Below are positions 1-64,000 of a DNA stretch of 64,000 nucleotides, one piece after another. The notes under the pieces are model-generated. The model did not search any database. It was not told the DNA's origin and saw nothing but the letters and a program-made list of their open reading frames with translations. Made by a program: the position numbers and the translations under genes. This DNA is from Terriglobus sp. RCC_193 (GTDB taxonomy: Bacteria; Acidobacteriota; Terriglobia; Terriglobales; Acidobacteriaceae). The stretch is taken from NCBI RefSeq assembly GCF_041355105.1, contig NZ_JBFUPK010000002.1:558001-622000 (forward strand), read 5' to 3'. Every line of letters begins with the position of its first letter. Positions within the stretch are counted from its first letter, which is position 1.

Positions 1-474
1 GTGGGCGACGATCTGATGTGGCGCTACTGGACGCTGCTCACCGACGTTCCGGCCAGCGAAATTGACACGATGAAGCAGAAGATAGCCGATGGTTCTTTGC
101 ATCCCATGGAGGTAAAGAAGGCCATGGCGCGCACCATCACCGCAGGCTTCTCATCACCGGAACATGCGCTGCGCGCGGAAGAGAACTGGGCCACGCAGTT
201 TCAGAAGGGCGGCACCAGCGAAGACACCGAACGCGTGTCTTTGGCGAAGGTTGACCTTGCGTTTGAAGAAGCGACGAACACCATCGGCACAGACAGGCTG
301 ATGGTGGCCGCTGGCTTCTGCGCCAGCATGGGCGAGGCGCGTCGCAAACGTGCCGAGAAGGCTGTGAAGGTGGACAACGCCACAGTAGAAGATGCGCGAC
401 TTGCGCTTACTGCTGGAAGTGTTGAACTGCTGGTGAAGCTGGGTAAGAAGACGAAGATCGTTACCGTCTCGTAA
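1..474 (+). CDS. tyrS: Tyrosine--tRNA ligase, C-terminal part (partial)
   Basis: This is the 3' end of a gene that begins before the window; the GTG at base 1 is an internal codon. The visible ~157 residues match the C-terminal half of bacterial tyrosyl-tRNA synthetase: the helical segment around DDLMWRYWTLLTD, the KKAMARTI stretch, and a C-terminal S4-like RNA-binding domain (SMGEARRKRAEKAVKVDN to LVKLGKKTKIV). The enzyme charges tRNA-Tyr in the cytoplasm. The catalytic HIGH and KMSKS motifs would lie outside the window, so identity rests on the C-terminal part only. A terminator-like hairpin follows the stop. Confidence 0.85.
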   Translation: MGDDLMWRYWTLLTDVPASEIDTMKQKIADGSLHPMEVKKAMARTITAGFSSPEHALRAEENWATQFQKGGTSEDTERVSLAKVDLAFEEATNTIGTDRLMVAAGFCASMGEARRKRAEKAVKVDNATVEDARLALTAGSVELLVKLGKKTKIVTVS

Positions 475-497
475 TTATTGGTTTTCTTCATAACGTT

Positions 498-528
498 GAA
501 AGGGCCCGGCTTTTGTTGGGCCTTTTTC
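498..528 (+). terminator. Rho-independent terminator after tyrS
   Basis: AAAGGGCCC at 499-507 pairs with GGGCCTTTT at 518-526 with one bulged G, and is followed by a T run. It lies 25 bases after the tyrS stop. Confidence 0.7.
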
Positions 529-677
529 ATTGCCACAACGCGACCAGAGTGTCGGATGTGTTTCGGTCTACAAAGCTAAGAGCGAACGCAGCGTCGCAGC
601 GGACCGCAGCAGACGCGGCGTTCGTTCTTCACCTGTCCCAATGCGTGAGTGCAAGGCGATGTGAGAGGATGTTGGCC

Positions 678-2321
678 ATGCTCTCGCATCTATCCCGCCG
701 TCGTTTTCTTCAGGGCAGCGCCGCTACGGTGGCTGCTGCACGTGCTGCTTCCATGTGGCCACAGAGCGCCATGCGCATTGCTTCCGGCCCGTTTCAACCG
801 ACGTGGGATTCGCTGAAGGCGCATTACAAAACGCCGGACTGGTTTCGCGACGCGAAGTTTGGCATCTGGGCGCACTGGAGCGCGCAGTGCGTGCCTGAGC
901 AGGGCGATTGGTATGCCCGCAGGATGTATATGCAGGGCGATCCCATCTATGAGTGGCACATCAAGAACTATGGCCATCCCACGAAGTTTGGTTTCATGGA
1001 GATTGACAACCTGTGGAAGGCGGAGAAGTGGCAGCCGGAACAGATGATGCAGCTTTATCAGGCTGCGGGTGCGAAATACTTTTTCGCTCTTGCCAATCAT
1101 CACGACAACTTTGATAACTACGCGTCGACATATCATCCGTGGAACTCCACGCGGATTGGGCCGAAGCGCGACATCATTGGCACGTGGGAAAAGGTTGCGC
1201 GTGCACATGGGATGAAGTTCGGTGTGTCGAACCACAGTTCGCATGCGTGGCACTGGTTCCAGGTGGCGTATGGATATGACGCCGTTGGCCCGCTTGCGAA
1301 TCAGCGTTACGATGCGGCCACGCTGACCAAGGCCGATGGCAGAGGCAAGTGGTGGGAGGGATATGACCCGCAGGTTCTGTATGCGGGGCGCACCGATCTT
1401 GCCATGCCGGATGGCGTGAGTACCATTGCCGCGCAGAACGCGTGGCATAAAGATCATGACGGCAAGTGGCATGAAGAAGATCCGCCGCAGAATCCGCATT
1501 TTTCTGAACTATGGTTTCTACGTTGCAAGGAACTCTTCGATAAGTACAGCCCTGACCTTGTCTACTTTGACGATGAGGAACTGCCCTTTGGCGATAAGGG
1601 TTTAAGCGTGACGGCGCATCTGTACAACACCAGCGTTGCGCGGCATGGATCGCAGCAGGCTGTCGTGTTTGCGAAGAAGCCCGGCCCGAACCACATGGGC
1701 GGATTCACGCTGGACATCGAACGCTCACGCTCTACGGAAATCCTTGCGGAGCCGTGGCAGACGGACACATGCATTGGCGACTGGCATTACAAACGCTCAA
1801 TCTTTGAGCAGCACAAATATAAATCCGCCGATACGGTCATTGCGCTGTTGATTGATGTGATCAGCAAAAATGGCAACCTGCTGCTGAGCGTTCCGGTGCG
1901 TGGCGATGGCAGCCTTGACGAAGATGAGCACGCATTTCTGCAGCAGCTCGCTTCATGGGTGCCCGTGCACGGCGAAGCCATCTATGGCACGCGTCCGTGG
2001 AAGGTCTTTGGTGAAGGGCCACCGGAGCCGATTGAAAAAAACTTCAGCGAGAAGACACGGCCACACACGGCGCAAGACATTCGCTTCACCGCGAAAGGCA
2101 ATTTTGTGTACGCGTTTGTGCTGGCGTGGCCGACGGATGGCAAGGTACGTATCAAGTCGATGCGGCGTGGCGGCGAACATACGCCAACTTCGATTCATCG
2201 CGTGGAGATATTGCCGCACGCTGCGCCGCTGAAGTGGACGCAGACGGCGGATGCGTTGGAAGTTACGATGCCTGCGGACAAGCCGAATCCCTACGCTTAT
2301 GTGCTGCGCATCACGACGTAG
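678..2321 (+). CDS. Alpha-L-fucosidase, GH29 family, Tat-exported
   Basis: Predicted secreted glycoside hydrolase releasing alpha-L-fucose from glycans. The start at 678 is preferred over the ATG at 669 because GAGAGG at 663-668 is then a well-spaced ribosome site. Residues 4-35 look like a Tat signal: SRRRFLQG followed by an Ala-rich stretch. The GH29 barrel begins at PTWDSLKAHYKTPDWFRDAKFGIWAHW and includes FALANHHDNFDNY. The segment PDLVYFDDEE holds D298, which aligns with the family's nucleophile Asp; this alignment is from memory. At 547 residues it is a normal length, with a C-terminal beta domain. It ends 3 bases from the convergent serine hydrolase gene. Substrate is not determinable; fucosylated plant xyloglucan or mucin-like glycans are possible. 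Confidence 0.9.
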   Translation: MLSHLSRRRFLQGSAATVAAARAASMWPQSAMRIASGPFQPTWDSLKAHYKTPDWFRDAKFGIWAHWSAQCVPEQGDWYARRMYMQGDPIYEWHIKNYGHPTKFGFMEIDNLWKAEKWQPEQMMQLYQAAGAKYFFALANHHDNFDNYASTYHPWNSTRIGPKRDIIGTWEKVARAHGMKFGVSNHSSHAWHWFQVAYGYDAVGPLANQRYDAATLTKADGRGKWWEGYDPQVLYAGRTDLAMPDGVSTIAAQNAWHKDHDGKWHEEDPPQNPHFSELWFLRCKELFDKYSPDLVYFDDEELPFGDKGLSVTAHLYNTSVARHGSQQAVVFAKKPGPNHMGGFTLDIERSRSTEILAEPWQTDTCIGDWHYKRSIFEQHKYKSADTVIALLIDVISKNGNLLLSVPVRGDGSLDEDEHAFLQQLASWVPVHGEAIYGTRPWKVFGEGPPEPIEKNFSEKTRPHTAQDIRFTAKGNFVYAFVLAWPTDGKVRIKSMRRGGEHTPTSIHRVEILPHAAPLKWTQTADALEVTMPADKPNPYAYVLRITT

Positions 2322-2324
2322 TGC

Positions 2325-3677
2325 TTAGTGTCGTATGGCGATTGTCGGATTGCCGCCGAGCGTGATGGTGAGGGAAGAAACTTTGCCCGCATCACGATGA
2401 AACTCTGCCTGTAAGTCCATTGTGCGCGAGAAGAAGCGTGTCTCCGATTCTGCAAAGAGCGGAGGCCGTTTCCGCGTGCCGGATGTCAGCACTAAATGGC
2501 CATCTTCCACCGTGATGACATCCTGTGTTCCATCGGCTTCGGTGTAGGCTCCGGCGTACTCGTTCAACAGCGATGGTGCAATGGATGCTTCTTTGCGCTC
2601 GAACGGCAGGATTACGTTTTCGCCCATAGCGAAACGACCCAGCGCATCGGCAATACGATCTGCGATGATGCCTTCGACGTTCGACAGCACAATCACGCTG
2701 AGTTGTTTCTCGGGGTAATGGATCATGTCGGCGTTGAATCCGTCGATGCCGCCATCGTGGTCATAACGCTTGTGCCCAGCAACGGTGTGTTCGGAAATGC
2801 CGAAAGCGTAGGTTTGCTTTGCCTCGGGCGTCAGCATGATGTGCAGCGATTCCTGTAAAAGCACCTTACCGCCGTAGAGACCACGTTCCCACTTGAGCAG
2901 ATCGTCCGCCGTGGAATAGAAGCCACCTGCGGCGTAAGGAATGCTCATGTCGATGAAGTCAGCGTTGCGAAATTTTCCATCCTGCAGAGCGTAGCCATGA
3001 ACGCGCTTGGGAACGATGGTGGCAGCATCGTCATATCCGGTTTCCGTCATGTTCAGCGGCGCGAAGATGTTCTTCTGCAGGAACTCGCGATACGGCATGC
3101 CGCCTGCTTTTTCAATCACCCATCCCAGCAGCGCGTAGCCGGAGTTGCTGTACTTCATCTTCGTGCCGGGTGCGAAGTCCAGAGGTTTGTCGCGAAAGCG
3201 CACGATCAACTGCTGCGGGGTTACGGGAAGGCGCTGTGTGCTGGCATAGTCGGGCAGGCTGGTGAAGTTCGGCATGCCTGCTGTATGGTTCAGCAGCCGG
3301 CGGATGGTGACCTGGTCCCATGCTGCGGGAGCATCGGGATAGTAAGTGCGGATGGGGTCATCCAGATGCACCTTGCCCTGTTGCACCAGAAGAAGAATGC
3401 TGGCTGCGGTGAACTGCTTGGTCAGCGAGCCGATGCGAAAGCGGCCATCAAGCGTGTGTGGCGTATGCCACTCCAGGTCAGCTTCGCCATAGGCCTGCTG
3501 CAGAAGAATGCGGTCTCCCTCTGCCACCAGTACCACGCCCATGAAGTGGTTTTCATGAACATAACCCTGCACGACCTGCTGCATGCGCGAGGACTGCTGC
3601 GCCGTTTGTGGCAGAGCAGACAGCGGAAGAAAACAAAGAGCGACGCAGCTGGCGGAGAACAACGAACGGAAGCGCAT
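2325..3677 (-). CDS. Secreted serine hydrolase, class C beta-lactamase/DD-peptidase family
   Basis: A 450-residue exported protein with a signal peptide (residues 1-24, cleavage near ALPQ). The three class C-type active-site elements are visible: SLTK with nucleophile Ser84 and Lys87, the YSN motif in KYSNSGYALLG, and HDGGID in the place of the third KTG/HxG box. A C-terminal beta extension after about residue 360 (YAGAYTEADG) is typical of the esterase or D-aminopeptidase-like members. Such proteins act on peptidoglycan peptides, small esters or beta-lactams; the substrate here is unknown. Its start codon lies inside a perfect 11-bp hairpin (see 3671-3709), which suggests controlled translation. 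Confidence 0.88.
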   Translation of the reverse strand: MRFRSLFSASCVALCFLPLSALPQTAQQSSRMQQVVQGYVHENHFMGVVLVAEGDRILLQQAYGEADLEWHTPHTLDGRFRIGSLTKQFTAASILLLVQQGKVHLDDPIRTYYPDAPAAWDQVTIRRLLNHTAGMPNFTSLPDYASTQRLPVTPQQLIVRFRDKPLDFAPGTKMKYSNSGYALLGWVIEKAGGMPYREFLQKNIFAPLNMTETGYDDAATIVPKRVHGYALQDGKFRNADFIDMSIPYAAGGFYSTADDLLKWERGLYGGKVLLQESLHIMLTPEAKQTYAFGISEHTVAGHKRYDHDGGIDGFNADMIHYPEKQLSVIVLSNVEGIIADRIADALGRFAMGENVILPFERKEASIAPSLLNEYAGAYTEADGTQDVITVEDGHLVLTSGTRKRPPLFAESETRFFSRTMDLQAEFHRDAGKVSSLTITLGGNPTIAIRH

Positions 3678-3709
3678 ACGTCTCTCTATACGCGGAAAAC
3701 GTATGCGCT
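3671..3709 (-). promoter_or_regulatory. Hairpin that would sequester the serine hydrolase start codon
   Basis: AGCGCATACGT at 3671-3681 is perfectly complementary to ACGTATGCGCT at 3699-3709, with a 17-base loop. On the minus strand the downstream arm is ACGTATGCGCT, which contains the ATG start of the serine hydrolase (3677-3675). The only purine-rich Shine-Dalgarno candidate (AGAGAG) lies in the loop. It could be a translational switch or, as DNA, a repressor operator. Confidence 0.55.
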
Positions 3710-3743
3710 ATCCACAGTTTCTTTTTGTAGAACGCGGTGATGC

Positions 3744-4133
3744 TTACTCTACGGGCGGCTTCGCAGCGAACAGAGGTGCAAAGCTGGCGCGGTATTGCAG
3801 GAAGACGATGATCCAAAGTACGGTCGCCAGCAATCCAGGCGCAATGCCTTCCGGGTTCATGGTGGCGTGGAAGGTGAGGATATTCACCAGTTCCGCCGCC
3901 AAGATGACCAGTGCCAGGGGAACGAAATATCCGCTGAGCAACAGGAGACCTGCCACAAGCTGGAAGGCAAAAAACATGTACGAATAGTGCGACATGGCCA
4001 CGCCAGTAAAGAAGTGGATGGCGTTCGGGTCCACGGGTGGCGGCTGTTTGATGAAGTTAAGGAATCCATTCAGGCCGAAGACCGTAAAGATCAGTCCCAG
4101 CAGATAACGGGCGATAGTTGCTGCGATTTTCAT
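3744..4133 (-). CDS. DoxX-like small integral membrane protein
   Basis: A 129-residue protein with about four hydrophobic segments: IARYLLGLIFTVFGLNGFL, a central YMFFAFQLVAGLLLLSGY, VPLALVILAAELVNIL and LLATVLWIIVFLQY. The layout and the GLNGFLNF segment resemble DoxX/DUF6041-like membrane proteins, whose roles are poorly defined and often tied to redox stress. ATG 4133 is chosen because AGGGGAT sits about 8 bases upstream; the in-frame ATG at 4199 has no ribosome site. It lies 87 bases after the APC permease on the same strand and may be cotranscribed with it. Confidence 0.7.
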   Translation of the reverse strand: MKIAATIARYLLGLIFTVFGLNGFLNFIKQPPPVDPNAIHFFTGVAMSHYSYMFFAFQLVAGLLLLSGYFVPLALVILAAELVNILTFHATMNPEGIAPGLLATVLWIIVFLQYRASFAPLFAAKPPVE

Positions 4134-4220
4134 TGCGAAATCCCCTGCGTGAAATAATTCGATATCAAAATAAACTACATCTATCGGATTCTGGTGCATG
4201 GAGCAAAGGTGCAGATTTTT

Positions 4221-5546
4221 TTACGAAGCTTTGCGGTGACGCGAACGCAGCATACTCCGCGACGCGAGCAGGTACAAGGGAATACCGCAGGCTGCGATGA
4301 TCAGCGCGAATAGCACCGCGGGGATGCTGCCCACATGTTCACCCCGCGCGGCCCAGAGCGCAAAGAAGACCAGACCGACAGGGCCGCACCCCAGCACCAC
4401 TGCGAACCACGTGGGGCCGGGTACGCGGAAAGGGCGCGGCATCTGCGGCTGACGTCGCCGCAGGATGATCAGTGCGGCAAACTCCAGGATCAGCGATAGC
4501 CCCCATAGCAGCACGTCGATAGTGATGAGGCGTTCAAAAGTAAGCTTCAGCGCCAGCGCCCAGCATGTGGCGCATACGATCAGCGAAACCCATGGCACAG
4601 CGTTGCGATTGCGTTTTGCCAATGCGCGCGGTAGCAGGCCGTCACATGCCATCGCGTAAGGCAGGCGAGTGTAACTGAGTGTGAGTGCGTTAAATGTACC
4701 CATGCTGTCGAGCGATCCTGCCAGCACCACACCCACTGCCAATGCTGTACCGCCGAGAAGATGCGCTGCATCGGCCCATGCGCCGGTGGAGAAGCGATCC
4801 GCGGGAATGCCTGCCCATGCCACTGCCGCAATCGGAATGAGGTACGTGAGCATGACCATGCCTGCGGCCAGCAGCATCACGCGCGGATACGTTCTCTGCG
4901 GCTCTTCCACTTCGCTGGCGATGGTGGTTGCGTTGTCCCACCCCATGTAATTCCACATGGCCACAAGGATGGCAGCGGGGAGATCGATGTGCGAAGGCGC
5001 GCTCATCGCCGCGTGCGGTGTGTGCGATCCGGTATAGACCGCAAGAACAACCAGCGCGACGAACGGACTGAGCGCCAGCAGCCAGATGAAGACCGACCCG
5101 TCACCCACCGACTTGGCGCCACGCAGATTCCACAGTGCCGAGAGAAGCACCACGCCAATCTCAAGCGCCAGGCCGCGATGTCCGCTGGTCATAGCTGGTG
5201 CTACGCGACCAAGGTAGTCGACGAAGATCGTCGGGTAGATGGCCATGTCAAAAATGGAGGCGGCCAGCGACAGCCATGCTTCCTGAAATCCCCAGAACGG
5301 CCCCATGGCACGCCGCACCCAAACGTAAAAGCCACCCTCTTCCGGCATGGCGGCAGAGAGTTCGCCCAGCATCAAGGCTGTGGGCAAGCTCCACATAAAG
5401 GGCAGAAAGAACAGCAGCAGAAGTGCGCGCCCATAACCGGCGAAGCCGATGATGTCTTCCAGTCCGTATGGACCGCCAGACACCATGAAATACGTCGCCG
5501 CCAGCAGCGGGATCAGCTTCAGTTTGCGCGCGTGCGATCGTGCCAT
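4221..5546 (-). CDS. APC-superfamily amino acid permease
   Basis: A 441-residue inner-membrane protein with about twelve hydrophobic helices. The N-terminal motif FMVSGGPYGLEDIIGFAGYG corresponds to the unwound first helix of APC transporters, which binds substrate, and GGFYVWVRRAMGPFWGF is the usual second conserved region. It should import amino acids or polyamines by proton or cation symport. The gene is divergent from the GH19 lysin gene, with about 107 bases between their starts. The substrate cannot be told from sequence. Confidence 0.88.
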   Translation of the reverse strand: MARSHARKLKLIPLLAATYFMVSGGPYGLEDIIGFAGYGRALLLLFFLPFMWSLPTALMLGELSAAMPEEGGFYVWVRRAMGPFWGFQEAWLSLAASIFDMAIYPTIFVDYLGRVAPAMTSGHRGLALEIGVVLLSALWNLRGAKSVGDGSVFIWLLALSPFVALVVLAVYTGSHTPHAAMSAPSHIDLPAAILVAMWNYMGWDNATTIASEVEEPQRTYPRVMLLAAGMVMLTYLIPIAAVAWAGIPADRFSTGAWADAAHLLGGTALAVGVVLAGSLDSMGTFNALTLSYTRLPYAMACDGLLPRALAKRNRNAVPWVSLIVCATCWALALKLTFERLITIDVLLWGLSLILEFAALIILRRRQPQMPRPFRVPGPTWFAVVLGCGPVGLVFFALWAARGEHVGSIPAVLFALIIAACGIPLYLLASRSMLRSRHRKAS

Positions 5547-5653
5547 GTTTCTGGTTGGTTCAACTCCGTGTTGGTGGATGTGTGTGATGTTGAATGTATC
5601 GTTTTCGCGCAGCCTGTGCGGAGGAAGTTTGGCCGATGTGCTAACGTGCCTTG

Positions 5654-6574
5654 ATGTGCATCGCGGCGAGTGTTGGCAGAGGCGGAAGGAATCTTCGCGA
5701 CGACGTTCGCACCGTGCAACTGCTGTTGAACATGCATCATGCTCAGGTGACCGGACCGCTGGTGGCCGATGGCGTCTGCGGTGCGGCGACCATTGCGTTG
5801 ATCGAGCAGTTTCAGCAGGGCGTGATTGGCGGCAACGACACGGTGGGCCTTGTTACGCCGGACAGCAGCACCGCTACACATGGCTCTACGCTGCGTGCCT
5901 TGCGCAGCAGTATGCCGCCGGGATTTATAGAGGAAAAGCTGGAAGGCATACTGATTCATGCCGCAGCCGCCGATACTGCGCGTTTCTTCGCGCCGATGCT
6001 GGCTGCGATGCAGTCTGCATCCATCGACACGGCGCTGCGGCAGGCACACTTTCTGGCGCAAGCAGGACATGAAAGTGCAGAACTGCATTACACGGAAGAG
6101 ATTGCCAGCGGTGCTGCGTATGAGGGCCGCAAGGATCTTGGCAACACACAGCCGGGTGACGGTGTTCGCTTCAAAGGCCGCGGGCTGATGCAGTTGACCG
6201 GTCGCAGCAACTATGCGGCGTTTGGGAAATTCGCTGGGCAGGATCTGCTGAAGCATCCGGAACTGGTCGCAAACAATCCGCGTCTTGCAGTGGATGTGGC
6301 GACGTGGTTCTGGACGAAGCACGATCTCAATCCTTTGGCGGATGCGGATGACATTCGCGCTATTACACATCGTGTAAACGGTGGCGAAAACGGGTTGGAT
6401 GACCGCAAGGCAAAGCTGGTACGCGCGAAGTGGTTTCTGATGGACCCGCATCCCGATCCGGCGCTGCCCGGACTGATTCAAGCGATGGAGGCGGTGGCGT
6501 TTGAGCCGTTTCCACGTCACGCCCGGAAACACAAAAAACGTCGCAAGGCGCAACGCCGTATAAAGAAGCCTTGA
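5654..6574 (+). CDS. GH19-type lysin with N-terminal peptidoglycan-binding-like segment
   Basis: A 306-residue protein. Residues 1-60 resemble a peptidoglycan-binding domain (GRNLRDDVRTVQLLLN, then VADGVCGAATIALIEQFQ). The remainder is a GH19 chitinase-like/endolysin fold: FLAQAGHESAELHYTEE with candidate acid Glu140, then FKGRGLMQLTGRSNYAAFGK, and VATWFWTKHDLN. GH19 enzymes cut chitin or peptidoglycan; the PG-binding segment favours peptidoglycan. No signal peptide is visible and the tail is very basic (HARKHKKRRKAQRRIKKP), as in phage-type lysins. ATG 5654 and TTG 5651 are both possible starts. There is no other phage gene nearby. Confidence 0.82.
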   Translation: MCIAASVGRGGRNLRDDVRTVQLLLNMHHAQVTGPLVADGVCGAATIALIEQFQQGVIGGNDTVGLVTPDSSTATHGSTLRALRSSMPPGFIEEKLEGILIHAAAADTARFFAPMLAAMQSASIDTALRQAHFLAQAGHESAELHYTEEIASGAAYEGRKDLGNTQPGDGVRFKGRGLMQLTGRSNYAAFGKFAGQDLLKHPELVANNPRLAVDVATWFWTKHDLNPLADADDIRAITHRVNGGENGLDDRKAKLVRAKWFLMDPHPDPALPGLIQAMEAVAFEPFPRHARKHKKRRKAQRRIKKP

Positions 6575-6704
6575 AATGGCGGCATCCGCATCTGGACAGG
6601 AGCAGAAATGCACGGATATAGTTCGTGGGCTGGATTATTCCTTGTCAGAGCGGCCTTTAAAAGGACGCACCATGCCGCAAACTGACGGATAAGGTGTTGT
6701 GCCC

Positions 6705-8087
6705 ATGCAGGTCTCCCGTCGCAGCTTCCTCAAGAGTGCCGCAGCCACAAGTGCTGCCGTCGGCTTCCCCACGATTGTTCCATCTTCGGTCTTTGGACAA
6801 TACGCTCCATCCAAGCGCATCAACGTGGGTGCGATTGGCGTTGGCCGCATCTCGCGCGGGCATGATCTGCCGGGCATCTGGCAATACGACAAGGCCAACA
6901 TCATGGCTGTCTGCGATCTGGATGCGCACCGTGTGGAAGAGGGCAAGCAGCTAATTAATGGCGTGTATTCCAAGAAGCGTGGCGGCGCACCTTACAACGG
7001 CGTGGCGGGCTACAGCGACTTCCATGAGCTGCTGGCGAACAAGGATATTGACGCAGTTGTGATCAGCACGCCGGATCACCAGCATGCAGCCTGCGCCGTG
7101 GCTGCCGTGCGTGCGGGCAAAGATGTCTACATGCAGAAGCCCGCGTCGCTGACGATTGCGGAGGGGCGTTATCTTTCCGATGTTGCCAATGCATCCGGGC
7201 GCATTGTGCAGGTGGGCAGCCAGCAGCGTTCGTGGAAGCAGTTTCGTTACGCAGCAGAGCTGGTGCGCAATGGTCGCATTGGCGATCTGCAACATGTGGA
7301 AGTGGGCTTACCGGGTGACCCTGCAGGCCCGGAGGCCCCGCACATGCCCGTGCCCGACGGCTTCAATTACGACGCATGGCTGGGCACCACGCCCGAGGTG
7401 TATTACACAGAGATGCGTGTGCATCCGCAGAAGGGTTTTGACCGCCCGGGATGGCTGCGCTGCGAACAGTTTGGCGCGGGCATGATCACGGGCTGGGGCG
7501 CGCACCACATTGATTCCGCACACTGGGGCATGAACACGGAATACACAGGGCCTGTGGAAGTGTGGGGCACGGCGGAGTTTCCCAAGAGCGGGCTGTGGAA
7601 TGTGCATGGCAAATTCCTGACACATGCGCGCTATGCCAATGGCGTGACGATGGACATCTCCGGCGACTTCCGCAATGGCATCAAGTTCATCGGCACCAAA
7701 GGATGGGTCTTTGTTACGCGGACGGAACAGTTGACACCAACCGACATGGGCAAAGCGGCAGACGTGAAGGCGACCGGGCTTGAAGCAAGCGATCCGGAGA
7801 TTTTGAAATCAGTCATTGGGCCGGATGAGATTCATCTCTATGTGAGTGAAGACCAGCACGGCAACTGGCTGGACTGCATTCATACACGGCAGTTGAATAT
7901 CTCGCCGGTTGAGATGGGGCATCGCGCGTGTTCCACCTGCTTGGTGCACCAGATTGCGATGCATATGCCCAACGAGCATCTGCACTGGGATCCTGTGAAC
8001 GAGCGCTTCCTGAACAACGACGCAGCCAACAAGTGGCTCTCGCGTCCGCAGCGCGCCAAATACGCATTCATGCCGCAACACGCCTAG
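6705..8087 (+). CDS. Gfo/Idh/MocA family oxidoreductase, Tat-exported
   Basis: A 460-residue protein beginning with a Tat signal (SRRSFLKSAAATSAAVGFP). The NAD(P)-binding Rossmann fold follows at INVGAIGVGRISRGHDLP. The family's usual EKP loop is here MQKPA, keeping the Lys, and the C-terminal dehydrogenase domain includes ITGWGAHHIDSAHWGMN. These proteins oxidise or rearrange sugars; some exported members act as glycosidases by an NAD-dependent mechanism (GH109). It is the first gene of the 6705-13514 operon, 10 bases before the CE15 gene, so a role on a uronate or xylan-derived sugar is an inference. ATG 6705 has AAGG 10 bases upstream. Confidence 0.87.
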   Translation: MQVSRRSFLKSAAATSAAVGFPTIVPSSVFGQYAPSKRINVGAIGVGRISRGHDLPGIWQYDKANIMAVCDLDAHRVEEGKQLINGVYSKKRGGAPYNGVAGYSDFHELLANKDIDAVVISTPDHQHAACAVAAVRAGKDVYMQKPASLTIAEGRYLSDVANASGRIVQVGSQQRSWKQFRYAAELVRNGRIGDLQHVEVGLPGDPAGPEAPHMPVPDGFNYDAWLGTTPEVYYTEMRVHPQKGFDRPGWLRCEQFGAGMITGWGAHHIDSAHWGMNTEYTGPVEVWGTAEFPKSGLWNVHGKFLTHARYANGVTMDISGDFRNGIKFIGTKGWVFVTRTEQLTPTDMGKAADVKATGLEASDPEILKSVIGPDEIHLYVSEDQHGNWLDCIHTRQLNISPVEMGHRACSTCLVHQIAMHMPNEHLHWDPVNERFLNNDAANKWLSRPQRAKYAFMPQHA

Positions 8088-8097
8088 GAGAAAATTC

Positions 8098-9645
8098 GTG
8101 AAGACGATTCGTTGTCTGGCCGCACTTGCACTGTTGGTCACCTGCGCGGCTGTGCGTGCACAGGCCCCTGTAACTTTTACTGCTGAGCAGGATCACCAGA
8201 ACATGATGGACCAGCTAGGCATCAAGACACTGCGGCCCGGTCCAAGCGGTGACGAGAAAGCACCGAACCACGCGAACTACGACGAGTCGAAGGCGAATCC
8301 ATATCCTGATCTTCCCGATCCGCTGACGCTGAACAATGGGAAGAAGGTCACCACACCGCAGCAGTGGTGGACGGAACGCCGCCCGCAGATTGTGGAAGAT
8401 GTGGAACGCGAGATGTATGGCCGACTGCCAAAGAACATTCCCGGTGTGACGTGGCGCGTGGTGCTCACTGATAAAGAGATGGTTGGGCGCACACCTGTAA
8501 TTGCCAGACGGCTTGTGGGTCACGTGGATAACTCTGCGTATCCCGCAATCAGTGTCGACATTGAAGCGACCGAAGTGATTCCCATAAACGTGAAGGGGCC
8601 TGTGCCGGTACTGGTGATGTTTGGGCAAAGTGTTCTGCCATCGCCTGCGCAACCGACATCTCCTGAACTGGAACGTGTGAATGAAGCGTTGCGTAAATTG
8701 TTGGCGCAACAGGATCCATCGCTCAAAGAAATCTTCGACAAATACCCGGCTTACAACCCGATTGCTTCGCAGGCTGTAAATCCCTTCACGGGCCGCGTCC
8801 CCGGTTTGCCTGCGTACACGGCAGATACGCTTCCTGCGACGAATGAGCTGGTTGCCGCAGGATGGGGCTATGTTGCGCTGAACACGACAAGCATCCAGGC
8901 GGACAACGGCCAGGGCATTACACGCGGCATCATCGGGCTTATCAATCACGGTCAGCCACGCACGCCGGAACAGTGGGGCGCGCTGCGTGCATGGGCGTGG
9001 GGTGCGGCTCGCGTGCTGGACTATCTTGAGACTGATCCTGCGGTGAATACAAAGCAGGTGGGCATTGAAGGTGTCTCGCGCTATGGCAAGGCAGCACTGG
9101 TGACGATGGCCTTTGAGCCACGTTTTGCGATGGGATTGATTGGATCAAGCGGCGAAGGCGGCGCAAAGCTCAGCCGTCGCAACTTCGGCGAAGCCGTCGA
9201 AAGCCTCACCGGTGGCGAGTATTACTGGATGGCCGGCAACTTCATGAAGTACGGCGCAGAGGACGGCAAATTCGGCCGCAAGACGCCGGGCGACATCCCT
9301 GTCGATGCACACGACCTTATCGCTCTCGCCGCACCGCGTCTGCTTTTCATCAGTTACGGTGTGCCGGAAAAGGGTGATGCAAAGTGGCTGGATCAGAAGG
9401 GCAGTTTCATGGCCACAGTGGCCGCGCAGCCTGTGTATCAACTGCTGGGCGCGAAGACTCTCGGAGTACCCAACGACTATCACGCAGACAAGGTGCAGAT
9501 GCCGCCGGTGCTGCAAGGATTGCTGGATGGTCAGCTTGCATGGCGACAGCACGATGGCGGCCACACAGACCTGCCAAACGTTCCGTACTTCATTGAGTGG
9601 GCCGACAAATGGCGCGCCGCGGGACCACTGCCGGTACAACCATGA
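8098..9645 (+). CDS. CE15 glucuronoyl esterase-like secreted hydrolase
   Basis: A 515-residue exported alpha/beta hydrolase with a signal peptide ending near VRAQA. The nucleophile elbow is GVSRYGKAAL with Ser327, matching the G-x-S-R-x-G-K signature of CE15 esterases. SSGEGGAKLSRRN supplies an acidic residue, and a C-terminal GGHTDLP is the likely catalytic His. CE15 enzymes cut the ester between 4-O-methyl-glucuronic acid of xylan and lignin. The GTG start has AGGAGA close upstream. The stop overlaps the alpha-glucuronidase start (ATGA), so the two are probably translationally coupled. Family call is strong; true glucuronoyl specificity is inferred from the neighbours. Confidence 0.85.
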   Translation: MKTIRCLAALALLVTCAAVRAQAPVTFTAEQDHQNMMDQLGIKTLRPGPSGDEKAPNHANYDESKANPYPDLPDPLTLNNGKKVTTPQQWWTERRPQIVEDVEREMYGRLPKNIPGVTWRVVLTDKEMVGRTPVIARRLVGHVDNSAYPAISVDIEATEVIPINVKGPVPVLVMFGQSVLPSPAQPTSPELERVNEALRKLLAQQDPSLKEIFDKYPAYNPIASQAVNPFTGRVPGLPAYTADTLPATNELVAAGWGYVALNTTSIQADNGQGITRGIIGLINHGQPRTPEQWGALRAWAWGAARVLDYLETDPAVNTKQVGIEGVSRYGKAALVTMAFEPRFAMGLIGSSGEGGAKLSRRNFGEAVESLTGGEYYWMAGNFMKYGAEDGKFGRKTPGDIPVDAHDLIALAAPRLLFISYGVPEKGDAKWLDQKGSFMATVAAQPVYQLLGAKTLGVPNDYHADKVQMPPVLQGLLDGQLAWRQHDGGHTDLPNVPYFIEWADKWRAAGPLPVQP

Positions 9646-12293
9646 AGAAGTCGCAATCTACACAGCCCGTCATCCTGAGCGAAGCACGCAGTGCGAAGTC
9701 AAAGGACCTGCATCCTTCTCCTTTATGGGAATGCTTTTGTCGCAACGCACAACGCGTGATCGTGATCTCCGCGATGTTGCTCGGTTGCGCTGGAAACCTC
9801 ACTGCGGAAGATGGCTCGGCAGCGTGGCTGCGCTATGCGCCCATCACAAATACAAAACAGTACGAGTCATTGCCGACGCGGATCGTGTCCGTGGACAGTT
9901 CCCCCGGCGGGCGTGCTGCTGCGGAAGAACTCAGGCGTGGGCTGGCATCCATGCTTGGCCGCACCTTCGTAGTGTCGAACACTGGAACAGGCGCAATCAT
10001 TGTGCTCAGTTCCAACGCCCATCTGCCACGGGAGACTTACCGTATCCGACGAGGCATGGACGGATTCCATATCGAGGGTTCGTCAACTGCGGCAGAACTC
10101 TACGGCGTCTTTCATTTCCTCGAACGTGTTGCCTCACAAAAGCCCATAGTCAGCGAAACGCAATCGCCCGCTGCACAGATTCGATGGAGCGATGAGTGGG
10201 ACAACATGGATGGCACCGTGGAACGTGGTTATGCGGGTCCGTCCATCTTCTTTGAGAATGGCCACGTCAAACAGGACCTGACACGCGCTGGGGAATACGC
10301 GCGCCTGCTTGCCTCTGTCGGTATCAACGGATGCAACGTGAACAACGTCAATGCAAATTTGCAGACGTTGTCGGAACAGAACCTGCGTGACTTTGCGCGG
10401 GTGGCAGAGGCCTTTCGCCCTTGGGGTGTGAAGCTGGCGTTGAGCGTTGACCTAACCAGTCCGCAGGTTGTTGGCGGACTCGATACGTTCGATCCGCTCG
10501 ATCCAAACGTTGCCGCCTGGTGGCAGAAGAAGGTGGATGAGATTTATAAACTCATCCCGGACTTTGCTGGCTTCACCGTGAAAGCAGACAGTGAAGGACG
10601 CAAAGGGCCTTCGCAGTATGGTCGCACGCCAGCCGATGCAGCGAACGTTCTTGCACGTGCATTGAAGCCGCATGGTGGCGTGGTTTTGTATCGCGGCTTT
10701 GTCTATAACAATCATCTTGATTGGAATGACAAAAAGGCCGATCGCGCACGCGCCGGCGTGGACAACTTTGTGAAGAACGACGGCACGTTTGAATCAAATG
10801 TCGTCATCCAGATCAAAGAAGGTCCGATTGACTTTCAGGCGCGAGAAGCGGTGAGCCCGCTCTTCAGCGCATTGAAGAAAAGCAATGTTGCGATTGAATT
10901 GCAGACAGCGCAGGAGTACACCGGGCAGCAGCGCCACATGGTTTTTCTGCCCAGCATGTGGAAGTGGGTTCTGGACACCGATCTACGCGCGAACGGTAAA
11001 GCAACGCCGGTGAAACAAATCGTCACCGGCCACACATTCCCCAACGCCGATGGTACGCCACGCCTTAGTGGCTTTGTCTCTGTCAGCAATGTCGGTGTGG
11101 AAGCGAACTGGTTGCATCATCCTATGGCGCTTGCCAATCTGTATGGCTTTGGCAGACTCGCGTGGAATCCCGATACACCGCTGAGCGAAATCACCGACAC
11201 CTGGACGCGCATGACATGGGGCAACGATGCGCAGGTGGTCAGCACCATCACGTCGATGCTGGGTAAAAGCTGGCGTGTTTACGAAGGCTACACCGGCCCT
11301 AACGGCATGGGCACGCTCACCAACATTCTTGGCTATCACTTTGGCCCGGGCATTGAATCGGCAGAGCGCAATGGATGGGGCCAGTGGTTCCGTGGCGAGA
11401 AAGACGGCATTGGCATGGACCGCACATCGCATGGCACCGGCTACGCGCAACAGTATGCGCCGGAGCTTGCGGCGAAGTATGAGAACCCCGCCACCACGGG
11501 CGATGATCTTCTACTGTTCTTCCATCATGTGCCGTACGACTACAAACTGCACAACGGCAAGACGTTGGTGCAATCCATCTACGACACGCATTACACCAGC
11601 GCGTTAGCAGCAGCAGAGTATGTGCCACAGTGGAGTGCATTGAATAACAAGATTGACGCAGAACGCTATGCGCAGACGCTGCATCTGTTTGAGTTTCAGG
11701 CAGGCCACGCGATTGTGTGGCGCGATGCGATGAACAACTGGTTTCAACACATCTCCGGCATTCCCGATGCGCAGGGCCGCGTGGGACATGACAAAGGCCG
11801 CATCGAAGCAGAAGCTTCACAACTCACCGGCTTTGAAACCATCGATGTGAATCCGTGGGAAACAGCATCCGGTGGCAAGGCTGTGAACTGCCACATAGCA
11901 GCGGGTTGCACACTGACCACCACCACGCAGCAGCCAACAGGCAGCTACAACATTGCCGTGAATTACTACGACATGTGGAACGGCGTTTCAAAGTACGAGC
12001 TGCTGGTGGATAACAAAACCATTGCGACCTTTGCAGCCGATGACAAGCTGCCGCCTGCACAGTTTGACCCCAACCCCGACGGCCAGACCGCAACGCGTTT
12101 CACCGCATACGATGTGGCTCTGCATCCCGGCGCAGTCATCACACTGCGCGCCGTGCCAGATGTGCGCCCCGAGCTACAGAACGTGATGCCGGCTGCCGAA
12201 GCCAACAGCCAGATCCGTGCGCGCGACTATCGTGAATTTGCGCCGGTAGACTATATCGTGATTGGCCCCGCGGGCCTCATCACACCGCAGTAA
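9642..12293 (+). CDS. aguA: Alpha-glucuronidase, GH67
   Basis: An 883-residue enzyme that releases (4-O-methyl)glucuronic acid from xylo-oligosaccharides. Family landmarks are clear: the N-terminal beta domain, AEDGSAAWLRY, WDNMDGTVERGYAG, ADSEGRKGP with acid Glu318, GPIDFQARE with Asp397, and LQTAQEYTGQ with Glu425. The last two are the paired carboxylates of GH67, and their spacing of 28 matches the family. The start ATG overlaps the CE15 stop. Residues 10-30 are encoded by a dispersed repeat (9669-9711), so the signal sequence is unusual: the hydrophobic core VIVISAMLLGC begins only near residue 39 and may be a lipobox. ManD follows after 12 bases. Confidence 0.93.
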   Translation: MKKSQSTQPVILSEARSAKSKDLHPSPLWECFCRNAQRVIVISAMLLGCAGNLTAEDGSAAWLRYAPITNTKQYESLPTRIVSVDSSPGGRAAAEELRRGLASMLGRTFVVSNTGTGAIIVLSSNAHLPRETYRIRRGMDGFHIEGSSTAAELYGVFHFLERVASQKPIVSETQSPAAQIRWSDEWDNMDGTVERGYAGPSIFFENGHVKQDLTRAGEYARLLASVGINGCNVNNVNANLQTLSEQNLRDFARVAEAFRPWGVKLALSVDLTSPQVVGGLDTFDPLDPNVAAWWQKKVDEIYKLIPDFAGFTVKADSEGRKGPSQYGRTPADAANVLARALKPHGGVVLYRGFVYNNHLDWNDKKADRARAGVDNFVKNDGTFESNVVIQIKEGPIDFQAREAVSPLFSALKKSNVAIELQTAQEYTGQQRHMVFLPSMWKWVLDTDLRANGKATPVKQIVTGHTFPNADGTPRLSGFVSVSNVGVEANWLHHPMALANLYGFGRLAWNPDTPLSEITDTWTRMTWGNDAQVVSTITSMLGKSWRVYEGYTGPNGMGTLTNILGYHFGPGIESAERNGWGQWFRGEKDGIGMDRTSHGTGYAQQYAPELAAKYENPATTGDDLLLFFHHVPYDYKLHNGKTLVQSIYDTHYTSALAAAEYVPQWSALNNKIDAERYAQTLHLFEFQAGHAIVWRDAMNNWFQHISGIPDAQGRVGHDKGRIEAEASQLTGFETIDVNPWETASGGKAVNCHIAAGCTLTTTTQQPTGSYNIAVNYYDMWNGVSKYELLVDNKTIATFAADDKLPPAQFDPNPDGQTATRFTAYDVALHPGAVITLRAVPDVRPELQNVMPAAEANSQIRARDYREFAPVDYIVIGPAGLITPQ
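9669..9711 (+). repeat. Dispersed repeat copy R1, inside the GH67 coding sequence
   Basis: GTCATCCTGAGCGAAGC at the left and AAAGGACCTGC at the right match the dispersed repeat found in non-coding DNA elsewhere in the window. The middle carries extra ACGCAGTGCGAAG. It is in frame and is read as VILSEARSAKSKDL. Confidence 0.75.
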
Positions 12294-12305
12294 GCTGGAG
12301 CCCAA

Positions 12306-13514
12306 ATGAAGATCACAGGCGCACGCCTCATCATCACTTCGCCGGACCGCAACTTCATCACGCTGCGCATTGATACGGATGAAGGCATCTACGGCCTTGG
12401 CGATGGCACACTGAACGGCCGCGAACTTGCCGTTGCCAGCTATCTGACGGAGCATGTGATTCCATGCCTCATTGGCCACGATCCGTTTCAGACAGAGGAC
12501 ATCTGGCAGTATCTTTATCGCGGTGCGTACTGGCGTCGCGGGCCAGTTACGATGTCTGCGATTGCAGCCGTCGACGTAGCCCTGTGGGACATCAAGGGCA
12601 AGGTGCTGAACACACCTGTCTACAACCTGCTGGGCGGTGCAAGCCGTAATGGTTGCATGGTGTACACGCACGCCAACGGTGCAGATATTGCCGAGGCCGT
12701 GGACTCCGTGCAGAAACATCTTGCGGAAGGCTACATCGCTGTTCGCGCGCAGGCTGGCGTTCCTGGGATTGCTTCAAGCTATGGTGTGCCAAAGAAGGGC
12801 AGGCCGTATGAACCCGCGGAGCGTGGTCTACCTTCTGAAAGCCTCTGGTCCACGGAAAAGTATCTGCGGTTTGCGCCGAGGCTTTTCGACGCAGTGCGGA
12901 ATGCCGTTGGTGAAGATGTTCATCTGCTGCACGACGTGCATCATCGGCTTACGCCGATTCAAGCGGCACGTCTTGGAAAATCATTGGAACCATACGACCT
13001 GTTCTGGATGGAAGATGCCACGCCCGCAGAATTGCAGGAGGGCTTCAGGATCATCCGCCAGCACACCACCACGCCGCTGGCTGTGGGCGAAGTTTTCAAC
13101 TCTGTGTGGGACGCGCATGACCTTGTGCGCAACCAATGGATCGACTATCTGCGTATGACGGTGTCACACGGAGGCGGCATCACACCCGCGAAGAAGACCG
13201 CCGATTTCTGCGATCTGTATCAGGTGAAGACCGGCTATCACGGCGCTACCGATCTATCGCCCGTCACCATGGCTGCAGCCCTGCACGTTGGTTTAGCGGT
13301 TCATAACTTCGGTATCCAGGAACACATGCCGCACACGGCGCTGACCGACGAAGTTTTCCCGCACGCCTACAAGTTTGAGAATGGCTATATGCATCCGGGC
13401 GATACGCCGGGATTGGGCGTGACCATCGACGAGGAACTTGCCGCGAAGTATCCGTACCAACGCGCCTATCTGCCCGTGGCGCGGCTGCTGGATGGAACCC
13501 TGACTGACTGGTAA
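12306..13514 (+). CDS. manD: D-mannonate dehydratase, enolase superfamily (ManD type)
   Basis: A 402-residue enolase-superfamily enzyme. Features typical of ManD are [27 protein letters not shown], the divalent-metal acids [19 protein letters not shown] and [18 protein letters not shown] near the active site, and the C-terminal [14 protein letters not shown]. ManD converts D-mannonate to 2-keto-3-deoxygluconate in hexuronate catabolism. It is the last gene of the operon, 12 bases after GH67, and gives a route from released glucuronic acid to central metabolism. The isomerase and mannonate oxidoreductase steps are not visible nearby. Some ManD homologues prefer gluconate, so activity is likely rather than certain. 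Confidence 0.9.
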
Positions 13515-13543
13515 ATCTCTGCGCGGAACACTGCGAAGGCAGG

Positions 13544-14821
13544 TTATCGCGCAGGCACCAGCTTGCGGCGTTCGGTTTCTGTATAAGTGAAGCGGATGCG
13601 ATGGATCACCGTGACCGTGCTGAGGAACGCCAGCACCCACAGCGCCGGAGCCATCACGCCCCATGTGTCGCACAGCGCGCCAAGAATGACCAGAACGATG
13701 CGTTCCGGCCGCTCCATGAAGCCCACCTTGCACGAGCCGATCAGGGCTTCCGCGCGGGCGCGAGTGTAACTGACCATGAGCGATGCCGTCATGACGAACG
13801 CCACCAGCACCACGTACACAAAGCGGTTGGCGCGCGCGTAATAGACCAGCAGGCCGAAGAAGATGGCCACATCGCTGTAACGGTCAATCACGGAATCAAA
13901 GAATGCGCCGAAGACGCTGACCTGGTTCGTCTGGCGTGCCACACGGCCATCGACCATGTCGAACAGACCGGCGCCAATCAGGATCAGGCCCGCATACAGG
14001 AACATGCGGTGCGCGTTTTGGCCGCGCGCGTAACCAAAGAAGAACGCGGCCACAATGTTGATGATGAGGCCGATGAAGGTCAGCGTGTTCGGCGAAATTT
14101 TCGACAGCGCCAATCCGTTGACGATCTTCTGCAGCAGCCATCCGCTGCCCTTGCCAAACGCGCTGGTCCAGGTGAATCGAGAGCTCATGCCTTCGTGCGT
14201 ATCCTCTTCCAGTGTAGCCCGTTCGGGGCGGCGCGCGGGTAGTCGAAACGTGTCGCGGACGGCAGCAGCCAGCGCCTCGCGCGGATTTTCCGGGTCCGCC
14301 TCCTCTTCAAAGGGCAGGGGAAGCGTCTGGGAAGCCGCGGATTCGGACAGTGCATCCACCGCCAGCGGTATGGTCCGGCGTGTGCGCGGAGCCGTGGCGC
14401 GCAGCTTCCAGCGGTCGCTGACGGGCGGCAGCGGAGCCACATCCGGCGCCACCCAGCCCGTCCGCGCAGCCTCAGAAGCCAGCGTCTCCGGCTGCCAGAA
14501 GCCGTGCAGCGGATTGCCTTCCTCTTCGGGATAATCCGCCATCGCTTCGGCAAAGGTCTTTGCGTCCTGCGCGGCCAGCAGACGCATCCAGCCCTGCGTC
14601 ACGGTCTCGTTGTAATGCGCGGCATTGCCGGTGCGCAGCGCGAAGTTCTGCAGCCCCTTGCGAATGCTGTCCAGAGCATCGTCAAACGGCAGACGCTCCA
14701 GCAGCAGCCACGCCATGCGCAGATGGTCGCCGTGGTGAAACTGGCTGGGGGCGATGTCGCGATCCTGAAAGGCACGCAGAAAATCCCCGTCCGACATCGC
14801 CGCGCAACCAAACCTGAGCAT
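13544..14821 (-). CDS. CDP-alcohol phosphotransferase with N-terminal unknown domain
   Basis: A 425-residue apparent fusion. Residues 10-125 form a helical domain with FHHGDHLRMAWLLLE and AHYNETVTQGWMRLL, similar to small stand-alone proteins of unknown function. Residues 126-210 are a Pro/Ala/Glu-rich linker. From about residue 215 a membrane CDP-alcohol phosphotransferase follows. Its signature D-x2-D-G-x2-A-R-x8-G-x3-D-x3-D is exact (Asp288, Asp291, Arg296, Gly305, Asp309, Asp313), with about six membrane helices. These enzymes transfer a phosphatidyl group to glycerol-phosphate or inositol-phosphate; KVGFMERPERI hints at the PIP-synthase-like branch. An internal ATG at 14188 could start the enzyme alone. 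It lies 23 bases after the acetylesterase gene. Confidence 0.83.
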   Translation of the reverse strand: MLRFGCAAMSDGDFLRAFQDRDIAPSQFHHGDHLRMAWLLLERLPFDDALDSIRKGLQNFALRTGNAAHYNETVTQGWMRLLAAQDAKTFAEAMADYPEEEGNPLHGFWQPETLASEAARTGWVAPDVAPLPPVSDRWKLRATAPRTRRTIPLAVDALSESAASQTLPLPFEEEADPENPREALAAAVRDTFRLPARRPERATLEEDTHEGMSSRFTWTSAFGKGSGWLLQKIVNGLALSKISPNTLTFIGLIINIVAAFFFGYARGQNAHRMFLYAGLILIGAGLFDMVDGRVARQTNQVSVFGAFFDSVIDRYSDVAIFFGLLVYYARANRFVYVVLVAFVMTASLMVSYTRARAEALIGSCKVGFMERPERIVLVILGALCDTWGVMAPALWVLAFLSTVTVIHRIRFTYTETERRKLVPAR

Positions 14822-14844
14822 TTCTCAAGTTTACGCCGGAAGGC

Positions 14845-16362
14845 CTATGGCTCCGACGTAAACGTGCCCAGCGGCAGACCTGCGCTGTTGTACACATAAT
14901 CCGTCACCACGGCGGCCCAGCCGTAGCGGATGTACTTCGGCTCCTTCACCGTGGACGAGGTCGCCACCACCGTTACGTGATCGCCGACCTTCTCCACGCG
15001 TGCCTCTGCTGGCACAAACTTGTGGTCGGCACCGGCAATTTCAAATCCGCCGACCGCACCCGCCTTTGGCGCAAGCCCTCCCGCATGGGTGAACCAGGCG
15101 CGCATGCCGTTGGGTTCCGTGGTGGCCTGCTCAAACAAGGGCGAGAAGCCTTCTGCCTTGGCCCCGTAGCTGATGTCGAACGCAATCGCAGCCAGTCGCG
15201 CGCCCACGGTCTGCTTATCGCCGGGATGAATGTTGGTGGGATGTCCCACGTCCAGCGTGACGGCCATGCCTGTGTTCACCAGCGACAGCGTCTTGCGCTG
15301 CGCATCCCGCACCGTGCTCCATCCGTCCGGCGTGTTGCTGCCCCAGCTGGAGAGCTGCACAAACAGGAAGGGGAAGTCGCCCTGCGCCCACTGCCGACGC
15401 CAATCCTGAATCATGCCGCCAAAGATGCGACCGTAATACGGCGCGTACGTCGCTCCCTGATCCGCTTCGCCCTGATACCAGATGGCGCCGCGGATGGCGT
15501 ACTTTGTGTACGGCGCCAACATGCCGTTGTACAGCGCGGCGGGGGTCCATGAACTGTTGCGGTCGTTAAGCTTCGCGTGCGGCACCGGCGTTCTTCCGGC
15601 TGCTTTATCTGCCTCGTCCTGCGCCGCAAAGTTTGCCTTGATCTCTTCAGTTACGCCCTGGTCGGTGATCATGCTCGCACCATTGGTGAACAAGCTGCTC
15701 TGACCCAGGAAACCCGCACCCTCCGCACTCATCCATGCCATAGCCGGCGTACCACCCCAACTGGTATCAATGAGTCCGATCGGCACGCCCTTCTCATGCT
15801 CCTGAACGTCGCGGCCAAAGAAGTAGGCCACAGCAGAGAAGTTCGTCGCGGTGTCAGGAGTGCAGACGGTCCATGTGTCGTCGGTATCGGACAAGGGCAC
15901 TGCAGCGGGGCGTCTGTGCTGCAGCAGCAGGCGAATCTTCGGATGATTAGCCGCCGCAATTTCCTTCTCATGGTCCTTGATCTGCGTGTCCGGGTTGAAG
16001 CCCTTCAGCGGCATCTCCATATTCGACTGGCCGCTGGCAATCCAGACGTCACCTACAAGAATGTCGCTGCGCGTGATGGGCGCGGCGGTGGCATCGCCAC
16101 TGACGTTCAGTGTGTACGGGCCACCTGCAGACTCCGGCGTAAGCCACGTCTCCCACTGGCCCCGGGCGTTCGCTGTAACGCTCAACTTCTGCTGATGAAA
16201 GCTGACGGAAACGTTCTCCCCGGCCCGCGCCCATCCCCACACCCGCACCGGACGGTCACGCTGAATGACGGCGTGATCACTGAATACATGTGGCAGGCGA
16301 ACTTCAGCAGCCACGGGAAGGCTGCACAGTACAAGCGAAGCGGAAAGCAGCAGACGACGCAT
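14845..16362 (-). CDS. Sialate O-acetylesterase-like SGNH esterase, secreted
   Basis: A 505-residue exported protein with a signal peptide (MRRLLLSASLVLCSLPVAAE). The SGNH-type nucleophile block is WIASGQSNMEMP, with Ser113. Later blocks are GLIDTSWGGTPAMAWMS and AIRGAIWYQGEAD, and TLDVGHPTNIHPGDK holds the catalytic Asp-x-x-His-type residues. The family removes O-acetyl groups from sialic acids or from plant polysaccharides such as xylan. In this glycan-rich region an acetylxylan-type role is plausible but inferred. ATG 16362 is chosen for GGGAG upstream and the signal peptide; the earlier in-frame ATG at 16467 adds residues with no family match. Confidence 0.87.
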   Translation of the reverse strand: MRRLLLSASLVLCSLPVAAEVRLPHVFSDHAVIQRDRPVRVWGWARAGENVSVSFHQQKLSVTANARGQWETWLTPESAGGPYTLNVSGDATAAPITRSDILVGDVWIASGQSNMEMPLKGFNPDTQIKDHEKEIAAANHPKIRLLLQHRRPAAVPLSDTDDTWTVCTPDTATNFSAVAYFFGRDVQEHEKGVPIGLIDTSWGGTPAMAWMSAEGAGFLGQSSLFTNGASMITDQGVTEEIKANFAAQDEADKAAGRTPVPHAKLNDRNSSWTPAALYNGMLAPYTKYAIRGAIWYQGEADQGATYAPYYGRIFGGMIQDWRRQWAQGDFPFLFVQLSSWGSNTPDGWSTVRDAQRKTLSLVNTGMAVTLDVGHPTNIHPGDKQTVGARLAAIAFDISYGAKAEGFSPLFEQATTEPNGMRAWFTHAGGLAPKAGAVGGFEIAGADHKFVPAEARVEKVGDHVTVVATSSTVKEPKYIRYGWAAVVTDYVYNSAGLPLGTFTSEP

Positions 16363-16530
16363 CAGGAATTGCTCCCAGAAAAATGAGATTCGTAACGACG
16401 GAATGCCTGTGGCACAAGGCAGGAGGAGTGTAACAAGGTTCCCGCAAGCGTTTCCGAACGAGAACACGCGCGTCTTACGAACCTGTTGTTACGTCTTCTT
16501 CTTTATCTACAAATTTGCCAGCGTTTGGCG

Positions 16531-16559
16531 TTCTAAGCCCGTAAATGCCGGGTTACAAT
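16531..16559 (+). promoter_or_regulatory. Possible sigma-70 promoter for the dipeptidase gene
   Basis: TACAAT at 16554-16559 is a good -10 match; TTCTAA at 16531-16536 is a weak -35 at a 17-base spacing. It lies in the 296-base divergent gap before the M19 gene. Confidence 0.3.
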
Positions 16560-16658
16560 GAGCGCTACCTCGCACAGTTTTCCACCGGCTTTCCCCGTAT
16601 TTGGGGAATTCCGCTTCAGTCTGTTTGTTGTTTCATCCACGTTTGCTGGGAGTTCGCT

Positions 16659-18020
16659 TTGAAACACCTGATAGCTCTTTCCCTGAGTGCGGCCCTGCTG
16701 ATCACACCGCAGGCCAGCCTTGCGCAGTCCAACGACGCTGCCCTGATTGCCAAAGCGCACAAGATTCATGACCGCGTGATCACGCTCGACACGCACAACG
16801 ATATTGAGCCCTCAAACTTCACGGCAGACTGCAACTACACCATGCGCCTGACCACGCAGGTGAACATTCCCAAGATGATCGAAGGCGGCATGGACGTGTC
16901 GTTCATGATCGTTTACGTGGGACAGGGCCCGCTGACGCCGGAAGGCTACGACGATGCCTACAAGCAGGCGATTGCGAAGTTCGACGCGATCCATCGCCTG
17001 ACGGAACAGATTGCTCCGGACAAGATTGGCCTCGCGCTGACGCCGGAAGACGTAATCCGCCTGCACAAGGCTGGCAAGAAGATTGCCGTTATTGGCGTGG
17101 AGAACGGCTATCCCATCGGCCTGGATGTGAAGCGCGTGAAGGAGTTCTACGACCGCGGCGCGCGTTACATGTCGCTGGCGCACAACGGCAACAGCCAGCT
17201 TGCCGATTCCAACACCGGCGAGAAGGACGGCTACTCCTACAACAACGGCCTGTCGCCAGAGGGCCGCGAAGTCATCGCAGAGATGAATAAGTGGGGCATC
17301 ATGGTGGACCTCTCGCATCCCGCGAAAGGCTCCAACCTCGAAGCCATCCGGCTGTCGAAGGCTCCGGTCATCGCATCGCACTCGGCGATCCGCGCGCTGG
17401 CACCCAACGTGAGCCGCGACATGGATGATGAACAGTTGCTGGCCTTGAAGAAGAATGGCGGCGTGATCCAGGTGGTGGGCTTCGCCAGCTACCTGAAGCC
17501 GGATTCGCCGGAACGCACCGAAGCCCTGACCAAGCTGCGCGAGCAGGTGTTTGGCGACATGGCGCGTGGCGGTGGCCGTCGTGGCGGTGCCGAAGGCGCT
17601 GCACACTCGTGCCCGGTCGAAAGCGCCTCCGGGCCGCAGGCTCGTCGTGGCGGTGGCGCAATGGCAGGCTTCCTGAACACGTTGTCTGCCGACAAGCGCG
17701 CCGAGTACGAAAAGGGCATGGCCGAGATTGATGCGAAGTATCCGCCTGCGCCACGTGCCAACGTGAAGGACCTGATTGACCACGTGGATTACGCCGTGAA
17801 GAAGATTGGCATTGACCATGTCGGTCTTGCCTCCGACTTCGACGGCGGCGGCGGCATTGACGGATGGAACAGCACCGCTGAGTCCTTCAACGTAACGCTG
17901 GAACTGGTGCGCCGCGGCTATAGCGAAGAACAGATCGGCAAGCTGTGGAGCGGCAACCTGCTGCGCGTGTGGGGCGAGGTCGACAAGGTAGCAAAGCAAT
18001 TGCAGAAGGCGCAGAAATAA
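16659..18020 (+). CDS. Secreted M19 (membrane/renal) dipeptidase
   Basis: A 453-residue zinc dipeptidase. TTG 16659 is chosen because GGGAG lies six bases upstream and it opens a clean signal peptide (MKHLIALSLSAALLITPQASLAQ). The metal ligands of M19 are visible: TLDTHND, GVENGYPIG, VDLSHPAK, IASHSAIRAL and GLASDFDGGG. These enzymes cleave dipeptides, including D-amino acid forms. An insert of Gly/Arg-rich sequence (MARGGGRRGGAEG to QARRGGGAMAGF, about residues 303-336) splits the barrel and includes a Cys; it is not usual in the family. The M28 peptidase gene follows after 63 bases, so both may supply peptide breakdown. Confidence 0.9.
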   Translation: MKHLIALSLSAALLITPQASLAQSNDAALIAKAHKIHDRVITLDTHNDIEPSNFTADCNYTMRLTTQVNIPKMIEGGMDVSFMIVYVGQGPLTPEGYDDAYKQAIAKFDAIHRLTEQIAPDKIGLALTPEDVIRLHKAGKKIAVIGVENGYPIGLDVKRVKEFYDRGARYMSLAHNGNSQLADSNTGEKDGYSYNNGLSPEGREVIAEMNKWGIMVDLSHPAKGSNLEAIRLSKAPVIASHSAIRALAPNVSRDMDDEQLLALKKNGGVIQVVGFASYLKPDSPERTEALTKLREQVFGDMARGGGRRGGAEGAAHSCPVESASGPQARRGGGAMAGFLNTLSADKRAEYEKGMAEIDAKYPPAPRANVKDLIDHVDYAVKKIGIDHVGLASDFDGGGGIDGWNSTAESFNVTLELVRRGYSEEQIGKLWSGNLLRVWGEVDKVAKQLQKAQK

Positions 18021-18034
18021 GCGCGATGGATTTC

Positions 18035-18063
18035 GTAAGGGCGTGGCTCCGCCGCGCCCTTAC
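18035..18063 (+). other. Intercistronic hairpin between M19 and M28 genes
   Basis: GTAAGGGCG at 18035-18043 pairs with CGCCCTTAC at 18055-18063, and the pairing extends by about three inner pairs. No T run follows, so it is more like a processing or stability element than a terminator. Confidence 0.5.
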
Positions 18064-18083
18064 AGAAGAAGCAAGGGAGAAGT

Positions 18084-20219
18084 ATGAAGACAAGATGGAT
18101 AGCGGCTGTGGCTGGCATGGCCCTGTTGGGTTGCCATGCCGGAGCCCTGATGGCGCAGGAAAAGGAAGACCGCACGCTGCTGACGCAGGAGCAGATGACG
18201 ACCATCATCAACGAAGTGTCGGGCGAGCGAGCGATGCACAACGTGCTGGAGCAGGTGCCGTACCAGTTTGTGCGTCCGCCGTCGGAGTATCAGGGACACT
18301 TCCGCGAAGCCGAAGCTGTGGCCAAGATGGCCAAGGAATACGGCTTCAGCAAGATCTCCATTGAGGACTATCCCAGCGGCACCACCTATCAGCCCACCGT
18401 GGGTGAACTGTGGACGACTTCGCCCAAGAGCGTGAAGATCTACGACATTCACGACATCCCGGAAGTTCTGGCATCCACCAACGCCAACGGCGACCTCAGC
18501 GCCGACCTGGTCGACGTGGGCCAGGGCACTGCGAAGGACTTTGAGGGCAAGGACGTCAAGGGCAAGTTTGTCCTGTCCCTGGCTCCCAGCGGCCTTGCGG
18601 CCATCTACAACCGCGCCGTCGATGCAGGCGCCATTGGCGTTGTGGGCATCAGCGCGATTGGCGCGGGTGACCGCGCGGTGGACTACCCGAATGAAGTGGT
18701 CTGGACCACCGTGGTCGCCAAGCCCGGCACCGTTGCATGGGCTGTATCGCCGCGTGTGGCACGCCAACTTGAAACGCAGTTGAACCGCGGCCAGAAGGTG
18801 ACCATCCGCTCCATCACTAAGAGCGAGCAGGTGCCGAACAAACAGGAGCTGGTCCACGCCGAAATCCCCGGCGACGGCAGCACCACGCAGGAAGTGGCCA
18901 TCGGCGGCCATCTGTTCGAGGCCTACATCAAGCAGGGCGCCAACGATGATAACTCCGGCGTTGCACTAACGTTGGAAGTGGGCCGCGCATACCTGAAGCT
19001 CATCGCCGAGGGCAAGCTGCCGAAACCAAAGCGCACCATCAACTTCCAGTGGGTGCAGGAGATCAGCGGCACCAACGCATGGTTCAACGCGCACCCTGAA
19101 AAGGCGAAGGTCATCATCGGCGACCTGAACTTTGACATGGAAGCCCTGCGCCTGACCGCCAGCCGCAGCCTCTGGATCATGCAGCGCACGCCGGATACCT
19201 TCCCGTCGTACATCAACGACATTGGCCAGAGCATGCTGGAGTACATTGCGGAAGTCTCGCGCGAGCGTGTCCGTTATCGTGCCACGGGCTACGGCGCATC
19301 GCAGCCCGTGGAATCACCCAACGGCAGCAACGACGCCTTCTATATCAAGGTCGACAAGCACTACGGTTCCAGCGATCACGTGACGTACATGCAGCACGGC
19401 ATCCCGGCCATCATGTTCATCACCTGGCCGGACATGTGGTATCACTCGTCGCAGGACACCCCGGACAAGCAGGACTCCACGCAGTACAAGCGCGCTGCCG
19501 CAGTGGCGACAGGTTCGCTTGCCGTGCTGGCATCCGGTACGGATGAAGAAGCCGCACGCATCCTGAACGAGAACCTGGGCCGTGGCCTGGCCCGCATGGG
19601 CGAATCGCACACCAAGGGTCTCGGCTACATTGCCGACGCAACGGATGCAGCTTCACTGAACACGGCATACAAAGAAGCGAAGATCGCCATCCTGCATCAG
19701 GCAGCAGTCGAAAAGGATGTGGTGGATTCCGCCAGCGTTCTGTGGACCAACGCAGACACCGGCAAGAAGAGCACCTCTTCCTTTGCTCCACTGATTGACC
19801 AGCGCGCAGCGACGCTGCTGAGCGAAGTGAAGGCTGCCTACCAGCTTCAGGCGGCGCAGCGCGGCATCACGCCCAGCGAGCCTGTACAGACAGCGGCAGA
19901 GAAGGAAGCCGCAGGCATCCTCGTCGAACCCGTTGCGCGTACCGGCACCGCAGGTGGACCGGGTGGCGGCGGCGGTGGACGCCGTGGACCACAGACCGGA
20001 CCGCAGCTTCCACAGGAGATGAACGCTGAGTTCCAACTCCTGCTGCCGAAGCACCTGACCGCGCTGGAAATCCGCGACTTCCTCTCCGGCGAATTCACGC
20101 CGCTTCCGCTGGCCGACCTGATGGAAGTGCTGCACGCACGCGAGAAGGCTGGCCAGATCAAGCTGACGCAGAAGCCTGCTGAAGCTCCGGTCGCAGCCAG
20201 GGGCAAGAAGAAGAAGTAA
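18084..20219 (+). CDS. Secreted M28 family metallopeptidase with PA domain
   Basis: A 711-residue exported peptidase with a lipoprotein-like signal (GMALLGCHAG) although a cleaved AMAQ-type site is also possible. Residues 100-240 form a PA-type insert (VDVGQGTAKDFEGKDVKGKFVLSLAP). The M28 zinc site is IGGHLFEAY, GANDDNSG, WVQEISG and GDLNFDMEA, with GSSDHVTYMQHGIP near the end. The usual GGHxD and EE motifs are altered but the His, Asp and Glu remain. The C-terminal 150 residues contain a Gly-rich segment (TAGGPGGGGGGRRGP) and end in KKKK. It probably degrades peptides outside the cytoplasm, together with the M19 dipeptidase upstream. Confidence 0.87.
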   Translation: MKTRWIAAVAGMALLGCHAGALMAQEKEDRTLLTQEQMTTIINEVSGERAMHNVLEQVPYQFVRPPSEYQGHFREAEAVAKMAKEYGFSKISIEDYPSGTTYQPTVGELWTTSPKSVKIYDIHDIPEVLASTNANGDLSADLVDVGQGTAKDFEGKDVKGKFVLSLAPSGLAAIYNRAVDAGAIGVVGISAIGAGDRAVDYPNEVVWTTVVAKPGTVAWAVSPRVARQLETQLNRGQKVTIRSITKSEQVPNKQELVHAEIPGDGSTTQEVAIGGHLFEAYIKQGANDDNSGVALTLEVGRAYLKLIAEGKLPKPKRTINFQWVQEISGTNAWFNAHPEKAKVIIGDLNFDMEALRLTASRSLWIMQRTPDTFPSYINDIGQSMLEYIAEVSRERVRYRATGYGASQPVESPNGSNDAFYIKVDKHYGSSDHVTYMQHGIPAIMFITWPDMWYHSSQDTPDKQDSTQYKRAAAVATGSLAVLASGTDEEAARILNENLGRGLARMGESHTKGLGYIADATDAASLNTAYKEAKIAILHQAAVEKDVVDSASVLWTNADTGKKSTSSFAPLIDQRAATLLSEVKAAYQLQAAQRGITPSEPVQTAAEKEAAGILVEPVARTGTAGGPGGGGGGRRGPQTGPQLPQEMNAEFQLLLPKHLTALEIRDFLSGEFTPLPLADLMEVLHAREKAGQIKLTQKPAEAPVAARGKKKK

Positions 20220-20239
20220 CCCATCAAAACCACAACAGA

Positions 20240-20280
20240 AAAGCCCACCTGCGCAATCAGCAGGTGGGCTTTCTCTTTGA
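20240..20280. terminator. Bidirectional terminator between M28 gene and greA
   Basis: AAAGCCCACCTGC at 20240-20252 pairs perfectly with GCAGGTGGGCTTT at 20260-20272, with a 7-base loop and T/A-rich flanks. It serves the convergent M28 and greA genes. Confidence 0.88.
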
Positions 20281-20299
20281 TCTGGAATTGGAAAACGAG

Positions 20300-20767
20300 T
20301 TACGCGGCGTCGTGGATCGTCGTCAGCTTCAGAATTTCCAGTTCTCGTTTGCCATTCGGTGTGACCACGGTGGTTTCATCGCCCACCTTTTTACCCACCA
20401 ATGCCTTGCCAATGGGCGACGTGGTGCTGATGAGGCCCTGGGTGACGTCGCTCTCTTCGCTGGTCACCAGCCGGTAGGTGATCTCTTCTCCCTTGGTGTT
20501 GTCGAAGACAACGATGGTCGAGCCGAAGCCGACGCGGTCCGCGGGAATGTTCGTCAGGTTCACCAGCGACAGCTCGCCCATACGCTTTTTCAACTGGCCC
20601 AGGCGTGCGTTTACGAACTCCTGCCGCTGCTTGGCAGAGTGATATTCGGCGTTCTCGCTCAGATCGCCCAGCGCCACAGCCTTCTTGATCTCTGCAGGCA
20701 GTTCCGTGGTCAACTCATGTTCCAGGAGTTTGATCTCTTCTTCGAGTTTCTTCGTAATGTCGAGCAT
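20300..20767 (-). CDS. greA: Transcription elongation factor GreA
   Basis: A 155-residue cytoplasmic protein of standard GreA length. The N-terminal coiled coil (MLDITKKLEEEIKLLEHELTTELP) contains the conserved acidic tip region ALGDLSENAEYHSAKQRQ. The C-terminal FKBP-like domain has FGSTIVVFDNTKGEEITYRLV and ISTTSPIGKALVGKKVGDE. It rescues backtracked RNA polymerase by stimulating transcript cleavage. Transcription would end at the hairpin at 20240-20280. Confidence 0.96.
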   Translation of the reverse strand: MLDITKKLEEEIKLLEHELTTELPAEIKKAVALGDLSENAEYHSAKQRQEFVNARLGQLKKRMGELSLVNLTNIPADRVGFGSTIVVFDNTKGEEITYRLVTSEESDVTQGLISTTSPIGKALVGKKVGDETTVVTPNGKRELEILKLTTIHDAA

Positions 20768-20887
20768 AGCGAGGCTTCCAATCAGGCAATAGGAATCGGG
20801 GAGCGCGGCCAGGTCGCGCCATGGGCAGCGAGGCTCCGGGAATAAGGTTTGATTCTACCAGCCGGGCAAAAACGGGGCTTCAGGCGG

Positions 20888-22774
20888 CTACTTCGCCGAA
20901 AGCACCAGCACCTGCACACTGAGCGGTGGCACCGTATGGTGGATAGACCCAGACGCATGCAAACGGGACACCTGCGGCGTGATGCGTTCCGGATCGGTGA
21001 TGCTGTTGGTGGCCGTGCGAGCGTCGCCCTTCAGCGTAACCAGCGTTGCACTGCCCGACGGCGCAGCTCCCTGCACCTTCACATCCAGCACCTGTGGTTC
21101 GGTGGAGCCGTTCACCAGCTTCACGTAGATTTCACCCTTCGCGGGATCGCGCGTGACCGACGTAAAGAAGCGCGTATGCACGCCACCGCTTAACTGTGTC
21201 TGCGAAACCTCAGTGCCCAGGTACTGCGCAAACATGCTCTGCGCGTAATACGAGGGCGAGCCGTAGCTCTTCGCGGCGTCATAGCCGATCAGGTCGCTCT
21301 CCCACTGCATGCCGCCGGGGTTCACATTCACGAACAGCGGCGCATACGCAGACAATTCGATCAGGTCACTGTTGCGCTCCATGCCGGTCATCCAGGCAGC
21401 ATCAGCCAGCGCAGCGCCCAGGTCCGTGGTTGGCGAACCTTCACGCGTGGCCCACTCTCCCACAAAGATCTTCGGCCCGGTGCGCGGCACATGATCGTAG
21501 TGATCGGTCATGGCGTAGAACTCTTCCGCGCGCTTGTAATAGTGGTCGTCAATCAGGTCAGGCTGCAGGCCGCGCTTCACCGGCGCGGTGGCAATCAGCT
21601 TCAGGCTCGGATACTTGTCGCGGATGGCCTTGGCAAACTGCGGCCAACGCTCGTCATAACTGCCGGAATGATCGAGGTTGTCCTCATTGCCAATCTCGAC
21701 ATAATGCAGCGGAAACGGCTGCGGATGACCCAGCTTCGCGCGCACCGCGCCCCACTTTGTATCCGTGCTGCCGCTGACAAACTCAATCTCGTCCAGCGCG
21801 TCATCCACAAAGGGCTGCATGTGCGCGCCCGCGGCAATGTGCGTTCCCTTCAACGAATAGCCTGCATATACGGCAAGCACCGGCTCAATGTTCAGGTCCT
21901 CTGTCCATTCCAGAAATTCCAGCAGGCCCATGCCGTCGGTCGATGTGTAATTCCAGGGGCCGCGATGCCCCGGACGATCTGCCAGCGGCCCCAGCGTGGC
22001 CTTCCAGTCAAAGCGCTCTTCCACCGTGTCGCCTTCAAGATAGTTGCCGCCCGGCATCCGCAGAAACTTCGGATGCATCCCGGCCATCATCTCCATCAGG
22101 TCTGCACGATTGCCGTTTGCACGCCCCTTGTACGTGGGCGGAAACAGCGACACAAGCTGCAGCATCACACTGCCCGGCTTCTTGAAGCTCAACAGCAGGT
22201 GGTTGTTCGCACCGGCCTCAATCCTTGCCGTGTGCAGAGAGAATGTGTGCTGCTTCCAATCGCCTGTAATGCCGTCCACCGTGGTGCTTGCAGCCACCTT
22301 GCCCGTTGTGTTGTTCACCAGCGAAACGGTGATAGAGTCAAGATCGCCCCGCGCATAGAACGAGCCGCTATACGTGGTGTCCGGCTTCAGCGCCATACCC
22401 CACCATCCATCATTGCGCACACCCGCAGGCGCGGCATCGCTTGCCGTCGTCACATCCACACGCATGCTGTCCAGCAACGCTTCAGACGGGCCATCGCCCG
22501 CCGCCATCTTGATGGTCGCTGCTGAATCGCCCGCGTTGTCCACGATCCAGTGCTGCATGCCGCTCCAGTCATGATGGAACGTGCGATTGCGCACCATCTC
22601 CGCATACAGTCCGCCGTCGTAGGAGTAGTTAATCTCCTCCGTCATCAGGCCGTAGAGCATGGGACTGACGGGATGCACCGGCTTATCAGCCTGGATGGTC
22701 AGCGTGGCCTGCGCATGGGCAGCAGAAGCAGTCAGCACAGCAGTGAGTGCAAGAGCAGAGAGTCTTGTGAACAT
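20888..22774 (-). CDS. Alpha-L-arabinofuranosidase, GH51, secreted
   Basis: A 628-residue exported enzyme that removes arabinofuranose from arabinoxylan or arabinan. ATG 22774 follows TTGGAG by six bases and opens a signal peptide (MFTRLSALALTAVLTASAAHAQ). A carbohydrate-binding-like beta region lies before the barrel (residues about 80-190). The clan A catalytic pair is visible: YVEIGNED with acid/base Glu364 and FVGEWATREG with nucleophile Glu440. FLRMPGGNYLEGD is the usual family block before the active site. With the CE15, GH67 and esterase genes it fits hemicellulose breakdown, although it stands apart from their operon. Confidence 0.92.
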   Translation of the reverse strand: MFTRLSALALTAVLTASAAHAQATLTIQADKPVHPVSPMLYGLMTEEINYSYDGGLYAEMVRNRTFHHDWSGMQHWIVDNAGDSAATIKMAAGDGPSEALLDSMRVDVTTASDAAPAGVRNDGWWGMALKPDTTYSGSFYARGDLDSITVSLVNNTTGKVAASTTVDGITGDWKQHTFSLHTARIEAGANNHLLLSFKKPGSVMLQLVSLFPPTYKGRANGNRADLMEMMAGMHPKFLRMPGGNYLEGDTVEERFDWKATLGPLADRPGHRGPWNYTSTDGMGLLEFLEWTEDLNIEPVLAVYAGYSLKGTHIAAGAHMQPFVDDALDEIEFVSGSTDTKWGAVRAKLGHPQPFPLHYVEIGNEDNLDHSGSYDERWPQFAKAIRDKYPSLKLIATAPVKRGLQPDLIDDHYYKRAEEFYAMTDHYDHVPRTGPKIFVGEWATREGSPTTDLGAALADAAWMTGMERNSDLIELSAYAPLFVNVNPGGMQWESDLIGYDAAKSYGSPSYYAQSMFAQYLGTEVSQTQLSGGVHTRFFTSVTRDPAKGEIYVKLVNGSTEPQVLDVKVQGAAPSGSATLVTLKGDARTATNSITDPERITPQVSRLHASGSIHHTVPPLSVQVLVLSAK

Positions 22775-22862
22775 GGGTTTCTCCAAGCGGTACGATGCTA
22801 TCGCAAAAACAATTCTTTTTTACATGCCACGAAATTTATTGATTTAAGACCTCTATGTGTGC

Positions 22863-22895
22863 CGTCATCCTGAGGAGCAAAGCGACGAAGGATCC
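22863..22895 (+). repeat. Dispersed repeat copy R2 (left arm of inverted pair)
   Basis: GTCATCCTGAGGAG...GACGAAGGATCCC in the GH51-htpG gap. It is the left arm of an inverted pair with R3, with an 80-base loop. Confidence 0.75.
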
Positions 22896-22975
22896 CAACG
22901 ATGTTTCGGTCGCACTAAGAAGCTTGGAGGTTCTCGCAGAAACTTTCCAGCTGTAGCGGCACGCACAAACTCGCA

Positions 22976-23002
22976 GGGATCCTTCGCTTCACTCAGGATG
23001 AC
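22976..23002 (-). repeat. Dispersed repeat copy R3 (right arm of inverted pair)
   Basis: GGGATCCTTCGCTTC...CAGGATGAC is the reverse complement of the R2 unit. It lies 20 bases after the htpG stop. Confidence 0.75.
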
Positions 23003-23022
23003 AAACAAATAGAGAACAGGAG

Positions 23023-24909
23023 CTAGATTGACTGATTTAACACACGATTCAAACGCTGCACGAACGTCGTCGGATCCTTCAACGGCACGCCTTCCAGCAA
23101 CAACGCCTGATCAAACAACAACCATGCCGCATCGTCCACGCGGCTGTTGCTGGGATCGGCCAGCAGCTTGCGGATGATCTCGTGATCGGGATTGATCTCC
23201 AGCGTGGGCTGCATTGCGGGCAGGTCCTTCTGCCCCATCGCTTCCATCATGCGGCGCATGCGCGCGGAAGGTTCATCCTCATCACTGACGATGACGGAAG
23301 GACTATCCGCCAGCCGCGACGACGCACGCACATCCTTCACCGCATCGCCCAGCGTGGCCTTGATCTTCTCCAGCAACGGCTTCAACTCTTCCGTCTTCTC
23401 CGGAGCCGTTTCATCCTTCAGGTCTTCCGATGTCGACGACTTATTCACCGCCTTGAATTCCACATCGCCATACTGCGGCACAGCGGAAAAGACGATCTCG
23501 TCAATCTCGTCATCCAGAATCAGAACTTCAATGCCCTTCTTCTTGTAGATCTCCAGCAGCGGCGAGTTGCGCAGCATACTCTCCGATCCACCGGTGATGT
23601 AATACAGCGCCTTCTGCTCTGGCTGCATACGTTCTTTCGCGTCAGCCAGCGAGGTCAGGCCTTCCACCTTCGTTGATTTGAAGCGCACCAGGTCAAGCAG
23701 CGTATCGCGATTCGCATAGTCGCCGTAAACGCCTTCCTTCAACGGACGGTTGTACTCCGCGATGAACTGCGCGTACTTCTCCTTGTCATTCGTTGCAATC
23801 GTCTTGAACTCGGAGAGTATCTTCTTCACGCTGGCCGTCTTGATGCTGGTCAGCACCTTGTTCTGCTGCAGAATTTCGCGCGACACATTCAGCGGCAGGT
23901 CTTCTGAATCAATAATGCCGCGCACAAAACGCAGATACGGCGGCAGCAGGTCCTTCGAGTCGTCCATGATGAAGACGCGCTTTACATACAGCTTTACGCC
24001 GCCCTTGTAATCCTGCTGATACAGATCCAGCGGCGCCTTCGACGGAATGTAAAACAGCGTGGTGTATTCCAGCGTGCCTTCCGCGCGGGTGTGGAACCAG
24101 AACAGCGGATCATCCCAGTCGCCCGTCAACGACTTGTACATTTCCTTGTAGTCGTCGTCCTTCAACTCCGACTTGGACCGACGCCACATCGCACTGGCAG
24201 CATTCACCTGCTCCGTGGTGCGCGTCTTGATGGACTCCTTCTTCTCCGCGTTCCACTCGCTCTTGTCATACGTCAGGAAGATGGGGAAGGCGATGTGATT
24301 GGAATACTTCTTCACAATCTCCTGCAGCCGATATCCGTTGGCATACTGCGCTCCATCGTCATTCAGGTGGATCACGATGGTCGTTCCCGCTGCGCTGCGA
24401 GCGTGCTCACCGGAAACTTCTTCCAGATCAAAGCCGGTCTTGCCGTCGCTGGTCCACTTCCACGTGGTGTCTTCGCCAGCTTTGCGCGAGTAAACATCGA
24501 CCTTGTCCGCGACCATAAATACAGAGTAGAAACCAACACCAAACTGCCCGATCAGGTTGGAGTCTTTACGCGCATCGCCGGAAAGATGCGAGAGGAAGTT
24601 CTTCGTTCCCGAACACGCAATGGTGCCCAGGTGCGAAATCAAATCTTCCTGGTTCATGCCAACGCCCGTATCCGAAAGCGTCAGCAACTTGTTCGCCTCA
24701 TCCAGTTCCAGGTCAATACGCGGTGCGTCAATGCCGTTGCCCACCAGTGCCTTGAACTTCTCGTCCGTCAGGCTCAGGTGGCGCAGCTTATCCAGCGCGT
24801 CCGACGAGTTGGAAATCAGTTCGCGGAGAAAAATCTCCGGATGCGAATACAGCGAATGAACGATCAGTTGGAGGAGTTGCGATACTTCTGTCTGAAATTC
24901 CTGTTTTGC
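23023..24909 (-). CDS. htpG: Molecular chaperone HtpG (Hsp90)
   Basis: A 628-residue Hsp90 of normal length. The GHKL ATPase domain is complete: FLRELISNSSDALDKLRHLSL, LLTLSDTGVGMNQEDLISHLGTIACSGTK, and LIGQFGVGFYSVFMVADKV. The middle domain carries YVKRVFIMDDSKDLLPPYLRFVRGIIDSEDLPLNVSRE, and the C-terminal dimerisation region holds the MRRMMEAMGQ stretch. MAKQEFQTEV is taken as the start; the ATG at 24933 adds eight residues not seen in relatives. It is a cytoplasmic ATP-dependent chaperone, usually heat-inducible; no heat-shock promoter could be recognised. Confidence 0.97.
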   Translation of the reverse strand, partial: AKQEFQTEVSQLLQLIVHSLYSHPEIFLRELISNSSDALDKLRHLSLTDEKFKALVGNGIDAPRIDLELDEANKLLTLSDTGVGMNQEDLISHLGTIACSGTKNFLSHLSGDARKDSNLIGQFGVGFYSVFMVADKVDVYSRKAGEDTTWKWTSDGKTGFDLEEVSGEHARSAAGTTIVIHLNDDGAQYANGYRLQEIVKKYSNHIAFPIFLTYDKSEWNAEKKESIKTRTTEQVNAASAMWRRSKSELKDDDYKEMYKSLTGDWDDPLFWFHTRAEGTLEYTTLFYIPSKAPLDLYQQDYKGGVKLYVKRVFIMDDSKDLLPPYLRFVRGIIDSEDLPLNVSREILQQNKVLTSIKTASVKKILSEFKTIATNDKEKYAQFIAEYNRPLKEGVYGDYANRDTLLDLVRFKSTKVEGLTSLADAKERMQPEQKALYYITGGSESMLRNSPLLEIYKKKGIEVLILDDEIDEIVFSAVPQYGDVEFKAVNKSSTSEDLKDETAPEKTEELKPLLEKIKATLGDAVKDVRASSRLADSPSVIVSDEDEPSARMRRMMEAMGQKDLPAMQPTLEINPDHEIIRKLLADPSNSRVDDAAWLLFDQALLLEGVPLKDPTTFVQRLNRVLNQSI

Positions 24910-24950
24910 CATAGCACCCACCATTATCGCCAACTTCGTGCAAACGCAGA

Positions 24951-24986
24951 AACAACAACTGCCCTCCGAAAAGGGCAGTTGTTGTT
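24951..24986 (-). terminator. Terminator of azoR
   Basis: AACAACAACTGCCCT at 24951-24965 pairs with AGGGCAGTTGTTGTT at 24972-24986, with a 6-base loop. It lies between the azoR stop and the htpG start. Confidence 0.8.
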
Positions 24987-25002
24987 TGAGAGTGAAAATT
25001 GG

Positions 25003-25629
25003 TTACGCCTTGGCCAGTTCCAGCGCCTGCGCTTCAAAAGGTTTCTTCCAGTCTTCTTCGCTGATCTTGCCGTACCGGATATTGGACGCGCCACCTGCAG
25101 ACAACACCGTGACATCGGTAATGCCGATGAAACCGAAAATGAACTTGATGTATGGCGTCAGGTAGTCATAGGCTCCACTGGGTTCACCCTGCACATAGAG
25201 GCCCCCACTGGCCGAAATCACGGTCACTTTCTTGCCCTTGAGCAGCCCCACCGGTCCCTTTTCCGTGTAGTCGAAGGTCAGGTCTTTACGCACGGCGTGG
25301 TCAATCCAGGCCTTCAGCACGGCAGGCACCTGGAAGTTGTACAGAGGCGTGGTGATCAGGATGTGGTCCGCGGCCTTAATTTCCGCAATGATCTCATCGC
25401 TCTGCTTCAGCGCAGCCTTGTGTTCGTCCGTGTGCTCAACCGGGGGCGTAAACGCACCGGCAATCCACGGCAGGTCAACGAATGTGGGCTGATTCTTCGC
25501 CAGATCGCGCTCCACCACGGTGCCGCCTGCGTGCGCTGCCTGCCAGCCTTCCACAAAGGTTTGTCCAAGCTGGCGCGAGTACGAATGGCCGCCGCGCGGA
25601 CTGACGTCAATCTTCAAAAGTGATGCCAT
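25003..25629 (-). CDS. azoR: FMN-dependent NADH azoreductase / flavodoxin-fold quinone reductase
   Basis: A 208-residue flavodoxin-fold protein. SPRGGHSYSRQLGQTFVEGWQ is the phosphate-binding FMN loop. Also visible are DHILITTPLYNFQVPAVLKAWIDH, the flavin-contacting PLYNFQVPA block, and VISASGGLYV further on. AzoR reduces azo dyes and quinones with two-electron chemistry in the cytoplasm, protecting against quinone stress. ATG 25629 is chosen from the family start (MASLLKIDVSPRG) and GGAG upstream. It is divergent from a quinone oxidoreductase gene with a shared 179-base gap. Confidence 0.92.
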   Translation of the reverse strand: MASLLKIDVSPRGGHSYSRQLGQTFVEGWQAAHAGGTVVERDLAKNQPTFVDLPWIAGAFTPPVEHTDEHKAALKQSDEIIAEIKAADHILITTPLYNFQVPAVLKAWIDHAVRKDLTFDYTEKGPVGLLKGKKVTVISASGGLYVQGEPSGAYDYLTPYIKFIFGFIGITDVTVLSAGGASNIRYGKISEEDWKKPFEAQALELAKA

Positions 25630-25808
25630 GTGCGAAAAATCTCCGGAACGAGAAATGGATTTCGGTCGTGCGGTCTTTCTGATGACACTTCCATGTCGAA
25701 GGATTCGGCATAGAAAAGAATATTTAGCGACCAACCATGCCGCGTCGCGCCACGCCTTCGCCTCATCCAATCCCCATATCGCCCGTGATCGTGAGGACAA
25801 GGAACACC

Positions 25809-26783
25809 ATGAAAGCAGTCATCATTCCAGCAGCAGGCGCATCCCCTGTCTTCGGTGAATTTCGCGAACCTTCTGCTATTGAGGGCAAGGTCATCGTGAA
25901 TGTGCACGCCTCTGCCCTGAGCCAGCTCAGCAAGATGCGTTCGTCCGGCGCGCACTACAGCTCTGAGGGCGTCTTCCCCTCGGTCCCGGGCGTGGATGGT
26001 ACAGGCATCACGCAGGATGGCAGACGCGTGTACTTTGCCCTGCCCGAAACCCCCTTCGGTGCGCTGGCGGAACAATCGCTGGTGGAGGAGAAACTCTGCA
26101 TCCCTCTCCCGGACAATCTGGACGACATTACCGCTGCGGCGATGGCCAATCCCGGCATGTCTGCCTGGGCGGCGCTGGTGGAGCGCGCAAAGTTCGTCCG
26201 CGGCGAAACGGTACTCATCAACGGTGCGACCGGCTCCGCAGGCAGCATGGCCGTGCAGGTGGCAAAGTATCTGGGCGCAGGGCGGATCCTGGTCAGTGGT
26301 CGCAACGCAGAGAAGCTGGAAGCGTTACGCAAACTCGGCGCAGACGAGGTGATCCCGTTCACCATCGACGCCGATCATCCCGACGGCGCGGACACATTCC
26401 AGCAGGCGTTGAAACCGCATTTCGGCAGCGGTATCGACGTGGTGCTGGATTACCTGTGGGGTGGCAGCGCACGCGCCATCATCGCGGCCATTGCCCGGTA
26501 TTCCGCGGAAGCTCACCGCGTTCGCTTTGTGCAGATTGGCTCTGCATCGGGCGAAAACAGTATTGACCTTCCCTCCGCGGCACTGCGTTCTTCCGCGATT
26601 GAACTCATGGGCAGCGGCCTGAAATCTGTCCCCATGAACAAACTGATGGAAGGCATTGCACATATCTTCGAAGGCGCAGCCCAGGGAGCATTTCAGATCG
26701 CCCTGGCCACGCTGCCGCTGGAGAAGATTGCGGAAGCATGGCAGGCGCCCGGCGAGCCGCGCATGGTGGTCACCATTCCATAG
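25809..26783 (+). CDS. Zinc-free quinone oxidoreductase, MDR superfamily
   Basis: A 324-residue medium-chain reductase. The NADPH-binding motif is VLINGATGSAGSMAVQVAKYLGAG, and the catalytic-domain block MANPGMSAWAALVERAKF precedes it. The structural and catalytic zinc Cys residues of alcohol dehydrogenases are absent, as in quinone reductases. It should reduce quinones or enones with NADPH in the cytoplasm. The start MKAVIIPAAG has AAGGAACACC upstream. The divergent azoR gene suggests joint control by a quinone-responsive regulator, which is not encoded here. The stop lies 6 bases from the convergent esterase stop. Confidence 0.9.
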   Translation: MKAVIIPAAGASPVFGEFREPSAIEGKVIVNVHASALSQLSKMRSSGAHYSSEGVFPSVPGVDGTGITQDGRRVYFALPETPFGALAEQSLVEEKLCIPLPDNLDDITAAAMANPGMSAWAALVERAKFVRGETVLINGATGSAGSMAVQVAKYLGAGRILVSGRNAEKLEALRKLGADEVIPFTIDADHPDGADTFQQALKPHFGSGIDVVLDYLWGGSARAIIAAIARYSAEAHRVRFVQIGSASGENSIDLPSAALRSSAIELMGSGLKSVPMNKLMEGIAHIFEGAAQGAFQIALATLPLEKIAEAWQAPGEPRMVVTIP

Positions 26784-26789
26784 CCATCG

Positions 26790-27896
26790 TCATTTGCACG
26801 GTGCTGCGGTAAAGCACAGATTTTTGCTGAAGAATGGCATCACATGGTTCTGAAAACGGTCGGCGACGGCGCTGGTATGCGTTCCCTCGTAGATCTCGAA
26901 GCCATTCGCAATGCCGTTGGTTTCCATGATTTCGTGAAACTTCTTCGCGTCTACACGCAGACCATCCTGATCGCCCACGTCCATGGAAATGGCCTTGTAG
27001 CGCTTTAACGCCCAGATGTACTGGTCCACAAAAGCGAGCGGTGCATTTGCGGCCCACTTTGCCAGAACCTCCGGCTGCGGTTTGCCATCCTTCACAGGCA
27101 GATCAAAGTAATACGGCGGGTTCTTCGGATTGGGCGACCACGCGGCAGCCGTTGCGAACTGCGCCCGCACGCCGAACGGCAGCTTCGCCATGTCCTCTGG
27201 TGTCTTGATATCTGCCAGAATCTTTTCCATATCCGGAGCGTTGGCAGGTGCCGGACCACCGGCCACGCGCGGCGACATACAGCAGGGACTCATGATGTAC
27301 AGGCTGCCAAACACATCGGAATGTTTCATGCCGATGCGGCTTGCACCATAACCGCCCATGGAATGCCCCACCAGGCCGCGACTCTCCCGCTTTGCCAGCG
27401 TGCGATAGTGCGCGTCCACGTATGCCACCACGTCACGCGCTACGTAATTTTCAAAGTCGCCCGTGGTTACGGAACTGGAGTACATGGAACCGTTATGCAG
27501 GGTCTTCGAATCCGGCAGAACGACAATCATCTCCTGCGCGCCCAGGCCAAATGCGCCTTCGATCGTCTGCGGCACACGAATCTCTTTGCTCCACTGGTCG
27601 GCCCCGATGGAGTATCCGTGCAGCGCGTACACCACGGGATATCGTTTGTTCTTTGCCTTGTCATACCCGGGCGGCAGAAACACCAGTGCGTCCCGATCCA
27701 CAGCGTCGCCCTCCAGATTGCCTTCCAGAGAAGCCCCATGAATCTTGATGCGATCCACGCGAACCGGCCTGGCACCGGCCACAACGGGCGGCACAATGGT
27801 CTTCACCTGCGCGGAAAAAGCAGGCAATATCAGAGACAAGCCGAGACCGGCCAGTAATGTACGGGATAAAAAGAAATGGAAGGAACGGTAGCGCAT
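26790..27896 (-). CDS. Secreted esterase, CE1/antigen 85-like
   Basis: A 368-residue exported alpha/beta hydrolase. The signal peptide spans the first 30 residues (LLAGLGLSLILPAFSAQ). YPVVYALHGYSIGADQW is the oxyanion region and GLVGHSMGGYGASRIG the nucleophile elbow. The acidic residue is probably in ISMDVGDQDGL and the His in YEGTHTSAVADRF. Members include feruloyl and acetylxylan esterases and S-formylglutathione hydrolase; the export signal favours a polysaccharide esterase. The two Cys pairs (SPCCMS and the C-terminal FTAAPC) are compatible with a disulfide. A 17-base palindrome lies upstream (27947-27963). Confidence 0.82.
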   Translation of the reverse strand: MRYRSFHFFLSRTLLAGLGLSLILPAFSAQVKTIVPPVVAGARPVRVDRIKIHGASLEGNLEGDAVDRDALVFLPPGYDKAKNKRYPVVYALHGYSIGADQWSKEIRVPQTIEGAFGLGAQEMIVVLPDSKTLHNGSMYSSSVTTGDFENYVARDVVAYVDAHYRTLAKRESRGLVGHSMGGYGASRIGMKHSDVFGSLYIMSPCCMSPRVAGGPAPANAPDMEKILADIKTPEDMAKLPFGVRAQFATAAAWSPNPKNPPYYFDLPVKDGKPQPEVLAKWAANAPLAFVDQYIWALKRYKAISMDVGDQDGLRVDAKKFHEIMETNGIANGFEIYEGTHTSAVADRFQNHVMPFFSKNLCFTAAPCK

Positions 27897-27946
27897 GGTA
27901 AATCAGGCTCCGGAAAGGAAATTATTTTGAAAACCAGAGCATCATT

Positions 27947-27963
27947 ACAGAAATAGTTTCTGT
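27947..27963. promoter_or_regulatory. Palindromic candidate operator before the CE1 esterase
   Basis: ACAGAAA-TAG-TTTCTGT is a perfect 7+7 inverted repeat 51-67 bases upstream of the esterase start. Size and symmetry fit a dimeric regulator site. Confidence 0.45.
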
Positions 27964-28077
27964 TGTGAAGAAAAGATTTTTTTATCAGCCGGGAGCGACC
28001 AGCATCTCCGCCAACGCATGGGAGGAAACCTGTCCATGCCGCAAATTCATACTGATTCGAATACCGCGGAATGCACG

Positions 28078-29757
28078 TTACGGCAGCTCAAACTCCATCA
28101 TTGCCTGCGTGGTGAACGTGCGCGCCTTGCCGCCCAGAACATACGGTTTATAGCGCCACTGCTGCACCGCGTTCAATGCGGCATCGCGAAGCTGCACCGG
28201 ACCGCTGATCACGCGCGCCGCAGCGACATTGCCAGACGTATCCACCACGGCTTCCACCTTCACCGCGCCTGCCACATGTGCCGCAGATGCTGCCGGAGGA
28301 TAGGTGGCCGCTGGGCTATAGACGAGGTTTGAGGCCATCACCCCCAGCGATGTAGGTCTCACTATTCCCGCAGGCGCTGATCCAGCCGCGGTATTCGATG
28401 CGCCAAGAGGCGGCGGCACATTAGCCTTGGCCATCAAGACATCGTTGTTGTTAGGCGGAGTACGGCGCAGCAACCGGGGATAGCGACGCCCCGTGCTGTC
28501 GTACTCAGCTTCCTGCTCCTTCGTCAGACCAGGCCGGTCAAGCTGCTTCGACAGCGTGCCTGCGGAGACAGTTGCGGGAGCCGCTGGTTTCGACGTGCTT
28601 GCCGGCGATCGCACGATGGGCGCGGACGTATTCGGCGCTGGTGATGCAGCAGAAGGACGCGAGACTGCCGCTGGCGGGGGCGCAACGGAGGCCACCTGCT
28701 GCGGAGCGGATGGCGCGGCCAGGTGAGCGACGTGGGTTTGCGGTGCAGGGGCGGGCTGCCGATGCGAGGACACCGCAGTGCGTGAGGAATGGCTATTCTT
28801 CGGCGCTGCCGAGGGCCGGATCGGTGCGACGCTGGGCGCGGGCTGTTCCACAACAGGGGTTTCCGGCACAGGCTGCTTCACAAACGGAGCTTCCGCCGCA
28901 GGCGTTGCGGCATTCCCTTCAATCACCGGAGCGGGCGTTGCAACAGCTTCGGGCGCTGCGGAAGTGTTGCGATAGAACCACCATCCTGCCAGCGCCGCCA
29001 GCATAAGCACGGCGGCCAATGCGACCCATACAAAGGACTTTCGCCGGGTATCGTCGGCAGTCTCCACGTCCACACGCGAGAACCGAATCGGCGTATCCAG
29101 AACCGGCCGTACGGAGGGCGCTTCAACAGTCTCGATAGGGAGCAGTGTTTCTGCTTCAGAAGCCACACGAACGGGCGAACCGGATGGAGGGAACCGAGCA
29201 ACAGACGGCGCGACGGGCGTTTTCACCACATCCGTGGCAGGCAGATCGGTCGCAACCGGAATCGCAACTACACCAGGCGTAGGCTGCCGGGAAACAACAG
29301 GCTCGGGAATACCTGGCTGGGAAGTCGGGACGGAGCTCTTTGCTGATGGATGCAGCCTGTCATGCGCTTCCATGACAAAGCGCAGAAGATCGTGCGCCAC
29401 ATTTTCATCGGCCTCTGCGGCCAGTTGTTTTCCTGCCGCTGCCAGCGCCACCACACCCAGCATTTCGCCATAACGAACTGCGCTGCCACGGCGATGCAGC
29501 ATGACCCACACATGCGACGTCAGGTCGCGATGAAACCCGCGATCCTCGCGCAACCGCTGGGCTACTTGCGCCAGCGCCTGGGGCTTTTCCACAGCAATAC
29601 CCGCCGTGGTGAAAAACTCGGACATCTCCGCGATCTCATCCGCGTAACGGACGGACACATCCTCAAGTTGTGACGGCTGTAGCATCTCGGCGTAAAACCT
29701 TCCCTGGGGAATGGACGAATCCTGCCCATCTATAAGCGTACAGACACGGAAACTCAT
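28078..29757 (-). CDS. TonB-like energy transducer with extra N-terminal domain
   Basis: A 559-residue protein in four parts. Residues 1-130 are a helical domain (MSFRVCTLIDGQ; ADEIAEMSEFF; QRLREDRGFHRDLTSHVWVMLHRRG). Next come a Pro/Val-rich linker, a single membrane helix at about 238-260 (SFVWVALAAVLMLAALAGWWF), a long Pro/Ala-rich periplasmic stalk, and a C-terminal TonB_C domain (VKVEAVVDTSGNVAAARVISGP, then AALNAVQQWRYKPY). It probably passes energy to TonB-dependent receptors such as the three encoded at 46254-57274. The N-terminal domain is cytoplasmic and unrecognised. Start is uncertain: 29757, or 29685 with a better GGGAAGG. An earlier in-frame ATG at 29850 lies in a repeat copy. 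Confidence 0.8.
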   Translation of the reverse strand: MSFRVCTLIDGQDSSIPQGRFYAEMLQPSQLEDVSVRYADEIAEMSEFFTTAGIAVEKPQALAQVAQRLREDRGFHRDLTSHVWVMLHRRGSAVRYGEMLGVVALAAAGKQLAAEADENVAHDLLRFVMEAHDRLHPSAKSSVPTSQPGIPEPVVSRQPTPGVVAIPVATDLPATDVVKTPVAPSVARFPPSGSPVRVASEAETLLPIETVEAPSVRPVLDTPIRFSRVDVETADDTRRKSFVWVALAAVLMLAALAGWWFYRNTSAAPEAVATPAPVIEGNAATPAAEAPFVKQPVPETPVVEQPAPSVAPIRPSAAPKNSHSSRTAVSSHRQPAPAPQTHVAHLAAPSAPQQVASVAPPPAAVSRPSAASPAPNTSAPIVRSPASTSKPAAPATVSAGTLSKQLDRPGLTKEQEAEYDSTGRRYPRLLRRTPPNNNDVLMAKANVPPPLGASNTAAGSAPAGIVRPTSLGVMASNLVYSPAATYPPAASAAHVAGAVKVEAVVDTSGNVAAARVISGPVQLRDAALNAVQQWRYKPYVLGGKARTFTTQAMMEFELP

Positions 29758-30087
29758 CGAGCGTTGTCGTTTTACGGCGTTCGTAGCAGAGGTCATACGG
29801 CCAAAAGCCGTCGTCTTGCGCAAAGCCGAAGGGATCTGCTTTCTTTTCATGCAACTGCGCTGCCAAAGAAAAACCCGGAACGTGGGCCGCAGACTACATA
29901 GAGCGCACAGAAGTATTCATCCGATAGACAACCCGGGCAGATCCTTCAACTTCGGTCCTCTCGGGGATGACACAAGGAGAGGTGTTATCCACGTAGCGTA
30001 AGAAAAAGATTCGCTCTGCGGCAAGGGGATTCAAAAGCAAAGACGGACGCCGAAGCGTCCATCTCTGCAAAGCATTGCAAACAGAAA
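29758..30087. repeat. Degenerate inverted repeat pair R4/R5
   Basis: R4 (29793-29843, plus orientation) keeps the hairpin ACGGCCAAAAGCCGT and a GCCGAAGGGATCTGCTTTC tail. R5 (29937-29971, minus orientation) reads GCAGATCCTTC...GGGGATGAC. The two form an inverted pair with a 93-base loop. The stretch also holds the secF terminator. No other gene is supported. Confidence 0.6.
30040..30062 (-). terminator. Terminator of the yajC-secD-secF operon
   Basis: Read on the minus strand, GGACGC-TTCG-GCGTCC is a hairpin with a stable UUCG tetraloop (stem 30045-30060). It is followed by a T-rich run. Confidence 0.8.
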
Positions 30088-31035
30088 TTAGGCCGTGGCC
30101 TTGCGTCCTGTTTGAAGACCTGTGCTCTTACCCTTGCTGCTGCGCCAGTCGGTGTAGGCCACCAACATGGGCGCAGCCACCGCGATAGACGAGTAGGTAC
30201 CGATCAAAATACCCACCACCAGCGCGAACGAGAAGCCGTGCAGCACTTCGCCGCCAAACAGGTACAGCGCCAGCACCGTAAGGAACGTAAGGCCTGAAGT
30301 CAGAATCGTTCGCGACAGCGTCTGGTTGATGCTCTTGTTCACCACTTCGCTCAACGTGGCGCGACGCATCAGTTGCAGGTTCTCGCGGATACGGTCAAAG
30401 ACCACGATCGTATCGTTCATGGAGTAACCCACCAGCGTCAGGATGGCCGCGATCACCGTCAGCGTAATCTCCTGGTTCGTCAGCGAGAACGCGCCGATGG
30501 TGATCAACGTGTCATGGAAGACAGCGATCACGGCCGCCGCGCCATAGATGAACTCAAAGCGGAACCACAGGTATGCCAGCATGCCCAGCAGCGACCACAG
30601 AATGGCCCAGCCTGCCTGCCGCGTTAGCTGCTTACCCGCCGTGGGCCCCACGGTGTACGCGTCTTCCACCTTGCTGGGGGAGTCGGTGTAGTTGGTGGCC
30701 AGAGCCTTCACCACGGTCGCGCGCGCGGAGTCAGAGTTGCTGTCGCTTGTCTCCGGCAGCGTGATCACAGCCTCGTAACCATTGGCGCCGTTCAGGCGCT
30801 GGATGCTGGCGTCGTGAATACCGGCGCGGTCCATGGCCGTGCGCAGATGCTCTTCGTTCGGCGGCTGCGGAAACGACACGCGCACCTGCGTGCCACCCTT
30901 GAAGTCAATGCCCACGGGAATGTGGTGCCAGAACAGCATGCTCAGCACGCCCGCCACGGAGAAGATCAGCGAGAAGCCAAGAAACAGCCACTTCTTGCTG
31001 AGCCAGTCGATGTTGCTATCGCGAAATAATTCCAC
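30088..31035 (-). CDS. secF: Protein translocase subunit SecF
   Basis: A 315-residue inner-membrane protein with six membrane helices and a first periplasmic loop. Landmarks are GIDFKGGTQVRVSF after helix 1, WAILWSLLGMLAYLWFRFEFIYG, and IAAILTLVGYSMNDTIVVFDRIRENL, the strongly conserved SecF block. With SecD it forms the proton-driven complex that helps finish protein export. The GTG start has GAGG at good distance. It is 26 bases after secD and last in the yajC-secD-secF operon; the UUCG hairpin follows. Confidence 0.96.
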   Translation of the reverse strand: MELFRDSNIDWLSKKWLFLGFSLIFSVAGVLSMLFWHHIPVGIDFKGGTQVRVSFPQPPNEEHLRTAMDRAGIHDASIQRLNGANGYEAVITLPETSDSNSDSARATVVKALATNYTDSPSKVEDAYTVGPTAGKQLTRQAGWAILWSLLGMLAYLWFRFEFIYGAAAVIAVFHDTLITIGAFSLTNQEITLTVIAAILTLVGYSMNDTIVVFDRIRENLQLMRRATLSEVVNKSINQTLSRTILTSGLTFLTVLALYLFGGEVLHGFSFALVVGILIGTYSSIAVAAPMLVAYTDWRSSKGKSTGLQTGRKATA

Positions 31036-31061
31036 TTGCGAAACCTCGGTGTTTCCAGAAA

Positions 31062-32633
31062 CTAAATTGACAGAGCTTCGCCGCGCGTCTTGCGCTGCAG
31101 AAGGCTGTCAAAGATCACGCGCGAAACGAACACTGCCGTAAACAGGTTGGCCAACAGACCAAACATCAGCGTCACGGCAAAGCCACGCACCGGGCCCGTT
31201 CCCACAAAGAACAGGATCAGCGCAGAGACGATGGTCGTTACGTGGGTATCCAGAATGGTGGTCCAGGCATGATCGAATCCGCCGAAGACGGCCGCGCTGG
31301 CGTTCTTGCCCACGCGAATTTCTTCACGAATGCGCTCAAAGATCAGCACGTTCGAATCCACGCCCATACCGATGGTCAGGATCACACCCGCGATGCCCGG
31401 CAGCGTCAGCGTTGATCCCGTGAAGCCCATGAAACCCAGCAGGATGACCAGGTTCAGAATCAGCGCCAGGTCCGCGTTGATGCCCGCACCCTTGTAGTAG
31501 ATGAGCATGAAGATCATCACGGCCATCATGCCGACGACCGATGCGATCACACCCTGACGAATGCTGGTGGCGCCCAGCGAAGGCCCGACCGTGTGCGTCT
31601 CCAGGAAGACAATCGACGCGGGCAGCGAACCGGTGCGCAGCATCAGCGACAGGTCGCTTGCCGTCTGTTTGGTGAAGCCGCCGCCGCTGATCTGGCCCTG
31701 GTCGCGGATGGCGCCGTTGATGTTCGCCACTTCACGTACCTTGTTGTCCAGCACAATGGCCATCTGCTTGCCAATGTTGGTGCTGGTGTACGCATAGAAG
31801 CGGTCGCCTGCGCCGGTGGTCAGCGTAAAGGAAACGTCCGGGCGTCCGGCCTCATCCTGCGACGCACGAGCATCGCGGAAATCCGGTCCCTGCACCACAG
31901 CAATGCGCTTCAACGACCACCACGACTGGTCACCCAGCGCGTTGCCGCCCTGCACCAGAACCGAGTCCGGCTGCAGCTGCATCTGTGCGTCCTGCTCCGT
32001 GTTGAACGGTCCGCCGGTTACCTCGTGAATCTCAAGGCGCGCCGTCGACTGGATCACATCGCGAACGTGGTCGGCATTATCAATGCCGGGCAGTTCGACA
32101 AGGATCTGGTCCTCGCCCAATCCATACTTCTGGATCACCGGCTCGGCCACACCCAGCGAGTCCACACGGCTGCGGATCGTCTCAATCGACGTCTCCAGCG
32201 TGCGTTCGCGCAGGTCCTTCACCTCGGCCAGCTTCATCGTCAGCTTGTAGCCGTCGCTGGTCGAGGCCAGATCGTACGCGGAGAACTGAGTTGCGCTCAG
32301 CGCATCGCGCACGGCGGTCATATTGGTCTGCGGCACGCCGCTCACCACGATGACCGGCTGCGCTGGATCAGGCTTGTTCGCACGTGCGCCGGGAGCCAGC
32401 TTGGTAACCGCATCCTGCGCGCGCACCATGTCGTTGTCGCTGCTGGCAGCCACGGCTTCCGCCGTCTTTACCTGCAACACAATATGCGTACCGCCGCGAA
32501 GGTCAAGGCCTAGATGAATGCGCCGTGTGATCGACTCCTTCAGCCCGCCGTGCGGGATACCGAAGATGCCGTAAAGAAACACCACCAGGATGGCGATGAT
32601 AAGCGCGATTTTGCCGTTCAGATTCTTCTGCAT
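31062..32633 (-). CDS. secD: Protein translocase subunit SecD
   Basis: A 523-residue protein: one N-terminal helix, a large periplasmic domain (IHLGLDLRGGTHIVLQVKT; RIRSRVDSLGVAEPVIQKYG), then five membrane helices with VILTIGMGVDSNVLIFERIREE. The Asp in GMGVDSNVLIFER is the proton-path residue known from SecD. It pulls substrates through the SecYEG channel from the periplasmic side. It sits between yajC (67 bases upstream) and secF (26 bases downstream). Confidence 0.97.
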   Translation of the reverse strand: MQKNLNGKIALIIAILVVFLYGIFGIPHGGLKESITRRIHLGLDLRGGTHIVLQVKTAEAVAASSDNDMVRAQDAVTKLAPGARANKPDPAQPVIVVSGVPQTNMTAVRDALSATQFSAYDLASTSDGYKLTMKLAEVKDLRERTLETSIETIRSRVDSLGVAEPVIQKYGLGEDQILVELPGIDNADHVRDVIQSTARLEIHEVTGGPFNTEQDAQMQLQPDSVLVQGGNALGDQSWWSLKRIAVVQGPDFRDARASQDEAGRPDVSFTLTTGAGDRFYAYTSTNIGKQMAIVLDNKVREVANINGAIRDQGQISGGGFTKQTASDLSLMLRTGSLPASIVFLETHTVGPSLGATSIRQGVIASVVGMMAVMIFMLIYYKGAGINADLALILNLVILLGFMGFTGSTLTLPGIAGVILTIGMGVDSNVLIFERIREEIRVGKNASAAVFGGFDHAWTTILDTHVTTIVSALILFFVGTGPVRGFAVTLMFGLLANLFTAVFVSRVIFDSLLQRKTRGEALSI

Positions 32634-32700
32634 GGATATCTATCTAAGGCCGTGAGTGCTCCACATCTCGCTTCTGAGAGATGGGCTTCCTCACCAGAAC

Positions 32701-33033
32701 TTACTGTTCCGCCTCTTCCTCCGTGGTCACGGATGAAATGGCGGTCTTCAGAAACTCAAGCTTGATGCCGTCCGGCTGCGTGCGGACGATCACCGCATCG
32801 TCCTTCAGGCTGAGGATAGTGCCACGGATGCCGCCCGTCGTAGCAACGCGATCACCGGACTTCAGCTGCGAAAGCTGCTGGTTCCACTTCTTCTGCTTGC
32901 GCTGGTTGGGAATGGCCGTGAGCAGCACCATACCGATGAGAAGAACGGGCAGCAGCAGGCTGAATCCGCCAAACGCGGAGCCGCCGCTGGATTGAAAGAA
33001 GTAGAGAGCAAACAATGCGTGCACAGGGAACAT
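32701..33033 (-). CDS. yajC: Preprotein translocase subunit YajC
   Basis: A 110-residue protein with one membrane helix (GGFSLLLPVLLIGMVLLTAIPNQR). The standard YajC block follows: QRKQKKWNQQLSQLKSGDRVATTGGIRGTILSLKDD. MFPVHALFALYFF at 33033 is taken as start because all sequence before it lacks family similarity and the length then matches YajC. YajC joins the SecDF complex. It heads the operon yajC-secD-secF. Confidence 0.94.
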   Translation of the reverse strand: MFPVHALFALYFFQSSGGSAFGGFSLLLPVLLIGMVLLTAIPNQRKQKKWNQQLSQLKSGDRVATTGGIRGTILSLKDDAVIVRTQPDGIKLEFLKTAISSVTTEEEAEQ

Positions 33034-33281
33034 CCTTGATTCCGCGCCCGCAATTGGTTCGCGGGCGAAATTCGTGCACCAGATGTCAGTGGATTTGCCC
33101 GGCAGGGGTACCCGCTCCCACCGGGACGCGGAAACACCAGCCGGTAAAAGACAGAGGGGTGCTAGTCCAATATGCTCAAGGAATCCCGTCACAGTGTCAA
33201 GATTTCGCATTTGCACAGCGCCGTCACGGATGTATTCTCAGGCATGTCATCACCCTCCGGCCTTGCCCAGATGTCCTGTAA

Positions 33282-33593
33282 AGGGCTGCTGGCGCTTCTG
33301 TTGCTCACGGCCATATCATCGCCAACGGCGCACCGATGTCGCTGCTGGTGATGCGCCTGTCCGTGATGCCGGAAGTGCAGGGCCATCCCATCGTGGACCA
33401 CACCGGCATGACCGGCGAATACAATTGGAAGCTGGACTGGGCACCGGAACTCAGCGCACCTGCTGCCGACGCGAGCGATCTTCCGTCTTTATTGGAAGCC
33501 CTGCAGCAGCAACTCGGCCTGCGTCTGGTGGCCACAAAGACCGCTGTCCCCGCCATTCAGGTGGATAGCATCATCCGGCCCTCACGGGACTGA
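33282..33593 (+). pseudogene. C-terminal remnant of a TIGR03435-type soil protein
   Basis: An open stretch of about 100 codons follows a stop at 33279. It reads HIIANGAPMSLLVMRLSVMPEVQGHPIVDHTGMTGEYNWKLDWAPE, then PSLLEALQQQLGLRLVATKTAVPAIQVDSIIRPS. This matches the last third of the TIGR03435 acidobacterial family: the G-x-P-VVD-x-TGLTG-x-Y-F-KL-W core and the LQEQLGLKL-x-x-x-KAPV-x-x-xVIDH tail. The family is normally about 250-400 residues, so the N-terminal two thirds are missing and no ribosome site is seen. The protein's role is unknown in any case. Confidence 0.7.
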
Positions 33594-33782
33594 TATCGGT
33601 CTTTCCCCGGAACTGCGGTCGTTTGTGGCTCCCGCCTTGCTGTCTTTCCGGTAGAAGATGCGGCGGCACTGCACACACTCCCACGGATATAACCCAAACC
33701 GCCAAAGCACGTGGCGTTCCAGCCAGGTTCTCTTAGGCCACCTGCGTAGTACACGGCCCGGACAATCACAGCGAAACAACAT
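33582..33782 (-). CDS. Small Cys-containing protein of unknown function
   Basis: A possible 66-residue protein. It has CDC near the start and the segment WLERHVLWRFGLYPWECVQCRRIFYRK, in which a CxxC pair and an aromatic/basic pattern look like half of a zinc ribbon. Similar short Cys proteins exist in acidobacteria from memory, but no family name can be given. There is an in-frame stop just before the ATG and no clear ribosome site. It overlaps the tail of the TIGR03435 remnant by 12 bases on the opposite strand. Confidence 0.45.
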   Translation of the reverse strand: MLFRCDCPGRVLRRWPKRTWLERHVLWRFGLYPWECVQCRRIFYRKDSKAGATNDRSSGERPISVP

Positions 33783-34025
33783 CGCAAAAATTTACGCGCT
33801 ACATCTGCAACATGCAAACGCCATTTCTACCCTTATGGTCCTCGTGCGGACATGAAACCACCAGTGACATCACCGGAAGCATCACGTGACCCATAATGGC
33901 TTACCTCCTGACTGACGTTCACTCTCTGCAAGGATGCGCGTTTTCACGCAAACATATCGTCTTCGACGCCGTATGCTGAAGGCACTTCACCTTTGATTCA
34001 CCCATTGCTGATGAGGAACATCGCT
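33594..34025. other. Gene-poor stretch before the cytochrome c gene
   Basis: Apart from the small protein at 33582-33782 I see no supported gene, hairpin or promoter here. With the TIGR03435 remnant it looks like decaying sequence. Confidence 0.4.
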
Positions 34026-34616
34026 ATGAAGACGCTGCTGCGAACGCTTGCATCTCTGCTGCTACTGGCTGGCCTTGCAGCCCTGGCAACCGTGGTGTGG
34101 GCGCGACACACAGGTGGATTCAGCGCACGAACGACGCCCTCCTTTTTGGAAACGGCCCTGGCACGATACGCCCGCAGCCTTGCCATACCTGCCTCTGCAA
34201 AGTCGCTGCCAAACCCCATTGTCGACTCACCCCAGGTGCAGCATGAAGCCATGGCGCACTACGCTGACCACTGCGCTTCCTGCCACGCCAATGATGGCTC
34301 CGGCGACACAATGTACGGCAACGGGCTCTATCCCAAACCGCCCGATCTTCGACTTGCCGCCACGCAGAATCTTAGCGATGGAGAGCTGTTTTTCATCATC
34401 CAGAACGGCGTACGGCTCACCGGAATGCCCGCCTTCGGCGCACCCAACGACGAAGGCTCAGAGTCATGGAAGCTGGTCCGTTTTCTCCGCCACCTTCCGA
34501 AGATCACGCCAACTGAGGTCGAGGAGATGAATGGCATGAATCCCAAGAGCCCGGATGAATTACAAGAAGAGAAACAGGAACAGGAATTTCTGAACGGTTC
34601 CCCCGCCGCGCGGTAA
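34026..34616 (+). CDS. Membrane-anchored or exported c-type cytochrome
   Basis: A 196-residue protein with an N-terminal hydrophobic segment (LRTLASLLLLAGLAALATVVWA) that anchors or exports it. A single heme-binding motif CASCH has Cys83, Cys86 and His87. The distal Met is likely in RLTGMPAFGAP. The fold is cytochrome c class I and carries a charged Glu-rich tail. It should pass electrons in the periplasm; the partner is unknown. GAGGAA lies upstream of ATG 34026. The stop sits inside a 20-base tandem duplication that extends into the next gene's leader. Confidence 0.88.
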   Translation: MKTLLRTLASLLLLAGLAALATVVWARHTGGFSARTTPSFLETALARYARSLAIPASAKSLPNPIVDSPQVQHEAMAHYADHCASCHANDGSGDTMYGNGLYPKPPDLRLAATQNLSDGELFFIIQNGVRLTGMPAFGAPNDEGSESWKLVRFLRHLPKITPTEVEEMNGMNPKSPDELQEEKQEQEFLNGSPAAR

Positions 34617-34644
34617 CGTTGAAAGCCGCGCAGTAACTTTGAAA
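34605..34644 (+). repeat. Two-unit 20-bp tandem repeat at a gene junction
   Basis: GCCGCGCGGTAACGTTGAAA (34605-34624) is followed directly by GCCGCGCAGTAACTTTGAAA (34625-34644), 18 of 20 identical. The first unit contains the cytochrome stop codon. Confidence 0.75.
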
Positions 34645-34671
34645 GTAGTTAGGAAAGGAAACGAACCACTC

Positions 34672-34992
34672 GTGAAACGCCTGCTTGCTGCCCCTCTCGC
34701 CCTCGTCCTCAGCGTCTCTGCCTTCGCCCACAACGGCATGGAACACATCATGGGTACAGTCACCGCCATCACCGCAACCTCCATCAACGTAAAGAATCCG
34801 AAGGATGGCAAGACCATCCCTGTCCTGACCAATGCCAGGACGATGTGGATGCGCGGCAAAGACATGGTTACCGCAAAAGACGTCCACACCGGCGACCGCG
34901 TCGTCATTCATGCCAGCAAGGTGGATGGCAAGTTCCTCGCTGCAGAGGTGGAACTGGGCAGCGCCACTGTAGCTGAATCCCACAGCCACTAA
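34672..34992 (+). CDS. Small exported protein, DUF5666-like
   Basis: A 106-residue protein with a signal peptide (MKRLLAAPLALVLSVSAFAH). The mature part starts with HNGMEHIMGTV and runs as a beta-rich OB-like domain (VTAITATSINVKNPKDGKTIPV, TGDRVVIHASKVDGKFLAAEVELG), which resembles DUF5666. It ends in SHSH. GTG 34672 is chosen because AAGGAA lies about 10 bases upstream and it opens the signal peptide; the TTG at 34639 lacks both. His and Met at both ends suggest metal contact. Neighbours (cytochrome c, DUF305, LVIVD) are consistent with a metal-handling role, but that is inferred. Confidence 0.7.
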   Translation: MKRLLAAPLALVLSVSAFAHNGMEHIMGTVTAITATSINVKNPKDGKTIPVLTNARTMWMRGKDMVTAKDVHTGDRVVIHASKVDGKFLAAEVELGSATVAESHSH

Positions 34993-35062
34993 AGCGACTG
35001 AGGACACGGTAGAGGCACGCTGCGGCGATCCGAAACCAGCGAAGCTCATACGCGCGAAAAGC

Positions 35063-35093
35063 GCGTCATCCTGAACGAAGCCGAAGGACCTGC
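35063..35093 (+). repeat. Dispersed repeat copy R6 (left arm of inverted pair)
   Basis: GCGTCATCCTGAACGAAG...GAAGGACCTGC, preceded by the hairpin ACGCGC-GAAAA-GCGCGT (35050-35066). This hairpin differs in sequence from the other copies yet keeps full pairing. Left arm of an inverted pair with R7. Confidence 0.8.
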
Positions 35094-35182
35094 TTGCTTC
35101 TCGCTCGATTACGATGCCAATGAAAGATGCGAACAAACATGCGCCAGGTTTTCGCAGAGGCATCGTAGTCCCGGACAGAAAA

Positions 35183-35225
35183 GCAGGTCCTTCGACTCCG
35201 CACTACGTGCTCCGCTCAGGATGAC
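35183..35225 (-). repeat. Dispersed repeat copy R7 (right arm of inverted pair)
   Basis: GCAGGTCCTTCGACTCCGC...CTCAGGATGAC is the reverse of the R6 unit, with an 89-base loop. The loop itself has TACGATGCC at 35109-35117 paired with GGCATCGTA at 35158-35166. Confidence 0.8.
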
Positions 35226-35249
35226 GACACAAAGGGTGATAGGAAATAC

Positions 35250-35279
35250 AAGAGCCGCGACCATAAGGCCGCGGCTCTT
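35250..35279 (-). terminator. Terminator after the LVIVD gene
   Basis: AAGAGCCGCG at 35250-35259 pairs with CGCGGCTCTT at 35270-35279. It lies 20 bases beyond the LVIVD-protein stop. Confidence 0.8.
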
Positions 35280-35298
35280 CCTTATGCGTTGAAGTGGA

Positions 35299-37320
35299 TT
35301 ACAGCGAAGCCACAGCCAGCGGTGCGCCGTCTGCGTTCTTGCGGAAGATTTCCGCCAGTCCCTGCAGGCGCTTCGCATCCGCAGGAGTCTTGGCAGTCGT
35401 GGCAGCCTTATCCAGTTCGCCTGCCATGCCCTTCAGCTTCGCGGCAGCCTTCTTGTCCGTTCCGGCCTGGTTCACCAGCGCCTTGAGGGAAGCCACCTTG
35501 TCCTTCGACAACGACTCACCGCGACCAAGCTGATCCAGATACGCCTTCGCTGTAATGTACGTGGCAGGCCAGATCACCTTCGGCTGGTCCTGAACGTTCA
35601 GCTCCTTGAAGGAGATCTGGTTCGCCGCAGCAATCTCATCCGGCGTCATGAACTCCGTGGGTGTCAGTTTCAACACATCCAGTCCGCGGGCAATCTCCGA
35701 ACCGTAGATCATGCCGTTGTACCAGTAGGTCGACCACTGACCGCCCATCGCAAACTTCTTGCCGCTGATGGGTCCACGGTCGAAGTAGGCAACCTCAAAC
35801 GGGTGCGCCGGATCGGTCCAGTCCACCAGCGAAACGCCACCCTGATACCAGCTCTGCACATGCAGCGCGCGTCCCGGAACCGGAATCTCCGAACCGTTAT
35901 GCGCCACGCAGTTTTCCTTGTCCGTTTGCGACGCCGGCATCTTGTAGTAGCTCTTCAGCGTCATCTTCTTGTCCGGGCCAATGCTGAAGATCGCGTCTGC
36001 GCCCCACTGCATCGGATCGGTTGCACGGCAACGCGGCTGACCACCGCCGCCCCACTCATCGCTGAACAGAACTGCCTTGCCATCATTGGTAAAGTTCGCC
36101 GAATGCCAGAAGGCATAGTTCGGATCGCTCACCGCGTCCAGGCGCTTGGGATGAACCACGTCCGAGATATCCAGCAGGATGCCGTTGCCCGAGCATGCAC
36201 CCGCAGCCAGCCCCACAGCCGAGTACACGGTGATGTCGTGGCAGCCGCGCGTTGCGCTGGTGCTCTGCGTACCCTCGCCGTGGTTGCCGCCCTTCCACAG
36301 GCCGTTCATGTTGCCCGTTTCAGGATCGGTGAAGATGCGAGGTGAGTTGACGACCTTCGCCAGCTCCGGATGCGCCAGCGGCACCTGGATCACAACGATG
36401 GTGAACAGCGCTGTGTTCGGATCTTCATCCGGCGCAGCACCGGAGCATCCACTAAGCTCCTTCGCATCGCGGACACCCGCAGAACCGGACACGTAGATAT
36501 ACACGTTGTCCTTATCCTTGGGATCGACAACGACCGTGTGCGTGTGCGATCCACGGCAGGTCTGTACGTCAGTGATCTGCTTCGGCTTGGTCACGTCGCT
36601 GATGTCAAAAATGCGAACGCCACGCACGCGATCTTTTTCGGCAGGCTCCGGCTTGCGATTGGCCATCATACCGGCCATTGCCTTCTGCCGCTCTTCCGCC
36701 GACAGTGTGGCCAACTGCTCGCGCTGAGCGGCCTGGGCCTTCTGCGCCTCTTCCAGGGAAGCAAAGCCCTGCACGCCGCAATCGATACGGCCGTTCGCAG
36801 CTTCCACGCTCATGAACAACAGGTTGCCGTAAACGGACACGTCGCCTTGTCCGCCGGGGCACACCATGCTGGTCACCAGCTTCGTGTGTGCCGGATCGGA
36901 GATGTCGTAGGTGTTCACGCCATAGTAGTTACCCACGAAGACGTACTTGCCCTTGAACGCAAGGTCAGAGTTTGTAGTGCCGTACGGAGCCGGAATCGCA
37001 GCGCCACGTGGTGCACCCGGTGCCGGAGGAGCAGCATTCTCCCACGCGGGAATCTTGGCTTCATCCGGCGCGAAGCCGGTGGGCTTGGCAATGGTCTGCA
37101 CCAGCTCCAGGCCCTTGGCGGCAACGCCTGCGTCATACAGACCGGCTTTCAGACCAACGCGCGGATCGCTCTCCGGTGCGCGCGGGTTCACATACACGGT
37201 TGGCGTCGGAGGAGCCGCCATCGGCTTCTCATGGTCCATCTGCGCGGACAACACCGGCAGCGAACAAGCGAACACCGCGGCAACTGCAAACGCGGCTTTG
37301 AGCGAAGAGAACTGTTTCAT
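35299..37320 (-). CDS. Secreted LVIVD-repeat beta-propeller-like protein
   Basis: A 673-residue exported protein with a signal peptide ([18 protein letters not shown]). The body has repeated propeller blades of the LVIVD type: [72 protein letters not shown]. His-rich patches occur ([24 protein letters not shown]). It ends with a Lys/Ala-rich helical tail. The role of the family is poorly known. The start overlaps the DUF305 stop by an ATGA, so the two are coupled and probably act together in the periplasm, perhaps with copper or another metal. Confidence 0.82.
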
Positions 37321-38075
37321 GGATTCACCTTTCGAAGAATGCCCTTCATAATGTCGATCTCTGCAAGCTGCGTGTTGTCCACGTCGTTCGCAAAGTCAAA
37401 TAGCTGCGGGTCCTGTCCTGCTCCCGGCTGTTGAAACAACTCCTTCACCATCAGCAATGCGCCGCCGTGGTGCTGCATCATGCCGGTCAGAAACAACCGG
37501 TCAAACTCTGCGCCATGCGCCGCGCGCAACGCCTGCATCTGCCGCGGCGTCAACATGCCGGGCATCATGGCAACGTCCAGGGGATCAGTCTTCTTCGCGC
37601 CATCGTGATTCATCGCGGAGTGATCCATGCCACTCATCTGCGAGTGGTCCATCCCGGCCATGCTGCCGTGATCCATTCCCGCCATCTGCGAATGATCCAT
37701 GCCTGCCATGTGGTCCATGCCGCCTGCCGGAGCCTCAGGATAGCCGCGCTCCGCCAGCCACTGCTTCATCCAGCGAATCTCATCGCCCTGCGACAGATCA
37801 ATCTTCGAGGACAGCGCCTTCACATCCGTGTTCGTCGCGCGAGTCTTCGCAAGCTCTGTCATCTCAATGGCCTGGCTGTGATGCATGATCATGTCCTGCA
37901 TGAACTTCACATCGGCGTCGCTCGGCCCTTTCGGCGGAGGAGCCGCGGTCACAGCAGACAACTCCTGCGTGGGTTTACCCGGAGCCCCGGGCTGCACAAT
38001 GTTCGGCGCCTGTGCGAATGCCAGCGACGCACATCCACACAGAAGTACGCCAACCACACGGGAAAGAACGGCCAT
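37317..38075 (-). CDS. DUF305 protein with Met-Asp-His metal-binding-like repeats
   Basis: A 252-residue exported protein: signal peptide to residue 21 (SLAFAQA), then two DUF305 halves with [15 protein letters not shown] (58-72) and [15 protein letters not shown] (195-209). Between them residues 118-158 carry five MDH units, the last four exactly eight residues apart (MDH at 126, 134, 142, 150) in the pattern GMDHSxMA. Such Met/His repeats bind Cu(I) or Cu(II) in copper-resistance proteins. The DUF305 fold is often found beside copper genes. ATG 38075 is used, with the signal peptide beginning [12 protein letters not shown]. Coupled to the LVIVD gene. Confidence 0.88.
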
Positions 38076-38645
38076 ACACCAACCCTCAGGGGAACGGTTC
38101 AAAAATCAGTTGATGAAAAATTGCGGTGACTCAGTATGTCTCACCCTGCCATATCACTGCAACGCCAAACTTCATCGCTGTTTCGTTCTGGCGCGTTATC
38201 TGCAAACAGCGATACCAACTTCGCAAATGCGAAGCTCGTACAGCCAAAGGCCGTCATCCTGAGCGAAGCGAAGGATCCCAACAGGATTCGCACGCAGCGA
38301 CTCCTTCAACCGTTCCGACCACTAACCGCTAACCAGCTACGTGACTCGCACCGACACCAAACCAGCTTCGCGACACCAAACCAGCCTCGCGACAGCGAAG
38401 CTCGTACGGCCAAAGGCCGTCATCCTGAGCGAAGCCGAAGGACCTGCTTTCTTTTCAACCCACTACGACGCAAAAGGAAACTCTCAACCCTTGAGCAAGC
38501 CACCAGAAACATTCCCAATAAGGACAACAAACCAGGTTCTTCCACTTCGCTACGCTCCACTCAGAATGGTGAGCTTAACAACGCAATAACGACACGACGC
38601 GCTATCCTTGCTTCGCTCAACTTCTCGGAGAAAACACGTCCCCAA
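38076..38645. repeat. Intergenic region with dispersed repeat copies R8-R10
   Basis: R8 (38231-38279) and R9 (38396-38451) are plus-oriented copies with GCGAAGCTCGTAC, a GCC-type hairpin and CATCCTGAGCGAAG. R9 ends in GACCTGCTTTC. R10 (38533-38569) is the inverted half that pairs with R9 over an 81-base loop. The glutaminase reading frame extends without a stop through this region but the start at 38646 is preferred. Confidence 0.8.
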
Positions 38646-40718
38646 ATGCTCTCTCGCTACGTTGCACCGCTGCTACTCGTCGTCGCCTCCACGCTCAACG
38701 CCCAGACGGCGGAACGTCCGCCTGCCACGCCGCTCATTGCGCATGATCCGTACTTCTCGGTATGGTCCATGGCGGACACGCTTACCGCGGAGCCGACGAA
38801 GCACTGGACCGGTCACCCGCAACCGCTGAACAGCCTCGTCCGCATCGACGGCAAGGCCTATCGCATCATGGGCAACAGCCGCGACATCCCTGCACTACAG
38901 CAGACCGGCAGCCAACTCACCTTTACCCACACGCGCTATCAGTTCGCGGGCGGCGGCGTGGCAATCGATCTGACCTTCTTCACGCCAGCATTCCTCGATG
39001 ATCTCGACACGCTCTCGCGCCCCGTCACCTACCTGACGTGGACCGCGAAGAGCACCGACGGCGCATCGCACCAGGTCAGCGTCTTCCTTAACGCCAACGC
39101 GGAGATGGCCACCAGCTACAGCGGCCAGCCCGTCACCTATTCGCGTCAGCAGACCGCCAACCTCACCGTGCTCTCCGTCGGCACGCAGTCGCAGCAGGTA
39201 CTCAACCGCAGCGGCGACGACCTCAAGATTGACTGGGGCTACTTCCACATTGCCGTGCCGAACGACGCGCAGCCAAAGACCGCACTCACCAGCGGCACCG
39301 CACACGCCTTTGCCACCGACGGCATCCTGCCAGCCAACGATAACATCGACGGCCCCGCACCCTTCACCAAGGGCCAGACAGAGATGGCCGTCACCATCCC
39401 CTTCGGCTCCGTCGGCACACAAGCCGTCTCGAAGACCGCGCTGGTCAGCTACACCGACGGCTACAGCATGGAAGTGCTGAACAAGCGCCTGCGTCCGTGG
39501 TGGCAGCGTGACGGCAAACCCGTCTCGCAGATGCTGGAAGAGGCGCTCGCCGAATACAGCAAGCTCGACGTGAAAGGTGACGCCTTCGACACAAAGCTGA
39601 AGGCCGACCTGACCGCCACCGCTGGTGAAAAATACGCATGGCTCTGCACGCTGGCCTATCGCGAGAGCATCGCCGCGCACAAACTCATTGCGGACACCGA
39701 CGGCCAACCGCTCCTCTTTGCCAAGGAAAACTTCAGCAACGGCGACACCGCCACCGTCGACGTCTTCTATCCCTCCGCGCCCATCTTCCTCTTCTTCAAT
39801 CCGAAACTCCTGCACGCGCAGGTACTGCCGATTCTCGAATACTCCGCGCTGCCCAACCGCTGGAAGTTCCCCTTTGCACCGCATGACCTTGGCCGTTATC
39901 CGCTGGCCAACGGGCAGGACTACGGCGGCGGCGAAAAGACCGAAGAGAACCAGATGCCCGTGGAAGAATCGGGCAACATGATCCTGCTCGTCGACGCGCT
40001 GGCACGCTTCGAACCCAACAATGCAGGCGTGAAACTCGCCGAGCAGTTCTGGCCGCAGCTTTCACAGTGGGCCAACTTCCTGCATGAACACGGCCTCGAT
40101 CCCGAGAACCAACTCACCACCGACGACTTCGCCGGACACGTTACGCACAACGCAAACCTGTCGCTGAAAGCCATCGACGCGATGGCCGCCTACGCCGATC
40201 TGGCAAAGCAACTCCATCACGACGCCGAAGCAAAGAAGTACAACGACGACGCACACGCCTACGCCAAGAAGTGGATGGAGATGGCAAAGGAAGGCGACCA
40301 CTATAAACTCGCCTATGATTCGCCGAACACCTGGAGCCAGAAATACAACCTCATCTGGGACAAACTCCTCGGCTTCGAACTCTTCCCCAAGAGCGTGCGT
40401 GAAAGCGAAATCGCCTTCTACAAGACGAAGCTGAACAAGTACGGCCTGCCGCTCGACAGCCGTAAGGACTACACGAAGCTGGACTGGGAGATGTGGACCG
40501 CCACGCTCGCCGACAATGAAGCCGACTTCCACACCCTCATTGACCCGCTCTACACCTGGGCCAACGAAACCACCAGCCGCGTCCCCATGACGGACTGGTA
40601 CGACACCATCACCGGCAAGCAGGTAGGCTTCCAGGCCCGCAGCGTAGTCGGCGGCCTCTTCATCAAGGCCCTCGCCGACAAACCACTAGCCGACAAATAC
40701 CGTAAAGAAGCCAAGTAA
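38646..40718 (+). CDS. Secreted glutaminase-like protein (DUF4964/4965/DUF5127 type)
   Basis: A 690-residue exported protein resembling the fungal and acidobacterial glutaminase A family, which has an N-terminal DUF4964 segment (AHDPYFSVWSMADTLTAEPTKHWTGHPQPL), a beta-rich middle and a helical toroid. The toroid block EESGNMILLVDALARFEPNNAGVKLAEQ and the C-terminal DWYDTITGKQVGFQARSVVGG fit. The family is named for glutaminase activity but also contains glycan enzymes, so the reaction is uncertain. ATG 38646 starts a signal peptide (MLSRYVAPLLLVVASTLNAQ); GGAGAA lies about 13 bases before it. The in-frame stretch upstream codes only for repeat DNA. Confidence 0.8.
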   Translation: MLSRYVAPLLLVVASTLNAQTAERPPATPLIAHDPYFSVWSMADTLTAEPTKHWTGHPQPLNSLVRIDGKAYRIMGNSRDIPALQQTGSQLTFTHTRYQFAGGGVAIDLTFFTPAFLDDLDTLSRPVTYLTWTAKSTDGASHQVSVFLNANAEMATSYSGQPVTYSRQQTANLTVLSVGTQSQQVLNRSGDDLKIDWGYFHIAVPNDAQPKTALTSGTAHAFATDGILPANDNIDGPAPFTKGQTEMAVTIPFGSVGTQAVSKTALVSYTDGYSMEVLNKRLRPWWQRDGKPVSQMLEEALAEYSKLDVKGDAFDTKLKADLTATAGEKYAWLCTLAYRESIAAHKLIADTDGQPLLFAKENFSNGDTATVDVFYPSAPIFLFFNPKLLHAQVLPILEYSALPNRWKFPFAPHDLGRYPLANGQDYGGGEKTEENQMPVEESGNMILLVDALARFEPNNAGVKLAEQFWPQLSQWANFLHEHGLDPENQLTTDDFAGHVTHNANLSLKAIDAMAAYADLAKQLHHDAEAKKYNDDAHAYAKKWMEMAKEGDHYKLAYDSPNTWSQKYNLIWDKLLGFELFPKSVRESEIAFYKTKLNKYGLPLDSRKDYTKLDWEMWTATLADNEADFHTLIDPLYTWANETTSRVPMTDWYDTITGKQVGFQARSVVGGLFIKALADKPLADKYRKEAK

Positions 40719-40740
40719 CCCTTCTCAAACAAAACACACA

Positions 40741-40768
40741 AAGGCCCCGCCAAATGCGGGGCTTTTGC
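40741..40768 (+). terminator. Terminator after the glutaminase-like gene
   Basis: GCCCCGC at 40744-40750 pairs with GCGGGGC at 40756-40762 and is followed by TTTT. It lies 25 bases after the stop. Confidence 0.85.
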
Positions 40769-40820
40769 ATGCTCATTAAAATCAAAACAACATACGCCTC
40801 TGTGCGCAAAGTTCGTGAGC

Positions 40821-41116
40821 AGCGAAGCTCTTACGGCCAAAGGCCGTCATTCTGAGCAAAGCGAAGAATCCCAATAGCACCCCATGCACCACTACACGTA
40901 CAGGCCTTCCCGCACAAGCCAGCGAGGCTCCTGCGGCCAAAGGCCGTCATTCTGAGCAAAGCGAAGAATCCCGATAGAGCCTCATGCGCCACGGCGCTCG
41001 CAGGTTTCGCGCAAGAACCGGCAGATCTCATACGCGCAGGCGCGTCGCCAGCGAAGCTCTTACGGTCGAAGACCGTCATCCTGAACGAAGCGAAGCGGAG
41101 CTGAAGGACCTGCTTT
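40821..41116 (+). repeat. Tandem dispersed repeat copies R11, R12 and R13
   Basis: R11 (40821-40872) and R12 (40921-40972) are exactly 100 bases apart and nearly identical: GCGAAGCTC/GCGAGGCTC lead, ACGGCC-AAA-GGCCGT hairpin, and CATTCTGAGCAAAGCGAAGAATCCC tail. R13 (41050-41116) has ACGGTC-GAA-GACCGT, a stem change with preserved pairing, and a GAAGGACCTGCTTTC end. A bare hairpin ACGCGC-AG-GCGCGT at 41032-41045 lies just before R13. No gene is supported in 40719-41160. Confidence 0.85.
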
Positions 41117-41160
41117 CCTCTCAACCCTCTACAACGCATCAGGAACCCCAAACAAACAAG

Positions 41161-41275
41161 CACCCAAACGAACCGGGTGCCCCAGGTTCGCGAAGCTAAC
41201 CTGGGTATCGCGCTTCAGCGCGATCCAACGCACAAAGTGCGTCTTCTTTCGGAAGGGCAGGGCTTCAGCCCTGCC
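41161..41275. repeat. Run of five adjacent hairpins before padR
   Basis: In order: CACCC/GGGTG (41161-41179), CCCAGGTT/AACCTGGG (41181-41205), ATCGCGC-TTCA-GCGCGAT (41207-41224), ACGCAC-AAA-GTGCGT (41228-41242), and GGCAGGGC-TTCA-GCCCTGCC (41256-41275). All stems are perfect. A further small GGC-TTTA-GCC follows at about 41298. From 41276 to 41380 there is no gene. Confidence 0.8.
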
Positions 41276-41380
41276 GTAAAACCTGGCCAGATGGAGGCGG
41301 CTTTAGCCACTGAGGGGATATCCAAGTCATCATCTCCCAAAAATCACGGAACCATCCCCACCAATCAAGCGTACCTCCCC

Positions 41381-41418
41381 TTGACATCCGACAGAAGAAG
41401 CGCGACTCTTGTCGAGTA
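41381..41418 (+). promoter_or_regulatory. Promoter and possible PadR operator of padR-ADOP
   Basis: TTGACA at 41381-41386 is a perfect -35 box; 17 bases later GACTCT at 41404-41409 is a weak -10. The inverted repeat CGAC-TCTT-GTCG (41403-41414) overlaps the -10 and would suit PadR autorepression. Confidence 0.5.
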
Positions 41419-41434
41419 TCAAGGGGAAAGACAA

Positions 41435-41779
41435 ATGCCACCATCCACAGACCTTCTGCAGGGCACGCTTGACGTGCTTGTTCTGAAAACACTTGCCCAC
41501 GGCGAAATGCACGGATGGGGCATCGCCTCGCGCATCCAGCAAGTTTCAGATGACGTACTGCAAGTAGGCCAGGGATCTCTCTACCCCGCGCTGCATCGCC
41601 TGGAATACAAAGGCTGGATTGCATCCTCGTGGGGCGCCAGCGACAACAATCGCAAGGCCAAGTTCTACGCACTCACCCCCGTAGGCCGCAAACAACTGCG
41701 CAGTGAAATCGATCAGTGGAACCGCCTCAGCTCTGCCATCTCTCTCGTGCTCGCCGCACCGAAGGAGGACTTCGCATGA
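41435..41779 (+). CDS. PadR family transcriptional regulator
   Basis: A 114-residue winged-helix regulator. The PadR block is complete: LLQGTLDVLVLKTLAHGEMHGWGIASRIQ, then VGQGSLYPALHRLEYKGWI and KFYALTPVGRKQL. A dimerising C-terminal helix closes the protein. ATG 41435 has AAGGGGAAAG just upstream. Its stop overlaps the ADOP start in an ATGA, so the pair is coupled. PadR repressors often control neighbouring transporter genes in response to a small ligand; the ligand is unknown. Confidence 0.93.
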   Translation: MPPSTDLLQGTLDVLVLKTLAHGEMHGWGIASRIQQVSDDVLQVGQGSLYPALHRLEYKGWIASSWGASDNNRKAKFYALTPVGRKQLRSEIDQWNRLSSAISLVLAAPKEDFA

Positions 41780-44412
41780 TCCACGAACTCTTTACCCGCC
41801 TCGGTTTTCTCTTTCGCCGCCGCCCCGCCAACGACCTCGACGAGGAGCTTCGTACGCACATGGAACAGTCCATTGAAAGCAAGATCGCCTCTGGCATGTC
41901 GCCGGAAGAGGCACGCCGTCAGGCAGGCATTGAATTTGGCAGCATGGAAGCCGCGCGTGAACAATCCGCGGGAGCACATCCACGTTCGTGGTTCGGCATC
42001 CTGCAGCAGGACCTTCGCTTTGGCCTGCGCTCCCTCAAGCGCGACCGTGGGTTTGCGATTGTTTCCATCCTGATCCTTGCGCTTGGCATTGGAGCCAACG
42101 TCGCAGTCTTCAGCCTGGTCAACACCATCCTGCTGCGTCCGTTGCCCTTCAAAGACCCGCAACAGGTGGTGTGGCTTGAGCCCGCGGAGAAGGCCGGCGG
42201 ACTCTCCGGCTCCACCTACTCGTCGGACGCGTATGACGACCTCGTTGCCATGAATCGCTCCTATAGCGGCATCACTGGCTACTTCGCCTTCTCCGCGCCC
42301 AACAACATGAAACTCACAGGCCAGGGCATCCCATCCACCATCACAGGCATTGGCGTACTGCCAAACTTTCTCGATGTCCTGGGCATCAAGCCGGAACTGG
42401 GACGCAACTTCCTGCCGAGCGAAGGCAAGATGAATGCGCCCGCAGTCGCGCTGCTCTCACATGCCTTCTGGAAGACGCACTTTCAGGGTGATCCCAACAT
42501 CGTCGGCAAAGCCGTTTCCGTGGATGACAAGCCGCTGACCATCGTTGGCGTACTGCCACAGAGCTTCGATTTCGGCGCGACCTTTTCTCCCGGCACCCGC
42601 GTCGACGTACTCAGCCCCTTCAGCCTCGACATGGGCCGCCAGTGGGGCAACATCATCACGTTCATTGCACGCATGAAGCCCGGCGTTACCGCGCAACAGG
42701 CCAGCGCAGAAGCAGCCACACTGTTTCCAAAGTTCTACAACAACAAGAAGTATGCCAACTCCAGAGGCGACTACGGCCCTGGCACCGCTACTCCCATCAA
42801 GGAACATGTTGCGGGTCAGATTCGTCGTTCGCTCTACGTGTTGTGGGCCGCCGTCGGCATGATCCTGCTCATCGTCTGCGTCAATCTCTCCAACCTGTTG
42901 CTGGGCCGCGCCGCCACGCGCAGCAAGGAGTTTTCGCTCCGCTTCGCACTCGGTGCCAGCCGCAGCCGCCTCATCCGCCAACTGCTTACGGAAAGCGCTC
43001 TGCTCTCCGTCTTCGGAGCCATCCTCGGCATCGCTCTTGCAGAAGTCATCGTGCACTGGCTTGTGCACCAGGGTTCCGTTGCTCTTCCACTGCTCTCGGA
43101 GCTCCGCATCGACACCACATCGCTCCTGTGGACGACCCTTCTTGCAATTGCCGTCACCATCCTCTTCGGCATCATGCCAAGCCTCCGCATCACCGGCAGC
43201 GATCTGCAATCGCAACTAAAGGACAGTGGCCCCGGCACCAGCGAAGGCCGCTCCAACGAACGTCTGCGCAACATGCTCGTCATCAGCGAAATCGCTCTGG
43301 CATGCGTGCTCATCGTCAGCGCGGGCCTGTTGCTGCGCAGCTTCCTGCATGTTCTCGATATCGACCTTGGCTATCAGCCTGCGCAAGCCTCCACCATCAC
43401 CGTGGATCAGCCGGACCTGAAAGCCCCGGAACGCTACGCCTTTTACCGCAACGTGCTGCATGAAGTGGCAAGCATCCCCGGTGTCCAAAGCGTCGGCATC
43501 TCAGACAACCTGCCGCTGGCACGCAATCGCACCTGGGGACCGCCTCGCATCAAAGGCGTGGACTATGCTCCGAAGCAGCTTCAACCCACATTCATTTACA
43601 TCGTCTCGCCCGGTTATGTCACCACGATGGGCATGCATCTCCGCGGCCGCGACATCTCGTGGAACGATGACAAGTCCTCGGAAAACGTCATGATCCTCAA
43701 TGAAAAAGCGGCGAACTTCCTCTTCCCCAAAGGCGATGCCGTCGATCACATGGTGAGCCAGAACGGCAAAGATGTTCGCATCGTCGGCGTCGTCTCCGAC
43801 ATTCATGAAACCGACGTGGAAGCCAGCTCCGCATGGCAGGTCTATCTCCCCATTGCGCAGGGATGGGGTGAGAACGGCGCAGAGCTGGTCCTCCGCAGCA
43901 CACTGCCCGCAGGCACACTCGGCCCCACCATCCTGCAAACGCTGCGTCGTCTCAACCCCGGCCAGCCCGCGGTACAACTGCATCCACTGCAGGAGTTCGT
44001 GGACCACTCCACCTCACCACGACGCTTCTTTGCCGTGCTGGTCGCAGCCTTCGCTGGTACAGGATTACTGCTGGCCTGCCTGGGCATCTACGGTGTCATC
44101 TCTTACTCCGTCACGCGCAAAACGCAGGAGATCGGCATCCGCATGGCGCTTGGAGCCTCACGTGGTATCGTTCTCCGCAACGTGATTGTGCGCACGCTGC
44201 AACTCACCACAGCCGGCATCATCATCGGAGCCATCGCATCGTTCATCGTCGCGCAAAGCATCAGCGCCATGCTCTACGGCACCCAACCCACCGACGCTGC
44301 CACCTTCACCGCAACGCTCGTCTTGCTGCTCGCCGTGGCCCTCCTCGCAGGCTACCTACCCGCCAGACGAGCCTCCCAAATCGACCCCATGGCCGCCCTG
44401 CGAACTCAATAA
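41776..44412 (+). CDS. ADOP-type (duplicated orphan) ABC permease, FtsX/MacB family
   Basis: An 878-residue membrane protein of the acidobacterial duplicated orphan permease family. Residues 1-75 are the typical N-terminal helical domain (DLDEELRTHMEQSIESKIASGMSPEEARRQAGIEFG). A MacB-like half follows: a first helix at FAIVSILILALGIGANVAVFSLVNTILL, a periplasmic domain, and an FtsX core (LLIVCVNLSNLLLGRAATRSKEFSLRFALGAS). A second half repeats the plan and ends SYSVTRKTQEIGIRMALGAS. No ATPase is encoded beside it, which is why these are called orphan. Substrate unknown; peptide or lipid efflux is a guess. Coupled to PadR. Confidence 0.93.
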   Translation: MIHELFTRLGFLFRRRPANDLDEELRTHMEQSIESKIASGMSPEEARRQAGIEFGSMEAAREQSAGAHPRSWFGILQQDLRFGLRSLKRDRGFAIVSILILALGIGANVAVFSLVNTILLRPLPFKDPQQVVWLEPAEKAGGLSGSTYSSDAYDDLVAMNRSYSGITGYFAFSAPNNMKLTGQGIPSTITGIGVLPNFLDVLGIKPELGRNFLPSEGKMNAPAVALLSHAFWKTHFQGDPNIVGKAVSVDDKPLTIVGVLPQSFDFGATFSPGTRVDVLSPFSLDMGRQWGNIITFIARMKPGVTAQQASAEAATLFPKFYNNKKYANSRGDYGPGTATPIKEHVAGQIRRSLYVLWAAVGMILLIVCVNLSNLLLGRAATRSKEFSLRFALGASRSRLIRQLLTESALLSVFGAILGIALAEVIVHWLVHQGSVALPLLSELRIDTTSLLWTTLLAIAVTILFGIMPSLRITGSDLQSQLKDSGPGTSEGRSNERLRNMLVISEIALACVLIVSAGLLLRSFLHVLDIDLGYQPAQASTITVDQPDLKAPERYAFYRNVLHEVASIPGVQSVGISDNLPLARNRTWGPPRIKGVDYAPKQLQPTFIYIVSPGYVTTMGMHLRGRDISWNDDKSSENVMILNEKAANFLFPKGDAVDHMVSQNGKDVRIVGVVSDIHETDVEASSAWQVYLPIAQGWGENGAELVLRSTLPAGTLGPTILQTLRRLNPGQPAVQLHPLQEFVDHSTSPRRFFAVLVAAFAGTGLLLACLGIYGVISYSVTRKTQEIGIRMALGASRGIVLRNVIVRTLQLTTAGIIIGAIASFIVAQSISAMLYGTQPTDAATFTATLVLLLAVALLAGYLPARRASQIDPMAALRTQ

Positions 44413-44428
44413 CTCACCGCACAAAACA

Positions 44429-44456
44429 AACAGGCGGAGCATCTAGCTCCGCCTGT
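44429..44456. terminator. Terminator between ADOP and M28 genes
   Basis: AACAGGCGGAGC at 44429-44440 pairs with GCTCCGCCTGTT at 44445-44456 around a 4-base loop. It lies between the convergent stops. Confidence 0.85.
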
Positions 44457-44486
44457 TCTCATTTGCAGTTACAGCAATATGCGAAG

Positions 44487-46130
44487 TTAGAAGCCCTTCG
44501 CGTTCGGATCTGGCTTCGGCGTTTCAATGCGCGGCAGCATGTCAGCGCGCGTTGCAGCGTTATACGCAAACCACGCTTCGATCATCGAGCCCTGCATCAC
44601 ATCGCCCTTCTGCACGCGGTCATACAGATCCATGTTGGAGTGGTGCGTACGCGTGCCGTACTCCAGCGAGTCCTGCATGAAGCCGATGCCGTTCAGTCCA
44701 ATCCACGAGAACGATGTGGAATCCGTACCGCCCGGAGCCTTCGTTGCGCCCGCCGTCTGTCCCACTACCGCGATGATGCCCACGTCCTTGATCGGCTCAA
44801 TCCACGAACGGAAGATCGCCGCCATCTCGTCGCTGCCCAGCGCCGACACGGCACGGAAGCGGCCCGATCCAGAGTCGTCGTTAAAGTAGACGTCCAGCTT
44901 GTCATACTCCGGCGTCTTCACCATCGTGGTGCGCGGTGCATAGTGCTTCTGCACATACGCCAGCGATCCGTACAGGCCTTCTTCTTCGCCGCCCCACAGA
45001 GCCACGCGAACCGTACGCGCCATCGGCTTCTTAATTGTTGCAAGGATGCGCATCGCTTCCATCGCAACAGAAGATCCAGTGCCATTGTCGGTCGCGCCCG
45101 TACCACCCTGCCAGCTATCAAAGTGACCGCCGACCATCACCACTTCATCAGCCTTCGTCGTTCCCGGAATCTCGCCGATCACGTTGAAGCCATTCTGGTC
45201 ATCCTTCTGATAATCGACAGCGATGTCAAAAGTCAGCTTCGGATGCTCGCCATGCTGCAGCAAACGCACCACGCGGTTGTACTGTTCCGGAGTGATCGCA
45301 GCCATCGGCGGTCCAACAGGATCGTTCGGATTCTGCGAACCACCGTACGATGCGAACACCGTGCCGCCATCGCCGTTGTAACCCGGCGTGATGGCAACTG
45401 CAACGCCTTCGTCCTTCAGAAACTTGTTGATCTTGTTGCGCAACACCATGCCACTGGCCGCTGCGGTCGAAGTCGTACTCGGAGTAATGTCACCGGGCCG
45501 CGGAGCAGCAGCACCAGGACGCGCACCACCAAAACCACTGCGCGAAACATCGTTCACCACTGTACGTGCTTCCACCTCAGCATCGGTCAGCCGCTTGGCT
45601 TCTGCTTCAGTGTGCATCTCCAGTTCACGCGGATCGAAGATCAGAACGATCTTCCCCTTCAGCTTGCCTTTGTACTTCTCAAAGTCACGCTCAGTGTGCA
45701 GCGGCGCCCATACTGCTTCCGCCGTCACAGGGCCATCCGTGCCCGGCGTCCACGCCAGCGGGAATCCAATCAGTGAAGCGTACGCCGGTGTCTCCAGAGC
45801 GCCGTAGAACTTCTTGATCTGCCAGCCATAACCAAACGGGCCCCACGATTCCAGGTGAACATTCTGCAGACCCCATTCCTTCATCTGCTTCATGGCCCAC
45901 TCGGCCGCGGCGCGATGATTGCGGCTATTGTTCACGCGCGGACCGTACACCTCGCTGATGGAGTACAGCGTCTCCATCACCTGCGAACGCTCAAATGCCT
46001 CGCGCTTGATTGCGTTCAACGCAGTCAGATCCACCTTGTCGCCGCCCGCTCCCTGCGCGAACGAACCCTGCCCCATCACCACCGCAGCCGCACACGCGAC
46101 TGCCGCCAATTTGTTCCCTATACGAATCAC
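44487..46130 (-). CDS. Secreted M28 family aminopeptidase-type metallopeptidase
   Basis: A 547-residue exported zinc peptidase. GTG 46130 is chosen: GGGAGAGATCA precedes it and a signal peptide follows (VIRIGNKLAAVACAAAVVMGQGSFAQ). The M28 zinc and catalytic residues are canonical: VGGHFDSWQGGTGATDNGTG, WGGEEEGLYGS, FNDDSGSGR and a late RTHHSNMDLYD. A PA-type insert lies before the catalytic domain and contains a Pro/Ala/Thr-rich run (ARPGAAAPRPGDITPSTT). It likely removes N-terminal residues from peptides outside the cytoplasm. It is downstream of the Oar-like receptors on the same strand but separated by a large hairpin. Confidence 0.9.
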   Translation of the reverse strand: MIRIGNKLAAVACAAAVVMGQGSFAQGAGGDKVDLTALNAIKREAFERSQVMETLYSISEVYGPRVNNSRNHRAAAEWAMKQMKEWGLQNVHLESWGPFGYGWQIKKFYGALETPAYASLIGFPLAWTPGTDGPVTAEAVWAPLHTERDFEKYKGKLKGKIVLIFDPRELEMHTEAEAKRLTDAEVEARTVVNDVSRSGFGGARPGAAAPRPGDITPSTTSTAAASGMVLRNKINKFLKDEGVAVAITPGYNGDGGTVFASYGGSQNPNDPVGPPMAAITPEQYNRVVRLLQHGEHPKLTFDIAVDYQKDDQNGFNVIGEIPGTTKADEVVMVGGHFDSWQGGTGATDNGTGSSVAMEAMRILATIKKPMARTVRVALWGGEEEGLYGSLAYVQKHYAPRTTMVKTPEYDKLDVYFNDDSGSGRFRAVSALGSDEMAAIFRSWIEPIKDVGIIAVVGQTAGATKAPGGTDSTSFSWIGLNGIGFMQDSLEYGTRTHHSNMDLYDRVQKGDVMQGSMIEAWFAYNAATRADMLPRIETPKPDPNAKGF

Positions 46131-46178
46131 TGATCTCTCCCCTGAAAGTGCAAAAGCGCATCCGTGCCCTGAAAGCAC

Positions 46179-46228
46179 CCGGGCCCGCTGCATTCTGTGT
46201 CGATAGATACAGAACGCAGCGGGCCCGG
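46179..46228 (-). terminator. Long hairpin between Oar1 and the M28 gene
   Basis: CCGGGCCCGCTGC-A-TTCTGT at 46179-46198 pairs with ACAGAA-C-GCAGCGGGCCCGG at 46209-46228: 19 paired bases with one mismatch. Without a good U tract it may be a terminator or an mRNA processing or stability element. Confidence 0.55.
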
Positions 46229-46253
46229 CCATTGTTTCAACTCGCCACCATTT

Positions 46254-49200
46254 TTAGAAGGTGACTTTGAAAGCAAACTGCATGTTGCGCGGCTCGCCAG
46301 GTCCAAGGCCAGGGGCCGAAGAAGCACTACGCGTTGCCGACAACAAACCGAAGCTGGAGCTGGTGAGAGTACCGCTGGGATTGGCAAAGTTTGCCTGGTT
46401 CCAGATATTGAAGACTTCTGCACGAAGTTCCGTGCCAATCTTCTCCGTGATCGGCGTCCGCTTGACGAACGACAGATCCACATCGCCAAAGCCGGGGCCC
46501 TGAACGCTGTTACGACGCTCGTTACCGAACGTGCCCGTGGTCGGCGTGGACCATGCAGCCTTGTTCAGATAGCTGTAGGTACGCGACGAGGTTGTAGCCG
46601 TTGTGACACGAGACACAAACGGTGCCACACCTGCAACACGATTGGGACGATCGCGGCTCGCTTCGCCTGTACCGCTGGTGTTGGTACCCACCAGGATGTT
46701 GATCGGCTGACCACCAGCGAAGGTGTACAGAGCATTGATCTCATAACCCTGGGTCAGACGCGCTGCGTGCGTGGTGAACTTCGGCACCACGTACTGTGCG
46801 GAACCGGTGAAGTTGTTGCGCACATCGAAGCTGGAAAGCCCCCTGTCACCGCGCAGGTTAAGGCTATTCTGCGGCGTGGTCGTGCTGGATGCAGAGTCCA
46901 TGGACTTGGCCCAGGTGTAGTACACCTTCGCGGTGATACCGTGCCACTGGCTCTGAACCAGGCTGACCTGCAGCGAGCTGTAATTCGACGTCGCACCGCT
47001 GTTCACCTGGTTGATGGCCGTCAGGTACGGATACTGCGATGCATATGGACGTACGCGGTTTGCAGCAACCGTGGTCACCGCAATCTGGTTCAAGTCGGCA
47101 ACGTATGCCAAACGACGCCCCGCACTGCCCACATAAGCAACCGTGATCATCGTGTTCCGGGCGAGCTGCTGTTCCACATTCAGGTTGTAGTTCTGAAGGT
47201 ACGCTGCGCGATAGTTCGGGTTGATCGCCAGGATACCCAGCGACGTCGTCGGCTGGCCGTTGCTGCCGAACGCCACGCCTGCGGGAAATGAAGTCTGACC
47301 AAGCGTAAAGCCTGCGCCACCGTTCACCGTAACAGCAGCATTTGCATCACCCGGGCTGCCGAAGATGCCAGCACTGGCGCCGTTACCCACGCTGTTGTAA
47401 ACGAACTGCCCCACGGTCGGCTGATCGTAGAACCAGCCGTAAGCGCCACGGATAACCGTCGTCGGTTCCTTGAACGGCGTGAAGGCAAAGCCCACACGAG
47501 GAGCAACGTTACCCATGTTGCGGGCATACAGAGGCGCCTTGAAATAACCACGCTGCGGTGTGAAGTTGTAGATCGAGTTGCGGTCGTCATTGACAGCACC
47601 CGGATAGCTCCAACGCACACCGTAGTTCACCGACAGGCGTTGGTTCACCTTGAAGTTGTCGCCTGCGAATAGATCGAACGTGTTCACGATATAGACGCGC
47701 TGCGGATTGTTACGCAGGATCGTAGCGCCTGACGCATTGTTACGCGTCGTGCCGGCTACAAAGTCCGCCACCTGAATACCGGTAGAGCACTTGTTTGCAC
47801 CCACGTTCGTGTAGTCCAGGCCAGCAGCCGTGCACTCAGCCAGCGTTGCTGCATTCGCGCCATTGTTGGTGTAACGCGTACCGTCAAAGTTGAAGGTACC
47901 GCGACCGTTCACGAAGTACGCCACATTCAGATTCGCGTGACGGTACTCGCCACCGAACTTCAGCTCATGGCGACCCAGCGAGAGATGTAATACATCCCCA
48001 ACATGCCCCGTAACGTCCTGGCGACCAAGCGGTGGTGTTGCACCGGTGTAATCGAATGAACCCACGTAGAACTGCGGTGCACCTTTTGCAAGCTGTCCCG
48101 TCAGCCCCAGGTTCAGGCCATTGGCCTGCACATCAAAGTTCTGGTTACGGTCATTGAACACCTGCAGGAACGACGACACTGCTGCCGTAACCTGGTTCAC
48201 CATCTTGCTGTTGAACGTGCTGTTCTGCGCAATCTGGAAGTTGTGAATGTGCATCGGCGCGGTTTCAAAGTAATCCGCGAAGTGCGAACCAACGTCGGCC
48301 GATTGTGTACCCGTTGTGCCCAGGTAGTGAGCTGAGATCGAATACTTGTTATTGAAATTGTGGTCCAGCTTGATGATGCCGTTGTAGCTGTTATAGGTGT
48401 TCTTGCCGGTCGACTGGTACTGATTCGAGTAGCCCGTCGTGCTGCGGCTGACTGCCGGGAACAGCAGCGTGTACATGTTCAATGCAACCTGGTTCTGAGC
48501 AATGCCGCGACTCGCCAGCAAGCTCTTACCTGCAGTGATCCAGGTGTCGTTCAGCACGGTGTCGGAGAGACTGTTGTTTGCCTGCGCAATCTGGATTTCA
48601 CCCGCCAGGAAGAAGAACGTCTTGTCCTTCCAGAGGGGGCCCCCTAGAGTAAAGCCACCCTGGTGATTCCGAATCTCAGGGATGCGGCTACCAACAGCAA
48701 CCGACGGGCTCAGCCATGCAAACATTTCATTGCGGTCGAAGTAGAACACGTCGCCATGAAGCTGGTTCGTACCTGTGCGCAGCACCATGTTGCTGTTTGC
48801 ACCGCCGTTACGGCCCTGATCGGCTTCACCCGCAGCCTGCAGAGAAAACTGATCGATTGCTTCAATCGGGATCAGACCGCCAGCGATGCCAGCGATACCG
48901 CCCTGGTTGGAAGCCACTGCGTTTGACCACGGATCATTGTTATCTGCACCGTCAATCTGGTAGTTAACGCCAGCCGTACGCGTTCCGTTCACAGAACCCA
49001 CACTGTAGGGATTAACGCCCGGCGCAAGCTTCACCATCTGGGTGAAGTTACGTCCATTCAGCGGAATCTGCTGCACGGTCTTCTGATCCACCGTCGCAAT
49101 CAACTGACTGCTCGTGGTGTCCAACTGCACACCGGAAGCCTCTACATTGACGACGGTCGATTCCGCCCCCACTGACAACTGCACCTTCTGGTCGCGGACC

Positions 49201-49535
49201 TTCGAAACTTCGATCGCGATGTTATCCACTGAATGCGCTGCAAAACCAGGAGCCGTCACCAGCAGCTTATAGGTACCCACCGGAAGTTCCGGGAAGCTGA
49301 AGTTACCTGCACTGTTCGTCTTGCTGTTGGAAACATCGTTGGTAGACGGATTTGTCAACTGCACCGTGGCGCCAGGAATCGCCGCGCCTGACGGGTCGAT
49401 AACACTCCCCGTCAACGTACCGCGGAACGTCTGAGCCCCTGCAACAGCACTGCCGATGAGAACTGCCGAAGCTGCCAATGCAATGCTGCCGCGCCTTCTA
49501 AAGGAAAGGCTGCTGTGCCTGGAATACATGGTCAT
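46254..49535 (-). CDS. Oar-like TonB-dependent receptor 1
   Basis: A 1093-residue outer-membrane receptor. ATG 49535 follows AGGGAG by six bases. A signal peptide (SIALAASAVLIGSAVAGAQ) leads to a carboxypeptidase-regulatory beta domain (FRGTLTGSVIDPSGAAIPGATVQLTN, to about residue 115). The plug has PLNGRNFTQMVKLAPGVNPYS, and the barrel continues to a C-terminal aromatic F (MQFAFKVTF). Oar-type receptors are large and are thought to take up oligosaccharides or peptides, or to act in surface adhesion. No SusD partner is present. With two similar genes downstream on the same strand it forms a receptor array. Its 3' end runs into the long hairpin. Confidence 0.9.
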   Translation of the reverse strand: MTMYSRHSSLSFRRRGSIALAASAVLIGSAVAGAQTFRGTLTGSVIDPSGAAIPGATVQLTNPSTNDVSNSKTNSAGNFSFPELPVGTYKLLVTAPGFAAHSVDNIAIEVSKVRDQKVQLSVGAESTVVNVEASGVQLDTTSSQLIATVDQKTVQQIPLNGRNFTQMVKLAPGVNPYSVGSVNGTRTAGVNYQIDGADNNDPWSNAVASNQGGIAGIAGGLIPIEAIDQFSLQAAGEADQGRNGGANSNMVLRTGTNQLHGDVFYFDRNEMFAWLSPSVAVGSRIPEIRNHQGGFTLGGPLWKDKTFFFLAGEIQIAQANNSLSDTVLNDTWITAGKSLLASRGIAQNQVALNMYTLLFPAVSRSTTGYSNQYQSTGKNTYNSYNGIIKLDHNFNNKYSISAHYLGTTGTQSADVGSHFADYFETAPMHIHNFQIAQNSTFNSKMVNQVTAAVSSFLQVFNDRNQNFDVQANGLNLGLTGQLAKGAPQFYVGSFDYTGATPPLGRQDVTGHVGDVLHLSLGRHELKFGGEYRHANLNVAYFVNGRGTFNFDGTRYTNNGANAATLAECTAAGLDYTNVGANKCSTGIQVADFVAGTTRNNASGATILRNNPQRVYIVNTFDLFAGDNFKVNQRLSVNYGVRWSYPGAVNDDRNSIYNFTPQRGYFKAPLYARNMGNVAPRVGFAFTPFKEPTTVIRGAYGWFYDQPTVGQFVYNSVGNGASAGIFGSPGDANAAVTVNGGAGFTLGQTSFPAGVAFGSNGQPTTSLGILAINPNYRAAYLQNYNLNVEQQLARNTMITVAYVGSAGRRLAYVADLNQIAVTTVAANRVRPYASQYPYLTAINQVNSGATSNYSSLQVSLVQSQWHGITAKVYYTWAKSMDSASSTTTPQNSLNLRGDRGLSSFDVRNNFTGSAQYVVPKFTTHAARLTQGYEINALYTFAGGQPINILVGTNTSGTGEASRDRPNRVAGVAPFVSRVTTATTSSRTYSYLNKAAWSTPTTGTFGNERRNSVQGPGFGDVDLSFVKRTPITEKIGTELRAEVFNIWNQANFANPSGTLTSSSFGLLSATRSASSAPGLGPGEPRNMQFAFKVTF

Positions 49536-49900
49536 CTGAATCTCCCTGAGGTCCTGCAAGGTTCAGCCCAACGGCGTCTGTACAGCTTGCGCCTGTGAGC
49601 AGCTACACGTGTATGCTTGCGCCGCATGAAGCACAGCGCATCGCGGTCCCGGAACGCAATTCCGGTGAAAAAGGTTGAACGATAGGCCCACAGTAACCGT
49701 TAATGGCCCATGACGCAAGAGAGAAAGTTAAGTAACTTTCACATTTTCCTTTTGCCCATCTCACATTGCACCGCATCCGCAGCACAACGCAGCAAACATC
49801 TCTGCTTCAACACCACCTGGAGACAAAACTGGAGACAAAAGAAAAAAGCCCGCACAGCTTGAAAGCCATGCGGGCCAGTCTGTGTTGCGTTACGCCGAAG
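49536..49900. promoter_or_regulatory. Oar1 upstream region: operator-like palindrome and tandem repeat
   Basis: GAAAGTTA-AG-TAACTTTC at 49723-49740 is a perfect 8+8 palindrome, about 190 bases before the Oar1 start. CTGGAGACAAAA is repeated exactly twice in tandem at 49817-49840. The Oar2 terminator is at 49848-49875. No gene seen. Confidence 0.5.
49848..49875 (-). terminator. Terminator after Oar2
   Basis: GCCCGCA at 49848-49854 pairs with TGCGGGC at 49869-49875; on the minus strand it is followed by a run of T (plus-strand A run at 49842-49847). It lies 26 bases beyond the Oar2 stop. Confidence 0.8.
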
Positions 49901-52900
49901 TTAGAAGATGATCTTTCCGGCGAACTGCACGTTGAACGGAGCACCCGAAGAAATGCCGGTCGGAGCGCTCGTGATCTGACCAAACTGCGAGCTGGTGAGA
50001 CCCGTCGTCGGGGTGCTGGGGTTCAGGATGTTGAACAGGTTGAACAGATCCGCGCGGAACTGGAACTTCACTCCCTCGTGGATGGTGGTGTTCTTCGCCA
50101 GCGCCGCATCGATCACATAGAAGCCCGGCCCGCGGAAGAAGTCGCGCCCCACGTTGCCATGCGTTCCAACGGTTGGAGCCTGCAGAACAGCGCCTGTACC
50201 GCCTGTGATGGCAGAAGCCGACCAGTATTGGATGAACTTACGTCCAGTCGAGTCGGTCTGGATGGTGCGGCTACCGGTCTTATAGTTGCCGCCGCTATAA
50301 AGCACACGGTCCTTGTTCATACCGATACCGGTGAAATCACCGGACGCGATGTTAATGGGCGCCGAGGTATTTATCTTTGCGTTCAGCGTGGTCTGCCATC
50401 CCTTGGTGAGCGGGGCAAAACGATGGCCAATTTGAGGAGCTTCCCACACCAGGTATCCATTCAGCGTGTGGCGGATATCGAATGTGGCGTTGCCATAGTC
50501 AAGTGCAAGATTGTTGGAGTCGCTCGGACCAGTGCTGCGGAAGCCCGAACCGTTGTCCAGCGAATGGCCATACGTCCATGAGAGCTGGCTGGTCAGACCG
50601 TGCCAGTTATTGGATTTGATGGTCGCCTGCAGCGAATTGAAGTTCGACGCGTTGTTGCTTGCGACTTCCACAACTGCCCCGACATTCGCGAAGTTGGTAA
50701 TGCTCTTGTTGAGGAATGACGGACGGCGCTGTAGCAAGCAGGTTGCGTTGGCGATATTCGTCGGGTTGGAGCAGGCGTTGGCCGTTGTCGTTGCCGTCAC
50801 CAGCGCACCCGAACTGGTTACGCCACCGATGTTGCCAGGTGCCGCAGCCGACCAGTAGGCAGCCTGATTGGTGTCACGCAGGCCGTACAGGTGCGTACCC
50901 GTGGAGCCCGCATAACCCACTGTAACGACCGTATTGCGGCTAAGCTGGTATTCCACGCCCAGATTGAACGTCTGCGCATAGGTCGTCTTCAGGTTCGGGC
51001 TGACAGAGAACAGTCCGTAAGCCGAAGCTCCAGCAGCGTTCGCCCAGACATACTGGTTCGCCTGCCATGTACCAACTGGCAGTGACACGTTCTGCACGCC
51101 ACCAAATGGATTGGCCTGCAGGCCGGTTGCGGTGGTTCCAGTGGCGATGCTGCCATTGTTACCGAAGCCGTTGAATGGCGGAGCATCGAAATAGATGCCG
51201 TAGCTTGCGCGCGCCACCAGCTTATCGCTGACGCTATACGCAGCACCTATACGAGGAGAGAAGTTGAGCTTGCTGGGAGCAAAGGTTCTAGGTGTTCCCG
51301 GCTTACCGACTCCAATGAGGCCGTTTGCATCCGTACCCGTGCCGCCTGGACGCCAGATCGACAACGGACCCGTGGTCGAAAGCGCGCCGAAGTAGTCATG
51401 GCGGATACCGAAGTTCAACACCAGCTTCGACGTTGCCTTGAACTGGTCCTGCAGGAAGAATGCCGTATCCGTCCGATACAGGTCGCGACGCAGATTACCC
51501 TGCACAAACGATCCAGCGGAGTAGGTACCATTTAGAAAGTCAGCCAGCGCCAGAACTTCCTGGTGATAGCCAGCTGCATTCTGCGTGGCGGAATAGTCGT
51601 TGATGAGGTTGCCGCTCGAGTCCTTGCAGTTCGCCGCCACCGTAGCGCCGGGCGTTCCGCAAAGCTGAGCTTGTGTTGCGGAGTTTGACCAGGAGCTTTG
51701 TCCGGCACCCAGCGTAGCGGTGCGCGAGGCAAAGCCGTTGAACGTAAAGTTGCCGCGGACACCGCTCTGGTACTGCAGATCAATGTAGCTGCGGCGGAAC
51801 TCACCACCAAAGCGGATCTGGTGGCGTCCTTTTACCCACGTTGCCGAGTCCGTGATGTGGCCCGTGTAGTCCTTACGTCCCAAGGGCTGGGTGGTGCCCA
51901 CACCATCGAAGCTGCCCATGCTGATCGTCGGAGCACCGAAGAGCGCCGGATTCGTGACACCGGTATTCAAACCAAGCGCAGGCATGTTGAAGCTATGGTT
52001 CAGGTCATTGAATGTCTGGTTGAAGACGCCAGTAGCGATAATCAACTGGTTGGACAGACGTTCCGTCGGAGCCCAATTGTGCGACAGCGAAAAGCTCTGC
52101 GTGATGTCTGGTGCCACCTGGAAGTACGGGTACGTCGCGCCACCCGGCTCTGCCTGGCGACCAGTGCCAACAAATGCCTGCAAACGAATGGTTTGCTTTG
52201 GGGTAACAATGTAGTTCAGATTGCCGACAAAGTTATCGCTGTACCCATGGCGCTGGTGCGTTTCAATGTAGTTGCCGGTGTTTGCCGCCAGGTTGGATGC
52301 ATTGCCTCCGGGCCACAGCGCCTGGAGCAGGGTCGTCGACAGCGGGTTCACCGTCGCGCCGTGGTTCTGTAGGATCTTTGTCGCCATCGCGACATAGGCA
52401 GCACCCGGTTCTGTAGCAGACGAACTGGAAACCTGAATGCCATAGGCCTGGCGCTCATAGTTGGTAAAGAAGAACAGCTTGTCCTTGAAGATGGGTCCGC
52501 CGATGGATCCGCCGAACTGCTGATTACGAACCTTCTGCTTGCGAGCGTTACCTGTAGCAAAGAAATCGCGAGCAGCAAAGAATTCGCTACGGCCATAGAA
52601 GTATGCAGAGCCATGAAAATTGTTGGTACCCGTCTTCAGGCCCAGTGAAACAAGTCCACCGGCGCTGTGGCCTTCTTCCGCATTACCCGACGACTGAATC
52701 GAGAACTGATCGATCGCTTCGATCGGCAGCGTCACACCAGCAATCGGGCCAACGCCACCTTGGTTGGCAGCCGTGCCGCCCTGCCAGATGTCATTGTTAT
52801 CCGTACCGTCGATCTGGTAGTTCAACTGGTTGCTACGGGCGCCGTTCAGCGAGCCGCTTGCGTTATAACCAGGAGCAAGCTGCAGAAGCGAGGTAAAGCT

Positions 52901-53365
52901 ACGGCCATTCAGCGGAATTTCCGCTACGGCCTTGCTGCCAATAACAGCGTTGTTTGCCGATGACAGCGTTTGGATCTCAGAGGTCGTGTCGGCTGCAACA
53001 TCCACCACAACCTGCGAGCTACCAACGGTCAACTTTCCATTCGCCGGGGTGACTGCACCCGGGTTTACATCAATCTTGTTCAACGTCAGATCGCCAAAGC
53101 CTGCTGCGGTGATCGTGACGGAATATGTACCAAGCTGAAGATCCTGGAAAACATAGGTGCCGACAGCCGTGGTGTCTGTCTGCCGTGTTTCACCGGTCTC
53201 CGTGTTCTTTAGAACAACCTTTGCCTTGGGGATCGCAGCCCCTGACGCATCAACAACGTTTCCGCCGATACCACCACGGTACGTCTGTGCTCCTGCTGTT
53301 ACGCTGCTGACCAGCACTGCCGACGCAAACAGCGCCAGGTGAGACCTCTTTGTGAACATACTCAT
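49901..53365 (-). CDS. Oar-like TonB-dependent receptor 2
   Basis: A 1154-residue outer-membrane receptor. ATG 53365 has AGGAG upstream (MSMFTKRSHLALFASAVLVSSVTAGAQ as signal peptide). The carboxypeptidase-regulatory domain runs YRGGIGGNVVDASGAAIPKAKVVLKN onward; the plug includes PLNGRSFTSLLQLAPGYNASG. The barrel ends FNVQFAGKIIF. Closely related in layout to Oar1, so the two probably arose by duplication. About 350 bases of DNA with repeated TTGCAA motifs lie upstream, which is a candidate control region. Ligand unknown. Confidence 0.9.
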   Translation of the reverse strand: MSMFTKRSHLALFASAVLVSSVTAGAQTYRGGIGGNVVDASGAAIPKAKVVLKNTETGETRQTDTTAVGTYVFQDLQLGTYSVTITAAGFGDLTLNKIDVNPGAVTPANGKLTVGSSQVVVDVAADTTSEIQTLSSANNAVIGSKAVAEIPLNGRSFTSLLQLAPGYNASGSLNGARSNQLNYQIDGTDNNDIWQGGTAANQGGVGPIAGVTLPIEAIDQFSIQSSGNAEEGHSAGGLVSLGLKTGTNNFHGSAYFYGRSEFFAARDFFATGNARKQKVRNQQFGGSIGGPIFKDKLFFFTNYERQAYGIQVSSSSATEPGAAYVAMATKILQNHGATVNPLSTTLLQALWPGGNASNLAANTGNYIETHQRHGYSDNFVGNLNYIVTPKQTIRLQAFVGTGRQAEPGGATYPYFQVAPDITQSFSLSHNWAPTERLSNQLIIATGVFNQTFNDLNHSFNMPALGLNTGVTNPALFGAPTISMGSFDGVGTTQPLGRKDYTGHITDSATWVKGRHQIRFGGEFRRSYIDLQYQSGVRGNFTFNGFASRTATLGAGQSSWSNSATQAQLCGTPGATVAANCKDSSGNLINDYSATQNAAGYHQEVLALADFLNGTYSAGSFVQGNLRRDLYRTDTAFFLQDQFKATSKLVLNFGIRHDYFGALSTTGPLSIWRPGGTGTDANGLIGVGKPGTPRTFAPSKLNFSPRIGAAYSVSDKLVARASYGIYFDAPPFNGFGNNGSIATGTTATGLQANPFGGVQNVSLPVGTWQANQYVWANAAGASAYGLFSVSPNLKTTYAQTFNLGVEYQLSRNTVVTVGYAGSTGTHLYGLRDTNQAAYWSAAAPGNIGGVTSSGALVTATTTANACSNPTNIANATCLLQRRPSFLNKSITNFANVGAVVEVASNNASNFNSLQATIKSNNWHGLTSQLSWTYGHSLDNGSGFRSTGPSDSNNLALDYGNATFDIRHTLNGYLVWEAPQIGHRFAPLTKGWQTTLNAKINTSAPINIASGDFTGIGMNKDRVLYSGGNYKTGSRTIQTDSTGRKFIQYWSASAITGGTGAVLQAPTVGTHGNVGRDFFRGPGFYVIDAALAKNTTIHEGVKFQFRADLFNLFNILNPSTPTTGLTSSQFGQITSAPTGISSGAPFNVQFAGKIIF

Positions 53366-53740
53366 GGTGCTCTTTCTCCTGCTGCCTGGGGGTCGTCCTG
53401 AACCTGTGGGGCGGCAACGGGATACACGTATCCCACTGCGGCCCAAAACCTCCTCTAACGCTGACTGCCAGCGCTGAAGGGGCGGTTAGGAGCGACAGAA
53501 CATCTGAATTGACAAGATAGGTATCACCCTATTCAAACAACGTTCACAATGCAACCGTTCATTTTGCAAAAATTCATCATTTTGTAGGGCTTGCACTGAA
53601 TACGCTGCAATTCGCCTCACAGGAGGCAAAATTCGTTTGCAAAACGAACCAATACAGTTAAGGAATGGAACTACACGGATAAAGAAAGAGGGGAAGCACC
53701 GAAGTGCCTCCCTCTTTTGTTGTCCGTTTTGGAACAGTTG
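53366..53740. promoter_or_regulatory. Oar2 upstream region with repeated CGTTCA-TGCAA motifs
   Basis: CGTTCACAATGCAA (53541-53554) and CGTTCATTTTGCAA (53556-53569) are direct repeats with a 15-base period. TTCGTTT-GCA-AAACGAA (53632-53648) is a perfect inverted repeat, and GCCT...AGGC forms a small hairpin at 53614-53627. The stretch has no gene apart from the Oar3 terminator region. Confidence 0.5.
53689..53718 (-). terminator. Terminator after Oar3
   Basis: AAAGAGGGGAAGCAC at 53691-53705 region pairs with GTGCCTCCCTCTTT just downstream with one bulge; it is followed on the minus strand by an A/T-rich flank. Confidence 0.6.
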
Positions 53741-56700
53741 CTAGAACACCAGCTTCGCGCCAAGCTGCAGAATGCGCTTATCGCGATAGCTTGTGATGTT
53801 ACCCGCGGTGCTGCTGTAACCGGTGGCGCTGATGATGCTGCCTGTCGTCACGCCGTCAGGATTCGTGTGGTTGAACAGGTTGAATGCCTCACCGCGAAGC
53901 TGCAGGTTCAGGCGCTCGTAGATGCGGATATTGCGGAACAATCCCGCATCCACGCGCCACCAGCCAGGCCCATTCACCGTGCTGCGTGATGCATTGCCAC
54001 CGCGATACTGTCCTTGCGGCACCGCCTGGAATGCATTGATGTTGTACCAGTGCAGACGATTGTGGATTGGGCCACTTGCGGCAGACGCAACATTCGGATT
54101 GCCAACCTGATCCGGTCGTCCACTCTCCGTCGCAGAAGAGATAATGACACCCACGCCGGCAGGATCAAGGCCAGAAGTAGTCGGCGTCAGCGGCAGGCCA
54201 CTGTTGAAGAAGCCCAGTGCCGAAGCCTCCCATCCGCCCAGCAGATGACCCACCAGCCCCTTCTGCTCATAGAAGAACGGCAGCGCATACACCGCGTTGA
54301 AGTTCAGCATGTGCGTACGATCCGCAGCCGCACGGCCATATTCTGCATACAGATTCGACGCAATCTGGGGTCCGCCTGTGCGGTCCGCAGCGGCATTCGT
54401 CAGTGCACGCGACCACGTGTAATTCACCTGCACCAGCGAGTCATGCTTCCACTGTTTGCGTCCTGCCACCTGCAGCGAGTTGTAGTTGCCGCTGTAGATG
54501 GGGTTCACGGATTCAATCACGCCATATCCGCGATACGGACGAATCTGGTTAATCTGGTTAATCGTTGTGGAGTTCACGCTGTACGTGCCACCCGCACCAG
54601 CCGTTCCCAGCTTGGCTGCAGCAAACGCACCCGGAGCGGGCTGGTTGATGTCGTTGAAGCCCAGTAGATGCACCTGGTGGTTGCCCACGTAGCTCACATC
54701 CACCGTCACGCCCAGACCAATGCCCGACTGCACTCCCAGCGACCACTGCTGGTTATACGGTGTGTTGAAACGGGGCGACGTCGCACGAATCACAGGCGCC
54801 GCGTAGCTTACCGTGGCCGCCACCGCAGCAGGATTATCAAAGCTGGTGTTGTTGATCACCGGCGTGCTGATGAACGGAATGTTCTGGAAGATGTTCTGCT
54901 CATAGATGCCGAACAGTGCCGAGTCATATGCAATGCCGTAGCCACCGCGCAGACTCGTCTTTCCATTGCCAAACACGTCAAAAGCAAATCCCACACGCGG
55001 CGCAAAGTTCTTACTGTCGCTGGAGCCCACCTTGCCGCCATACGGTGAATTGCCCGCTGCGTTGTAAGGATTGCTTGCCGCACCCTGGTTAATGCTGATG
55101 CCATTCAGCAGGTTCGTGCTCGGGTTCGGCGTCACGCCGCCCGTACACGGGGCGCCCGCAACGCAGAGGTTGCCGCTGTTGCTCTTGTCAATCGTGGGAG
55201 CATTCGCAGCAACATAAAGCGACGGATCAAAAGTGCTGAGTTGATGGTTTCCGTCGATCGGCTGATTGAACTTGGTATAACGCACACCCAGGTTCACCGT
55301 AAGACGCGGGTTCAGCTTCCAGTCATCCTGCGCATACGCCTCAAACTGATGCACCTGGATATCGGCCGTCACATCGTAGCTCGCCTGCGAGAAAGTCGTA
55401 ACGTAATTCGACAGAAAATTCGCAAACGCCTGCTGATAGGGCTGGGCTTTGCTTCCCGTCGGTGTCTCGCCCGTGGGCGCGGTAAAGGAAAAACTGCCTG
55501 CATTTGCCGAGGCGTTATTCTCCTTTTTCTCGTAGTGGTTATAGTCCACGCCAAAACGCAGCGTGTGTCTGCCCACGCTCTTCGTCACATTTGCAAATAC
55601 ATTGTGATTGCGGCTGTAATCGCGGTACGGACCATACGTGGTGATGCCTGTTCCACCCTGGAACGTAACCGCCGGAATGCGTGCCAGCGTGGATGTGTAC
55701 GGCAACTTCGCCGCAGCCGCTACGTCAGGGGAAGAAGAATTGCGCGCCGTACCGATCGGATCGCTCAACAGCGCGCCCTGCGAATACGCATAGCCACCAT
55801 CCAGCAGTAGCGTAGGCGTAATCGTGTACGTCACATGTCCCAGGTAAATGCGGCCCGGAGCGTTGGTCGACGTGGTATTCACACCGGCATACGCTGCGCC
55901 GTTGCCGAACAGGCCAAACGGTTCAATCGTCGGAATGTCGTCGTTGATGATGCGGAAGAACACCTGCACCTTTTCTCCGAACGACTGGTCAATGCGCCCA
56001 ATCTGCTGATTCGCGTTGAACACATTGCGCTGTGGAGCCAGCACCAGCGTGCCTGTGCCATCGGTGGAAGGCTGCGGAATGCCTGCATAAATATCCTGCA
56101 GGTATGCCTTCGCCATGTTGCTGGTAATTGGAACGGTCGTGCCCGTCGTGTTGCAGGTCCCGGCTGTTCCGTTGTACGACGTACACACCGGAACATTGAA
56201 AACGCCCTGCCGTTCCGCCAGCGTTGGCACGCCCGTCAGCGTGACCGGTTTGTACGTCAACACACGGCGCACTTCCTGCGAGTAGAAGAAATACGTCTTA
56301 TGCACGCGCCCGTCATACACCTTCGGGATAAACACCGGACCGCCGATGGTGCCGCCAAAATCGTTGTAGCGCAGCTTGCCGCGCGCACTCGTGGTCTTCG
56401 TCGCGCCGCTTGGATTGGTCGTCAGCTTGTTCAGCGTATCGTTCGCATTGAACACATCGTTGCGAACAAACTCGTACAACGAGCCGTGCAGGGAATTGGT
56501 GCCGCTCTTCGTCACCACGTTGATCTGACCGCTGGCAGCGCGTCCAAACTCTGCGGAGTACTGCCCACGCAGCGTCTTGAACTCGGCAATCGCATCCACC
56601 GACGGATAGGTCAGCAGCGTGTAGTTCGATCCGCGGTCCACGTTATCCGCGCCATCCACCGTCCATGCGTTGCCGCTGGTACGTGTGCCGTTCACGCTGA

Positions 56701-57274
56701 AGTTCACCACATTGGTCGCGCCGCTCGGGCTGCTGTTGCCAATGTAGATCTGGTCGCCGCCGGTGTATGCCACGCCGGGTTGCAGGCCCACCAACTGCTC
56801 ATAGTTGCGGCTGCTCAACACCAGTTCGCGCACCTGCGTACCGTTGATCAGGCCCGCCTGTGTGGCATTTTCCATGTTCACGTTCTGCTGTTCGCTGGTC
56901 ACCGTAACGGTGTCGTTCCCGCCGCCTGCATTCAGATCGGCATTGATGGTCAGCGTATCGTTCACGTGCAACACAATGCCGGCAACCGTCTTCGTACTGA
57001 AGCTGTTGGCGGAAACCGCCAACGTATAGTTGCCCAGCGGAAGCGACCGCGCGCTGTACGTTCCGGCGCTGCTGGTGGTCAACGTACGCACCACCAGGTT
57101 GCGGTCCATGTTCGTGATTTTCACCGTGGCATTCGGAATCAGGGCGCCGCTGGTATCGCGCACCGTTCCGGAAATGGAGCCGCTCACATCCTGCGCTACA
57201 AGTGTGGCGGAAAGGGCAAGCGGCGCAATCAGGGCTAAGCCCCAACAGGCGCTCTGCATCCTGCGATTCATCAT
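53741..57274 (-). CDS. Oar-like TonB-dependent receptor 3
   Basis: A 1177-residue receptor, the largest of the three. ATG 57274 has GGAGG eight bases upstream. Signal peptide: MQSACWGLALIAPLALSATLVAQ. The regulatory domain is DVSGSISGTVRDTSGALIPNATVKITN, followed by plug elements VLSSRNYEQLVGLQPGVAYTG and FGRAASGQINVVTKSGTNSLHGSLYEF, and a barrel ending ILQLGAKLVF. It differs from Oar1 and Oar2 in plug sequence (LSSRNYEQL versus PLNGRxFT) and so may have another ligand. It is separated from Oar2 by a terminator and operator-like repeats, so each receptor probably has its own promoter. Confidence 0.9.
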   Translation of the reverse strand: MMNRRMQSACWGLALIAPLALSATLVAQDVSGSISGTVRDTSGALIPNATVKITNMDRNLVVRTLTTSSAGTYSARSLPLGNYTLAVSANSFSTKTVAGIVLHVNDTLTINADLNAGGGNDTVTVTSEQQNVNMENATQAGLINGTQVRELVLSSRNYEQLVGLQPGVAYTGGDQIYIGNSSPSGATNVVNFSVNGTRTSGNAWTVDGADNVDRGSNYTLLTYPSVDAIAEFKTLRGQYSAEFGRAASGQINVVTKSGTNSLHGSLYEFVRNDVFNANDTLNKLTTNPSGATKTTSARGKLRYNDFGGTIGGPVFIPKVYDGRVHKTYFFYSQEVRRVLTYKPVTLTGVPTLAERQGVFNVPVCTSYNGTAGTCNTTGTTVPITSNMAKAYLQDIYAGIPQPSTDGTGTLVLAPQRNVFNANQQIGRIDQSFGEKVQVFFRIINDDIPTIEPFGLFGNGAAYAGVNTTSTNAPGRIYLGHVTYTITPTLLLDGGYAYSQGALLSDPIGTARNSSSPDVAAAAKLPYTSTLARIPAVTFQGGTGITTYGPYRDYSRNHNVFANVTKSVGRHTLRFGVDYNHYEKKENNASANAGSFSFTAPTGETPTGSKAQPYQQAFANFLSNYVTTFSQASYDVTADIQVHQFEAYAQDDWKLNPRLTVNLGVRYTKFNQPIDGNHQLSTFDPSLYVAANAPTIDKSNSGNLCVAGAPCTGGVTPNPSTNLLNGISINQGAASNPYNAAGNSPYGGKVGSSDSKNFAPRVGFAFDVFGNGKTSLRGGYGIAYDSALFGIYEQNIFQNIPFISTPVINNTSFDNPAAVAATVSYAAPVIRATSPRFNTPYNQQWSLGVQSGIGLGVTVDVSYVGNHQVHLLGFNDINQPAPGAFAAAKLGTAGAGGTYSVNSTTINQINQIRPYRGYGVIESVNPIYSGNYNSLQVAGRKQWKHDSLVQVNYTWSRALTNAAADRTGGPQIASNLYAEYGRAAADRTHMLNFNAVYALPFFYEQKGLVGHLLGGWEASALGFFNSGLPLTPTTSGLDPAGVGVIISSATESGRPDQVGNPNVASAASGPIHNRLHWYNINAFQAVPQGQYRGGNASRSTVNGPGWWRVDAGLFRNIRIYERLNLQLRGEAFNLFNHTNPDGVTTGSIISATGYSSTAGNITSYRDKRILQLGAKLVF

Positions 57275-57618
57275 GGGTACTGCCTCCAGAAGTGTTACTG
57301 CTAAGGGAACCGTAATAAGCGCCGCTGAACCCTGCGAAAGTTTCGTGGGGAGGCGGCGCAAAGTAGGGGGCCGGCTGTCTTCCTCTTGTGTAGGGGAAGG
57401 TAAGACGCCAGCGGGGTCGTTCGATGAACATCCTGTGAATACAAACGGGACAGCAAGAAGCGTAGTCCTTCACCATCTCTGGTGCAACGACCAAAACGAA
57501 CAAAATTTTACGCCGCTTCCCGCCAGATCAAACCAGAAAGATCATGCGGCGGATGTTGGCTCAGCGGAGGCCATGCACCTCGCCCGGCCAAAGGTAGAAT
57601 CGCCACAACAGGCGACCC
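57275..57618. other. Intergenic region between Oar3 and the orphan protein gene
   Basis: A divergent 344-base gap. A small hairpin CACCA-TCTC-TGGTG is present near 57470. No gene, repeat copy or convincing promoter was seen. Confidence 0.5.
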
Positions 57619-60321
57619 ATGACCGGACCTTTGATCTTTCCCAGTGCCCCCGTCGCAACCATGCAAGCCACAGCGCAACAGACTGCGGATCGTAAAACGG
57701 CTGCAGGTTCAGAGACCCCGTATACGGTCCAGCACAATACGGCCGAAGGCAACGGAGACACGCAGGGAAAGACGGTAAACGGCATCAGCTATCTGCGTGC
57801 CTATGGAACCACCGGAGCGGCACGCAGTTCCGCATGGTCAGCCATGTGTGCTGCCGTCAGTTCAACACTCGGCTGCAACCTGATGGATTCGCCCTCTGAC
57901 TTCGACGGCAGCCAGTCGCGCATGTTCATGACGCGCCCCAACAGCGGAGGAACCGGCGGTACCAGCTACTTCGTAGTCCAGGCCAATGGGAAACCCTTTT
58001 CCCAGATCTCGCACTATCAGGGCGTACTTGGTTTCAGGTCTTCGAACTCTGTAGACGCGCAGGGTTCCGCAGTGGTCGTGAACGTGGATCGGACCCACCG
58101 CGTCGCGCAGTCCACGCTCGATTTCCAGATCATTTCAACCAATACGTATGGTCAGCAACATGGGGTCAATCGAGACAACATGGGTGCCTTCGGCATCGCG
58201 GTCACTTCCAAGGGTGCGCAGATCGGCAGCGCCATCGGCATTCATGCCAACGGATATGGCGAAGGTGATGTCATCCTCAACTCCATCGGTGCCACCACCA
58301 ATGGAGGTGCCGTAGACGGCGACCAGGAAGGTCTTGCGTATCTGCGCGGATACATGAAGGCAGAAACACGACGATGGACCGTGACAACCTCCAGCAACGC
58401 CACGCTCGATACCGGAACCGGGCTATACAAAATTCGCACAGGCCCCGAAGGAGCCAGCGGGGGAGACCCACTGGGTCTCTGGCAGACCATTCTCAACCTG
58501 TCCTCCAGCTACTCCGCGGGAAACATCACTTCGTTCCAATACAACACCACGATCGGCGGTGTGATTTGGATGACGGCCACCGGAGATAAGGCCGCGGGGT
58601 TCCTGGCAAAGTACGGCGCCTCTGTCATTCAACCCATCACTGGCACTGTGGTCATCAAGGCGGTGAACCAGTCTGAAACGCTGCCAACGCGTGTGGCCAC
58701 CACGGTGATGGTTGCGGATACTTCCGGCTTTCCAGCGTCGGGAATCTGCAGTGTTGTTGACCAGCAGACATACGAGCCGGGCGTGCCGTTTACCGTGGTC
58801 GACCGCACCCACATACGCATCAACACCTACGGGGACCACGCGACGAACTCGCTCATCGTCTATGGTGGGGCCACGGGGCTTGCTCTAAGCATGGATGCGG
58901 ACGTCCTTGCTCCCGGCAGTTATGGCTATGGCAACGCGACCCCGATGCGTCCACGTACCTTGCGTGTGATTGGCACCACCCCCACCGGCGATCTGCTCCT
59001 TTGGAACACAGGAAAGATAGGGCAGACGGGTTTCAACACCAGGGCACTTGTTTACACAAAGTTTCCTGCACTCAGCGTTACTCCGAAGATCTCCGGAGGG
59101 ACGATTACATCTGCCGTCATTACGGAAAACGGCAATGAATACAGCGCCGTGGTTCGCGCCCAGCTTGCCAGTGGTAAACCGCTCTACAGTGGGTCCAATG
59201 ATCACGCTCCCACGCCGCAGGTTTCCGTAAGTGGCGGATGCAATGCCGTCCTGAAGGTGGACTACTACACCGATGCCAGAACCGGTGCGACCATGCTTGG
59301 CACACCCAGCACCACCGCAGGCGCTGGAGGCACGAAGAATGTGCAGATTGTGAATGGCGGCACAAACTGCACGGGAACCACGATCTCCATCCAGAACACC
59401 TATGCCAATCCCTATCACCTGTACGACTTCGCGGTAGTTCCCACATGGAACTTCGTGGCCGATGGTGCCGGCGGAAAGATGATGTCGGTTTCATCCATCT
59501 ACGCGGCCCTGCAAACCCCCGCCAACTGGCCCACCGGCAGCAACCTGTCCAGCGAGGTATGGCCGCACATGCGCGTGGATTATTCCAGTGGTTTCCTCGT
59601 TCAGAATTACGGCGAAGCTGGCAGCGACCTCACCTGGATGCCTTATTACTTCGACGGCCTCCAACGCGGTGACAGCATGGCGGCCTTCATCATGAGTGAT
59701 GCGGTGAGAACCCAATCGAACGACGTCTCCACACCCAGGGCCGCAGAGTTTCACCAGCGTGGTTTGCCCGTGGTGTATGGCAAACAGGGCTGGCGTGCGC
59801 CCGCGGCGGCCGGCATGCGCGTTTTGGGAAATTATCTGGATGCCTTTCGCATAAGCGCACCGAACGGTGGCGCAATCACACGCGTCTCTTCCGCAGGCTA
59901 CGTCTCTCCCGCGAACATGCAGACGTACAAACTATTCGACCTGATGGACACCACAGGGCAGTACAACCCCATCAGCTTTGATCCGGTCAGCAGGCGAATC
60001 ACCTTTGGCCCGGCGGTAGCCGTGGCCACACTGACGGATACCGCCGGCATCTCTGTGCTGCCAGCCTATGGCACAGTCACTGCCGGATCGACCTACACCC
60101 CCACGGCCTTTGTCTCGCACCTGGAGTGTCCCGGAGTTGCTTTCACCATTGGTGCACCGGCTGCAGGAGAACAGATCGACATCGTGAACACATCCACTGC
60201 CGCATGCACTGTGAACTACAGCGGTGGCATCGGCAACACGGCGACCTCTCCCTCAGCCACCATCGCCTCAGGGGCCGCCCTCCGCCTGTTCTTCAATGGC
60301 TCTGTCTTCCGGGTGGAATAG
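57619..60321 (+). CDS. Large protein of unknown function
   Basis: I do not recognise this 900-residue protein. It is rich in Gly, Ser, Thr and Ala and looks beta-structured, with repeated short blocks such as GGTITSAVITENGNEYSAVV, KNVQIVNGGTNCTGTTISIQN and a C-terminal IDIVNTSTAACTVNYSGGIGNTATSPSATI. Cys residues are few and spread. No signal peptide is clear at the ATG, because PLIFPSAPVATMQATAQQTAD lacks a hydrophobic core; an in-frame stop at 57595 rules out a much longer N-terminus. The style suggests an extracellular or phage-tail/spike-like protein, or a cell-surface adhesin. No ribosome site is strong. Confidence 0.75.
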   Translation: MTGPLIFPSAPVATMQATAQQTADRKTAAGSETPYTVQHNTAEGNGDTQGKTVNGISYLRAYGTTGAARSSAWSAMCAAVSSTLGCNLMDSPSDFDGSQSRMFMTRPNSGGTGGTSYFVVQANGKPFSQISHYQGVLGFRSSNSVDAQGSAVVVNVDRTHRVAQSTLDFQIISTNTYGQQHGVNRDNMGAFGIAVTSKGAQIGSAIGIHANGYGEGDVILNSIGATTNGGAVDGDQEGLAYLRGYMKAETRRWTVTTSSNATLDTGTGLYKIRTGPEGASGGDPLGLWQTILNLSSSYSAGNITSFQYNTTIGGVIWMTATGDKAAGFLAKYGASVIQPITGTVVIKAVNQSETLPTRVATTVMVADTSGFPASGICSVVDQQTYEPGVPFTVVDRTHIRINTYGDHATNSLIVYGGATGLALSMDADVLAPGSYGYGNATPMRPRTLRVIGTTPTGDLLLWNTGKIGQTGFNTRALVYTKFPALSVTPKISGGTITSAVITENGNEYSAVVRAQLASGKPLYSGSNDHAPTPQVSVSGGCNAVLKVDYYTDARTGATMLGTPSTTAGAGGTKNVQIVNGGTNCTGTTISIQNTYANPYHLYDFAVVPTWNFVADGAGGKMMSVSSIYAALQTPANWPTGSNLSSEVWPHMRVDYSSGFLVQNYGEAGSDLTWMPYYFDGLQRGDSMAAFIMSDAVRTQSNDVSTPRAAEFHQRGLPVVYGKQGWRAPAAAGMRVLGNYLDAFRISAPNGGAITRVSSAGYVSPANMQTYKLFDLMDTTGQYNPISFDPVSRRITFGPAVAVATLTDTAGISVLPAYGTVTAGSTYTPTAFVSHLECPGVAFTIGAPAAGEQIDIVNTSTAACTVNYSGGIGNTATSPSATIASGAALRLFFNGSVFRVE

Positions 60322-60433
60322 TCCGCCAAAATCATCTGTCAAGCCCCTGGGCCATCTAACCAACACAAACCAAACGAAATAGAGTTGGCATGGTATTTCC
60401 ACCAAACCACTAAAATAGAAATCAGGGAGAAGC

Positions 60434-60552
60434 TAAAAAGCCAAGAGCTAACAGTTAAAGGCTTTAGAAAGACAATTTTGCCTCTAACCTCAATAGAAAG
60501 ACGATTTTAGAGGTAGGTCAAACCGTAACTCCCACAATAAGACGATTTTGCG
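60434..60552. repeat. Short repeated GACRATTTT motifs and nested inverted repeats
   Basis: GACAATTTT at 60471, GACGATTTT at 60500 and GACGATTTT at 60541 are spaced 29 and 41 bases apart, the first two within AGAAAGACRATTTT. CCTCTAA (60481-60487) is inverted as TTAGAGG (60507-60513). AAAGCC (60436) and GGCTTT (60460) form another pair. This lies in a T/A-rich gap before the mutarotase gene. Confidence 0.5.
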
Positions 60553-60586
60553 AAATGATAGGGGGGAGGGGGGTACTACCCACACC

Positions 60587-61522
60587 ATGCCGCAGACCAT
60601 TGCCGAACTGAATGCGAAATTCGCTATCCGCGACCACATCACCTTTACTGAGGACGAACCCGGCCTGCCGAAGATCCGCATCGCCACAGACGCCTCCGAC
60701 GCCACGCTGTATCTCTACGGCGCACACCTGACGCAGTGGACACCGCGCGGCGGCAATCCCGTGCTGTACCTGTCGCCAAAATCACCTCTGGCAGCGGGCA
60801 AGCCCATTCGCGGTGGCATTCCTGTCCTCTTCCCCTGGTTCGGGCCGCGCTGGAACGCCGCCGAGTACGACGCGGCACACGGCACCACCTCGCCCATGCA
60901 CGGCTTCGCCCGTACCGCTGTCTGGACAGTGGATCGCGTCCACCTCGACCCCACCGGCGAAGTGGAGATCACCCTCTCGCTGCCCGTCGACGAGCAGGCC
61001 AGGGCATTCGGCTATCCCGACTTCCACGCCACGCTGGAGTTCCGCATCGGCAGGGAATTGCACATGACGCTCTCCGTCACCAACCGCGGCCGGGAAGCCG
61101 TGGCGTTTGAGGAGGGCTTCCACACCTACTTCGCCATCGGCAACATCCACGCCGTGCGCGTGCTGGGTCTGCGTGGCAGCACGTATATCGACAAGCGCGA
61201 CAACCTGACCCGCAAGGTGCAGCGCGAGACCGAACTGGCCTTCACCCGCGACGTGGATCAGCTCCACGTAAATACCAGCGAGCCGCTCATCCTGCAGGAC
61301 CCCGCCAACCACCGCGCCATCCACATCCTCAAGACCGGTTCGCACAGCACCGTCGTGTGGAATCCCTGGACCGTGCTCACGCCCAACTTCCCCGATCTGG
61401 CCGAGGATAGCTGGCAGCACTTCGCCTGCGTGGAAGTAGTGAACGCCGCCGACGACCGCATCACCCTGGCCCCCGGTGCCACCCACGGCATGGCTATGGC
61501 CATCTCCGTCACATCGCTGTAA
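60587..61522 (+). CDS. D-hexose-6-phosphate mutarotase (YeaD-like)
   Basis: A 311-residue galactose-mutarotase-fold enzyme that interconverts alpha and beta anomers of hexose 6-phosphates. Fold landmarks: LYLYGAHLTQWTPRGGNPVLYLSPKSPL, GGIPVLFPWFGPR, the catalytic His in SPMHGFARTAVW, EEGFHTYFAIGN with an acid residue, and VVWNPW near the end. ATG 60587 is chosen; a G-rich GGGGAGG lies 12-20 bases upstream. It sits 175 bases before rpiA, giving a sugar-phosphate pair. Confidence 0.88.
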   Translation: MPQTIAELNAKFAIRDHITFTEDEPGLPKIRIATDASDATLYLYGAHLTQWTPRGGNPVLYLSPKSPLAAGKPIRGGIPVLFPWFGPRWNAAEYDAAHGTTSPMHGFARTAVWTVDRVHLDPTGEVEITLSLPVDEQARAFGYPDFHATLEFRIGRELHMTLSVTNRGREAVAFEEGFHTYFAIGNIHAVRVLGLRGSTYIDKRDNLTRKVQRETELAFTRDVDQLHVNTSEPLILQDPANHRAIHILKTGSHSTVVWNPWTVLTPNFPDLAEDSWQHFACVEVVNAADDRITLAPGATHGMAMAISVTSL

Positions 61523-61696
61523 ATTTCCTCTTTCGCACGGATAACAAACACACACAGGCGAAGTCTCTTCTCACACCAAAGGAAGACTTCGCCTGTATGC
61601 GTTTCGCGCTGCCCCTGCATCAGCACGCCTGTCGTCGCACAGCGAGCACGCACATCAATCGCTGACGCCGCGATACGATAACCGTTGAGGACCCGC

Positions 61697-62410
61697 ATGC
61701 CCGACGCACAAGCACAACAGGCCGCCAAACTTGCCGCCGCCAAGGCCGCTCTCCGCTTCATCGAACCCGGCATGGTCGTCGGCCTCGGCTCCGGTTCCAC
61801 CGCCACACTCTTCATCCAGTTACTGGGCGAGAAGGTGCAACAGGGACTCGACATCAAGGGCATCGCCTCCTCCGAAGACAGCGAGATCCTTGGCCGCAAG
61901 CTCGGCATCCCGATCACCGACTTCGATCACCACAGCACCATCGACGTTGCCGTGGACGGCGCCGACGAAGTAGGCCCCGGCCTGGCGCTCATCAAGGGCG
62001 GCGGAGGCAAGCTGCTGCGCGAGAAAATCGTCGCCAGTGCCTGCAAACAGTTCATCATCGTGGCCGACGACAGCAAACTCGTAAAGCAGCTCGGCGCCTT
62101 CCCGCTCCCCGTGGAAGTCATTCCCATGGCCGTTCCGCTGGTGACGGAGAAGCTGAGCGACCTTGGCTTCACCCCGAAGATCCGGCAGGACAAGTCCGGC
62201 AACGGCCCGTACATCACCGATGAAGGCAACATCCTCCTCGACTGCTCCTCCAGCGGCATCGCCGGTCCTGAAGTGACCGCCGCGGAGATCCGCAGCATCA
62301 TCGGCGTGGTGGAACACGGCCTGTTCCTGAACATGGCGGAGCGCGTTCTGCTGGCCGGTGCCGATGGCAGTGTCCGCGAGATCACCGTGGCGGACTATCC
62401 CGCCGTATGA
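61697..62410 (+). CDS. rpiA: Ribose-5-phosphate isomerase A
   Basis: A 237-residue enzyme that interconverts ribose 5-phosphate and ribulose 5-phosphate in the pentose phosphate pathway. Diagnostic blocks: MVVGLGSGSTATLFIQLL, IDVAVDGADEVGPGLALIKGGGGKLLREKIVA, and VEVIPMAVPLV. ATG 61697 has GAGG seven bases upstream; the TTG at 61685 is less likely. Its stop overlaps the maf start (ATGA), so they are coupled. Confidence 0.96.
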   Translation: MPDAQAQQAAKLAAAKAALRFIEPGMVVGLGSGSTATLFIQLLGEKVQQGLDIKGIASSEDSEILGRKLGIPITDFDHHSTIDVAVDGADEVGPGLALIKGGGGKLLREKIVASACKQFIIVADDSKLVKQLGAFPLPVEVIPMAVPLVTEKLSDLGFTPKIRQDKSGNGPYITDEGNILLDCSSSGIAGPEVTAAEIRSIIGVVEHGLFLNMAERVLLAGADGSVREITVADYPAV

Positions 62411-62973
62411 GCACCCCGAAGCCCATCATCCTTGCCAGTGCATCGCCGCGTCGGCGTGAACTGCTGACCCAGATCGGCGTTGCCTTCACCGTCGTCACTG
62501 CCGATATCGACGAGACCCCTCTGCCCGGCGAAGACCACCGCACCTACACGCTGCGACTGGCCGAGGAAAAAGCACGCGCCGTACTTATGAAACATCCGGA
62601 CAGCATCGTCATCGGCGCGGACACCACCGTAACGCTGCATGGCGAACTCCTTGGCAAACCACAGGACGCAGCCGATGCCGAACGCATGCTGACCCTGCTG
62701 CAGGGCAACACGCACGAAGTCACCACCAGCATTGCCGTGCTGACCACGGCAGAAACGCTGACTGCAGCCGAGACAACACGCGTCACCTTTGGAACACTTA
62801 CGTCGGAACAGATCGCTGGCTACATCGCCAGCGGAGAACCGACGGACAAGGCGGGCGCGTATGCGATTCAGGGCATCGCGGCGCAATGGATACCGCGTAT
62901 CGAAGGCGACTATTTCAACGTCGTGGGCCTGCCACTTGCAACCCTCGCCAAGCTGTTACGAAAAGCTCAGTAA
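62407..62973 (+). CDS. maf: Maf-family nucleoside triphosphate pyrophosphatase
   Basis: A 188-residue protein of normal Maf length. The signature SxxRR is LASASPRRRELL, followed by the metal/nucleotide residues DIDETPLPGE, VIGADTTVTLHGELLGKP and GAYAIQGIAAQWIPRIEGDYFNVVGLPL. Maf proteins hydrolyse non-canonical nucleotides such as dTTP or modified UTP/CTP and may restrain septation. The start overlaps the rpiA stop by four bases. Confidence 0.95.
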   Translation: MSTPKPIILASASPRRRELLTQIGVAFTVVTADIDETPLPGEDHRTYTLRLAEEKARAVLMKHPDSIVIGADTTVTLHGELLGKPQDAADAERMLTLLQGNTHEVTTSIAVLTTAETLTAAETTRVTFGTLTSEQIAGYIASGEPTDKAGAYAIQGIAAQWIPRIEGDYFNVVGLPLATLAKLLRKAQ

Positions 62974-63042
62974 CGTTTCATTACGAAACAGGATGTTCTC
63001 CTTACCTCATGCGAACGCTGCATCATGGAGGTTCGAGTCTGC

Positions 63043-63600
63043 ATGTTGCATCTATCAGAATTGGGTGAACGCATCTGCATTCTGGGACCGTCGAACAGCG
63101 GCAAATCCACGCTCGCCGAAGCGATTGCGCGAAAATCCGACTTGAAAGCAATCCATCTGGATCAGCTTCACCATCTCCCCCACACGAACTGGAAACCACG
63201 TTCGGCGAGCGAGTTTCTCGCTTTGCATGAGGAAGCAATCGCAGGCGACCGCTGGGTGATCGACGGCAATTACTCGAAATACTTTCCCCAACGCTTTCAA
63301 CGTGCAACAGGCGTCATCCTTCTGGATATCTCCACTGTGGCAAGCCTGTGGCGGTACCTTCGCAGAACCCTCCTGGAACGCAGCCGGATCGGCGCATTAG
63401 CCGGTGGGCAGGACAGCGTGAAGCTCGCCATGCTTCATCACATTGCGGTGGTGACACCTGGAAACCGAAAGCGGTACGCGCAGGTATACCGGCAGCTCAA
63501 CCTACCTAAGATCTATCTGCCATCTACCCACGACCTCAATTGGTGCTATCAGGAATGGGGGCTGGAGCGTAGACCGGGCCACCGGGAGGAATCCCGCTGA
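63043..63600 (+). CDS. P-loop nucleotide kinase-like protein (FlaR/adenylate-kinase-like)
   Basis: A 185-residue protein with a Walker A motif GPSNSGKST near residue 15. LDQLHHLPHTNWKPRSASEF and GDRWVIDGNYSKYFPQRF follow, the latter an NMP-binding-like region, and VILLDISTVASLWRYLRRTL. Such proteins are annotated as DNA topology modulation or adenylate-kinase-like kinases; substrate is unknown. ATG 63043 is preferred to the ATG at 63025 because GGAGG at 63028 then acts as its ribosome site. Confidence 0.82.
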   Translation: MLHLSELGERICILGPSNSGKSTLAEAIARKSDLKAIHLDQLHHLPHTNWKPRSASEFLALHEEAIAGDRWVIDGNYSKYFPQRFQRATGVILLDISTVASLWRYLRRTLLERSRIGALAGGQDSVKLAMLHHIAVVTPGNRKRYAQVYRQLNLPKIYLPSTHDLNWCYQEWGLERRPGHREESR

Positions 63601-63674
63601 CGCAGCATTCTGGCCCTTCACCAATGCGATAACACACAGGATTTCTCAAAGTCCGGACACTTCGCCCCAAACGG

Positions 63675-63704
63675 AAAAGAGCCTCCGTTTCCGGAGGCTC
63701 TTAG
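63675..63704. terminator. Bidirectional terminator
   Basis: AAGAGCCTCCG at 63677-63687 pairs with CGGAGGCTCTT at 63692-63702 around a TTTC loop. It lies between two convergent genes. Confidence 0.85.
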
Positions 63705-63723
63705 CTTGATTCAGTGAGGATGA

Positions 63724-64000
63724 TTAGTTCATCGTCACGCCGCCGCGGAGCTTCTCTTCCTTCTTCTGCTCGTTGATCTTGCGTGCGCCCATTGCATCCT
63801 GGCTGGCCTTCTCAGCGTTTGCCACAGCCTGCTTCACAGCAGGTGCATCACCGCAAAGAATGTCCGCCTGACGGCGATACACCAGGTTCAGGTATTGGAA
63901 GGCATCGTCGTACGTCGGGTTGATGGCAATCGCCTGCTTCAGGTGGTCCAGGCCGTCGTTCACCAGATCCGTGTTCTTTTCCTTCATCTTGGCGCAGGTG
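63724..64000 (-). CDS. C-terminal part of a TPR-containing protein (partial)
   Basis: The 3' end of a gene that starts beyond the window: codons before the ATG at 63987 remain open to base 64000 (T-C-A-K). A TPR-like helix pair is visible: GLDHLKQAIAINPTYDDAFQYLNLVYRRQADI. The tail is Lys/Glu-rich, with KASQDAMGARKINEQKKEEK. TPR proteins mediate protein-protein contacts; no other role can be given. Confidence 0.75.
   Translation of the reverse strand, partial: TCAKMKEKNTDLVNDGLDHLKQAIAINPTYDDAFQYLNLVYRRQADILCGDAPAVKQAVANAEKASQDAMGARKINEQKKEEKLRGGVTMN

Follow-up and report, generated by a model that had tools for sequence, protein, structure and literature searches.

A DUF305–propeller unit in Terriglobus hints at a metal enzyme not described before and a partner that handles its metal

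Introduction

If DUF305 proteins act as metallochaperones, for what do they handle metal? DUF305 proteins are widespread and are known mainly through CopM of Synechocystis, which binds Cu(I) with a KD of about 3.7e-16 M and protects from copper (PMC4335983). The question is raised by a locus of Terriglobus sp. RCC_193, in which the gene for a DUF305 protein is joined to that of a secreted beta-propeller. In the present work, we have analysed positions 34026–38075 of a 64,000-nucleotide stretch of this genome (hereafter the window; contig NZ_JBFUPK010000002.1, positions 558,001 to 622,000). A sequence-only reading had described this region as a single four-gene envelope cluster around a DUF305 protein with Met-Asp-His (MDH) units and a His-rich LVIVD protein, with a content suggestive of metal, perhaps copper, binding and redox. 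Among the papers searched, none linked DUF305 with LVIVD, and searches on choice-of-anchor B and on DUF305 in Acidobacteria likewise returned none. The genes of the region, the conservation of their associations across genomes and the evolutionary and functional significance of these are discussed below.

Results

Genes and organization of the region

The region contains two convergent gene pairs, viz. a DUF305–propeller pair on the minus strand and a cytochrome c–DUF5666 pair on the plus strand, and the nearest named relatives are from Terriglobus. The first gene of the minus-strand pair (37317..38075) encodes a CopM-like protein of 252 aa, whose assignment to DUF305 is borne out by a PF03713 score of 135.1 bits against a cut-off of 27. 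Its stop codon and the start codon of the propeller gene overlap as ATGA (37317..37320, minus strand), the ATG overlapping the TGA, in agreement with the translational coupling that had been proposed for the two genes. The propeller gene (35299..37320, minus strand) encodes a secreted seven-bladed beta-propeller of 673 aa with a C-terminal four-helix tail, and the unit is closed by a terminator-like hairpin with a 13-bp stem and a T-rich tail (35250..35279, minus strand). This hairpin has the longest stem among the hairpins found, the total of which is not above chance, and a promoter scan of the region gave two matches, which are also not above chance.

The plus-strand pair consists of a membrane-anchored class I cytochrome c with the CxxCH motif CASCH (34026..34616; PF13442, 39 bits) and a small exported DUF5666 protein of the OB-fold type (34672..34992; PF18914, 35.5 bits, cut-off 27). 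The latter is weakly CusF-like, its score of 16.6 bits (PF11604; CusF_Ec) falling under the cut-off of 27. Both of these neighbours are present as the earlier reading had named them, but they lie on the opposite strand to, and convergent with, the DUF305–propeller genes.

Conservation of the DUF305–propeller unit

The DUF305 protein and the propeller are a conserved unit, for which pairing, coupling and fusion have all been found by computation. Of 46 named Acidobacteriota loci, 45 have a DUF305 gene directly upstream of the propeller gene, and the remaining one lies at a contig edge; the same order is found at 16 of 25 Gemmatimonadota loci. Because six of the 25 Gemmatimonadota propellers have no adjacent DUF305 gene, the partner may be dispensable or encoded elsewhere in those six. 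The DUF305 gene of Nonomuraea gerenzanensis (Actinomycetota) is divergent and stands head-to-head with two tandem propeller genes; the association therefore reaches a third phylum, in another arrangement, and the pairing is known from at least three phyla. The exact ATGA (-1) overlap is present in 46 of 73 DUF305–propeller pairs, often with AAGGAG just upstream, within the end of the DUF305 gene, and natural DUF305::propeller fusions in a single open frame are found in six genomes from six genera.

The Terriglobus genome carries three paralogous DUF305–propeller pairs and no true DUF305 gene without a propeller; a fourth DUF305 match in the genome (C1:761394) was rejected as a DUF4142 protein. 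The distance matrices of the two partners correlate with r = 0.91 (permutation maximum 0.21), a value to which shared ancestry contributes in part. When we looked for a third gene recurring beside the pair, none was found beyond antisense ORFs and common families, and there was no recurring copper gene. A model of a fusion protein (pTM 0.85) is compatible with docking of the DUF305 domain on the propeller and suggests that the two may associate in this manner.

Fold and family of the propeller

An AlphaFold2 model of the propeller, built from an alignment of 54 relatives, has a pLDDT of 87.2 and a pTM of 0.88 and shows seven blades of four strands each, the strands having been grouped into blades by hand; the N-terminal strand at residues 71–77 closes the ring of blades in the model. 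The propeller had been read as an LVIVD protein, and the evidence from family, fold and profile places it in the LVIVD/choice-of-anchor-B superfamily, but its own LVIVD score (PF08309) of 19.3 bits is just under the Pfam cut-off of 20.2. LVIVD matches at E <= 0.01 are found in 30 of the 54 relatives. The choice-of-anchor B profile (TIGR04312) gives the window protein 50 bits, under its cut-off of 100, and is matched by all 54 family members at E < 0.001. The description of the protein as His-rich does not hold, as it has 12 His in 673 residues.

The solved structure ranked first by Foldseek with two separate propeller models is 5hrm (E 1.7e-13 and 3.2e-12), and a comparison of the superfamily profile with solved structures retrieved 5hrm/5ioj (E 5.5e-10) and no other convincing match. 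These structures are of the Sphingobium sp. TCM1 phosphotriesterase, a metal-dependent enzyme, and the window propeller is thus homologous to a metal-dependent propeller.

A conserved ring of polar residues

The conserved residues D119, D160, H259/H261, H361, H406 (with E422) and H474 of the propeller (codons within 35899..36966, minus strand) form a ring. The innermost strands of the model begin at residues 117, 161, 260, 360, 405, 473 and 527, and D119, D160, H259/H261, H361, H406, H474 and W529 lie within -1 to +2 of these starts. The result is a D-D-H-H-H-H ring to which each of blades 1–6 contributes a residue at the beginning of its innermost strand, a placement that is read from the secondary structure of the model (strand starts) and not from distances. 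The chance that five of five conserved His would fall within this range, which takes in 28 of 436 residues, is about 1e-6 by simple arithmetic in which positions are taken as independent. H361, H406 and H474 are invariant (100%) among the propeller relatives and H259/H261 are conserved at 97–98%; eight cysteines (residues 154, 181, 255, 292, 360, 376, 431 and 471) are likewise invariant (100%).

The ring extends well beyond the close relatives, as D119, D160, H261, H361, H406, E422 and H474 align with choice-of-anchor-B proteins at 22–31% identity, and the conserved columns that the alignment (A3) has in common with choice-of-anchor B are NxD, D, H, HD, H..DE, HN and W. In the printed alignment, His 389 and Glu 407 of 5ioj match H406 and E422 in spacing and strand position. 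Glu201, His389 and Glu407 are putative metal ligands of this enzyme, and the printed chain has these residues at fitting positions. The ring residues of the window propeller are likely to be metal-binding.

The MDH array in the DUF305 hinge

The DUF305 protein has a predicted signal peptide ending at about AFA, followed by QAP, an N-terminal IVQPGAPG motif and two half-domains, each with a conserved HH motif. The CopM profile NF049983 scores it at 74 bits, under the NCBI curated cut-off of 90, and its related solved structures are 3bt5, CopM 5fej and 2qf9. Between the half-domains lies the MDH array (37620..37718, minus strand), which in the DNA is a 24-bp tandem array at 37618–37710. The number of MDH units is confirmed as five; they lie at residues 120, 126, 134, 142 and 150, four of them 8 residues apart (spacing along the array 6, 8, 8, 8), and no more than two units occurred in any of 20,000 composition shuffles of the protein.

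Homologue matches to the protein skip this region, ending at about residue 120–140 and restarting at about 168, and the hinge linker of DUF305 relatives is 0 to 84 residues long, differs in sequence and is often Met/His-rich. Linkers of MDMSGQPM and MSHMDHGKQ are found in the DUF305 proteins of the genome's two paralogous pairs, and the array is missing from most relatives and from six of six fusions. We have therefore rejected the array as a core feature, since the relatives and all six fusions either lack it or carry other Met/His linkers. It is a fast-changing, lineage-specific insert in the hinge and the least conserved part of the protein.

The cytochrome c–DUF5666 pair

Many relatives without a DUF305–propeller pair nearby have the genes for cytochrome c and DUF5666 side by side. 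The usual order in these relatives is multicopper oxidase (MCO), outer-membrane efflux protein (OEP) with a Met-rich N-terminus, and then cytochrome c–DUF5666, as at loci L178–L181 and L184. MCO and OEP genes are absent beside the window cytochrome c; four MCOs are encoded elsewhere in this genome, in which no CopB (PF05275) was found. Adjacency of the two pairs, within 4.1 kb, is confined to this genome and the sister genome G217. In the congeneric genome G233, from a third species, an MCO-type operon lies at 4.99 Mb and the DUF305–propeller pair at 1.03 Mb, i.e., 3.95 Mb apart, and the adjacency in the window is therefore local to this genome and G217.

Discussion

The finding proper is the partnership of DUF305 and propeller together with the ring of the latter, with the MDH array as a local elaboration. 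Myxococcus xanthus has a copper-induced operon, curA, in which a DUF305 lipoprotein is encoded between a propeller-type lipoprotein and a CopA ATPase, with a CBB3-type cytochrome c (PMC3707914). Because CopM binds Cu(I) and this M. xanthus operon pairs DUF305 with a propeller-type lipoprotein, we propose that the unit is a two-protein envelope system, in which a secreted metallo-propeller, probably an enzyme, is served by a co-translated CopM-like metal-binding DUF305 partner; we give this explanation about an even chance of being correct. The metal site of the propeller would lie where its central channel opens, with ligands drawn from D119, D160, H261, H361, H406/E422 and H474, and the propeller would most likely be an enzyme related to the TCM1 propeller phosphotriesterase. 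The four-helix DUF305 protein would bind the same metal through its HH and Met motifs, dock on the propeller and there deliver or keep metal (or electrons) for it, so that the propeller would be metallated by its partner. In Terriglobus, the MDH insert in the hinge would raise copper capacity.

Copper is a plausible identity for the metal by analogy with the relatives of these proteins. The metal of the TCM1 phosphotriesterase, the nearest solved relative of the propeller, is Mn and not Cu, which counts against copper. The gene pairs of the region both point to metal handling at the envelope, and to this extent the earlier reading finds support in the signal peptides, the homology of DUF305 to CopM, the metal-type propeller and the occurrence of cytochrome c–DUF5666 in MCO operons; its emphasis has to shift, as the MDH array is variable and cytochrome c and DUF5666 are a separate pair.

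That the region is instead a copper-tolerance module, in which the DUF305 protein and its MDH array would act as a copper sink and the propeller as a passive scaffold, with cytochrome c and DUF5666 joining in copper redox, is a reading that we consider possible but doubtful. It accords with the biology of CopM (PMC4335983), with an MDH array above chance, with the place of cytochrome c–DUF5666 at the tail of MCO–efflux operons in relatives and with the occurrence of all these gene kinds in curA of M. xanthus. However, most relatives are without the array, the four genes adjoin only here and in the sister genome (the pairs of G233 being separated as described above), and the propeller ring is of a catalytic type, conserved beyond the needs of a scaffold.

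It is also conceivable, though we judge it unlikely, that the DUF305 protein is a folding or anchoring partner of a propeller that is a non-enzymatic surface protein with structural metal-type residues. LVIVD repeats are reported to have been described from cell-surface proteins (PMC2447325), and the presence of eight invariant cysteines points to an extracellular scaffold stabilised by disulphides. Against this, the invariant polar ring sits at the channel mouth rather than in surface patches, and the closest relative of solved structure is an enzyme that depends on metal. A single functional cluster of four genes under joint selection, for which their closeness here and in G217 speaks, is highly improbable and was rejected on gene orientation and comparative linkage, since the pairs are convergent, lie far apart in G233 and are each kept without the other in many genomes.

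The conserved, co-translated and repeatedly fused propeller is a concrete candidate client for DUF305, so that the question of what the metallochaperone serves becomes directly testable, and the conserved ring leads to a testable hypothesis, that LVIVD/choice-of-anchor-B propellers, so far named only after their repeats or anchors, are metal enzymes. In its broadest form, which we advance tentatively and hold to be less probable than the two-protein system itself, these propellers would make up a large superfamily of metalloenzymes, secreted and so far unrecognised, with a D-D-H-H-H-H ring, and DUF305 proteins of this type would be their dedicated metallochaperones, loading metal (copper) at the ring and sometimes fused to them.

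Comparison with known systems

CopM of Synechocystis (sll0788; related structures 5fej, 3bt5 and 2qf9) shares with the window DUF305 protein a duplicated four-helix DUF305 fold, HH motifs, Met-richness and export. The window protein differs in falling under the equivalog cut-off, in the linkage of its family to a propeller by operon or fusion, in the N-terminal IVQPGAPG motif, which is found in most propeller-paired DUF305 proteins, and in the hinge insert of MDH units in Terriglobus. The curA operon of M. xanthus (MXAN_3413-3421) also places a DUF305 lipoprotein beside a propeller-type lipoprotein, and further encodes a small exported protein and a cytochrome c of the CBB3 type. However, its propeller is annotated as PQQ_2 and may or may not be homologous to the window propeller, and the MCO, CorSR and CopA of the M. 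xanthus operon have no counterpart adjoining the window genes. In related Acidobacteriota, the MCO–OEP–cytochrome c–DUF5666 operons have a tail that is homologous to the window cytochrome c and DUF5666, which differ in lacking the adjoining MCO and OEP genes.

Among propellers, the LVIVD (PF08309)/choice-of-anchor B (TIGR04312) surface proteins have their blade motifs and the D-D-H-H-H-H ring in common with the window propeller, whereas the DUF305-paired propellers have conserved cysteines of their own. The TCM1 phosphotriesterase (haloalkylphosphorus hydrolase, 5hrm/5ioj) belongs to the same superfamily and also has seven blades, with His at inner-strand starts and a Glu ending the next strand, comparable to H406/E422. 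According to the title of its structure paper (cited in PMC11656708), this seven-bladed propeller has a binuclear metal centre. The two proteins share about 13% identity, no DUF305 partner is known for the TCM1 enzyme, and the family of the window propeller is set apart from it by eight conserved cysteines and a C-terminal helical tail.

Repeats and a gene remnant around the DUF305 and propeller genes

The repeat GTCATCCTGAGCGAAGC is present in nine dispersed copies in the window (at 9669, 22986, 35065, 35209, 38253, 38419, 40846, 40946, and 41075), counted with at most two mismatches, where 0.02 would be expected. Two of these copies, facing one another, are located between the convergent DUF305-propeller and cytochrome c-DUF5666 gene pairs. 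What is left of a DUF3738 protein at window 33336-33590 is its C-terminal part, matching positions 120-190 of the 190-position profile. Because the sister genome carries a longer ORF of similar look at the corresponding place (L129:11757-12569), this remnant looks like a pseudogene in the window's genome.

DUF305 and propeller genes in other contexts

At five of the compared loci (L125, L126, L124, L110, and L201), the propeller gene is duplicated in tandem, its two or three copies standing behind or beside a single DUF305 gene. At three others (L061, L064, and L090), DUF305 forms the C-terminus of an ORF with a Peptidase_M28 domain (e.g., L064:6034-8001), which is directly followed by a propeller gene. 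A DUF4142 protein encoded in the window's own genome (G000 C1:761394; L116:9269-9781) scores weakly as DUF305, and the two families look related. A multicopper-oxidase gene in a relative (L177:4481-6484) contains a long Met/Asp/His-rich insert, GMKMEGMSGMDMSG...MDHSSMEGMDMNHMDM, an array of the same kind as that in the window's DUF305.
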